From Acidimicrobiia bacterium (GTDB lineage: Bacteria; Actinomycetota; Acidimicrobiia; Spongiisociales; UBA5794), in assembly GCA_024762335.1 (NCBI GenBank), contig JANTHO010000024.1:1-34909 (forward strand): 34,909 nucleotides of DNA. Direction: 5' to 3'. The notes beneath the pieces are model-generated. The model ran no database searches, was not told the origin of the DNA, and saw only the letters and a list, made by a program, of their open reading frames with translations. The translations under genes were made by a program, and so were the position numbers. Shown piece by piece: positions 1-34,909 of the stretch; position 1 is the first letter of the stretch, and each line of letters opens with the position of its first letter.

Positions 1-3
1 GAC

Positions 4-27
4 GCGATCGAGCTGTTGCTCGATCGC
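4..27. other. Perfect 10-bp hairpin
   Basis: GCGATCGAGC (4-13) and GCTCGATCGC (18-27) are exact reverse complements separated by TGTT. No T-run follows on either strand, so it is not a textbook intrinsic terminator. It lies about 135 bases beyond the stop codon of the mutase gene and could end that transcript or one from a neighbour outside the window. Confidence 0.55.
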
Positions 28-93
28 AGAGGGGGCTTCCCGAGGGGCCGCGGCTGGAGCCCGGTTCCGTCCGGCTTTTCTGCCTCCCAGAGG

Positions 94-140
94 CCCCCTC
101 TGCCCTCCGGGCATCTCCCCCACCCCGGCGGTGGGGGAGA
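94..140 (+). repeat. Dispersed hairpin repeat, copy 1
   Basis: Positions 94-121 match 19193-19220 exactly in reverse complement (28 bases). The block runs directly into a hairpin: TCTCCCCCACC (114-124), loop CCGGC, GGTGGGGGAGA (130-140), an 11-bp perfect stem. The copy near 19 kb has the same outer stem but a different, still fully paired inner stem. It sits between the mutase stop codon and the window edge, in non-coding sequence. It resembles REP/BIME-like intergenic repeats. No transposase is nearby. Confidence 0.75.
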
Positions 141-160
141 AAGGGAACCCGTTCCGTGCC

Positions 161-1723
161 TCAGGAGAAACGAGGATTGCGGTAGGTGCCGAAGACATCG
201 CGAAGGGCGGCTGACACTTCACCGACGGTTGCGCCGAGCCTGAGCGCCTCACGGATCGGGTAGAGGAGGTTGCCGTCACCCTGCGCATCCCTGCCGACCG
301 CATCGAGAGCGGAGGCGACGGCCGCCGTATCCCGCTCGGAGCGGAACCTCTCGAGACGATCGATCTGGTCCCTTTCGAGTGTCGGATCGACGCGGAGAAC
401 CGTATGGTCGCCGATCTCTTCCGTCTGGAACCGATTCACGCCGACGACCACGGCTTCGCCGGACGCGGCCGCACGGGCGTACTCGTAGGCGGCATTCTCG
501 ATCTCCCGTTGCTGGAATCCGCTCTCGATCGCCGCAACCGCGCCGCCGAACTCGTCGATCCGACCGATGAGAGCCAGTGCCTCGGCCTCGAGTCGATCCG
601 TCATGGCCTCGACGTAGTAGGAGCCGGCGAGGGGATCGATGACGTCGGGAACGCCCGACTCGTATCCGAGGATCTGCTGGGTCCGCAGGGCGATCGTCAC
701 CGCTTCCTGCGTGGGAAGCCCGAGGGCCTCATCGTACGAATTCGTGTGAAGCGATTGCGTTCCCCCGAGTACCGCGGCCAGAGCCTGATACGCGGTGCGA
801 ACAACGTTGTTATGCGGCTGCTGTGCCGTCAGCGTGCTTCCGGCGGTTTGCGTGTGGAACCGCATCCGCCATGACGCCGGATCGCCGGCTCCGACTCGAT
901 CGCGCATGAGCACGGCCCAGAGACGCCGTGCAGCCCTGAACTTCGCTGCTTCCTCGAACAGGTCGTTGTGGGCGTTCCAGAAGAACGACAGCCGCGGTGC
1001 GAACACGTCCACATCGAGCCCGGCCGATCGTGCCGCCTCCACGTAGGCAAGACCGTTCGCAATCGTGAACGCGATCTCCTGTGCCGCTGTGGAACCGGCC
1101 TCCCGGATGTGATACCCACTGATCGAGATCGTGTTCCATCTCGGCAGTTGTCGGGCACAGTACGCGAAGACGTCGGTCACGAGCCGCATCGAAGGCTGCA
1201 CCGGATAGATGTAGGTACCGCGAGCGATGTACTCCTTGAGAATGTCGTTCTGGATCGTGCCGCGAATCTCGTCGGGCTCGACCCCCTGCTCCCTCGCAAC
1301 GAGTTCGTACAGAAGCAAGAGGATGGGCGCCGTCGAATTGATCGTCATCGACGTCGTGACGTCGCCGAGCGGAATTCGATCGAAGAGCCGCCGCATGTCG
1401 TCGATCGAATCGATCGCGACACCCACCTTTCCGACCTCTCCCGCGGCCATCGCATCGTCCGAGTCGAGACCCATCTGGGTTGGGAGATCGAACGCCACGG
1501 AGAGACCCGTCTGCCCGGCCTCGAGCAGGGACCGGAACCGCTCGTTGGTCGCCGCAGCGTCCCCGAACCCGGCGTACTGACGCATCGTCCAGAGGCGCTT
1601 CGTGTACATGGTCGGGTACGGGCCGCGGGTGAACGGAAAGGATCCGGGCATGCCGAGCGCCCGCTCCGGGTCCCACTGTCGCAGGTCGTGTGGTCCGTAG
1701 ACGTTCCGGTCGTTGTCGCTCAT
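161..1723 (-). CDS. Methylmalonyl-CoA mutase, large (catalytic) subunit
   Basis: This is the TIM-barrel subunit of an adenosylcobalamin-dependent acyl-CoA mutase, which interconverts (R)-methylmalonyl-CoA and succinyl-CoA. It has 520 residues and ends before any B12-binding domain, so it must pair with a separate small subunit that is not in this window. The substrate-specificity residues point to methylmalonyl-CoA rather than isobutyryl-CoA. Tyr50 in WTMRQYAGF and Arg168 in [13 protein letters not shown] align with Tyr89 and Arg207 of the Propionibacterium enzyme (constant offset of 39), where isobutyryl-CoA mutases carry Phe and Gln. His205 in SGYHIREAG matches catalytic His244. The ATG at 1723 has only a weak, distant GGAG upstream. 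It is divergent from the penicillin-binding protein gene. The adenosyltransferase that makes its cofactor lies at 10700-11242. A related acyl-CoA mutase with another substrate is possible. Confidence 0.93.
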
Positions 1724-1760
1724 GCGCGCCGTGCTCCAAGGTCTATCGGGGGTCGGCTCC

Positions 1761-1766
1761 TATGCT
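1761..1766 (+). promoter_or_regulatory. Possible -10 element for the penicillin-binding protein gene
   Basis: TATGCT lies in the 90-base divergent spacer (1724-1813), about 50-60 bases before the start codon. No convincing -35 box accompanies it. The rest of the spacer holds no other clear signal. Confidence 0.25.
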
Positions 1767-1813
1767 TTTTCCAGGCCGATGGTACCTGCGGGAACCCGGA
1801 CACCTGCTGAAAC

Positions 1814-4321
1814 GTGAGATATCCGATGGATCCGAACATCCACCAAGCCCACAGGGCCGACCGGCGCCGGCGACGGTTGCCTGCGCTGCTCCTGCTCGCG
1901 ATCGTGATCATCGTCGGAGCGGGGTGGTTCGGACTGTTCGGATTCCTCGGCTCCAACGCAGCACTCGGCACCGTCGAAAGCCTCGAAGATCGGTACTTCT
2001 GCGATGTCTCCGCCGTCGACTTGTCGTTTCCCGACGTATCCAGGCTGTCGACCGTGTCAACGGCCGACGGTGTCGAACTCGGAAAGCTGTCCGAGCGCAA
2101 CAGTCAGCCGATACCACTCGGGGAGATGCCCGACCTGGTGGTTGGAGCGCTCCTGTCGGCTGAGGATCGCAGCTTCTACGATCACAGCGGCGTCGATTTC
2201 AAGGCCATCGTCAGGGCGGCGATCGGTGGAGCCGAGACGGGCGCTTCGACCATCACGCAGCAGGTCGTGAAGCAGAATTTCCTGACTGCAGACCGGACAC
2301 TGGAGCGCAAGATCTGCGAGGCGCAGATCGCCGCCGAACTCGAACGGCGTTACACCAAGGATCAGATCCTCGAGTTCTATGCGAACTCCGTCTACTTCGG
2401 ATCGAACGCGTACGGCGTGCAGGCCGCCTCTCAGGAGTACTTCGGCGTCGATCTCGACGAGCTGACGCTCGCACAGGCCGCAACGCTCGTGACTCCGATC
2501 CGAAACCCGACCTTCTACCACCCGAGAAACAACCCACAGAACTCGATTGCCGTAAGGAATCGGACGATCGATCGGATGGTGGCGAACGGATATGCAACCC
2601 CCGCTGAAGGGACGGCTGCGAAAGCGTCGCCCCTCGGTGTCGTGCCCCACGTCCAGCGCGAGGAACTCGACCCCCGGATCATGATCGCCGTGCGTCAGGA
2701 TCTCCTCGACTCGGACGAGTACGGACTGGGCGATACGTATGCCGAACGCAAGCACGCCCTCTTCGGATGCCCTGCCGCGGACGCAACCTGTTCCGGGGGC
2801 GGCGGCCTCCAAATCGAGACCACCGTCGACTACGACTTGCAGACGGAAGCGAATCGCATCCTCCGATCATGGTTCCGTCCCGAGTACAACGGCCCGACGG
2901 GCGCCATCGCCACGGTCGACAACGCAACGGGTGCCATCCGCGTCATCGCCTCCGGTGTGGACTTCGGCGACGATCTCGAATCCGGGCAGCGTCCATATGA
3001 CCTCGCCACCGGGGGTGCACGAAATGCCGGATCGGCATTCAAACCATTCACACTCGTGGCCGCTCTCGAGAACGGAGATCTCGCGGGACGTCCGGTGACG
3101 CTCGCATCCCTGTGGGACCGGTCGAGTCCTGCGGTCATCGACTGCGGGTTCCCCTGCACCGCCGACGGCAACATCTGGACGGTGAACAACGCCGGGGGCA
3201 ATGCGGGACACGATCTCCAGTCGCTCGAGGCCGCCACGTACAATTCGACGAACACCGTCTACGCCAGGTTGATCGACGCGATCGGACCGCAGGTGGTCGT
3301 CGACGCGGCCCGGCGCCTCGGCATCACATCGCCGTATCTGAAGCCGTATCCGGCGATCACCCTCGGCGCTGCTTCCGTCAGTCCCCTCGAGATGGCGGCG
3401 GCCTATTCGACGATCGCCAACTACGGCGAGCGGGCGGAGCCCTATCTCATCGAGCGCATCACCAACGCCCGGGGAGAAGTGATCTACGAACACGAGACCC
3501 GACGCGAGCCGGTGCTGTCCCATGCGATCGGTTCCGTCGTTGTCACGACGCTCGAGAAGGTCGTGTCACAGGGCACGGGCCGGCGGGCCGACATCGGACG
3601 TCCGCAGGCGGGGAAGACCGGAACCGCAACCGACAACACCGATGTCTGGTTCGCGGGGTTCGTGCCGCAGTTGACCACCGCAGTCTGGGTCGGATACGCC
3701 GACCGCCCCATCCCGTTGGAGCGTTTCACGATCTGGAACGATGCAGAGGGGAAGGAACAGTTCGTCAAGCGAGCGTTCGGCGGCACCGTGGCCGCGCCCG
3801 TCTGGAAGGAGTTCATGGAGTACGCGACCCGCGACCTCCCGGCGATCGACTTCCCTCCCGAGCCGGCCGGTGCCGATGTCTATCGTGTCGTACCGAGAGC
3901 CGTCGTACCGGACTTGACCGACATGACCACCGAGGAGATGGCAGATGCGGTCTTCGGCGTGGGCCTTCGCTTGAACCAGATCTCGGTGAATTCCTCGATG
4001 GCCGAAGGGGAGATCATTCAGATCACCCCGCGGCCGGGGACGGCGCTCAAACAGGGATCATCGGTGACCGTCCTCGTGTCGAACGGCATCCCGGAGGCGA
4101 TGCCCGCTCCCGACCTCATTGGGATCCCGATCACGGCGGTCTCGACGGAACTCAACAAGTTCCAAGATGACACCGGGATCCGCTTGACCTGGGAGGTCGA
4201 GTACCGGAATGTGAGCGAGTCCGGCCTCTGGGGCCTCGTCATCGCGACCGAACCCGCCCCGGGAACGCCGGTTGGGAACCAAGACACCATCAAGGTGATC
4301 GTTGGGAAGCAACCCGGCTAA
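1814..4321 (+). CDS. Class A penicillin-binding protein (transglycosylase/transpeptidase) with PASTA domains
   Basis: A bifunctional peptidoglycan synthase of 835 residues, anchored by one N-terminal membrane segment (about 23-47) behind an Arg-rich cytoplasmic tail. The GT51 glycosyltransferase region shows [13 protein letters not shown] and [15 protein letters not shown] plus [20 protein letters not shown]. The transpeptidase region has the serine motif SAFK (Ser407-Lys410), STN in YNSTNTVYA, and KTGT (Lys601). Two PASTA repeats follow at roughly residues 697-835, starting at [13 protein letters not shown] and [13 protein letters not shown]; these bind peptidoglycan or muropeptides in related actinobacterial and firmicute proteins. 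The start is GTG at 1814 or ATG at 1826; neither has a strong ribosome-binding site. An ABC exporter gene begins 29 bases after its stop. Confidence 0.93.
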
Positions 4322-4350
4322 TCCCCTCCGGCCCGGTAGCCTCGACGGAC

Positions 4351-6117
4351 ATGGATGAGGCACCGCTGAAACGGCTCTGGCGCTACGGGCGTCCATATCG
4401 GGGCCACATCGCGATGGCCACGGTGTGGTCGTTCCTGAACAAGGCGATGGACATCGCCCCACCGTTTCTCATCGGGATGGCGATCGACGTCGTGGTTCGG
4501 CGTGAGGGCTCGTTCCTCGCTTCGTTCGGTGTCGCGGATCCGCGATCCCAACTCGTCGTCCTCGCCGCACTGACCTTCACCGTATGGGCCCTCGAGTCGC
4601 TGTTCGAGTACCTGCTCGGGGTCTCATGGCGCAATCTCGCTCAGACGCTGCAACACGATCTGCGTGTCGACACCTACGCACACGTCCAGCACCTCGAACT
4701 CGGGTTCTTCGAGAGCAGGCGTTCCGGCGATCTGATGGCCGTCCTCAACGACGACGTGAACCAACTCGAACGGTTCCTCGACATCGGCGCCAACGAGGTG
4801 ATTCAGATGTTCACAACCGTCGTTCTGATCGGGTGGGCATTCTTCGCGATCGCCCCGTCGGTCGCGTGGCTCGCATTCCTCCCCGTCCCCGTGATCATCT
4901 GGGGGTCGTTCAGGTTCCAGCGGAGGATCGAACCCCGGTATGCGGCGGTGCGTGATCAGGCCGCCGTGATCAACTCGCAACTCGCCAACAACCTCGGCGG
5001 CATCACCACGATCAAGTCGTTCACCGCGGAGCAACGGGAAATCGAGCGGATCAGCGTGGAGAGCGATCGCTACCGGCAGGCGAACGCCGCAGCGATCCGG
5101 CTCTCCTCGGCATTCTCTCCCCTGATCCGGGTCGCCATTCTCGTCGGCTTCACCGCCACGCTCGTGTGGGGAGGCTTCCTCGTTCTCGATGGCGCCCTTG
5201 AAGTGGGGTTGTACTCGGTCATGGTGTTCCTCACGCAGCGACTCCTGTGGCCGCTCACGCGACTGGGCCAGACCTTCGACCTGTACCAGCGGGCGATGGC
5301 TTCGACCAGACGGATCTTCTCCGTCCTCGACACCGAACCGACGCTTCGCGACGGCCCGGGTGAAGTCGGGCCCGTTGCCGGTGATCTGTCGCTGTCGTCG
5401 ATCACGTTCGCATACGATCGCGGACATCCTGTACTCCGGGACGTCTCGATCGACATCCCCGCCGGCCAAACCACCGCGTTCGTCGGCCCGACGGGTTCGG
5501 GCAAGACGACGCTGATCAAGTTGCTCCTCCGCTTCTACGACCCCCATGAAGGATCGATCACACTCGACGGCGCCGACCTCCGGTCCCTCACACGTTCCGG
5601 CATCCGCACCGCAATGGCCCTCGTTTCGCAGGATGTCTTTCTGTTCCACGGCACGGTTGCCGAGAACATCGCATACGGAAAGCCGGACGCAACGGATGAG
5701 GAGATCGAGACGGCAGCACGGATCGCCGAAGCGCACAACTTCATCGCATCGCTCCCGCGGGGGTACGAGACGATCGTTGGAGAGCGCGGACAGAAACTGT
5801 CGGGCGGTCAGCGGCAGCGACTCTCCATCGCACGGGCGCTCGTTGCCGACTCACCGATCCTTCTCCTGGACGAGGCCACGTCCGCTGTCGACAATGAGAC
5901 CGAAGCTGCCATTCAACGTTCGCTGGCCAGAGTCTCCCGCGACCGGACCGTGGTCGTGATCGCCCACCGCCTCTCGACGATCCGCCATGCGGACCGGATC
6001 TACGTGATCTCCGATGGCCGTGTCGTCGAGTCGGGATCACACGATGAACTGGTCGGCCACGCCGGGATCTACCGGTCGCTGTGGGACGTCCAGACCGGCG
6101 AGGCCGTCGAGAGATGA
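4351..6117 (+). CDS. ABC transporter, fused membrane and ATPase domains (exporter type)
   Basis: A 588-residue half-transporter of the ABCB/MsbA architecture. The N-terminal membrane domain has about six helices over residues 20-310. It is followed by an ATPase domain with Walker [10 protein letters not shown] (379-387), signature [15 protein letters not shown] (from 483), Walker [13 protein letters not shown] and the H-loop in VVIAHRLST. It would act as a homodimer or with another half-transporter. Nothing in the sequence fixes the substrate; lipids, peptides or drugs are all possible. It lies 29 bases after the penicillin-binding protein gene and may be cotranscribed, but TAGCCT 8 bases before its ATG and the lack of a ribosome-binding site also allow a separate leaderless start. 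Confidence 0.92.
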
Positions 6118-6148
6118 GACAAAGCTTTCGCGACTCAACTCATGCCTC

Positions 6149-6178
6149 TTGACGTTAGATAGGCATACTTGATATCTA
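6149..6178 (+). promoter_or_regulatory. Candidate promoter for the 6185 gene
   Basis: An unusually AT-rich patch for this window. TTGACG (6149-6154) and TATCTA (6173-6178) are 18 bases apart, and the ATG at 6185 is 6 bases further, which would give a leaderless or near-leaderless message. The last base of the -10 box is not the usual T. Confidence 0.4.
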
Positions 6179-6184
6179 TGAGGT

Positions 6185-6655
6185 ATGTCCTTTCCAGTCA
6201 CGGCGGCGTCCGGATCCGTTCCCAGAAACAGTGCTCGTCCTCCCACCGCTTCCGGGAATCCCGCGCCACCTCCGGGCGCCGCCGTTTCCTCCCGTCAGCA
6301 GCCCGTGCCCTACCTCTCCCACCGCTTGTGTGTCGAACCGGTCGTGTGGCACCACCCGTCATCGGGGTTCCCGACCCAGCACCCGTACGTGCGGAAGTTC
6401 TGGACGGCTGCGATCGGCCCGGGGGCGGTCGCCGACCTGATGCGTCTCGCCATCGCTGCGCAACGCGGCCGCTCCCTGCCCCTCCCCCCAACCGTCACGC
6501 TGCTCTCCAGAGAAGGACTCGTCGCCTGGAACGGCGACCAACTCTTCGCCCGTCTCGTCGTGCCGCCGGTTCCCAAACACCACCTACGCCGCATGGCCCC
6601 CGGCCTACGTCGCGAGCATTCGATGGCCGTCACGGACTTGCGCTCCGAAGCTTGA
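6185..6655 (+). CDS. Conserved actinobacterial protein of unknown function
   Basis: A 156-residue protein. The first 40 or so residues are rich in Pro, Ser and Ala and look disordered. The rest (about 43-150) looks like a folded domain with the segment HPYVRKFWTAAIGPGAVADL, a motif I associate with uncharacterised actinobacterial proteins. No catalytic motif, signal peptide or membrane helix is visible. The function is unknown. The next gene, a sirtuin, begins either 17 bases after the stop (GTG at 6673) or on the stop itself (TTG at 6652), so the two are probably cotranscribed. The ATG at 6185 is chosen because it follows the candidate promoter; the GAGG just before it is too close to act as a good ribosome-binding site. 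Confidence 0.65.
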   Translation: MSFPVTAASGSVPRNSARPPTASGNPAPPPGAAVSSRQQPVPYLSHRLCVEPVVWHHPSSGFPTQHPYVRKFWTAAIGPGAVADLMRLAIAAQRGRSLPLPPTVTLLSREGLVAWNGDQLFARLVVPPVPKHHLRRMAPGLRREHSMAVTDLRSEA

Positions 6656-6672
6656 GGCTCAAGACTCGTTCT

Positions 6673-7419
6673 GTGATCGAACGAGCAGCAGAGGCGCTCT
6701 CCACGAGCCGACGAATCCTGGTCTTCACCGGTGCCGGTATCTCGACCGAGTCCGGGATACCGGACTTCCGCGGACCTCAGGGCCTCTGGAAACGGTTCGA
6801 CCCGTCCGACTACACCTACAACCGCTACCTCACCGACAGGGAGTTTCGCGAGCAGTCATGGAAACGCCACTTCGAGTCCCCCTACCTGTCCGCCGTCCCG
6901 AACGATGCCCATCGGGCGGTGACGCTACTCTGGGAGTCGGGCCGATCGATCGGATGTGTGACGCAGAACATCGACGGACTCCACGCCGCTGCCGGCCTTC
7001 CGAATCGAGCCCTCGTCGAAGTCCACGGCAATGCGCACACCGCCCACTGCATCTCATGCGGAGCTGAGCCGACCCTCAGCGACATCGAACAGCGGTGGAG
7101 GTCGGGGGACACCGATCCCCGATGCGGAAGTTGCGGAGGAATTCTGAAAACGAAGATCGTGTACTTCGGTGAAGACCTGCCGACCGAGGCCATCGCGAGG
7201 GCGTGGCGCATGACCGAAGATGCGGATGCCGTCCTCGTCGTCGGATCATCCCTGTGCGTGTATCCGGCGGCTTTCATTCCGCTCGACGTCGTCGACCGCG
7301 GACATCCGCTCGTGATCGTCAATCAGGGTGCCACCGACCACGACTTCCGCGCCGCCGCCCTCATCGACGGTCCGGCCGCGACGGTTCTCCCCCTCCTGAT
7401 CGACCGTCTCCTTGCATGA
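6673..7419 (+). CDS. Sir2-family NAD-dependent protein deacylase (sirtuin)
   Basis: Removes acyl groups from lysine side chains using NAD, releasing nicotinamide and O-acyl-ADP-ribose. The 248-residue protein is the normal length of a compact bacterial sirtuin. NAD-binding motifs are FTGAGISTESGIPDFRG (from residue 18) and TQNIDGLH (97-104). The catalytic base is His118 in VEVHGNAHT. The zinc cysteines are 126, 129, 151 and 154 in two CxxC pairs. The Tyr/Arg pair that marks desuccinylases is not obvious, so the acyl preference is open. The start is uncertain: GTG at 6673 lacks a ribosome-binding site, and an in-frame TTG at 6652 would overlap the previous stop as TTGA, the same arrangement used by sufS in this window. 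The released nicotinamide could be recycled by the nicotinamidase at 25818. Confidence 0.92.
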   Translation: MIERAAEALSTSRRILVFTGAGISTESGIPDFRGPQGLWKRFDPSDYTYNRYLTDREFREQSWKRHFESPYLSAVPNDAHRAVTLLWESGRSIGCVTQNIDGLHAAAGLPNRALVEVHGNAHTAHCISCGAEPTLSDIEQRWRSGDTDPRCGSCGGILKTKIVYFGEDLPTEAIARAWRMTEDADAVLVVGSSLCVYPAAFIPLDVVDRGHPLVIVNQGATDHDFRAAALIDGPAATVLPLLIDRLLA

Positions 7420-7430
7420 CGACCGCGGGC

Positions 7431-7436
7431 TAACGT
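7431..7436 (+). promoter_or_regulatory. Candidate -10 box, leaderless start of the ThiF-like gene
   Basis: TAACGT followed by 7 bases and then the ATG at 7444, with no ribosome-binding site. It fits the TANNNT-N6/7-start pattern seen repeatedly in this window. Confidence 0.45.
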
Positions 7437-7443
7437 CTCTGCC

Positions 7444-8499
7444 ATGACGAAGGCGAGAGAACAAGCCCCCGCGGAGATCGATCTCGGTGCATTCGCGGCG
7501 ATCGTCGATCTCCGGGAGGGGGACGCGCTGACAGCCCAGATTCCGGGTTCAATCCGTGTCGGCCGAACCGACTACGCCCGGATCGCGAGCCTGATACCGG
7601 CCGAAGACGCGCCGATCCTCGTCTACTGCGGAATCGGCGAGGCATCGCGTATCGCAGCGAGGGAACTCACTCAACGCGGGTTCACCGGTGCGGTCTCTCT
7701 TCTCGGCGGTTTCCGTCGATGGAGATCTGAAGGACAACCGGTCACGACGATTGTCCCCGGGCGCGGCGGACGCTACGACCGGCACATGAGGTTGTCCGAA
7801 TTCGGCCCGGAAGGACACGCGCGGGTCCGCGCCGGTCGTGTCCTCGTGATTGGAGCGGGCGGTCTGGGGTCTCCGGTCATCGAATATCTCGCGGCCGCCG
7901 GAGTCGGAACGTTGGGCATCGTCGATGGTGATCGGGTCGACCAAGGCAACCTCCAGCGCCAGATCCTCTATGGAGAAGGCAGCGTCGGCATGCGAAAGAT
8001 CGATGCGGCCCGTGACCGGGTGGGCCGACTCAATTCCGACGTCGACGTCGTCCCCATCGCGTCGTGGCTCGATCCATCGAATGCCCACGAGCTCCTCGAT
8101 GGCTACCAGCTCGCCGTCGATGCGTCGGACAATTTCGCCACCCGTCTGGCTGTCAACGACGCCGCGGCGGAGATGGGGATCCCATTCATCCACGGTGCCG
8201 CTCTCCAGTGGGAGGGGATGGTCGCGGGTTTCGATCCCGGACCCGGTCCCTGCTACCGCTGTCTGTTTCCGGACCTTCCGGAGAACGAAGAGACGTGCAG
8301 CGATGTCGGCGTGCTCGGTCCGGTGACCGGCGTCATCGGGTCACTCATGGCCGTCGAAGCGATGAAACACCTCATCGGATCTCCTGATCGACTCGTCGAC
8401 CGCCTCGTCACGTATGATGCGAGATCGGCACGATTCACGACCTTGCGTATCGATCGGTCGATCTCCTGCCGGATCGACCACGGCTCCGTCAAATCATGA
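7444..8499 (+). CDS. Rhodanese-ThiF/MoeB fusion: sulfur-carrier protein adenylyltransferase
   Basis: A 351-residue E1-like enzyme expected to adenylate the C-terminal glycine of a ubiquitin-like sulfur carrier (MoaD or ThiS type) and pass sulfur to it. The rhodanese domain comes first (about 10-100), with active-site Cys62 in VYCGIGEASR. The ThiF/MoeB domain follows (about 110-340), with nucleotide loop GAGGLGS (137-143), the QRQ motif at 171-173, Lys185 and Asp229. The usual actinobacterial and eukaryotic enzymes (MoeZ, MOCS3) carry rhodanese at the C-terminus, so the order here is reversed. The first zinc CxxC is intact (CYRC, 270-273), but the second is reduced to one cysteine (Cys342). 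Its last 11 bases overlap the convergent CAP gene. No carrier-protein gene is nearby, so molybdopterin, thiamine or another thio-pathway cannot be chosen. Confidence 0.9.
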   Translation: MTKAREQAPAEIDLGAFAAIVDLREGDALTAQIPGSIRVGRTDYARIASLIPAEDAPILVYCGIGEASRIAARELTQRGFTGAVSLLGGFRRWRSEGQPVTTIVPGRGGRYDRHMRLSEFGPEGHARVRAGRVLVIGAGGLGSPVIEYLAAAGVGTLGIVDGDRVDQGNLQRQILYGEGSVGMRKIDAARDRVGRLNSDVDVVPIASWLDPSNAHELLDGYQLAVDASDNFATRLAVNDAAAEMGIPFIHGAALQWEGMVAGFDPGPGPCYRCLFPDLPENEETCSDVGVLGPVTGVIGSLMAVEAMKHLIGSPDRLVDRLVTYDARSARFTTLRIDRSISCRIDHGSVKS

Positions 8500-9184
8500 G
8501 CGGGAGATAGAGCGACCAGCCGGAGCGTTGGATCCTCTTGCTCGGAGCGGGTGCAGGAGAAGTGGTCGTGGTTGGGGAGATCCGTTTCGCGGGTGCCGAG
8601 GTCGTGGTCGTGGCCTTCGGCACGGTCGTGGTCGGCGCTGTCGTCGTCGGAGGCGCAGCCTCCGGAATCGTCGTGGTCGGCGCTGCCGTCGTCGGAGGTG
8701 CCGCCGGTGGTGCCGTCGTGGTGGTGGTCGTGGTCGGCGGAGGCGGAGTCGACCCCTTTCTCATGAAGATCACGGTGACCCAGAGTTGCCCGGAATCGGA
8801 TTGGGAGACACCGATACCGACGTAGTTGTAGTTGCCGAGGATGTTGCGCCGGTGCCCGGCCGAGTTCATGAACGCGGTGTGGAGACTATCGACCGATGGT
8901 CCGGCACCGACGTTCTCGGCAAGCGCTTCCCACCCGGATGCGACGGCGGCGAGATTGCTCGTGTGGTAGATCTCGCCCGCGGCCATCATCTCCGCGCTGT
9001 GGGCCCGTGCGTCGGGGACGAGTTCCGAACTCACAGCAACCGGCGGGAGACCGGCGGCAGCCCGGGATGCATTGATCTTCGAGAGGAACGCCCCTTCGGT
9101 ACCGGCCTGGGCCGGCACTGCCATTCCCATGGTCATCACCGCAAGGGTGAAGACAAGAATCAGGATCTTGCGGACGTTGCGCAT
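8489..9184 (-). CDS. Secreted CAP/SCP-domain protein with Thr/Pro-rich tail
   Basis: A 231-residue exported protein. The signal peptide covers residues 1-27 (positive MRNVRK, hydrophobic core, cleavage after AQA). The CAP domain (about 28-142) contains the family features RAHSAEMM, AENVGAG, GHRRNILGNYNYVGIG and LWVTVIFM. CAP proteins of bacteria are often extracellular, with proposed but mostly unproven roles. A low-complexity tail of Thr, Pro and Ala (about 145-215) follows, of a kind that often spans the cell wall or is glycosylated. No sorting signal or membrane anchor ends it. GGGAGG precedes the ATG at 9184. The 3' end overlaps the ThiF-like gene by 11 bases, leaving no room for a terminator between them. 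Confidence 0.88.
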   Translation of the reverse strand: MRNVRKILILVFTLAVMTMGMAVPAQAGTEGAFLSKINASRAAAGLPPVAVSSELVPDARAHSAEMMAAGEIYHTSNLAAVASGWEALAENVGAGPSVDSLHTAFMNSAGHRRNILGNYNYVGIGVSQSDSGQLWVTVIFMRKGSTPPPPTTTTTTTAPPAAPPTTAAPTTTIPEAAPPTTTAPTTTVPKATTTTSAPAKRISPTTTTSPAPAPSKRIQRSGWSLYLPLMI

Positions 9185-9202
9185 GGGCCCTCCCGAACAC
9201 GC

Positions 9203-9224
9203 AGAGCATTTCAGTCAATGCTCT
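9203..9224. promoter_or_regulatory. Perfect 8-bp inverted repeat upstream of the CAP gene
   Basis: AGAGCATT (9203-9210), spacer TCAGTC, AATGCTCT (9217-9224). It lies in the 67-base gap between the leucyl aminopeptidase stop (9252) and the CAP start (9184). It could be an operator for the CAP gene or a hairpin ending the upstream operon. No T-run follows. Confidence 0.4.
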
Positions 9225-9251
9225 ATGCATCGGGAGGACTGCGGGTGCGCT

Positions 9252-10703
9252 TTACCCTTTCTTCGCCATCTGCTCGGCGATCTCGACGAGGGTGCGCACG
9301 GGGAACCCGGTCGCCCCCACACCGATGTAGTGCGCGACTCTGTCCGATCTGGCCGGCCCGGCAACGTCGAGATGTACCCATGGACGCTCGCCGACGAACT
9401 CCGAGAGGAAGAGCGCCGCTGTGATCGCTCCGCCCCACCGGTCCGCAGCGACGTTCTTCATGTCCGCGACCGAAGACTCCAACAGTGAACGATATGAGCG
9501 CTCGAGCGGCATGGGCCACATCGGCTCACCCGTGAATCGCGCCGCGGATTCGACCATCGAGATGGCCTCATCGTCGTTGCCGAAGATGGCCCCGACGGTC
9601 GGCCCGAGGGCCACCTTGGCCGCACCGGTCAACGTCGCGATGTCGACGATCAAGTCCGGGTCGGCTTCCGCTGCGATCCCCAGCCCATCTCCGAGCACGA
9701 GACGCCCTTCGGCGTCGGTGTTGAGAACCTCGATCGTCTTCCCCGTATACGACGTGTAGATGTCACCCGGCCGCTGCGCCAGACCCCCCGTCATGTTCTC
9801 AGACAGGGGCGTTACCCCGAGCACACGGATCGGGAGACCGAGTTCCGCGATCGCCTGCATCGCCCCGTACACGGAGGCAGCGCCGGCCATGTCGGTCTTC
9901 ATGTCTTCCATGCCCTTCGCCGGTTTCAGCGAGAGTCCACCTGAGTCGAAGACGATTCCCTTGCCGACCAACGCGAGGAACGATTTCGCATCTTTCGGTT
10001 CGTAACGCAGGATGACCATTCGCGGCGGATTGGTCGCTCCGGACCCGACGGCGAGCAGCCCGCCGTATCCCCGCTCCGCAGCCTCGACCTCGTCGACGAT
10101 CTCGACCGAGATCCGGTCACTCAGTGTGCGGGCCCGTTCGGCGAGCACCACCGGCGACTTGTCCACCGCCGGCTGATTGACGAGATCTCGCGCCAGCATC
10201 ACGCCCCGAGCGACCGCCGCGGCCCGGTCGATCCTTTCGGCGACATCGGTATCCGCGTCGAGGAGTTCGAGCCGCTCATTCAGGTTCGGCTTCGGCTCGC
10301 TCTTGTACTCGTCGAACTGGTAGGCGCCCAGGAGATAGCCCAATGTCACGGCCTCGACGGCCCCATCGACCGAGATCAGGTGAAGGGTCGTGGCGGCCGA
10401 CGAATACGTCTTTGCGAACCGACCGGCAACGCCCGCGGCCCTCCGGAGAGATTCGGCATCGGCTTCGTCCCCGAGCCCAACGAAAGCGACCGTGCCGTAC
10501 GACAACCCCCCGCCCGGAACGGAAACGATCTGCCCGGCCGCACCGGTGAAATCGCGCTTCTCCAGGTATTCGGCCAGCCACGGCCCGAGTCGATCGGCCG
10601 CCTCTTCCGCACCCGGCCCCCACGTCAGATCTCCCAACACGGGGAGGATCAGCAGATCCGCCACCCCATCGAATGTCGATCCACCGGCCGTGATCTCCAT
10701 CAT
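9252..10703 (-). CDS. pepA: Leucyl aminopeptidase (M17 family)
   Basis: A cytosolic two-metal aminopeptidase that removes N-terminal residues from peptides; 483 residues, the family norm. The signature NTDAEGRL is at 328-335. Metal ligands Lys248, Asp253, Asp271, Asp330 and Glu332 and catalytic Lys260 and Arg334 all align with the E. coli enzyme at a constant offset of 22. The start is the first ATG of an ATG-ATG pair, because AGGAGG lies 6 bases before it; a longer in-frame extension upstream lacks such a site. That ATG overlaps the stop of the adenosyltransferase gene by 4 bases (ATGA), so translation is probably coupled. It is the last gene of the run that starts with lpd. Confidence 0.95.
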   Translation of the reverse strand: MMEITAGGSTFDGVADLLILPVLGDLTWGPGAEEAADRLGPWLAEYLEKRDFTGAAGQIVSVPGGGLSYGTVAFVGLGDEADAESLRRAAGVAGRFAKTYSSAATTLHLISVDGAVEAVTLGYLLGAYQFDEYKSEPKPNLNERLELLDADTDVAERIDRAAAVARGVMLARDLVNQPAVDKSPVVLAERARTLSDRISVEIVDEVEAAERGYGGLLAVGSGATNPPRMVILRYEPKDAKSFLALVGKGIVFDSGGLSLKPAKGMEDMKTDMAGAASVYGAMQAIAELGLPIRVLGVTPLSENMTGGLAQRPGDIYTSYTGKTIEVLNTDAEGRLVLGDGLGIAAEADPDLIVDIATLTGAAKVALGPTVGAIFGNDDEAISMVESAARFTGEPMWPMPLERSYRSLLESSVADMKNVAADRWGGAITAALFLSEFVGERPWVHLDVAGPARSDRVAHYIGVGATGFPVRTLVEIAEQMAKKG

Positions 10704-11242
10704 GTTGTTCCTCCTCGTGTCGGGGTCCACTCGCGCTCCACGGCGCGAGCGAGCATGTACAAATAGTCCGCGAGTCGATTGAGATACGGCACAACGAGCG
10801 ACTCGCCGCCGTCCGGCAAATGGGCGACCGCTCGCCGTTCGGCTCTCCGGACGACGGTTCGCGCAACATCGATCGCCGAAGCGGTGGGGTCGCCTCCCGG
10901 AACAACGAACTCGGTCGGCATGCCGGACTCCCGTTCGATCTGATCGATGCGATCTTCGAGACGTTCGATCATCGATCCCTCGACCCTGCTCGTACCCGGT
11001 TCGAGAAGACTGCGCCGTTCCGGATCGGTGGCGAGTTCCGCTGCGACGACGAACAGGTCGCGTTGTACATCGAGAACGGCTTCGGCCAGTTCAGGGTCTG
11101 CTTGTGCTCTGACGGCACCGAGTGCCGAAACTGCCTCGTCCACGGTGCCGAACGCTTCTGGCCCGGTCGAGTCCTTGCCAACCCGGCCGCCGTGGAACAG
11201 GCCGGTCGTTCCGTCATCTCCTCGACGTGTGTAGATCCGCAT
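10700..11242 (-). CDS. ATP:cob(I)alamin adenosyltransferase, PduO type
   Basis: Transfers adenosyl from ATP to cob(I)alamin to form adenosylcobalamin, the cofactor of the mutase encoded at 161-1723. The 180-residue protein opens with the typical MRIYTRRGDDGTTGLF, continues with FGTVDEAVSALGAVRA, and ends with RAERRAVAHL and YLNRLADYLYMLAR, the helix that binds corrinoid and ATP in PduO/MMAB proteins. The start at 11242 is chosen because the family begins at this MRIYTR sequence; an upstream ATG at 11275 would add 11 non-conserved residues and overlap the transketolase gene. No ribosome-binding site is present, but TAATCT lies 7 bases upstream, so a leaderless internal transcript is possible. 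The 3' end overlaps pepA as ATGA. Confidence 0.93.
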   Translation of the reverse strand: MRIYTRRGDDGTTGLFHGGRVGKDSTGPEAFGTVDEAVSALGAVRAQADPELAEAVLDVQRDLFVVAAELATDPERRSLLEPGTSRVEGSMIERLEDRIDQIERESGMPTEFVVPGGDPTASAIDVARTVVRRAERRAVAHLPDGGESLVVPYLNRLADYLYMLARAVEREWTPTRGGTT

Positions 11243-11249
11243 CGAGTTC

Positions 11250-11255
11250 AGATTA
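11250..11255 (-). promoter_or_regulatory. Candidate -10 box, leaderless start of the adenosyltransferase gene
   Basis: On the minus strand TAATCT is followed by GAACTCG and then the ATG at 11242. The first three bases are also the transketolase stop codon. No ribosome-binding site is present. It would be an internal promoter within the long operon. Confidence 0.4.
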
Positions 11256-13211
11256 GGGTCGCGCGAGCCATGCACGGATTCGCTCCGCGACGGCTTCAGG
11301 GGTGAATCCGAACTTCTCGGCGATCACGTCGGCGGGGGCCGATGCCCCGAAGTGATCGATCCCGACCCGAAGCCCGTCGCGACCCGTGAAACGCTCCCAA
11401 CCGACCGTCACACCCGCTTCGATCGAAGCGACGGGGAGTCCGGTGCCGAGGACCTCGTCGAGGTAGCGTTCGTCCTGGGAGAGGAAGATCTCCACGCTGG
11501 GGATCGAAACGACTCTGATGGAGCGTCCCTCCGTCTCGAGGATCGCGGCGGCGGCCTCGGCCAGCGCCACTTCGGAGCCGGTTGCAACGACAACGGCGTC
11601 GGTTCCGGGACGCCGCACGTATCCACCACGGCCGACCAGTTCGCGCGCCGGCGGATCTGCCGGAACGGGAAGGCCCTGCCGGGTCAGGATGATCGCCGTC
11701 GGTCCTGATTCGTCGCCGACGGCGATCTCCCAGGCGACGGACACCTCGGTCGGATCGGCCGGCCGAATCACCCGGAGACCGGGGATGGCCCGCAGCGCAG
11801 CCAGATGCTCGATGGGTTGATGCGTTGGACCGTCTTCACCGAGAAAGACCGAATCATGGGTCCACAGCCAGATCGAGGGTGTCCCCATCAACGCGCCGAG
11901 ACGGACTGCTGGACGCATGTAGTCGGAGAAGACCAGGAACGTCGCTCCGTAGCCCCGGGTTCCCCCGTGCAGCGTGATCCCGTTGACGATCGCACCCATG
12001 GCGTGCTCCCGGATGCCGAACCGGACGTTCCGACCGGAACGTTCCGTCGCTGTGAAGTCGGCCGAGGACTCGATCCTGCTGTTGTTCGACGGTGTCAGAT
12101 CGGCCGACCCGCCGATGAGCTCAGGATGAACGGCCGCGACTTCCTGAAGCACCTCACCCGAGAGCTTCCTCGTGGCAACCAAAGATCCCGGATCGTGGAG
12201 CGGGACGCCCGGATGGCACGTCGCGTGGTCGAAATACGCAGCGAATCGCCTCGCCCTCGCTCCGTCTTCGGCGAGCACGGCATCCCGGCGGGCCGTCCAG
12301 TCTGCCCGGGCGGCGCGCCCCCGGTCCATCGCATCTCCGTAGTACCGGTAGACGTCCTCCGGAATATCGAACGGTGCGAAGTCCCATCCGTAGGCGGCCC
12401 GGGTCAACGCGATCTCGTCGGCCCCCAGGGGCGAGCCGTGGACCGCGGACGTGTCCTGCTTGTTCGGCGACCCGAACCCGATGTGCGTGCGGCACCGGAT
12501 GAGCGACGGCCGCGGATCCTCGTTCGCTTCAGCGATGGCCACGGCGATCGCTGCACGGTCGTGCCCATCGACCGCGATCGTATGCCATCCGTAGGCTTCG
12601 AAACGCTCCGCAACATTCTCCGTGAACGAAATGTCGGTGGAACCGTCGATCGTGATGTGGTTGTCGTCGTAGAGGTATGTGATCTTGCCGAGACGAAGGT
12701 GCCCGGCGATCGAGGCCGCTTCCGAAGAGACTCCCTCCATGAGATCGCCGTCGGACACGAACCCGTAGATCCGGTGATCGATGAGGTCCGGCCCGATCTG
12801 CGAACGCAGGTGCGCTTCCGCAATCGCCATTCCGATTCCCGTGGCGAAGCCCTGCCCGAGCGGCCCCGTCGTCATCTCGATGCCGAGCGATGGGTCGTGC
12901 TCCGGATGGCCTGCGGTGACCGAACCGAATCGGCGGAACGATTTGATGTCGTCCATCGTGATCGGGAACCCCGAGAAGTGGAGGAGCGAGTAGAGCAGCA
13001 TCGACCCGTGACCATTCGAGAGCACGAAGCGATCCCGGTCGATCCAGGTCGGGTCCTCGGGATCAACCATGAGGAACTTCCCCCACAGGACATTGGCGAT
13101 GTCGGCCATCCCCATCGGCATGCCGGGATGGCCCGAGTTGGCGCGCTGGATGGCATCGATCGAAAGGATGCGGAGCGCGTCGGTCGCCCGCTGTTCGGTG
13201 GTTATCTCCAT
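11253..13211 (-). CDS. tkt: Transketolase
   Basis: Thiamine diphosphate enzyme that moves two-carbon units between sugar phosphates in the non-oxidative pentose phosphate pathway. It has 652 residues, close to the usual 660. Visible motifs are NSGHPGMPMGMADIA (N-terminal catalytic His), GPLGQGFATGIGMAIAE, the ThDP-binding segment FVSDGDLMEGVSSEAAS, and in the pyrimidine domain RFGIREHAMGAIVNGI with the conserved Glu. The C-terminal domain ends normally. The ATG at 13211 is chosen because GGAGG lies 5 bases before it; ATG at 13235 and a longer extension are possible but less well supported. It lies 46 bases after the M24 peptidase gene in the same operon. A dihydroxyacetone synthase-like relative is less likely given the close match. 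Confidence 0.95.
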   Translation of the reverse strand: MEITTEQRATDALRILSIDAIQRANSGHPGMPMGMADIANVLWGKFLMVDPEDPTWIDRDRFVLSNGHGSMLLYSLLHFSGFPITMDDIKSFRRFGSVTAGHPEHDPSLGIEMTTGPLGQGFATGIGMAIAEAHLRSQIGPDLIDHRIYGFVSDGDLMEGVSSEAASIAGHLRLGKITYLYDDNHITIDGSTDISFTENVAERFEAYGWHTIAVDGHDRAAIAVAIAEANEDPRPSLIRCRTHIGFGSPNKQDTSAVHGSPLGADEIALTRAAYGWDFAPFDIPEDVYRYYGDAMDRGRAARADWTARRDAVLAEDGARARRFAAYFDHATCHPGVPLHDPGSLVATRKLSGEVLQEVAAVHPELIGGSADLTPSNNSRIESSADFTATERSGRNVRFGIREHAMGAIVNGITLHGGTRGYGATFLVFSDYMRPAVRLGALMGTPSIWLWTHDSVFLGEDGPTHQPIEHLAALRAIPGLRVIRPADPTEVSVAWEIAVGDESGPTAIILTRQGLPVPADPPARELVGRGGYVRRPGTDAVVVATGSEVALAEAAAAILETEGRSIRVVSIPSVEIFLSQDERYLDEVLGTGLPVASIEAGVTVGWERFTGRDGLRVGIDHFGASAPADVIAEKFGFTPEAVAERIRAWLARP

Positions 13212-13257
13212 CAGGTCCTCCAGTTGTCCGCTCATCCAATGGCCCACTCGAGCCTGT

Positions 13258-14331
13258 TCACTCGACGACCCGTAGCGATCGCGAGGAACGGTTGAGTCGC
13301 TCGACGCCATCGGTGGTTACCGCGACGATGTCCTCGATCCTCATCCCCCACCGTCCGGGGAGATAGATTCCCGGTTCGATCGAGAACGCCATCCCGGTCT
13401 CGATCGCCATCTCATTTCCGGCCACGATGTACGGCTGTTCGTGAGCGTCGAGACCGATCCCGTGTCCCGTCCGGTGCATGAACGCTGCACCGTACCCGGC
13501 GTTCTCGATGATGGTACGCGCCGCGGCGTCGATCGATGCCGCCGTGACACCGGGCCGGACGGACTGGACTGCAGCGTCCTGTGCCGCTTCGAGCACACGA
13601 TACGCCGCGACGAACCCGTCGGGTGGTTCACCGACCACGTACATTCGTGTCGTGTCGGATCCGTAGCCGCGTATCCGCCCGCCGAAATCGACGACGATCG
13701 CGTCTCCCTGTTCGATGATGCGGCCCGTTGCCTCGTGGTGTGGTGACGCTCCGTTCGGTCCGGATGCAACGATCGCGAACGACACGGAGTCGTGACCCGA
13801 GGCAAGGAGCAGGTCGGTCACGATCCGGGAAATGTCCTGCTCCGTTCGCCCTGAGAACCGGATTCCCTGTAGCTGATCTGCGACCGTGTCCGCGGCGTGA
13901 CCGGCGTCGCGCAACGCGGCGATCTCGTTCGCGTCCTTGATGATGCGCAGGGTGGCCATCAGCGGTTCGGCGTCGACGAACCGTGCTCCGGGGAGGCGGT
14001 CCTGAATCGCGATGAGGAACGATGCCCACATCTGATCGCCGACGGCGATGGTTCCCGCAGCGGGCAGCGCATCGGCGATCCGGTCGAAAGGGTCATCGGT
14101 TTCCGACCACGGAACGACTTCAACAGATGTCGACACGCGCGGAGCCTCGAGTTCCGGTACGAAGAGGAGGGCATCGCCGGATTCGGGAACGACCAGCGCC
14201 GTGATCCGTTCGAGCGGCATCGCCCGATACCCCGTCAAGTACGGCAGGTCGGAACCGACGGATACGACCAACGCGTCGACTCCGCGCTCCCGCATGGCCG
14301 ACCGGGCGGCGACGATGCGGTTGCCGGTCAT
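13258..14331 (-). CDS. M24-family metallopeptidase (Xaa-Pro aminopeptidase-like)
   Basis: A 357-residue pita-bread-fold peptidase likely to remove residues before proline from peptides. The N-terminal creatinase-like domain covers about 1-125. The catalytic domain has all five metal ligands: Asp215 in VVDFGG, Asp226 in GSDTTRM, His290 in TGHGIGLD, Glu319 in SIEPGIY and Glu333 in RIEDIV. PHHEATGR (197-204) matches the substrate-binding His region of aminopeptidase P and prolidase. Its ATG overlaps the LipB-LipA stop by 4 bases (ATGA). Creatinase or prolidase activity cannot be excluded from sequence alone. Confidence 0.9.
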   Translation of the reverse strand: MTGNRIVAARSAMRERGVDALVVSVGSDLPYLTGYRAMPLERITALVVPESGDALLFVPELEAPRVSTSVEVVPWSETDDPFDRIADALPAAGTIAVGDQMWASFLIAIQDRLPGARFVDAEPLMATLRIIKDANEIAALRDAGHAADTVADQLQGIRFSGRTEQDISRIVTDLLLASGHDSVSFAIVASGPNGASPHHEATGRIIEQGDAIVVDFGGRIRGYGSDTTRMYVVGEPPDGFVAAYRVLEAAQDAAVQSVRPGVTAASIDAAARTIIENAGYGAAFMHRTGHGIGLDAHEQPYIVAGNEMAIETGMAFSIEPGIYLPGRWGMRIEDIVAVTTDGVERLNRSSRSLRVVE

Positions 14332-15980
14332 CTGGCGACCTCCAGGGCTTCACGGGCATGGTACGACGAGCGGACGAGCGGCCCCGCCTCGACGTGTGCG
14401 AGCCCGAGACGCCTCCCCTCCTCCATGTAGCGGTCGAACTCGTCCGGATGGACGTAGCGGTCGATCGGGCGGTGCCTGGCGGTCGGGCGAAGGTACTGGC
14501 CGATCGTGACGAGATCCACTCCGACCGCACGGAGATCGGCGAGAGCTCCGAGCACTTCCTCCTCGGTTTCGCCCATGCCGACGATCAAGCCGGACTTGAC
14601 GGCGACGGAAGGATCCGCCCACTTGGCCCGGGCGAGCAGCGTCAGCGAGCGGGCATAGTTCGCCGCCGTTCTGATCTCCCGTTGGAGACGGAGCACGGTC
14701 TCGGTGTTGTGATTGAGGACGGCCGGACGGGCATCCATGACCGTCTGCAGCGGTCCGGCATCACCCTTGAAGTCCGGGATCAGGACTTCGGTCTCGCAGT
14801 CGGGGACGCGCTCCCGGATCGCCTCGATCGTCGCTGCGAAAACGCCGGCGCCACCATCGGCGAGGTCGTCTCGATCCACCGAGGTGAGTACGGCATAGCG
14901 GAGACCCATCTCCTCGACCGCGGCCGCCGCCCGCTGTGGCTCTTCGGGGTCGACGGGGTCCGGCTTGCCGGTCTTGATGTCGCAGAAGGCGCACGCCCTC
15001 GTGCAGGTGTCGCCGAGCAGCATCATGGTCGAGGTTCCGGATTCCCAGCATTCGTAGATGTTCGGACAGCCGGCCTCTTCACACACCGTGTGAAGCTCCA
15101 TGCCGCGCATCAGCTTCTTGATGTCTCGAAATCCGTCCGTCGACAGGTCGGCCCGAATCCGCATCCACTCCGGCTTCTCGGGCTCCCCGGGGAGACGGCC
15201 CCTCACCGTGAGCGGCGTCACATCGTCCCGACGTGAGGAGAAGACGCCGGCGGCGACCATCGCGTCGATGTCGTACGGACTCGATCGGTCCCGGTTCGCG
15301 AACGTCCCCAGTTGCACTTCCGGTCTCCCCCCGAACACCTCAGCAGCGAACGGGATCAACGATTCGATGACGGTCTGGATCCCCACGGCCTCTCCGAGGA
15401 TCTCGGAGAGGGAGGTAACGGGCCTGTCGGCGATGCCGCACGGCACGATGTGGTCGAAGTAGCCGAGGTCGGGGTTGACGTTGACCGAGAATCCGTGCTT
15501 CGAGACGCCCGCCGAAACCTTGACCCCGATGGCGGCCACCTTCCCCTGCTTCGTCCACACTCCGGTGAAGCCATCCTCGGCCCATGCTTCAACTCCGAGC
15601 GCGGCAAGTGTGTTGATCAGCATCGTCTCGATCCGTCGGAGATGGCCGACCGAGTCCCAGCCCTCCCCGAGTGCCGGGACTGCCACGATCGGGTAGCCGA
15701 CGAGCTGGCCGGGCCCGTGGTAGGTGATGTCCCCACCCCGGTCTGTGAATACGAGATCGGCGCCGATCCGGTCCAGCGTTCCGGCGTCGACCTTCAGATT
15801 CGAACCGTCGCCGTTCCTCCCCACGGTGTAGGTGTGGGGGTGCTCGAGAAGCAACAGATAGTCATCGTCGGCACGCCCCGTCGAGCGCCCTTCCCACACG
15901 GCCTTCTGGAGATCGAGGGCTTCGCCGTATGGGACGCGTCCGAGCCACCTGGTCCGAAGCCTCCGATCCCGCTGGATCAT
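14328..15980 (-). CDS. Fused octanoyltransferase-lipoyl synthase (LipB-LipA)
   Basis: One 550-residue reading frame carries both steps of lipoate assembly. The N-terminal part (about 1-225) is LipB, which moves octanoyl from acyl carrier protein to a target lysine; it shows RGGDITYHGPGQLVGYP, Lys147 and Cys181 (34 residues apart, as in E. coli Lys135/Cys169). The C-terminal part (about 265-550) is LipA, the radical-SAM enzyme that inserts sulfur; it has the auxiliary cluster cysteines 300, 305 and 311, the SAM cluster cysteines 326, 330 and 333, and RSSY (537-540). All catalytic residues are present in both halves. The linker of about 40 residues contains an in-frame GTG (codon 254, position 15221) that could also start LipA alone. 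The gene overlaps E2 and the M24 gene by 4 bases each. LipB and LipA are normally separate proteins. Confidence 0.9.
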   Translation of the reverse strand: MIQRDRRLRTRWLGRVPYGEALDLQKAVWEGRSTGRADDDYLLLLEHPHTYTVGRNGDGSNLKVDAGTLDRIGADLVFTDRGGDITYHGPGQLVGYPIVAVPALGEGWDSVGHLRRIETMLINTLAALGVEAWAEDGFTGVWTKQGKVAAIGVKVSAGVSKHGFSVNVNPDLGYFDHIVPCGIADRPVTSLSEILGEAVGIQTVIESLIPFAAEVFGGRPEVQLGTFANRDRSSPYDIDAMVAAGVFSSRRDDVTPLTVRGRLPGEPEKPEWMRIRADLSTDGFRDIKKLMRGMELHTVCEEAGCPNIYECWESGTSTMMLLGDTCTRACAFCDIKTGKPDPVDPEEPQRAAAAVEEMGLRYAVLTSVDRDDLADGGAGVFAATIEAIRERVPDCETEVLIPDFKGDAGPLQTVMDARPAVLNHNTETVLRLQREIRTAANYARSLTLLARAKWADPSVAVKSGLIVGMGETEEEVLGALADLRAVGVDLVTIGQYLRPTARHRPIDRYVHPDEFDRYMEEGRRLGLAHVEAGPLVRSSYHAREALEVAR

Positions 15981-17464
15981 CGCAATTCCTGGTCCCAGTC
16001 CCACGTCTCGAGATTGGTCCGTACCCGGTCGAGAAATCGAACGGCGGTCGAGCCATCGAAGGCTCGATGGTCCCAGGTGAGCGAGAGGTAGCCGATGTGC
16101 CGGACCGCGATCGTGTCCGTCCCGTCCGGCAACGTCACGACCGCGGGCCGTTTCGTCACCGTGTCGGTCGAGAGGATCGCGACGTTCGGCAGATTGATGA
16201 TGGGGGAACTGACGAAGGATCCGAACGGTCCGGGGTTCGTGATCGTGAAGGTGCTGCCGGTGATGTCGTCCGGTTCCAACGCGCCGTCGCGGGTCTTTTC
16301 TGCGATGGCCCTGATGCTCCTCGCGAGACCTTTGAGCGTCTGCCCATCGGCACCGCGGATGGTCGCAACGATGAGACCCTTGCTCTCGACGTCGACGGCG
16401 ATGCCGAGGTTGACGCCGTGGTGGAAGGTCCGCGTCCCTGCGTCGAGATCGAACGAACTGTTGACCACCGGATAGGCGGAGAGGGCGTCCATCGTTGCTC
16501 TCGCGATGAACGGGAGATAGGTCAGAGAGAATCGCTCGTTCTCCTTGAAACGGTCGCGATGCGCTTCCCGAACCCGTTCCACACGCTCGTAGTCGACCTC
16601 GATGGAGGTCCATACGTGGGCAGCCGTCCGTTTCGCCGTGATCATGTGCTCGGCGATGGTCCTGCGGAGTCGCGGGATTTCTTCCACCTCGTCGCTCCCG
16701 CCGGGCGTGATCGTAACCGTCGTTGTCGGAGCGGCAGGCGGCTCTGCCGCCGTCGTGGTGACCTGGAGGACGGGCGCCGGTTCCGCATCTGGCATCGGCG
16801 CCGGCTGTAGAGCGGCTTCCGGTGGAACGGCCGCGGTCGGAACGGGCGCAGCCGGCTCCGGTGGCGGAACGGGCTCCGGGCGCGGTGCAGGTTCGGTCGC
16901 GGCGAACCGCTCGACATCCTTGCGCGTGATCCGCCCGCCTTCACCGGTTCCGGGGACCTGATCGAGATCGATGCCGTGCTCTGCTGCGAGACGTCGCACG
17001 ACCGGGGAGAGAATCGCTCTCCGGGAGCCTTCCGCCGTCACCGTCTCCGGAGATGGAGCCGGCGGAGCAGGCGGCTGTGTCGCGGGGGCAACCGGCTCGG
17101 AGGCGGGCATACCGGTCGGACCCATCGCCGGCGTTCCCGTCGGACCCATCGCCGGCGTTCCCGTCGGACCCATCGCCGGCGTTCCCGTCGGACCCGTCGG
17201 AGGCTCCACCGTTTCCGGGGACTCAATCCGCTCTCCGATGACAGCGATCGGGGTCCCGACGGCCACCGTCTCACCCGCCGCTACCAGGATCTCGAGAATC
17301 ACTCCCGATGCAGGAGACGGCATTTCGGTATCCACCTTGTCCGTCGAGATCTCGACGAGCACTTCGTCCTCGACGATGCGCTCACCGAGACCTTTGGCCC
17401 AACTCAGAATCGTTCCCTCGGTCACGGTTTCACCAAGCCGCGGCATCGTCACCGTTACGGGCAT
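15977..17464 (-). CDS. 2-oxoacid dehydrogenase E2 (dihydrolipoamide acyltransferase)
   Basis: Core subunit that passes the acyl group from E1 through lipoate to CoA. Domains of the 495-residue protein in order are: one lipoyl domain (1-77, lipoylated Lys43 in EISTDKVDTE), a flexible linker with 8-residue repeats, the peripheral-subunit-binding domain (about 150-190, LSPVVRRLAAEHGIDL), a second long Pro/Ala/Glu-rich linker, and the catalytic domain (about 265-495) ending with HRAFDG (His466, Asp470). The substrate (pyruvate, 2-oxoglutarate or branched-chain oxoacids) cannot be assigned from E2 alone. AGGAG lies 9 bases before the ATG. It sits between lpd and the LipB-LipA gene, which would lipoylate it. 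No E1 gene is in the window. Confidence 0.92.
   Translation of the reverse strand: MPVTVTMPRLGETVTEGTILSWAKGLGERIVEDEVLVEISTDKVDTEMPSPASGVILEILVAAGETVAVGTPIAVIGERIESPETVEPPTGPTGTPAMGPTGTPAMGPTGTPAMGPTGMPASEPVAPATQPPAPPAPSPETVTAEGSRRAILSPVVRRLAAEHGIDLDQVPGTGEGGRITRKDVERFAATEPAPRPEPVPPPEPAAPVPTAAVPPEAALQPAPMPDAEPAPVLQVTTTAAEPPAAPTTTVTITPGGSDEVEEIPRLRRTIAEHMITAKRTAAHVWTSIEVDYERVERVREAHRDRFKENERFSLTYLPFIARATMDALSAYPVVNSSFDLDAGTRTFHHGVNLGIAVDVESKGLIVATIRGADGQTLKGLARSIRAIAEKTRDGALEPDDITGSTFTITNPGPFGSFVSSPIINLPNVAILSTDTVTKRPAVVTLPDGTDTIAVRHIGYLSLTWDHRAFDGSTAVRFLDRVRTNLETWDWDQELR
17112..17196 (-). repeat. 24-bp tandem repeats within the E2 linker
   Basis: Three near-exact copies plus a partial one of a 24-base unit encode repeats of the 8-residue unit GPTGTPAM, with the first and last units slightly diverged. 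It lies between the lipoyl and subunit-binding domains and would vary linker length by slippage. Confidence 0.85.
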
Positions 17465-17504
17465 TCGTCGTCACTCCTTCGTATGCGCAATCGGGTCGTC
17501 ATTC

Positions 17505-18875
17505 TCAATGCAGCGGGCGTCCGGCGGCGGCGAGCAAGGTCTCGCCGATGCCCTCGGAAATCGTGGGGTGGGCGTGGATGAAGGCGGCCGCCTCCGCCGG
17601 GAGGGCTTCCCAGCCGACGGAGTACATGAGTTCGTGGATCACTTCTCCGGCCAGGGGATCGACCACCGTCGCTCCCAGGATCGGGCCGTCCTTCTGAGCG
17701 ACGATCTTCACCACGCCACCGGTCTCTCCGTGGATGATGGCCCGTCCGACGGCACGCATGCCGTGGTTCGTGACCTCGACGTCGTAGCCCTGTTCGATGG
17801 CCTGCGCTTCCGTGAGACCGACGGATGCTGCCTCCGGATGCGTGTACACGATCATCGGTATCGCCCGGTAGTCCACCGCTGCGGTTTCACCGGTTGCGAT
17901 GTGGGTAACCGCGGCAAGCGCCTCGCTGAATCCAACGTGGGCAAGCTGGGGGGTGCCGGCGACGATGTCGCCGACCGCATAGATTCCCGGAACGGCCGTC
18001 TCCATGGTCTCGGCATCGACCGGGATGAATCCCCGTTCCGTGGAGACACCGACTTCCTCCAGGCCGACCCCTTCGGTGACGGGTGCTCGCCCGACCGCGA
18101 CGAGCACGACGTCGACATCGACGGACGTATCGCCGAACGGAACCATCACACCACCCGCTGTGATTCGTGGCGGATCGACCCGAACACCGGTTTTCACATT
18201 GATCCGCTTCTTCCGAAACGAACGGCCGACCGCTTTCGCAGCCTCGGGTTCCATTCCGGGGAGAATCTGGTCGAGCGCCTCGAGCAGGTGCACCTCGCTG
18301 CCGACGTCGGCGAGCATCGAAGCGAACTCTGCTCCGATGGCCCCGGCGCCGATGATGGCGACCCGCTCGGGTCGTTGTTCCCAGTCGAGTGCGTGTCTGC
18401 TCGTGACGATGCGTTCACCATCGATGTCGTATCCGGGGATGGATCGAGCGACGGAACCCGTCGCGATGATCGTCGCCTTCGCCGGGAGCATCGTCGTCGA
18501 TCCGTCGAGCGAGGTAACCACCGCTCCGCCCGGCACAGCGCGTCCGAACCCGGCGTACATGTCGACGTCGCGGGTCTTGAGCAGTCCGGAGAGACCGCCG
18601 ACGAGCCCATCGACGATCTTGTTCTTCCTTGCCAGCGCCGCGGACCAATCGACTTCCGGCTCCGACGATCGAACACCGAACTCCGAGGATCGCGCGACGG
18701 TTTGGAAGACCGCCGCCGTCTCGAGCCAGCTCTTGGCGGGAATGCACCCACGAACGAGGCAGGTGCCGCCGACTCGGTCCTTCTCGATGAGCGCCACCGA
18801 CAGGCCGAAGTTGAAGGCGTAGAGCGCAGCCGCGTACCCGCCGGGGCCACCCCCGATGATGACGATATCGTGCAC
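17505..18875 (-). CDS. lpd: Dihydrolipoamide dehydrogenase (E3)
   Basis: FAD enzyme that reoxidises dihydrolipoyl groups of E2 with NAD. It has 456 residues, the usual size. The FAD loop GGGPGGYAAAL is at 8-18, the redox-active disulfide is Cys39-Cys44 in GGTCLVRGCIPAK, the NAD loop is GAGAIGAEFASML, and the C-terminal catalytic pair is His436 and Glu441 in HAHPTISE. The usual Asn after the first redox Cys region (LNxGC) is Val-Arg here. The start is GTG at 18875, with GGAGG 5 bases upstream; the frame stays open for about 170 further codons, but that sequence is repeat-rich and not protein-like. It is the first gene of the lpd-E2-lipBA operon. A related mycothione or mercuric reductase is unlikely given its E2 neighbour. 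Confidence 0.94.
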   Translation of the reverse strand: MHDIVIIGGGPGGYAAALYAFNFGLSVALIEKDRVGGTCLVRGCIPAKSWLETAAVFQTVARSSEFGVRSSEPEVDWSAALARKNKIVDGLVGGLSGLLKTRDVDMYAGFGRAVPGGAVVTSLDGSTTMLPAKATIIATGSVARSIPGYDIDGERIVTSRHALDWEQRPERVAIIGAGAIGAEFASMLADVGSEVHLLEALDQILPGMEPEAAKAVGRSFRKKRINVKTGVRVDPPRITAGGVMVPFGDTSVDVDVVLVAVGRAPVTEGVGLEEVGVSTERGFIPVDAETMETAVPGIYAVGDIVAGTPQLAHVGFSEALAAVTHIATGETAAVDYRAIPMIVYTHPEAASVGLTEAQAIEQGYDVEVTNHGMRAVGRAIIHGETGGVVKIVAQKDGPILGATVVDPLAGEVIHELMYSVGWEALPAEAAAFIHAHPTISEGIGETLLAAAGRPLH

Positions 18876-18975
18876 AGATCCCTCCAACCGAGACGGGTAC
18901 GAGACTAGCGGGGCCGGGTTCGCTGTCCCAGCGCTCCCCGTCGCCTCTCTCCGGGGGACATGACCGGTGGACCGG

Positions 18976-19070
18976 CTCCCATTCTCCCCCACGCCGAACC
19001 TGAATCCACGGTCTATCTGAGCCACAGAACCAATTCCCATTCTCCCCCACCGCCGAGCCTGAATCCGCGG
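18976..19070 (+). repeat. Two direct copies of a degenerate 37-bp repeat
   Basis: 18976-19011 and 19034-19070 share CCCATTCTCCCCCAC, then a GCCGARCCTGAATCC core. A third, diverged copy lies inverted at 19412-19449 and shares GCCTGAATC and CGGACTCTCG with the second. Copies begin 58 bases apart. Confidence 0.65.
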
Positions 19071-19171
19071 ACTCTCGTCGTTGTCTCGGACGAATCCGTT
19101 GGTGCATCTGCAGTTTCGCGGAGAACCATCTTCACGAACAAGGTGAGGGCGTGAACAGCGCCTTCGCGCAC

Positions 19172-19220
19172 TCTCCCCCGGCCCGCAGGGCCGGGGGAGA
19201 TGCCCGGAGGGCAGAGGGGG
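19172..19220 (-). repeat. Dispersed hairpin repeat, copy 2
   Basis: Positions 19193-19220 equal the reverse complement of 94-121 over 28 bases. The adjoining hairpin is TCTCCCCCGGCCC (19172-19184), loop GCA, GGGCCGGGGGAGA (19188-19200), a 13-bp perfect stem. The inner stem differs from copy 1 but remains fully paired. Confidence 0.75.
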
Positions 19221-19411
19221 ATGCGTGGAGCCCACGGAACGCAAGGGTGGAGTGATCCCGCTACCGAAAGCCCGTGTGCGTCCGTGGAACCGCGCCCGAG
19301 GCTGATCTCGGGATGGAACCTCCCCCCTGCATTCGAGCAGAGCTCGAACGCGTCCCCCCATCGCTTCGCTCTGAGGGGACATGAACTGGGGGTCGAGCGC
19401 CCTTGCTCTCG

Positions 19412-19449
19412 AGAGTCCGTAGATTCAGGCTGCGTGGTGGAGACGAAGA
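19412..19449 (-). repeat. Inverted third copy of the 37-bp repeat
   Basis: Read on the minus strand, it carries GCCTGAATCTACGGACTCTC, matching the 3' half of the copy at 19034-19070 and its flank at all but two positions. The 5' half is more diverged. Confidence 0.5.
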
Positions 19450-19458
19450 ACCGATCGG

Positions 19459-20316
19459 CTAGCGGCGAGCTATGGCCGACGACTTCAGGAGCCTCTCGGC
19501 ATTCTCGAGAAGCACACGCCGGCGGAGCGCTGGGTCGATCCCCTCGCCCGACCAACCATCGAGGGCATCGTCGAGCGAGGCGAAACACCAGTCGCTTCCG
19601 AACAGGCAGCGATCGAAGTCGAGTCCGGCGAGCACGTCCAGTTCCGCAACGCACCCCTCGCTCGTCGCCCCGACGAGGTTCAGCCACACATTCGGTTTGT
19701 GCGCGGCCACGGCGACGGCCTCATCACGCCACAGTCGACCGAGATGAGCGATGACGATCTTCAGATCCGGGAAGGCTGCCGCAATCGCATCAACGGCGAT
19801 CGGGTTCCCGTATGTGAGGCGCAGCCCGGTGCCCCCCGACATGCCTGCGCCGAGTCGGGAGTAGCCGGTATGCAGCAGACAGATGAGGCCGTGTTCTTCT
19901 GCGGCCTCAAAGACCGAGAACGCCTGCCGAGAGGAGGGATCGAACCCCTGGCCGATGGGATGGAACGCAAGGCCTGGGAGTCCGAGCCTTGCCGCGGCAT
20001 GAACGCCTGCAACGGCTCGCGCTCCCCGGGCCGGGTCGATAGATCCGAACCCGATGAAGACATCCGGGTGGGCTGCCACCATCGCGGCGACGTCCTCGGA
20101 TGAGAACGGCCGTTGTCTGGTCACGGTCTCGGCATCCCAGCCGAGGATGACGGCTCTGCCGCTTCTCTCCCGGTACCGGTCGGCGATTTCGTCGACCGTC
20201 AGAATGTCGCTCTCCACACCGCTTCGCCCTCTGAGGCCCTCGAGGTATGGGGCAATCGGGCCATCGACCAGTTCGGCGACCGGCGGATGCACGTGGAAAT
20301 CGATGAAGTCCGTCAA
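19459..20316 (-). CDS. Amidohydrolase-family (PF04909-type) metal-dependent hydrolase
   Basis: A 285-residue TIM-barrel hydrolase or decarboxylase. It starts with the metal-binding FHVHPP (His8, His10) and shows the later ligands expected for the amidohydrolase-2 group: His in LLHTGYS, His in IAHLG and Asp in FGSDW. Such proteins include decarboxylases of aromatic acids and lactone hydrolases; the sequence does not choose between them. Its ATG overlaps the stop of the 67-residue gene upstream by 4 bases (ATGA), so the two are translationally coupled and probably work together. Downstream lies the repeat-rich gene-free region. Confidence 0.85.
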   Translation of the reverse strand: MTDFIDFHVHPPVAELVDGPIAPYLEGLRGRSGVESDILTVDEIADRYRERSGRAVILGWDAETVTRQRPFSSEDVAAMVAAHPDVFIGFGSIDPARGARAVAGVHAAARLGLPGLAFHPIGQGFDPSSRQAFSVFEAAEEHGLICLLHTGYSRLGAGMSGGTGLRLTYGNPIAVDAIAAAFPDLKIVIAHLGRLWRDEAVAVAAHKPNVWLNLVGATSEGCVAELDVLAGLDFDRCLFGSDWCFASLDDALDGWSGEGIDPALRRRVLLENAERLLKSSAIARR

Positions 20317-20516
20317 GATGGACGGAATCCCCGGTTCCGCGCCTCTTCAACCGTATCGGGTCCGAACGATTGAAGCATCTTGTTCCCAAGAAGATCCTCG
20401 TTCTTCACCCGGCCGTCGAGGACGGCGAATTGCGCGGCATCGTCACAGTCGTACACCCGCATATCATCCCGGGTGCCGACGAACCGATTGTTCTCGAATC
20501 TGCGAAGACGGCTCAT
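20313..20516 (-). CDS. Small conserved protein coupled to the amidohydrolase
   Basis: A 67-residue soluble protein containing RFVGTRDDMRVYDCDD, with acidic and basic residues spread throughout. It has no signal peptide, membrane segment or recognised domain; I do not know its function. It is taken as real because its stop overlaps the amidohydrolase ATG by 4 bases, its composition is protein-like, and TAACGT lies 6 bases before its ATG in the same leaderless arrangement seen at other genes. It could be a partner or regulator of the amidohydrolase. Confidence 0.7.
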   Translation of the reverse strand: MSRLRRFENNRFVGTRDDMRVYDCDDAAQFAVLDGRVKNEDLLGNKMLQSFGPDTVEEARNRGFRPS

Positions 20517-20522
20517 ACTGAG

Positions 20523-20528
20523 ACGTTA
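20523..20528 (-). promoter_or_regulatory. Candidate -10 box for the 67-residue protein gene
   Basis: Minus-strand TAACGT, then CTCAGT, then the ATG at 20516. No ribosome-binding site is present. Confidence 0.45.
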
Positions 20529-20534
20529 GTCCGC

Positions 20535-20975
20535 TCAGGGATGGGTGATCTGCACGGTGATCGATGACAGCCCGTTCCCCGCCGCCTTGACGCCGACGAC
20601 GCCATCGGCGTCACCCCCGATGAAGACCAACTCCCAGTTGATCTCCGATCCGCCCCTGCTCGTGATCTCGTAGCCGGACGCCGGCAGGTTCTGCTCGTAG
20701 TACTTGACCGACGCATCGAACGTCGCCGGGACGTTCAATACCATCTCGGTTATTCCCCGATTGGTATCGATCAACGTTGCCCCTACGACCGCTTCATCCG
20801 GGACGGGGAACGACTCGGGTACCGTCGCGGGAACCGAACCACGACCGAATATCACTCCCGAGCCGTCGGCCGACGTGACCTCGGTGGTGGAGGAGTCGCC
20901 ACCTGTCGCGCTGCATCCGGCAGCGAACAGCGATACGACGATCAGGGCGATGGCCGTGAGCTTGATCTTCTTCAT
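20535..20975 (-). CDS. Lipoprotein of unknown function
   Basis: A 146-residue exported protein. The signal peptide MKKIKLTAIALIVVSLFAAG ends in a lipobox LFAAGC, so Cys21 would be lipidated and the protein held on the outer face of the membrane. After a Ser/Thr-rich spacer, the rest (about 45-146) contains VPESFPVPDEAVV, YYEQNLPASGYEI and a beta-rich C-terminus, a pattern I have seen in uncharacterised small lipoproteins. No enzymatic motif is visible. TATCAT lies 7 bases before the ATG, and no ribosome-binding site is present. It is divergent from dsbB. Confidence 0.82.
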   Translation of the reverse strand: MKKIKLTAIALIVVSLFAAGCSATGGDSSTTEVTSADGSGVIFGRGSVPATVPESFPVPDEAVVGATLIDTNRGITEMVLNVPATFDASVKYYEQNLPASGYEITSRGGSEINWELVFIGGDADGVVGVKAAGNGLSSITVQITHP

Positions 20976-20982
20976 GACACGG

Positions 20983-20988
20983 ATGATA
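20983..20988 (-). promoter_or_regulatory. Candidate -10 box for the lipoprotein gene
   Basis: Minus-strand TATCAT, then CCGTGTC, then the ATG at 20975. It is close to the TATAAT consensus and would give a leaderless message. Confidence 0.5.
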
Positions 20989-21063
20989 TGGACCGGGTCG
21001 AGTTAGGCATCGGCCGAGCGTCGGGGCTGGAAAAAACAGCCTCCTCAGGGTTGAAGGCACTGG

Positions 21064-21069
21064 TACATT
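21064..21069 (+). promoter_or_regulatory. Candidate -10 box for the DsbB-like gene
   Basis: TACATT, then TCGCGCC, then the ATG at 21077. No ribosome-binding site is present. The divergent spacer (20976-21076) also has a small hairpin, GGCTG with CAGCC around an A-run near 21025-21041. Confidence 0.45.
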
Positions 21070-21076
21070 TCGCGCC

Positions 21077-21625
21077 ATGGATTTCCTCACTGTTCGGCTG
21101 TTCTTCGCGCTCTTGGCGCTCGCTGCCAATGCCGCGACGCTCGGGATCATCGTGGTCGGGGTCGCCGGCCGGGCCGGCAGGTCGAAGGGATCGGACAGGC
21201 CCGGCGTGTTCGTCGCACTGCGGGGAGCCGAACTGTGGCTCGCGTTCGGAGTGGCGACGACCGCCACCTTCGGGAGCCTGTATCTCTCCGAGATCGTTCA
21301 TCTGATTCCGTGCACGTACTGTTGGTACCAGCGAATCGCCATGTACCCGCTCGTGATCATTCTCGGAATCGCCGCGTGGAGGAAGGACCACGGCATCCGC
21401 GTCTATGCGGCAACGCTCGCGACCATCGGGGCCGTCATCGCCGGTTACCACCGGCTCATCCAGGCCTTCCCCGACCTCGGTGGCAGCGCCTGCTCGTCCG
21501 GAGTTCCCTGCACCGCCGCCTACTTCACGCTGTTCGGGTTCGTCACGATCCCGTACATGGCGCTCAGCGCCTTCGCGCTGATCCTCGCACTCCTGTACGT
21601 CGATCGTGCGAATAGCGCTGCATAG
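21077..21625 (+). CDS. DsbB/BdbC-like disulfide bond formation membrane protein
   Basis: Reoxidises an extracytoplasmic thiol oxidase and passes electrons to quinone. The 182-residue protein has about five hydrophobic segments (8-31, 52-78, 88-101, 108-125, 147-174). The redox cysteines are Cys79 and Cys82 in CTYCWYQR, the family hallmark, and Cys139 and Cys145 in the external loop CSSGVPC. The first helix is additional to the four-helix DsbB core. The next gene encodes a CPHC thioredoxin-like protein, the expected partner. No ribosome-binding site; TACATT sits 7 bases before the ATG. Confidence 0.92.
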   Translation: MDFLTVRLFFALLALAANAATLGIIVVGVAGRAGRSKGSDRPGVFVALRGAELWLAFGVATTATFGSLYLSEIVHLIPCTYCWYQRIAMYPLVIILGIAAWRKDHGIRVYAATLATIGAVIAGYHRLIQAFPDLGGSACSSGVPCTAAYFTLFGFVTIPYMALSAFALILALLYVDRANSAA

Positions 21626-21658
21626 CGGCCATCATTGCCCGACCCGAAGAGGAGATCC

Positions 21659-22288
21659 ATGTCCACCCCAACGCAGAAATCGGCCCAGAAGAAGGCCAAG
21701 TCGATACCGATCGTCGGAATCGTCTTCGCCGTTGTAGCGGTCCTCGCCGTCGTCGCCGTTGTCTTCACCGGCAACACCGAACCCGGGAGTGAGTACGGGT
21801 CGCCGCAGGTCGAGGGCCAGTTGAGCCAGATGCCCGCCAACGCCTCTGTCGACACGTCTGCGAACGGTGAAACTGCTCCCACCGTCGTCGGCGCCGACTT
21901 CGACGGCAACGAGGTTCGCATCGAGAACGACGGTACGCCCAAAGCGATCGTCTTCCTCGCCCACTGGTGCCCCCATTGTCAGGCGGAAGTCCCCGAGGTC
22001 CAGGCGTGGCTCGACTCGGGCGGCGGTGTGCCCGGCACCGAGCTCTACTCGGTTGCAACGGCGTTCAACTCGTCGCGGGACAACTATCCGGCATCTGCCT
22101 GGCTCGAGCGGGAAGGTTGGACGGTCCCGGTCGTTGTCGACGATGCCACCAGCAGCGTTTACACCGCCCACGGATCAGGTGGCTTCCCCTTCTGGGTGTT
22201 CGTGAACAGCGACGGGACGGTCGCCGCTCGAGCCGCCGGACGCCTCGGCATCGATCAGCTCGAACAGTTCCTCAACGGACTCTCGTAG
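21659..22288 (+). CDS. Membrane-anchored thioredoxin-like thiol-disulfide oxidoreductase
   Basis: A 209-residue protein with one N-terminal membrane helix (about 16-38) and an external thioredoxin-fold domain. The active site is CPHC (Cys104-Cys107), the DsbA-type dipeptide that favours oxidation, and the cis-proline loop is GFPFW. The overall sequence (APTVVGADFDGNEV, VFLAHWCPHCQAEVPEV) is TlpA/redoxin-like. With the DsbB-like protein 33 bases upstream it forms a probable pair for making disulfides in exported proteins. The start is ATG 21659 with GAGGAG just upstream; an in-frame TTG at 21635 is less likely. Confidence 0.9.
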   Translation: MSTPTQKSAQKKAKSIPIVGIVFAVVAVLAVVAVVFTGNTEPGSEYGSPQVEGQLSQMPANASVDTSANGETAPTVVGADFDGNEVRIENDGTPKAIVFLAHWCPHCQAEVPEVQAWLDSGGGVPGTELYSVATAFNSSRDNYPASAWLEREGWTVPVVVDDATSSVYTAHGSGGFPFWVFVNSDGTVAARAAGRLGIDQLEQFLNGLS

Positions 22289-22296
22289 GAGCGCTC

Positions 22297-23226
22297 ATGG
22301 AACTCGGATTGATGGTCGAGCCGCAGATCGGCGGCACCTACGATCGGCTTCGCGAGCTTGCACAGTGGGCGGAGGATCAGGGTCTCGACGCATTCGCCCG
22401 GTCCGACCACTACCTCGACCACGAGAGATCCGCACCGGCAACCGACGCGCTGACGACCTTCGGCGGCCTGTCCGAGGCCACGACGTCGATCCAACTCGTC
22501 GTCCTCGTGACGCCGCTCACGTTCCGGCATCCCGCCGTGATCGCTAAGACCGCCGCCACCCTCGACGAGATGTCCAATGGGCGGTTCGCCCTCGGCATCG
22601 GAACCGGTTGGATGCAGGGAGAGCACGATGCCCTCGGGATTGAACTTCCACCCCTCGGCGAGCGGTTCGATCGCTTCGGCGAAGCCCTTGCCTACGTCCG
22701 GGCCGCGTTCGATGGGGGGACGGGATTCTCCGGGAGCCACTATCACCTGGATCCGATCGAAGTGCTTCCCCGGCCACGTCACGTTCCGATCATCGTCGGC
22801 GGGAGCGGTATGAAGAAGACCCCCACCCTGGCGGGACGCTACGCCAACGAGTACAACATGTTCGTCACCGACCGTGACACGCTCGAGCAACGCCTGGAGG
22901 TGATGCGAGAAGCGGCATCCGGACACGGCAGGGACCCCGACGATGTGCTGGTCAGCTTCGCCGGCCCTGCGGTCGTCGCCCCGACGAGTGAGGCATACGA
23001 GGCGACGCTCACCGAGCGAGGGGCACGACGGGACATGAGCGCCGCCGAATATGAGGCTTTCCTCGCAGAACGGAATGTCCCCCGAGGTACACCCGACGAG
23101 GCTGCTGCGATCGTCGCCGATCTCACGTCGATGGGGGTCGGCCGGTTCTATCTGCAGCTCTTCACAGCACTCGACGAGGTCGACACGACCGAAATTGGAG
23201 CCGTATTCACGGCACTACGCGGATAG
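22297..23226 (+). CDS. Luciferase-like oxidoreductase, probably F420-dependent
   Basis: A 309-residue TIM-barrel protein of the luciferase-like monooxygenase superfamily. Segments typical of the F420-dependent group are ELGLMVEPQIGGTYDRL, the FARSDHYLDH turn after strand 2, VTPLTFRHPAVIAKTAATLD, GRFALGIGTGWMQGEHDALG and VPIIVGGSGMKKTPTLAGRYA. The cofactor (F420 or FMN) and substrate cannot be set from sequence, although an actinobacterial setting favours F420. The ATG at 22297 has AGGAG 5 bases upstream; the site overlaps the stop of the previous gene (TAG at 22286), so the gene is cotranscribed with the thioredoxin-like gene. The reading frame extends further upstream, but only as out-of-frame reading of the preceding gene. 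Confidence 0.9.
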   Translation: MELGLMVEPQIGGTYDRLRELAQWAEDQGLDAFARSDHYLDHERSAPATDALTTFGGLSEATTSIQLVVLVTPLTFRHPAVIAKTAATLDEMSNGRFALGIGTGWMQGEHDALGIELPPLGERFDRFGEALAYVRAAFDGGTGFSGSHYHLDPIEVLPRPRHVPIIVGGSGMKKTPTLAGRYANEYNMFVTDRDTLEQRLEVMREAASGHGRDPDDVLVSFAGPAVVAPTSEAYEATLTERGARRDMSAAEYEAFLAERNVPRGTPDEAAAIVADLTSMGVGRFYLQLFTALDEVDTTEIGAVFTALRG

Positions 23227-23260
23227 GGGAAACCCTGGTGGATATGGTCCCGGATCAACC

Positions 23261-23266
23261 TAGGCT
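23261..23266 (+). promoter_or_regulatory. Candidate -10 box for sufC
   Basis: TAGGCT, then CGGGGT, then the ATG at 23273. There is no ribosome-binding site at a usual distance. Confidence 0.4.
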
Positions 23267-23272
23267 CGGGGT

Positions 23273-24025
23273 ATGACACCGCTGCTCACCATCGACGATC
23301 TCCACGCTTCTGCCGACGGCATTGACATCCTCAAGGGCGTCAACCTCACGGTTAATCCCGGAGAGACCCATGCGATCATGGGTCCGAACGGATCCGGCAA
23401 GTCAACGCTTGCCAACGTGTTGTTCGGCCACCCGACCTACACCGTGACACGCGGAACGGTCCGCTACCACGGCGAGGACATCACCGACGCCACGCCCGAC
23501 GAACGCGGTCGCGCCGGAATGTTCCTCGGATTCCAGTATCCCGAGGAAATCCCGGGCGTCTCGATCATTAACTTCCTCCGGACCGCCCTGTCGAACCGGA
23601 CCGGGATCGACTACACGGTCCTCGAATTGCGTCTCAAGGTCGTCGAGGCGATGCAGAGCCTCGACATGGATCCGGCGTTCGCCGATCGCTACCTCAACGA
23701 AGGCTTCTCCGGGGGTGAGCGCAAGCGCAATGAAGTGTTGCAGATGGCCGTGCTGGAACCGGACCTTGCGGTGCTCGACGAGACCGACTCAGGCCTCGAC
23801 ATCGATGCCCTGAAGATCGTCGCCGAGGGCGTGACGCGGCTCCAGACCCCGGAGCGCGGATTCGTCGTCATCACGCATTACCAGCGAATGCTCGACTACA
23901 TCACCCCCGACTTCGTGCATGTGTTCCTCGATGGGCGCATCATCGAGTCCGGTGGCCCGGATCTGGCAGACCGGATCGAAGAGACCGGATACGATCACTA
24001 CCGGACGGGAAACGTCGCCACTTGA
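23273..24025 (+). CDS. sufC: SufC, Fe-S cluster assembly ATPase
   Basis: ATPase of the SufBCD scaffold on which Fe-S clusters are built. The 250-residue protein shows Walker A GPNGSGKST (37-45), the SufC-type signature FSGGERKRNEVLQM, Walker B LAVLDETDSGLD and the H-loop ITHYQRML. The FQYPEEIPGVS segment is characteristic of SufC. Its usual partners SufB and SufD are not encoded upstream or elsewhere in the window, whereas sufS and sufU follow directly. The sufS TTG start overlaps its stop. Confidence 0.95.
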   Translation: MTPLLTIDDLHASADGIDILKGVNLTVNPGETHAIMGPNGSGKSTLANVLFGHPTYTVTRGTVRYHGEDITDATPDERGRAGMFLGFQYPEEIPGVSIINFLRTALSNRTGIDYTVLELRLKVVEAMQSLDMDPAFADRYLNEGFSGGERKRNEVLQMAVLEPDLAVLDETDSGLDIDALKIVAEGVTRLQTPERGFVVITHYQRMLDYITPDFVHVFLDGRIIESGGPDLADRIEETGYDHYRTGNVAT

Positions 24026-25254
24026 CCGATCTCCGGCACCTCCGCTCGGACTTCCCGATCCTCGGACGGGAGATGAACGGTCGCCCCCTCGCCTACCTCG
24101 ACTCGGCGGCCACGACCCAGAAACCCATCCAGGTGCTCGACGCCGTCGATGACTTCTACCGCACGAAGAATGCGAACGTCCACCGTGGCGCCTACGCCCT
24201 GTCGTCGGAAGCCACCGACGCCTTCGAAGGTGCCCGGGCCAAGGTCGCATCGTTCATCAATGCCGGTGGACCAAACGAAATCGTGTTCTCCCGCGGAGCG
24301 ACAACCTCACTGAACCACATCGCCTATGGATGGGGTCTCAACCGTCTGTCGGAGGGCGATCGCGTGGTGCTGACGATCATGGAGCATCACGCCAACGTGG
24401 TTCCGTGGCAGCTCGTCGCGCGACACACGGGCATCGAGCTTGTCTACCTCACGCTCGACGATCACTACGAGGTCGACATCTCCGGACTCAGCGACCTGCT
24501 CGACGAGCGGGTCAAGGTCGTCGCCTTTTCCGGGATGTCGAACGTAACCGGAACTCTCGGGCCGGTCCGGGCGCTCGTCGATGCGGCCCGCTCGGTCGGA
24601 GCCCTCGTCGTCGTCGACGGAGCGCAGCTCGTGCCCCATGCACCGACGGATGTGCAGGATCTCGACGCCGACTTCCTCGTATTCTCCGGCCACAAGATGC
24701 TGGGTCCGACGGGGATCGGAGCTATGTGGGGTAAACCCGAGCGGCTCGAAGAGATGGAGCCGGCCGAGGGCGGCGGTGAGATGATCGCCGACGTCGGGCT
24801 CTACGAGTCTCGATGGGCGCCCGTACCGCACAAGTTCGAGGCGGGCACGCCTCCGATCGCTCAGGCGGTCGGTCTGGGGGCTGCCGTCGACTATCTCGAG
24901 GCAGTCGGGATGGAGCGGGTCAGGGATCATGAACACGAGATCACCGGCTACGCCTTGAAGCGACTCGCCGACGTGCCGGATCTCACGGTCTACGGGCCCG
25001 GCGACCCGGAGCGACGCGGCGGCGCCGTGAGCTTCTCCCTCGCCGACATCCATGCGCACGACATCGCCACCGTCCTCGACGAGCACGGGATCGCCGTCCG
25101 GGCAGGCCACCACTGCGCGAAGCCGCTCCTGCGTCACCTTCACGTCCCGGCGACCGCTCGGGCATCCTTCTACCTCTACAACACGCTCGACGAGGTCGAT
25201 CGTCTCGTTGATGGACTACTCGATGCACGGCGGGTTTTCGGTCTCAACGCCTGA
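24022..25254 (+). CDS. sufS: SufS cysteine desulfurase
   Basis: PLP enzyme that takes sulfur from cysteine, leaving alanine and a persulfide for cluster assembly. The 410-residue protein has PLP-binding Lys225 in FSGHKMLGPTG, the catalytic His region VLTIMEHHANVVPWQ, and the persulfide Cys365 in RAGHHCAKPL. The short C-terminal RASFYLYNT pattern is that of group II (SufS) enzymes. It starts at TTG 24022, overlapping the sufC stop as TTGA; no ATG gives a full-length N-terminus. SufU, its sulfur acceptor, follows 33 bases downstream. Confidence 0.95.
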   Translation: MTDLRHLRSDFPILGREMNGRPLAYLDSAATTQKPIQVLDAVDDFYRTKNANVHRGAYALSSEATDAFEGARAKVASFINAGGPNEIVFSRGATTSLNHIAYGWGLNRLSEGDRVVLTIMEHHANVVPWQLVARHTGIELVYLTLDDHYEVDISGLSDLLDERVKVVAFSGMSNVTGTLGPVRALVDAARSVGALVVVDGAQLVPHAPTDVQDLDADFLVFSGHKMLGPTGIGAMWGKPERLEEMEPAEGGGEMIADVGLYESRWAPVPHKFEAGTPPIAQAVGLGAAVDYLEAVGMERVRDHEHEITGYALKRLADVPDLTVYGPGDPERRGGAVSFSLADIHAHDIATVLDEHGIAVRAGHHCAKPLLRHLHVPATARASFYLYNTLDEVDRLVDGLLDARRVFGLNA

Positions 25255-25287
25255 AAAGGGAAGCGGGAACGGTATCGTTTCCCCATC

Positions 25288-25740
25288 ATGTCTGCGCTCG
25301 ACGAGCTCTACCGCCAGGTCATCCTCGACCACTATCGCAGCCCTCGACACCGGGGTTCGCTGAAAGGTCCTCATATTCACGCGGAGGGCCTGAATCCGTC
25401 GTGCGGCGACGAGTTTTCCATCGACCTGATCATCAATGACGGCGTGATCGCCGACGTGGCAACCCAGGGGCAGGGATGCTCGATCTCCCAGGCTTCCGGA
25501 TCGATGATGACCGAGGCGATCATCGGGCACACGCCCGATGAAGCGCGGGCGCTGACGGATACGTTCAAGCGCATGATGGGCATCGAGGAGGGCGAGAGCC
25601 CGCTGGATCCGGAGAAACCGGGATCCGTTCTCGGGGATCTCGAAGCGCTGCAGGGTGTCAAGAAGTTTCCCGTGCGGATCAAGTGCGCCGACCTCCCCTG
25701 GACGACCCTCGCCGACGCCCTCGACCGCTCCGACGCGTAG
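25288..25740 (+). CDS. sufU: SufU, zinc-dependent sulfurtransferase
   Basis: Accepts persulfide sulfur from SufS and hands it to the SufBCD scaffold. The 150-residue protein has the four zinc ligands of SufU: Cys39 and Asp41 in NPSCGDE, Cys64 in GQGCSIS and Cys133 in RIKCADLPW. The inserted segment between the second and third cysteine sites (GIEEGESPLD) separates SufU from IscU. TATCGT lies 9 bases before the ATG, so it may also have its own promoter; a broken palindrome, GGGAACG with CGTTTCCC, spans this stretch. Confidence 0.94.
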   Translation: MSALDELYRQVILDHYRSPRHRGSLKGPHIHAEGLNPSCGDEFSIDLIINDGVIADVATQGQGCSISQASGSMMTEAIIGHTPDEARALTDTFKRMMGIEEGESPLDPEKPGSVLGDLEALQGVKKFPVRIKCADLPWTTLADALDRSDA

Positions 25741-25754
25741 CCGACGTTCGCCAC

Positions 25755-25769
25755 CCCGGAGAATCCGGG
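25755..25769. other. Short hairpin between sufU and the nicotinamidase gene
   Basis: CCCGGA, loop GAA, TCCGGG: a 6-bp perfect stem 15 bases after the sufU stop. No T-run follows, so a terminator role is only possible. Confidence 0.3.
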
Positions 25770-25805
25770 CGAGTCACAGCAGTGGGGCGCCGCCGTGTCG
25801 GGCGA

Positions 25806-25811
25806 TAGACT
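25806..25811 (+). promoter_or_regulatory. Candidate -10 box for the nicotinamidase gene
   Basis: TAGACT, then TGGTCC, then the ATG at 25818. No ribosome-binding site is present. Confidence 0.45.
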
Positions 25812-25817
25812 TGGTCC

Positions 25818-26399
25818 ATGGAATACACGCCTCAGACCGCACTCATCATCGTCGACGTTCAGAACGACTTCGCCGATCCGAAGGGGTCGCTCTACGTCGA
25901 CGGCGGAGAAGACACGATCCCGTTCATCAACGAGCAGATCGAGGGCGCCCGTCGGTCGGGTGCCGCCGTCGTCTATACCCGGGACTGGCACCCCGAGTCG
26001 ACACCGCACTTCGCCAAGGACGGGGGAATATGGCCGGTGCACTGCGTCGCCGACACGTGGGGCTCCGAGTTCCACCCCGGCCTCGTCGTCGAGGGACCGG
26101 AGATCAGGAAGGGCACCGGAGGTGAAGACGGCTACTCGGGTTTCACCGTGCGCGACCCGGTTACCGGTGAAGAGACGTCGACCGGCCTCGAACGCTTCCT
26201 CCGTGATCGCGACATCACCAACGTCGCGGTGTTGGGCCTCGCGACCGACTACTGCGTGAAGGAGACCGCGCTCGACGCCGGCCGACTCGGGTTCAGAACA
26301 ACCCTCCTTGCCGACGGCATCCGTGCGGTCAACCTCTCCCCCGGAGATGGAGCGCGAGCGATAGCCGAGTTGGTATCTGCCGGCGTGATCGTCGAGTAG
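25818..26399 (+). CDS. pncA: Nicotinamidase
   Basis: Hydrolyses nicotinamide to nicotinate in NAD salvage. The 193-residue protein carries the catalytic triad Asp13 (IVDVQNDF), Lys98 (EIRKGT) and Cys146 (ATDYCVKET), and the metal-binding set Asp56, His58 and His64 in RDWHPESTPHF. The metal set distinguishes nicotinamidases from general isochorismatase-like hydrolases. Nicotinate phosphoribosyltransferase, the next step, is encoded 1.1 kb downstream on the other strand, and a nicotinamide-releasing sirtuin at 6673. Its start has TAGACT 6 bases upstream and no ribosome-binding site. Confidence 0.93.
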   Translation: MEYTPQTALIIVDVQNDFADPKGSLYVDGGEDTIPFINEQIEGARRSGAAVVYTRDWHPESTPHFAKDGGIWPVHCVADTWGSEFHPGLVVEGPEIRKGTGGEDGYSGFTVRDPVTGEETSTGLERFLRDRDITNVAVLGLATDYCVKETALDAGRLGFRTTLLADGIRAVNLSPGDGARAIAELVSAGVIVE

Positions 26400-26414
26400 C
26401 AACGTCTGCTTTCG

Positions 26415-26975
26415 TCATGTGAGCGATGCGACGGTCTCTGTGAGCCACGCCCTGGTGATCGGCATCCGCCGGACCATCACGCGAAACCAGACGGCGGCCG
26501 CGACCTGTTCGACGATCTGATCAACATCGGTCGACGGTGGAAGCTCCCCCCGATCGATACCGCGTCGGACGACGAGCCCTGCATCGGCGAACCGCTCCGA
26601 CCAGAAGCCATCTGCCAGCTTCCGGATCCGGGCGGATTGCGGCTCTGCGACCGCCGCCGCGGCCACCGCCCGGCCGACGGGATCCGCGATCACCGCGCCG
26701 ATCGCGAGCCCGAGCGCCACGAGATCACTGCGCACGTCGCCTGTGTCCGGCACCGGAATTCCCCTGCTACCGTGATCGATCAGCGCCTCGAGGATCACGT
26801 CCTCTGCGGATCCCCATCGCCGGTAGATCGTGGTCTTGTGCACACCCGAAGCCTCGGCGATGCGCTCGACGCTGGCCGAGGCCCACCCCTCCTCACCTAC
26901 GACGGCGAGTGCAGCGTCGAACACGGAACGACGAACACGAGCACTCCGTCCTCCCGGTCGTTGTTTCGGTTCCAT
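26415..26975 (-). CDS. TetR-family transcriptional regulator
   Basis: A 186-residue repressor-type protein. The N-terminal helix-turn-helix (about 16-62) contains SVERIAEASGVHKTTIYRRW, the canonical TetR recognition unit. The C-terminal helical domain is of the kind that binds a small ligand and dimerises; its ligand is unknown. It is divergent from an SRPBCC-domain gene, and two similar palindromes lie in the spacer, so it most likely represses itself and that gene. TAAGGT is 6 bases before the ATG with no ribosome-binding site, consistent with a leaderless message. Confidence 0.92.
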   Translation of the reverse strand: MEPKQRPGGRSARVRRSVFDAALAVVGEEGWASASVERIAEASGVHKTTIYRRWGSAEDVILEALIDHGSRGIPVPDTGDVRSDLVALGLAIGAVIADPVGRAVAAAAVAEPQSARIRKLADGFWSERFADAGLVVRRGIDRGELPPSTDVDQIVEQVAAAVWFRVMVRRMPITRAWLTETVASLT

Positions 26976-26981
26976 GACGTT

Positions 26982-26987
26982 ACCTTA
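26982..26987 (-). promoter_or_regulatory. Candidate -10 box for the TetR gene
   Basis: Minus-strand TAAGGT, then AACGTC, then the ATG at 26975. The first palindrome begins 3 bases upstream of this box. Confidence 0.4.
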
Positions 26988-26989
26988 CT

Positions 26990-27004
26990 GCAACAGATGG
27001 TTGC
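26990..27004. promoter_or_regulatory. Putative TetR operator 1
   Basis: GCAAC-AGATG-GTTGC, a perfect 5-bp-arm palindrome. It lies directly upstream of both candidate -10 boxes (26982-26987 minus, 27007-27012 plus), so binding here would block both promoters. Confidence 0.6.
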
Positions 27005-27006
27005 GT

Positions 27007-27012
27007 TATGAT
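27007..27012 (+). promoter_or_regulatory. Candidate -10 box for the SRPBCC gene
   Basis: TATGAT, one mismatch from TATAAT, 48 bases before the ATG at 27061. It begins 2 bases after operator 1. A leader of about 40 bases with AGGAGAG near the start codon would follow, so this gene is not leaderless. Confidence 0.5.
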
Positions 27013-27032
27013 GTTCGACCGCCTACTCTAAC

Positions 27033-27047
27033 ACAACGATATGTTGC
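27033..27047. promoter_or_regulatory. Putative TetR operator 2
   Basis: ACAAC-GATAT-GTTGC shares the CAAC-N5-GTTGCG pattern with operator 1. Their centres are 43 bases apart, about four helical turns. It would lie in the leader of the SRPBCC message. Confidence 0.55.
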
Positions 27048-27060
27048 GATAGGAGAGACA

Positions 27061-27495
27061 ATGCGGAGGATCGAGACTGAAATCCAGATCGACGGAACGA
27101 CCGGAGCCGTGTGGAATGTCCTCATGGATTTCGCCGCTTACCCCGAATGGAACCCGTTCGTTCGCGAGATCAGCGGCACGCCGGTCGAAGGGGAGCAGCT
27201 CACGATTCGGCTCCAGGCACCAGGTCACAAGGCGATGACGATGACACCGCGTGTGACGATCGCCGAATCCGGGCACAGCTTCTCATGGCTCGGCAAGCTC
27301 TGGATCAAGGGGCTGTTCGACGGCCACCACCACTTCCGCATCCGGGAGCAGTCCGACGGATCGGTTCTGTTCACGCAGTCCGAAGACTTCGCCGGCCTTC
27401 TTGCACCGGTCCTCATGAAGACCATCGGGGAGGAGACTCGGGACGGGTTCGAACTCATGAACGACGCTCTCAAGCGTCGCGTCGAACGCGGTTAG
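27061..27495 (+). CDS. SRPBCC/START-like lipid- or ligand-binding protein
   Basis: A 144-residue single-domain protein with the helix-grip pattern: an N-terminal strand (IETEIQIDGTTGAVWNVL), then FAAYPEWNPFVREISG, which is the hallmark of the polyketide cyclase/SRPBCC group, beta strands in the middle, and a long C-terminal helix from about 119 to the end. These proteins bind hydrophobic ligands in a central cavity; the ligand here is unknown, and no catalytic residue is evident. It has a good ribosome-binding site (AGGAGAG). The divergent TetR gene and the shared operators suggest that it is induced by the TetR ligand. Its stop codon overlaps the stop of the convergent phosphoribosyltransferase gene. 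Confidence 0.88.
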   Translation: MRRIETEIQIDGTTGAVWNVLMDFAAYPEWNPFVREISGTPVEGEQLTIRLQAPGHKAMTMTPRVTIAESGHSFSWLGKLWIKGLFDGHHHFRIREQSDGSVLFTQSEDFAGLLAPVLMKTIGEETRDGFELMNDALKRRVERG

Positions 27496-29036
27496 CCGCC
27501 CGAACGCTCCTGTTCGATCAGATCACGCTGGAGCCGCTTGACCGATCCGGTAAGCGACACGTGATAGACGTGGGGATTGACGAGCCTGCGAACACCGGGA
27601 TCGAGCCGGTCGAGATCTGCAAGCCTGCGCTCCCGCATCTCGTCGAGGGAAGCATCAGGGAGAAGCCTCTGCCCCCGCCGGTATACCGGTACCACCAACT
27701 CTTCGATGTTCTCGATGTTGTCGACGGATCGCATGATGCCCTCTCGATGCGGGTGATACAGGTCGAGGTCGTCCCCGGATGACAGGTCTTCGTCCCCACC
27801 GGACACGACATCGGCCGTCGCGAGCCCGCGATCGTCGTAGACCCGCCACACACGCTTGTCACCCGGGATCGGCATCTTCTCCGGAGTGTCCGAGATCTTC
27901 ATCGCCGGGACCCACTCGTCAGCGCCATCGATCGCGACCAGTTTGTAGACTCCCCCGAGCGACGGGAATCCATGCGACGTTACGAGCCGGGTTCCGACGC
28001 CGTATGTCAGCCGATGCAGGACCGCATCGCCGTCGACGCCGTACCGGGGCGCCTCCTCGATGATTTGGGCCCGAATCTGCCACATGGCGAGTTCGTCGAG
28101 TTCCGACGACAGGACGATCCGGGCCTCTGGGAACCCTCCGTCGTCGAGCATCCGCGCAGCCCGAACGGCAAGGTGTGCGAGATCGCCGGAGTCCAGGCGG
28201 ATCCCCACCGGTTCATGTCCGGACTCCCGCAACTCCCTGAAGACCGTGAGGGCGTTGGGAATACCGCTTTCGAGCGTGTTGATCGTGTCGACGAGCAGGA
28301 CGCACTCATCGGGGTAGGTCTCAGCGTATGCTCGAAACGCCCCGATCTCCCCCTCGCCCATCGCCATGAAGAGCTGGACCATGGAGTGGGCGTGGGTTCC
28401 CTGCGGATCGATGCCCACCGCGTGGGAGACGCCGACGTTGCTCGACGCGTCGGCACCACCGATCAACGCCGCACGGGTTCCAGCGTTCGTCCCGGTATCG
28501 GGACCCCGGCGCATCCCGAACTCGAGCACCGGTCCTCCTGCGGCGGATTCGGCCACGCGTGACGCCTTCGTCGCAACGAGCGTCTGATAATTGAGGTGAT
28601 TGAGGAACGACGTCTCGAGAATCTGAGCGATCGCGAGCGGACCCTCAACGATGGCTATCGGAGCGTGCCGGTGGACAATTCGCCCCTCGGGTACAGCCCG
28701 GATGGACACACCCCCGAAGCCGCCGGTCCCGGCGAGCCACCCGAGGAACCCCTCGTCGAACCGGCGCCGGCCGCTCGCACACCGTTGGGAACGGAGCCGA
28801 TCGAGATCCTCGTCACGGATCCGTGTCGCATCGATCCAATCGAGCAGCCACTCGAGACCGGCGAACACCGCGTAACCGGCCTGATGTCGTCCGTAATCTG
28901 GATAGCGCCGGAAGAAGTAGTCGAACTGTGCCGTTCGCTCGTGAAGTCCGCGCTTCCAATACAGCTGCGCCATCGTGAGCTGGTACTGATCGGTGAATAG
29001 AAAGCCTTCAGTCAGATCGCGACGTTGTCTCGGCAT
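27492..29036 (-). CDS. pncB: Nicotinate phosphoribosyltransferase
   Basis: Joins nicotinate with phosphoribosyl pyrophosphate to give nicotinate mononucleotide. The 514-residue protein starts with the typical LTEGFLFTDQYQLTMAQLYW, continues with NYQTLVATKASRVAESAAG, EFGMRRGPD and GTHAHSMVQLF (the phosphorylated-His region of the family), then VGIRLDSGDLAHLA and YGVGTRLVTS. It follows nicotinamidase in the salvage route. The start is taken as ATG 29036, with TATCGT 7 bases upstream; GTG at 29045 would add three residues. Convergent with the SRPBCC gene: the stop codons overlap. Confidence 0.94.
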   Translation of the reverse strand: MPRQRRDLTEGFLFTDQYQLTMAQLYWKRGLHERTAQFDYFFRRYPDYGRHQAGYAVFAGLEWLLDWIDATRIRDEDLDRLRSQRCASGRRRFDEGFLGWLAGTGGFGGVSIRAVPEGRIVHRHAPIAIVEGPLAIAQILETSFLNHLNYQTLVATKASRVAESAAGGPVLEFGMRRGPDTGTNAGTRAALIGGADASSNVGVSHAVGIDPQGTHAHSMVQLFMAMGEGEIGAFRAYAETYPDECVLLVDTINTLESGIPNALTVFRELRESGHEPVGIRLDSGDLAHLAVRAARMLDDGGFPEARIVLSSELDELAMWQIRAQIIEEAPRYGVDGDAVLHRLTYGVGTRLVTSHGFPSLGGVYKLVAIDGADEWVPAMKISDTPEKMPIPGDKRVWRVYDDRGLATADVVSGGDEDLSSGDDLDLYHPHREGIMRSVDNIENIEELVVPVYRRGQRLLPDASLDEMRERRLADLDRLDPGVRRLVNPHVYHVSLTGSVKRLQRDLIEQERSGG

Positions 29037-29043
29037 ACAGCCC

Positions 29044-29049
29044 ACGATA
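29044..29049 (-). promoter_or_regulatory. Candidate -10 box for pncB
   Basis: Minus-strand TATCGT, then GGGCTGT, then the ATG at 29036. No strong ribosome-binding site is present. The remaining spacer to 29200 holds no other clear signal apart from TACAGT at 29146, a possible -10 box for the signalling operon. Confidence 0.4.
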
Positions 29050-29200
29050 GGCGTCGGCCGGCTCGCGCGTTGAACTACGTTCGCTGGTTCACTCCCGGAA
29101 GTGTCGATCCGGGGATTCTCTCCGGCCGCTGGATCACGGACACGCTACAGTTTCCGGCTGGGAGAACCCGTACCCGATACGACGACGAGGCACGCCCATT

Positions 29201-31342
29201 GTGAAGAACATCTCGGTGGCTACACGCATTGCTGTTGCCATCATGCTCGTGGTCGTCACCGCCCTCACGGTCACCTACGTGTTCGGTTCAGACAGTCTCG
29301 ATCGGCTGTCGCAGACCGGAGTGGATGTTCGTTTCGAGGCAACCCGGGCCGGCAAGGTCGACGAGGTGACCCGGTTCATCAAGTCGATTGAACGGGCGAC
29401 CGCCCAGCTCGCAGCGTCACCGATGACCGTTGAAGCAACAACTCGATTCACCCAGGCCTATGGGAATCTCCCGACAACGAAGAGCGAGTCGTCACGCCGG
29501 ACCGCTATCGACACGCTTGTTCCGATCTATCGTGACGAGTACCTGCCCTCGCTCGTTGAGGCGAGAGGACGCCAGGTCGAACTTGCCTCGGTCATACCGG
29601 CCACCGACGAGGCTATCTACCTTCAGACAGCCTACTTCGGCGCCGCCGCCACGATCGGCGTCGGCCCGGAGGACATCGACGATGCGCTCGATGGAAGCGA
29701 CTGGACCGCCGTGCATCAGGAATTCAATCCGACCTACCGCGAAACCGCCGACGAACTCGGGCTCTCGGATGTCTACATCATCGACGCTGCGACGGACGCG
29801 ATCGTCTACTCGGTCGCGAAGAACACCGACTTCGCCACGAGCCTCGAGCTCGGCCCGGTGAGCGGAAGCACGCTCGCAACCATGGTCCGTCTGATCCGAC
29901 AGTCTCCGGAAGCAGGAATGATCGCCGTCGTCGACTTCGCCCGATACAACCCGGACCTCGCCGCTCCGATGGCGTTCTTCGGCAGCCCGATCTTCGACGG
30001 TGACCGGTTCATCGGCGTGCTGGCCACGAAGATCTCGACGAACGAGACCAATCGCATCATGACGAACGACGCCGACTGGCCCTCGATTGGCCTCGGACAG
30101 ACGGGGGAAGCGTTCATCGTCGGTTCTGATGGGCGGTTTCGATCCGACTCGCGCCTCTTCGTCGAGAACCCGGACGCCTACTTCGAGGAGGCGATCGAGG
30201 CCGGGACGCTTGATTCCGGAGACGTCTCAGGTGTCTTGAGCTCCGGAACGACCGCCTTGTTCCAACGGATGGATCTCGCGACCCTCGAAGCCGTACAGAA
30301 GGTTGATGGTGACGTCGTAGAGACGACGAGCTATCTCGCAAAGCCTGCCTTCACGACCGTCGAAGAGGTCGACATCGACGGTCTCGACTGGCTGGTCGTC
30401 GTTCAGGCGGCACGAAATGAGGTCGACGGCCTTCGAGGCGGTGCCGGCACAGCCACCGGCGTCACCATCGTGATGTTCGTTCTCATCCTCACGTTCGTCG
30501 CGGTGGTCTGGGCATCCCGCTTCGTACGACCCGTCAGGGCGCTGACGCTCCGACTTCGATCTCTCACCCGACACGAGGACAGAGCACCGGCGTCCTCGAC
30601 GACGGTCCAGGACGGGGCCGTGACACGCGAGTACGCCGAGCTCGCCGACGGAATCGAAAGCATGATCGACGGTCTCGCCGAAAGAGAACGGATTCTCGAC
30701 GAAACCGAAACGGAACGCCGAGAGCTTATCCGTCGGTTCCTTCCGGCCGAGGTCGTTCGGAGGCTCGAGGCCGGCGAGCGCGACCTGGTGGAACGGATCC
30801 CCAACGCCACAGTCGTTGCGATCGTTTTGGGAGGTCTCGGAACGCTCAGAGAAGACGACTCGATTGCCGACATTCGCTCCCGTCTCGATGCCTCGATCGA
30901 GACGTTCGACGACATTGCCGGCCGCTACGGGTTGGACCGGGTGAAGATCATCGGTGACACGTACTACGCGGTGTGCGGACTCACCCGCCCCTACCTCGAC
31001 CATGCCCCGAGATCAATCGAATTCGCGATCGAAGCGCTGCGCACGTTCGACTGGTCCGATACGGATGTTGAACGACTGGACCTCTCGATCGGTGTCGCGA
31101 GCGGACCGATCACCGCAGGATTGGCAGGCCGTCATCACTTGCTCTTCGACACATGGGGAGTGACCGTCACTGAGGCCGGATTCCTCGCGAGAGCCGCGCG
31201 GCCGGGAACGATCGTCGTCTCCCCTTCGGTGAGGAACCAACTGCCAGACGATATCGAAGCGATCGAGTTCGCCGACGCTCCTGAGGCCCTGGAAGCGTGG
31301 CAGATCGTGCCCGCCCGTGACGCAGAGGATGCCCCGACATGA
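29201..31342 (+). CDS. Membrane receptor with sensor domain and degenerate class III cyclase domain
   Basis: A 713-residue receptor. TM1 is at about 8-28. A large outer sensor domain (about 30-415, probably double-Cache-like) carries IVYSVAKNTDFATSL (201-215), and TM2 is at about 420-438. A HAMP-like stretch and coiled coil lead to RRFLPAEVVRRLEAGE, the usual lead-in to a cyclase domain (about 535-700). The domain keeps Lys582 and Asp586 in VKIIGDTYYAVCG and Asp650 in FDTWG. However, the first metal Asp is Val542, and the transition-state Asn and Arg are Thr657 and Phe661. Cyclase activity is therefore unlikely, and it may act as a pseudoenzyme. Starts at GTG 29201 with a distant GAGG. It overlaps the channel gene by 4 bases (ATGA). 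Confidence 0.88.
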   Translation: MKNISVATRIAVAIMLVVVTALTVTYVFGSDSLDRLSQTGVDVRFEATRAGKVDEVTRFIKSIERATAQLAASPMTVEATTRFTQAYGNLPTTKSESSRRTAIDTLVPIYRDEYLPSLVEARGRQVELASVIPATDEAIYLQTAYFGAAATIGVGPEDIDDALDGSDWTAVHQEFNPTYRETADELGLSDVYIIDAATDAIVYSVAKNTDFATSLELGPVSGSTLATMVRLIRQSPEAGMIAVVDFARYNPDLAAPMAFFGSPIFDGDRFIGVLATKISTNETNRIMTNDADWPSIGLGQTGEAFIVGSDGRFRSDSRLFVENPDAYFEEAIEAGTLDSGDVSGVLSSGTTALFQRMDLATLEAVQKVDGDVVETTSYLAKPAFTTVEEVDIDGLDWLVVVQAARNEVDGLRGGAGTATGVTIVMFVLILTFVAVVWASRFVRPVRALTLRLRSLTRHEDRAPASSTTVQDGAVTREYAELADGIESMIDGLAERERILDETETERRELIRRFLPAEVVRRLEAGERDLVERIPNATVVAIVLGGLGTLREDDSIADIRSRLDASIETFDDIAGRYGLDRVKIIGDTYYAVCGLTRPYLDHAPRSIEFAIEALRTFDWSDTDVERLDLSIGVASGPITAGLAGRHHLLFDTWGVTVTEAGFLARAARPGTIVVSPSVRNQLPDDIEAIEFADAPEALEAWQIVPARDAEDAPT

Positions 31343-32835
31343 TGCTCATCGCGGCTATCGGGACGATCGCGTGGACCGCCGCGTTCGTGATAATCGCCCC
31401 TCTCGTCATCATCGGTGCCGGAGAGCTGGAAGGTCGCCTCACCTATCGCGACTCACCGTTCGTTCCGGCGGCCTCGATCCTCCGCACCTGGGTTCTTCCC
31501 CTCCTGGCGATTCTCGTGGTGGCCGGGGGGTTCCTGGGTTTCGACTCGCTCGCCGTTCGCCTGGTCGGGACCGCTCTCGTCATCGCCATAACCGCCGACC
31601 TGATCGTCATTCTGGCCGTCTTCGTCCGCATGCTCAAAGCCCGTGGGGCCCAAGACGCTCGCAGGCAGGTCCCCCGGCTTCTCTTGGCGATGCCGCGCAT
31701 CTTGCTCATCCTCCTCGCCGGATGGATCCTCCTGACCGGAGTTTGGAGCGTCGATCTCACTTCGCTGTTCGCCACGCTCGGCGTGTCGACGCTGATCGTA
31801 TCGGTCGCTCTCCAGGACACCCTCAGTGGCATCGCCTCGGGGTTTCTCCTCATGCTCGACCGGCCGTTCCAGCCCGGCGACTGGATCAACGCCGAAACCG
31901 TCGAAGGGCGTGTTGTCGACACGAACTGGAGAAGCACCAGGATCCAGGACAGGGACGGCGACCTGATCGTGGTTCCGAACGGCCAGTTGGCGGGGGCCAC
32001 GATCACCAACTACGACGAGCCGAAGCAGTTGCACCGCATCGTGATCCCCGTTCAGGTGGCATTCGTCAACCCGCCCACCGTTGCGAAGAGCATGCTTCTC
32101 GACGCTGCCCGGGCGACACCGGGGGTACTGTCCGATCCGGGTCCGGCGATCCGCGTCGTCCAAGTCGACGATCCACTCATGGGATATGAGGCCGATCTGT
32201 GGGTCGACGACTACGCCATCGTGCCGAGGGTCTCGAGCGACTTCCGCTCGCTGGTTTGGTACATGTCGGAGCGCCAGGGAGTGCCGCTCCCGAGTCCGGC
32301 CTTCGATCTCTACACGTATGACGGTCTCCAGGTTGCCGAAGCGGCCAAACCCGACCCGGCCACGGTGCGGCGACGGCTGATCAAGTCCCCGCTCTTCGCA
32401 CAGCTGGGCGATGGCGACATGGATCGTCTGTCCTCCGCTGCACTTCCCGCACGGTTCGCGGCAGGCGAGGCCATCGTCACAGCGGGTCGCGATCAGTCGA
32501 GCCTGTTCGTCCTGTGGTCGGGGCGTGCACGTCTCGAAGCCGTCGATGACGGCGGCGTCTCCCACGACATCGCCGATCTTGGGCCAGGCGATGTCTGCGG
32601 TGTCGTTACGGCTTCCCCCGATTGGCCGGTGCTGCCCCGAACCGTCGCCGTGACCGATTGTGAGGTGACCGTCATCAACCTCGACACATCGGGCACGATT
32701 ATCAGCAAGAACGCCGGCCTCGCCAACGCCCTCAACCAGATTGCGAATCGACGTTCCCGGAGGATCGAGCGGCTGATCGCAGATCTCACGGCCCCCGGCT
32801 CGGAGTCAAACGATGATGAGGACGGTGGATCGTGA
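31339..32835 (+). CDS. MscS-type channel with C-terminal cyclic-nucleotide-binding-like domain
   Basis: A 498-residue channel. Five hydrophobic segments lie at about 2-26, 48-66, 75-97, 114-135 and 141-172. The last is the MscS pore helix, GVSTLIVSVALQDTLSGIAS, followed by FLLMLDRPFQPGDWI and the beta domain (IVVPNGQLAGATITNY). Residues about 345-480 resemble a cyclic-nucleotide-binding domain (SPLFAQLGDGDMDRLS, FAAGEAIVTAGRDQSSLFVLWSG). In the phosphate-binding cassette the usual Gly-Glu is Gly421-Val422, while Arg434 (LPRTVAV) is kept, so nucleotide binding is doubtful. Related bacterial channels (bCNG) are gated by cyclic nucleotides. It overlaps the receptor genes on both sides by 4 bases, so the three proteins are probably made together and may form one complex. 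Confidence 0.9.
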   Translation: MMLIAAIGTIAWTAAFVIIAPLVIIGAGELEGRLTYRDSPFVPAASILRTWVLPLLAILVVAGGFLGFDSLAVRLVGTALVIAITADLIVILAVFVRMLKARGAQDARRQVPRLLLAMPRILLILLAGWILLTGVWSVDLTSLFATLGVSTLIVSVALQDTLSGIASGFLLMLDRPFQPGDWINAETVEGRVVDTNWRSTRIQDRDGDLIVVPNGQLAGATITNYDEPKQLHRIVIPVQVAFVNPPTVAKSMLLDAARATPGVLSDPGPAIRVVQVDDPLMGYEADLWVDDYAIVPRVSSDFRSLVWYMSERQGVPLPSPAFDLYTYDGLQVAEAAKPDPATVRRRLIKSPLFAQLGDGDMDRLSSAALPARFAAGEAIVTAGRDQSSLFVLWSGRARLEAVDDGGVSHDIADLGPGDVCGVVTASPDWPVLPRTVAVTDCEVTVINLDTSGTIISKNAGLANALNQIANRRSRRIERLIADLTAPGSESNDDEDGGS

Positions 32836-34909
32836 GAGCGACGAGACTCCGGTCGAGGCCGGCCGACGTAGAGCGGAAGCCGCGGCGCCTCCGATCGTCC
32901 CGCCGATCGCTCGCGTTCGCCTTGATCGGCGTGGCCATCCTCGGCGTTGCCATCCTCGGAATCGTCAGCAGCTTCTTCGCTGCGGATGTGCTCAACTCGA
33001 CGATCGAGACGCAGCTCCGGAGTATTGCAGCCGAACGGACCACGGCGCTCGAAAACGGCATTGATCGAATTCGGGCCCAGGTCTCGGCTGCTGCCGTGGA
33101 CCGGAGTGTTGCCTCAGCACTCGACGACATGAGCTTGGCATTCACCGATCTCGAATCATCATCGGTCTCCCTCACACCCGATGAAGAGGCCGTCCTCGAA
33201 GATTTCTACCGGGTCGAGGCGCGTTCGGCTGCATATCCCGACGGCACGTCGCCGACCAGCCTCCTCCCGCATTCCGCCGCGGGACGATATCTCCAGTTCG
33301 AGTACATCGTAAGCAACCCGTTCCCCTCCGATCGCCGGTCCGAGTTGGCCGACTCCGGCGATGGCACCACGTACGACGCCGCCCACGCATCGCATCACCC
33401 TGCGCTCGTCGAACGCGCTCATGCGATGGGCGTCGACGATCTCCTGCTGATCTCCACCGGTTTGAACGATGCCATCGTCTACAGCGTCGACAAGAACACG
33501 GATTTCGCCACATCGCTGACTGTTGGGCCGTACAGCGGATCCGCGCTGACGGCTGCCGTCATGAACCGACTCGCCGGTGTGCCGGCAGGTGAAACGATTC
33601 TCGTGGACTTCGATTCCTATCCGCCCGCCGGCCCGGCACCGACGATGTTCGCCGCCGCAGCCGTCCGTCGCGACTCCCAGGTGATTGGAGCGATCGTCGT
33701 GGCCATCCCGGAGCGTGTTCTCGACGATCTGATGACCTTCCACGAACAGTGGCAGAGCGTGGGGCTTGGGAAGAGCGGCGAGATCTATCTCGTTGGATCC
33801 GATCGTCTCATGCGGTCGACCTCACGATTCTGGATCGAAGACCCCGACGGCTACCTCGCCAGGCTCGAGGAACAGGATTATCCACCCGAGGTCGGCGAAA
33901 CGATTCTGCGGCAGGACTCGACGGTACTCGCCCAACCCGTCGAGACCGAGGCCGTCGACGCGGCGCTTACGGACCGGTCCTTCAACGGCACGACGTCGAA
34001 CTACCTCGGAGACAAGACCCGAACGATTGCCGCACCCCTCGGGATCGGTGATCTCAATTGGGTCATCATCGCGGGGTTCTCCTCGTCGGATGCGATCCGT
34101 CCCATTGTCGACTATCTCTTGACGCTCGCGCTCATCATGCTCGTCCTCGTTCCGATCGTGGCAGTACTCGGGTTCCTCCTCGCGGGCCGACTCACGAGAC
34201 CGATCCAACCGCTCGTCGAGACCGTCGCGGCAATCGCTGCCGGTGACCTCGACGCGGACGTTCCGGACCTGGGCAGGAACGAGTACGGGGACCTGGGGAA
34301 CCGCATCAACGCGATCACCGAAATGCTGCGCGATCGCGATGCCCAGCGTGAAGCAGCCGAGGAATCCATCGATGAAGTCCTCATCGCTGCACTCCCCGAA
34401 AGCGTGGTGGCCTCCGCGAGAGAGGCAGCCAAGGATGGACACCATGGAATGGCGATCGATCTCGCGGACCTGATCGACACCGCGACGATCGTCTCCGTGT
34501 CGGTGTCGGGAGCATTTGACAACGCCGATACGGATGCCTCGGTCGCGACGAGCGTCGCTCTCGCAGCAGACCTCGATCGGATCGCCGACGAGTTCTCGAT
34601 CGAGCGGGTCCAATCGACACCGGAGGAGTACCTCTTCGCTGCCGGGCTTCGGAATCCCGGCTTCGCCGCCGACCCGGCTCTGAAATTCGTCGATGCGGTT
34701 CGCGATCGTCTCGATCGCCTCAACGACGAGACCGATGAACCCACCACCTATCGGATCGGTGTCGCCACCGGCCGCGTCGCGTCGGGCCTCCAGACCGGGG
34801 CCCAGATCTCGTACGGAGTCTGGGGTCCACCGGTTCGACGGGCACTCTCGCTCGCCGGCATCGCACGGCCGAACGAGACCCTCGTTGATCAGTCGGTCCA
34901 GGAGGCCCT
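32832..34909 (+). CDS. Second membrane receptor with degenerate cyclase domain (3' end cut by window)
   Basis: At least 692 residues, open to the window edge. Starts at GTG 32832, overlapping the channel stop (GTGA). A basic N-terminus is followed by TM1 (about 28-52), an outer sensor domain (about 53-425) with IVYSVDKNTDFATSL (215-229), nearly identical to the motif in the first receptor, then TM2 (about 427-451), HAMP (about 452-505, GRLTRPIQPLVETVAAIAAGDL), and a cyclase-like domain from about 545. Here every catalytic position I can align is changed: the first metal Asp is Ser557, Lys is Gln594, the second Asp is Glu598, and Asn and Arg are Arg669 and Ser673 within YGVWGPPVRRALSLA. It is a paralogue of the first receptor with a more decayed output domain. 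The C-terminus is not visible. Confidence 0.85.
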   Translation, partial: MRATRLRSRPADVERKPRRLRSSRRSLAFALIGVAILGVAILGIVSSFFAADVLNSTIETQLRSIAAERTTALENGIDRIRAQVSAAAVDRSVASALDDMSLAFTDLESSSVSLTPDEEAVLEDFYRVEARSAAYPDGTSPTSLLPHSAAGRYLQFEYIVSNPFPSDRRSELADSGDGTTYDAAHASHHPALVERAHAMGVDDLLLISTGLNDAIVYSVDKNTDFATSLTVGPYSGSALTAAVMNRLAGVPAGETILVDFDSYPPAGPAPTMFAAAAVRRDSQVIGAIVVAIPERVLDDLMTFHEQWQSVGLGKSGEIYLVGSDRLMRSTSRFWIEDPDGYLARLEEQDYPPEVGETILRQDSTVLAQPVETEAVDAALTDRSFNGTTSNYLGDKTRTIAAPLGIGDLNWVIIAGFSSSDAIRPIVDYLLTLALIMLVLVPIVAVLGFLLAGRLTRPIQPLVETVAAIAAGDLDADVPDLGRNEYGDLGNRINAITEMLRDRDAQREAAEESIDEVLIAALPESVVASAREAAKDGHHGMAIDLADLIDTATIVSVSVSGAFDNADTDASVATSVALAADLDRIADEFSIERVQSTPEEYLFAAGLRNPGFAADPALKFVDAVRDRLDRLNDETDEPTTYRIGVATGRVASGLQTGAQISYGVWGPPVRRALSLAGIARPNETLVDQSVQEA

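Follow-up and report, generated by a model that had tools for sequence, protein, structure and literature searches.

Two pseudo-cyclase receptors flank a predicted MscS-family channel in a conserved actinobacterial operon: possible gating by direct contact

What could be the function of an operon that encodes a channel-like protein between two cyclase-like receptors, when residues for making and for binding cyclic nucleotides are missing? The question is raised by the last part (29201-34909) of contig JANTHO010000024.1 of an Acidimicrobiia bacterium, whose whole 34,909-nucleotide stretch is here called the window. A previous sequence-only reading proposed that the system derives from a cyclase that gated a channel with cAMP, and that the receptors may now gate the channel by contact. 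Three co-directional open reading frames, here named A, B and C, were found on the + strand, as were all the features described below, and they overlap by four bases at both junctions, as that reading had stated. Gene A (29201..31342, 713 aa) shares the sequence ATGA (31339..31342) between its stop codon and the start of gene B (31339..32835, 498 aa), and GTGA (32832..32835) joins the stop of B to the start of gene C (32832..34909, at least 692 aa). Gene C is cut at 34909 by the contig end, and about 10-35 C-terminal residues are missing, judging from the lengths of its homologues. The promoter of the unit would be expected upstream of gene A, in the intergenic stretch (29046..29200) that separates it from a divergent NAPRT-like gene, where no match to the sigma-70 consensus was found. 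A promoter search of the unit returned two weak matches, both within genes, and a terminator search of the unit gave no excess of terminator-like sites over shuffled sequence.

Pfam matches in the three proteins bore out the architecture previously described, with sensor, membrane and cyclase-like regions in the outer genes and an MscS region plus a cyclic-nucleotide-binding (CNB) domain in the middle one. Receptor A is composed of a transmembrane segment, an extracytoplasmic dCache-like sensor (aa ~35-410, 29303..30430; dCache_1 2.7e-8, under Pfam's curated cut-off), a second transmembrane segment, a helical linker and a class III cyclase-like domain (aa ~530-690, 30788..31270; Guanylate_cyc 1.6e-21), here called a pseudo-cyclase on the basis of residue comparison. 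The AlphaFold2 model of A was confident (pLDDT 83.5), and the fold matches listed for it were all to cyclases, the best solved match being the catalytic domain of Rv1625c (7yz9; 26% identity, TM-score 0.86 on target). Among 21 A homologues, PF00211 was matched in all, dCache_1 in 19 and HAMP in eight, with no HAMP match in the A of the window. The cyclase domain was more conserved than the sensor within A (45% vs 35%). Receptor C has a similar layout of transmembrane segment, dCache-like sensor (dCache_1 9e-5, under the curated cut-off) and transmembrane segment, followed by a HAMP domain (34176..34334; PF00672 2.9e-11) and a cyclase-like domain (34473..34907; Guanylate_cyc 1.8e-7), also regarded as a pseudo-cyclase from residue comparison. 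HAMP was present in 18/18 C homologues, PF00211 in 16 and dCache_1 in 11.

The B protein starts with four predicted helices, followed by a pore helix, the MscS beta-domain and an alpha-beta cage (aa ~141-330, 31759..32328), and ends with a CNB domain (aa ~345-470, 32371..32748). Its Pfam matches were MS_channel_2nd (3.8e-20), MS_channel_3rd (0.0036) and cNMP_binding (7.7e-9); among 21 B homologues, MS_channel_2nd was found in all and cNMP_binding in 20. By sequence and fold B belongs to the MscS superfamily, and a channel function is predicted. The phosphate cassette of its CNB domain reads GDVCGVV where FGE.. is expected. The earlier claim of a decayed cassette extended to the whole family: the cassette was degenerate in 26/26 B proteins, the Glu being absent from every one and mostly replaced by Leu, and the Arg position was not conserved, with the residue lost in most.

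The cyclase-like domains have lost their catalytic set in every case. In the A of the window the first metal Asp is replaced by Val, the transition-state Asn by Thr and the Arg by Phe, with Lys582, Asp586 (the second metal position) and Asp650 retained, and in the C of the window all six canonical catalytic and substrate positions are altered (S, Q, E, G, R, S). Across the family, the first metal Asp was found in 0/26 A and 4/22 C proteins, and both metal Asp occurred together only in three C and in no A. The transition-state Asn was absent from all 27 A and 21 C proteins, and the Arg was present in five of the 27 A and none of the 21 C. A search for intact sites had been fixed in advance as a test of the decay claim, and it detected no homologous operon with a complete catalytic set; however, the decay turned out to be asymmetric rather than uniform. 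The adenine-specifying Lys was kept in 25/26 A proteins and the adenine-specifying Asp in every complete A domain, whereas C has lost both (0/22 and 0/21, respectively). The second metal Asp is also retained in 21/26 A, so nucleotide binding by A is still conceivable. Acids occupy the metal positions of C in four operons, and the A proteins of these have neither Asn nor Arg; most operons, including that of the window, have a non-acid at the first metal position of C. These retained residues of A and the acids of the four C proteins hint at residual nucleotide chemistry or binding.

Absence of the three-gene order outside this genome would have counted against the sequence-only reading, but the order recurred at all of the roughly 27 close B loci, which come from uncultured Acidimicrobiia and Nitriliruptorales, with A directly upstream, C directly downstream and overlaps usually of four or eight bases. 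No close B homologue without a neighbouring A or C was found wherever the contig was long enough to check, and because every checkable homologue is flanked by both, the arrangement is beyond chance. Full-length A-type receptors were found only in the A-B-C operon (148 genomes), and no fourth conserved gene was detected within 6 kb beyond close relatives. True A-B or B-C fusions were not found at operon loci, and apparent ones (for example a C of 1238 aa in L050 and an A of 983 aa in L052) were rejected as open-frame run-on over the neighbour. Reading frames were unbroken in nearly all of the ~27 genomes. The exceptions, L063 and L045, look like assembly problems, and their gene splits were rejected as biology: the L063 sequence is interrupted by stretches of N (read as X in translation), and a frameshift probably explains the split A of L045.

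A, B and C were correlated in their pairwise identities (r = 0.95-0.98, Mantel p = 0.0005), which signals co-inheritance and not contact. In a tree built from the cyclase domain alone, the A proteins (clade 99/99) and the C proteins (clade 100/99) derive from a single duplication that predates the divergence of the operons. The three genes thus have a common history. The dN/dS values ranged from 0.06 to 0.51 across all domains, with the pseudo-cyclases similar to the sensors, indicating that purifying selection acts on the dead domains.

Within B, the alpha-beta cage was unusually conserved. The identity of the alpha-beta region equalled or exceeded that of the beta-domain in 78% of operon pairs vs 4.5% of control MscS pairs, and at 60-70% beta identity the alpha-beta region differed from it by +6 points in the operon proteins vs -23 points in the controls. 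This unusual conservation makes the lower cage of B a candidate docking surface for the receptors, although it could instead stem from the way in which the CNB domain packs, or from an unusual permeant. With a mean pairwise identity of 37.5%, the CNB domain belonged to the less conserved regions of B.

In the most likely scheme, A and C act as a pair of transmembrane receptors, paralogous to each other, whose cyclase folds would no longer make cyclic nucleotide and would serve as protein-protein signalling modules. Class III cyclase domains form head-to-tail dimers, and since A and C have also decayed differently, the modules probably act as an A/C heterodimer. A ligand at the dCache sensors would change this cytoplasmic dimer, which would touch B at the alpha-beta cage, the degenerate CNB domain or both, and thereby open or close the channel. 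The unit would be a ligand-controlled valve for ions or osmolytes, with direct contact in place of a second messenger, and the retained Lys/Asp of A may bind an adenine nucleotide as an allosteric input. We infer gating of B by direct contact with an A/C receptor complex, and give it an even chance of being correct. Besides the other possible causes of cage conservation and the residues retained in A and in four C proteins, two points count against contact gating: the symmetry mismatch between a dimeric receptor and a channel family known to be heptameric, and the comparatively low conservation of the CNB domain of B.

A related, unlikely explanation keeps the same contact step and makes the key input intracellular: the A/C dimer would bind ATP, ADP or another adenine nucleotide without turnover, so that gating reports both cell energy and the external ligand. 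The loss of Asn and of the first metal Asp from A, against retention of Lys, Asp and mostly the second metal Asp, agrees with this, and in the four operons with C metal acids these could complement the Lys/Asp of A at one composite site. A degenerate nucleotide site also appears to be allosteric in heterodimeric rhodopsin guanylyl cyclases (PMC12264004). However, the non-acid in most C proteins makes the affinity for nucleotide uncertain, and the Lys/Asp retention may serve folding.

It is slightly less likely still that A and C are regulatory subunits of active cyclases elsewhere in the cell, with B as an ordinary tension-gated valve that is co-expressed. There are precedents for heterodimeric cyclases in which one partner or site is degenerate (mammalian C1/C2, PMC4174876; NeoR/RGC, PMC12264004), and the genome of the window encodes one further, apparently intact class III cyclase. 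Nevertheless, that cyclase, the only other one found in the genome, is of a different, TPR-linked type, A and C are already a ready-made pair, and the channel and its receptors, with their shared history, were never apart in the sample.

Continued use of a cyclic nucleotide, either made by A/C at a non-canonical site or supplied by the cell and bound unusually by B, appears improbable. Both the cyclase and CNB folds are still present, five A proteins carry the transition-state Arg, and cAMP may exist in the cell, given the other cyclase and one CNB protein with an intact cassette in the same genome. The absence of Asn from both receptors, of the first metal Asp from A and of the cassette Glu from B speaks against it, as does the pairing of each C bearing metal acids with an A deprived of Asn and Arg.

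We consider it slightly less probable again that B acts chiefly as a tension-gated osmotic valve, and that A and C serve for scaffolding or assembly with no gating by ligand. The MscS core of B is intact, and titles cited in PMC4560390 report tension gating for bCNG-family channels, but two large extracytoplasmic sensors per operon, both under selection, favour a ligand input. The view that a cyclase-channel pathway is in decay and has left these genes as relics, as loss of catalytic residues might suggest, is hardly credible and already contradicted by the intact frames, by dN/dS well under 1 in the dead domains, and by an identical loss fixed across a family whose A proteins go down to 31% identity with that of the window.

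Comparison with known systems sets the unit apart. The bCNG channels (Caldwell 2010 and Malcolm 2012, as cited in PMC4560390) resemble B in carrying a CNB domain C-terminal to the MscS core; however, B lacks the cassette Glu, in most cases also the Arg, is always encoded between two pseudo-cyclase receptors, and has an alpha-beta cage far more conserved than that of control MscS proteins. Judged by its residues, B would therefore fall outside the bCNG channels, having both folds but not the intact phosphate cassette. The Rv1625c/Cya-type class III adenylyl cyclases have the same fold as A and a membrane part coupled to the cyclase domain, but all A proteins lack the first metal Asp and the catalytic Asn, and all C proteins lack Lys, adenine Asp, Asn and Arg. 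A and C would thus not qualify as class III cyclases, keeping the fold without the two metal Asp and the Asn/Arg pair. Mammalian C1/C2 and NeoR/RGC resemble A/C in having two diverged paralogous cyclase domains that retain different residue subsets, but they keep one working site (PMC4174876, PMC12264004), and no A/C pairing restores a complete one. The A-B-C operon was not found described in the open-access literature.

As for the origin of the unit, descent from an active cyclase and a cyclic-nucleotide-gated channel, as the sequence-only reading had suggested, is plausible because the nearest non-operon class III cyclases in the same class are intact (25/25) and so is an arrangement in an Acidobacteria MAG. 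This locus, L065, encodes a CHASE2 cyclase, an M48 peptidase and an MscS-CNB protein in one apparent operon. It resembles the A-B-C unit in joining cyclase and MscS-CNB genes, but its cyclase residues and CNB cassette (Glu and Arg) are intact and it has no dCache pair; the cassette Glu is also present in L064. L065, as a single locus, may illustrate what the ancestral state looked like.

Taken as a whole, the unit might represent a novel type of ligand-gated channel in bacteria, in which a paired pseudo-cyclase complex gates an MscS-family channel by contact and which evolved from a cyclase and a cAMP-gated channel through loss of the messenger at both ends, a proposal we hold at slightly under even chances. 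If true, a pathway would have dropped its second messenger yet retained both protein ends, its synthase and receptor domains having exchanged chemistry for contact, twice on the receptor side and once on the channel side. Dead cyclase domains would gain a function, and the role of pseudo-cyclases would become a bench question with three genes. A receptor-operated channel class would be added to bacteria and, because dCache sensors are found on many receptor types, it would be a modular ligand-gated valve.

The unit consists of three co-directional genes, A (29201-31342), B (31339-32835) and C (from 32832 up to the contig end), joined by four-base overlaps, ATGA at the A/B junction and GTGA at the B/C junction. 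Gene A encodes a 713-residue membrane protein that combines a class III cyclase-like domain with a dCache-like sensor, B contains an MscS beta-domain, an MscS C-terminal domain and a cyclic nucleotide-binding (CNB) domain, and C carries a dCache-like sensor, a HAMP domain and a weaker cyclase-like match. These junctions and domain matches agree with the overlapping receptor-channel-receptor genes proposed in the sequence-only reading. The AlphaFold2 model of A was good (mean pLDDT 83.5), and its cyclase part matched 7yz9, the catalytic domain of Rv1625c, with a TM-score of 0.86 on the target. The model of B was moderate (75.7), with matches to MscS and YnaI and four helices preceding the pore helix. 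The window makes up the entire contig C24 of an uncultured genome (2.42 Mb in 117 contigs), which its relatives place in the Acidimicrobiia.

The gene order is conserved beyond this genome, so one outcome that would have counted against the sequence-only reading was not seen. Among 60 relatives searched, eight full-length B homologues were found at 47-74% identity, all of them with A upstream and C downstream. A B profile scan of 84,980 species genomes detected 24 close B loci in MAGs of Acidimicrobiia and other actinobacteria, among them one that carries the label Nitriliruptorales and one the label Thermoleophilia; A precedes B and C follows it at every close locus where the contig extends, and most B/C junctions have a four-base overlap. 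The unit was carried by 13 of 296 sampled genomes of the class. Since one of the carriers, G060 (locus L102), is assembled as a single contig, the unit is not a binning artefact. It was also found in two genomes of another family of the phylum, outside the class: locus L150 has the complete set, while L151 has B with fragments or neighbours matching L061. The apparent splits of A at L045:8024-9983 and L063:7946-13439, and of C in L063, are probably assembly errors, with a frameshift-like disruption in L045 and runs of N in L063.

Beside the operon, at 25818-29045, are isochorismatase/nicotinamidase-like and NAPRT-like genes on opposite strands, suggesting NAD salvage. A related ORF lies upstream of A at the same distance in L040, so this neighbour is common at least to the closest relative; across the loci of the operon, no gene besides A, B and C was a consistent neighbour.

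Catalytic positions of A and C were assigned by alignment to 7yz9, a cyclase of the Rv1625c type. On this basis 26/26 A proteins lack the first metal Asp and mostly have Val there, the transition-state Asn is absent in 27/27 A and 21/21 C, and the transition-state Arg in 22/27 A and 21/21 C. No homologous operon has an intact catalytic set, again in favour of the sequence-only reading. In a control set of 25 non-operon class III domains from the same class, chosen among the nearest, every one keeps both metal Asp, Asn and Arg, which places the loss in the operon rather than in the lineage. The C family has Arg at the catalytic Asn position (16/21) and at the Lys position (15/22), which may mean that its pocket was remodelled for a different role.

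The reading we favour, with about even confidence, is that A and C would join through their cyclase folds, use their dCache-like domains to sense an extracellular cue, and move channel B by contact at its cage (the MscS alpha-beta part) or CNB domain. The nearest alternative, which shares the contact step but is considerably less likely, is that the A side of the pseudo-site holds an adenine nucleotide, which acts as a second input: the adenine-specifying Lys is kept in 25/26 A and the adenine Asp in all complete A domains, and C proteins have lost both. Partnership of A or C with other cyclases is somewhat less likely again; full-length A-type receptors occurred only in this operon among 148 genomes, and the window's genome yielded just one more class III cyclase, L110 (G000:C33:19950-20402), which has a short N-terminal cyclase domain with apparently intact metal Asp, Asn and Arg, followed by TPR-like repeats. 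Residual cyclase chemistry is doubtful. The second metal Asp is kept in 21/26 A, and acids at the metal positions in four related C proteins (L043, L044, L046 and L048; both Asp in three), a sub-clade that may represent an intermediate stage in losing catalysis. A class III dimer draws the metal acids from one chain, and the residues for substrate and transition state from its partner (PMC4174876), and by alignment no homodimer or A/C pairing would restore a complete site, since A and C both lack Asn, and Arg is also missing from the A proteins paired with the metal-keeping C proteins. That B is a plain osmotic valve is also improbable, since each operon has two large extracytoplasmic sensors under selection, which point to ligand input.

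In channel B, 26/26 proteins lack the phosphate-cassette Glu and usually carry Leu instead, and the Arg position is variable. The decayed cassette was thus correctly predicted; of the proposed joint decay with the enzyme sites, loss at both stands and uniform loss does not, as A keeps Lys and Asp. Two distant MscS-CNB proteins retain the Glu, and L065 also the Arg. The latter, on an Acidobacteria contig (L065:2612-7213), lies in one apparent operon two genes behind a class III cyclase, with an M48-like peptidase gene (the cyclase's CHASE2-like label is our interpretation of its sequence). Both the cyclase residues and the cassette are intact, and this single example may picture the ancestral arrangement and is a candidate active counterpart of the A-B-C unit. 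Cyclic nucleotide signalling as such seems to persist in the window's genome, given the apparently intact L110 and the intact cassette of L111 (G000:C33:4581-4835), a CNB domain fused to a histidine-kinase-like protein; the L111 gene adjoins a thioredoxin-reductase-like gene.

Control MscS proteins conserve the beta-domain better than the lower alpha-beta cage, and alpha-beta identity equals or exceeds beta identity in only 4.5% of control pairs, in contrast to 78% of operon channel pairs; among pairs with 60-70% beta identity, the two identities differ by +6 points in the operon and by -23 in controls. The controls are a mixed set, gammaproteobacterial in part, and an actinobacterial subset points the same way (68% and 46%). 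An outside MscS-CNB pair, L064/L065, resembles the controls (48% and 29%), so the CNB domain is not obviously the cause, on the thin evidence of one pair. The conserved cage is a candidate docking surface for contact by A and C.

That these are simply decaying genes is very improbable: dN/dS was below 0.52 for every domain and pair tried, rough for distant pairs with high dS, and constraint on the pseudo-cyclases is similar to that on the sensors. In A the dead cyclase domain is 45% conserved against 35% for the sensor. The A (99/99) and C (100/99) clades are each separate from outside cyclases, consistent with a single duplication that preceded the divergence of the operons. The pairwise identities of the three proteins are strongly correlated with one another (0.95-0.98; Mantel p 0.0005), showing joint inheritance, which by itself is no proof of contact.

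On the features tested, A-B-C would fall outside both known groups: bCNG channels are defined by an intact cassette, whereas B lacks its Glu, and class III cyclases by the metal Asp pair and Asn/Arg, whereas neither A nor C has the complete set. We found no description of such a system in the open-access literature, within which the earlier claim of novelty holds. The parts come from known families; no precedent was found there for their combination or for the mechanism proposed here. What the sequences show is a conserved receptor-channel-receptor unit that has given up both the making and the binding of the messenger and is still under selection.
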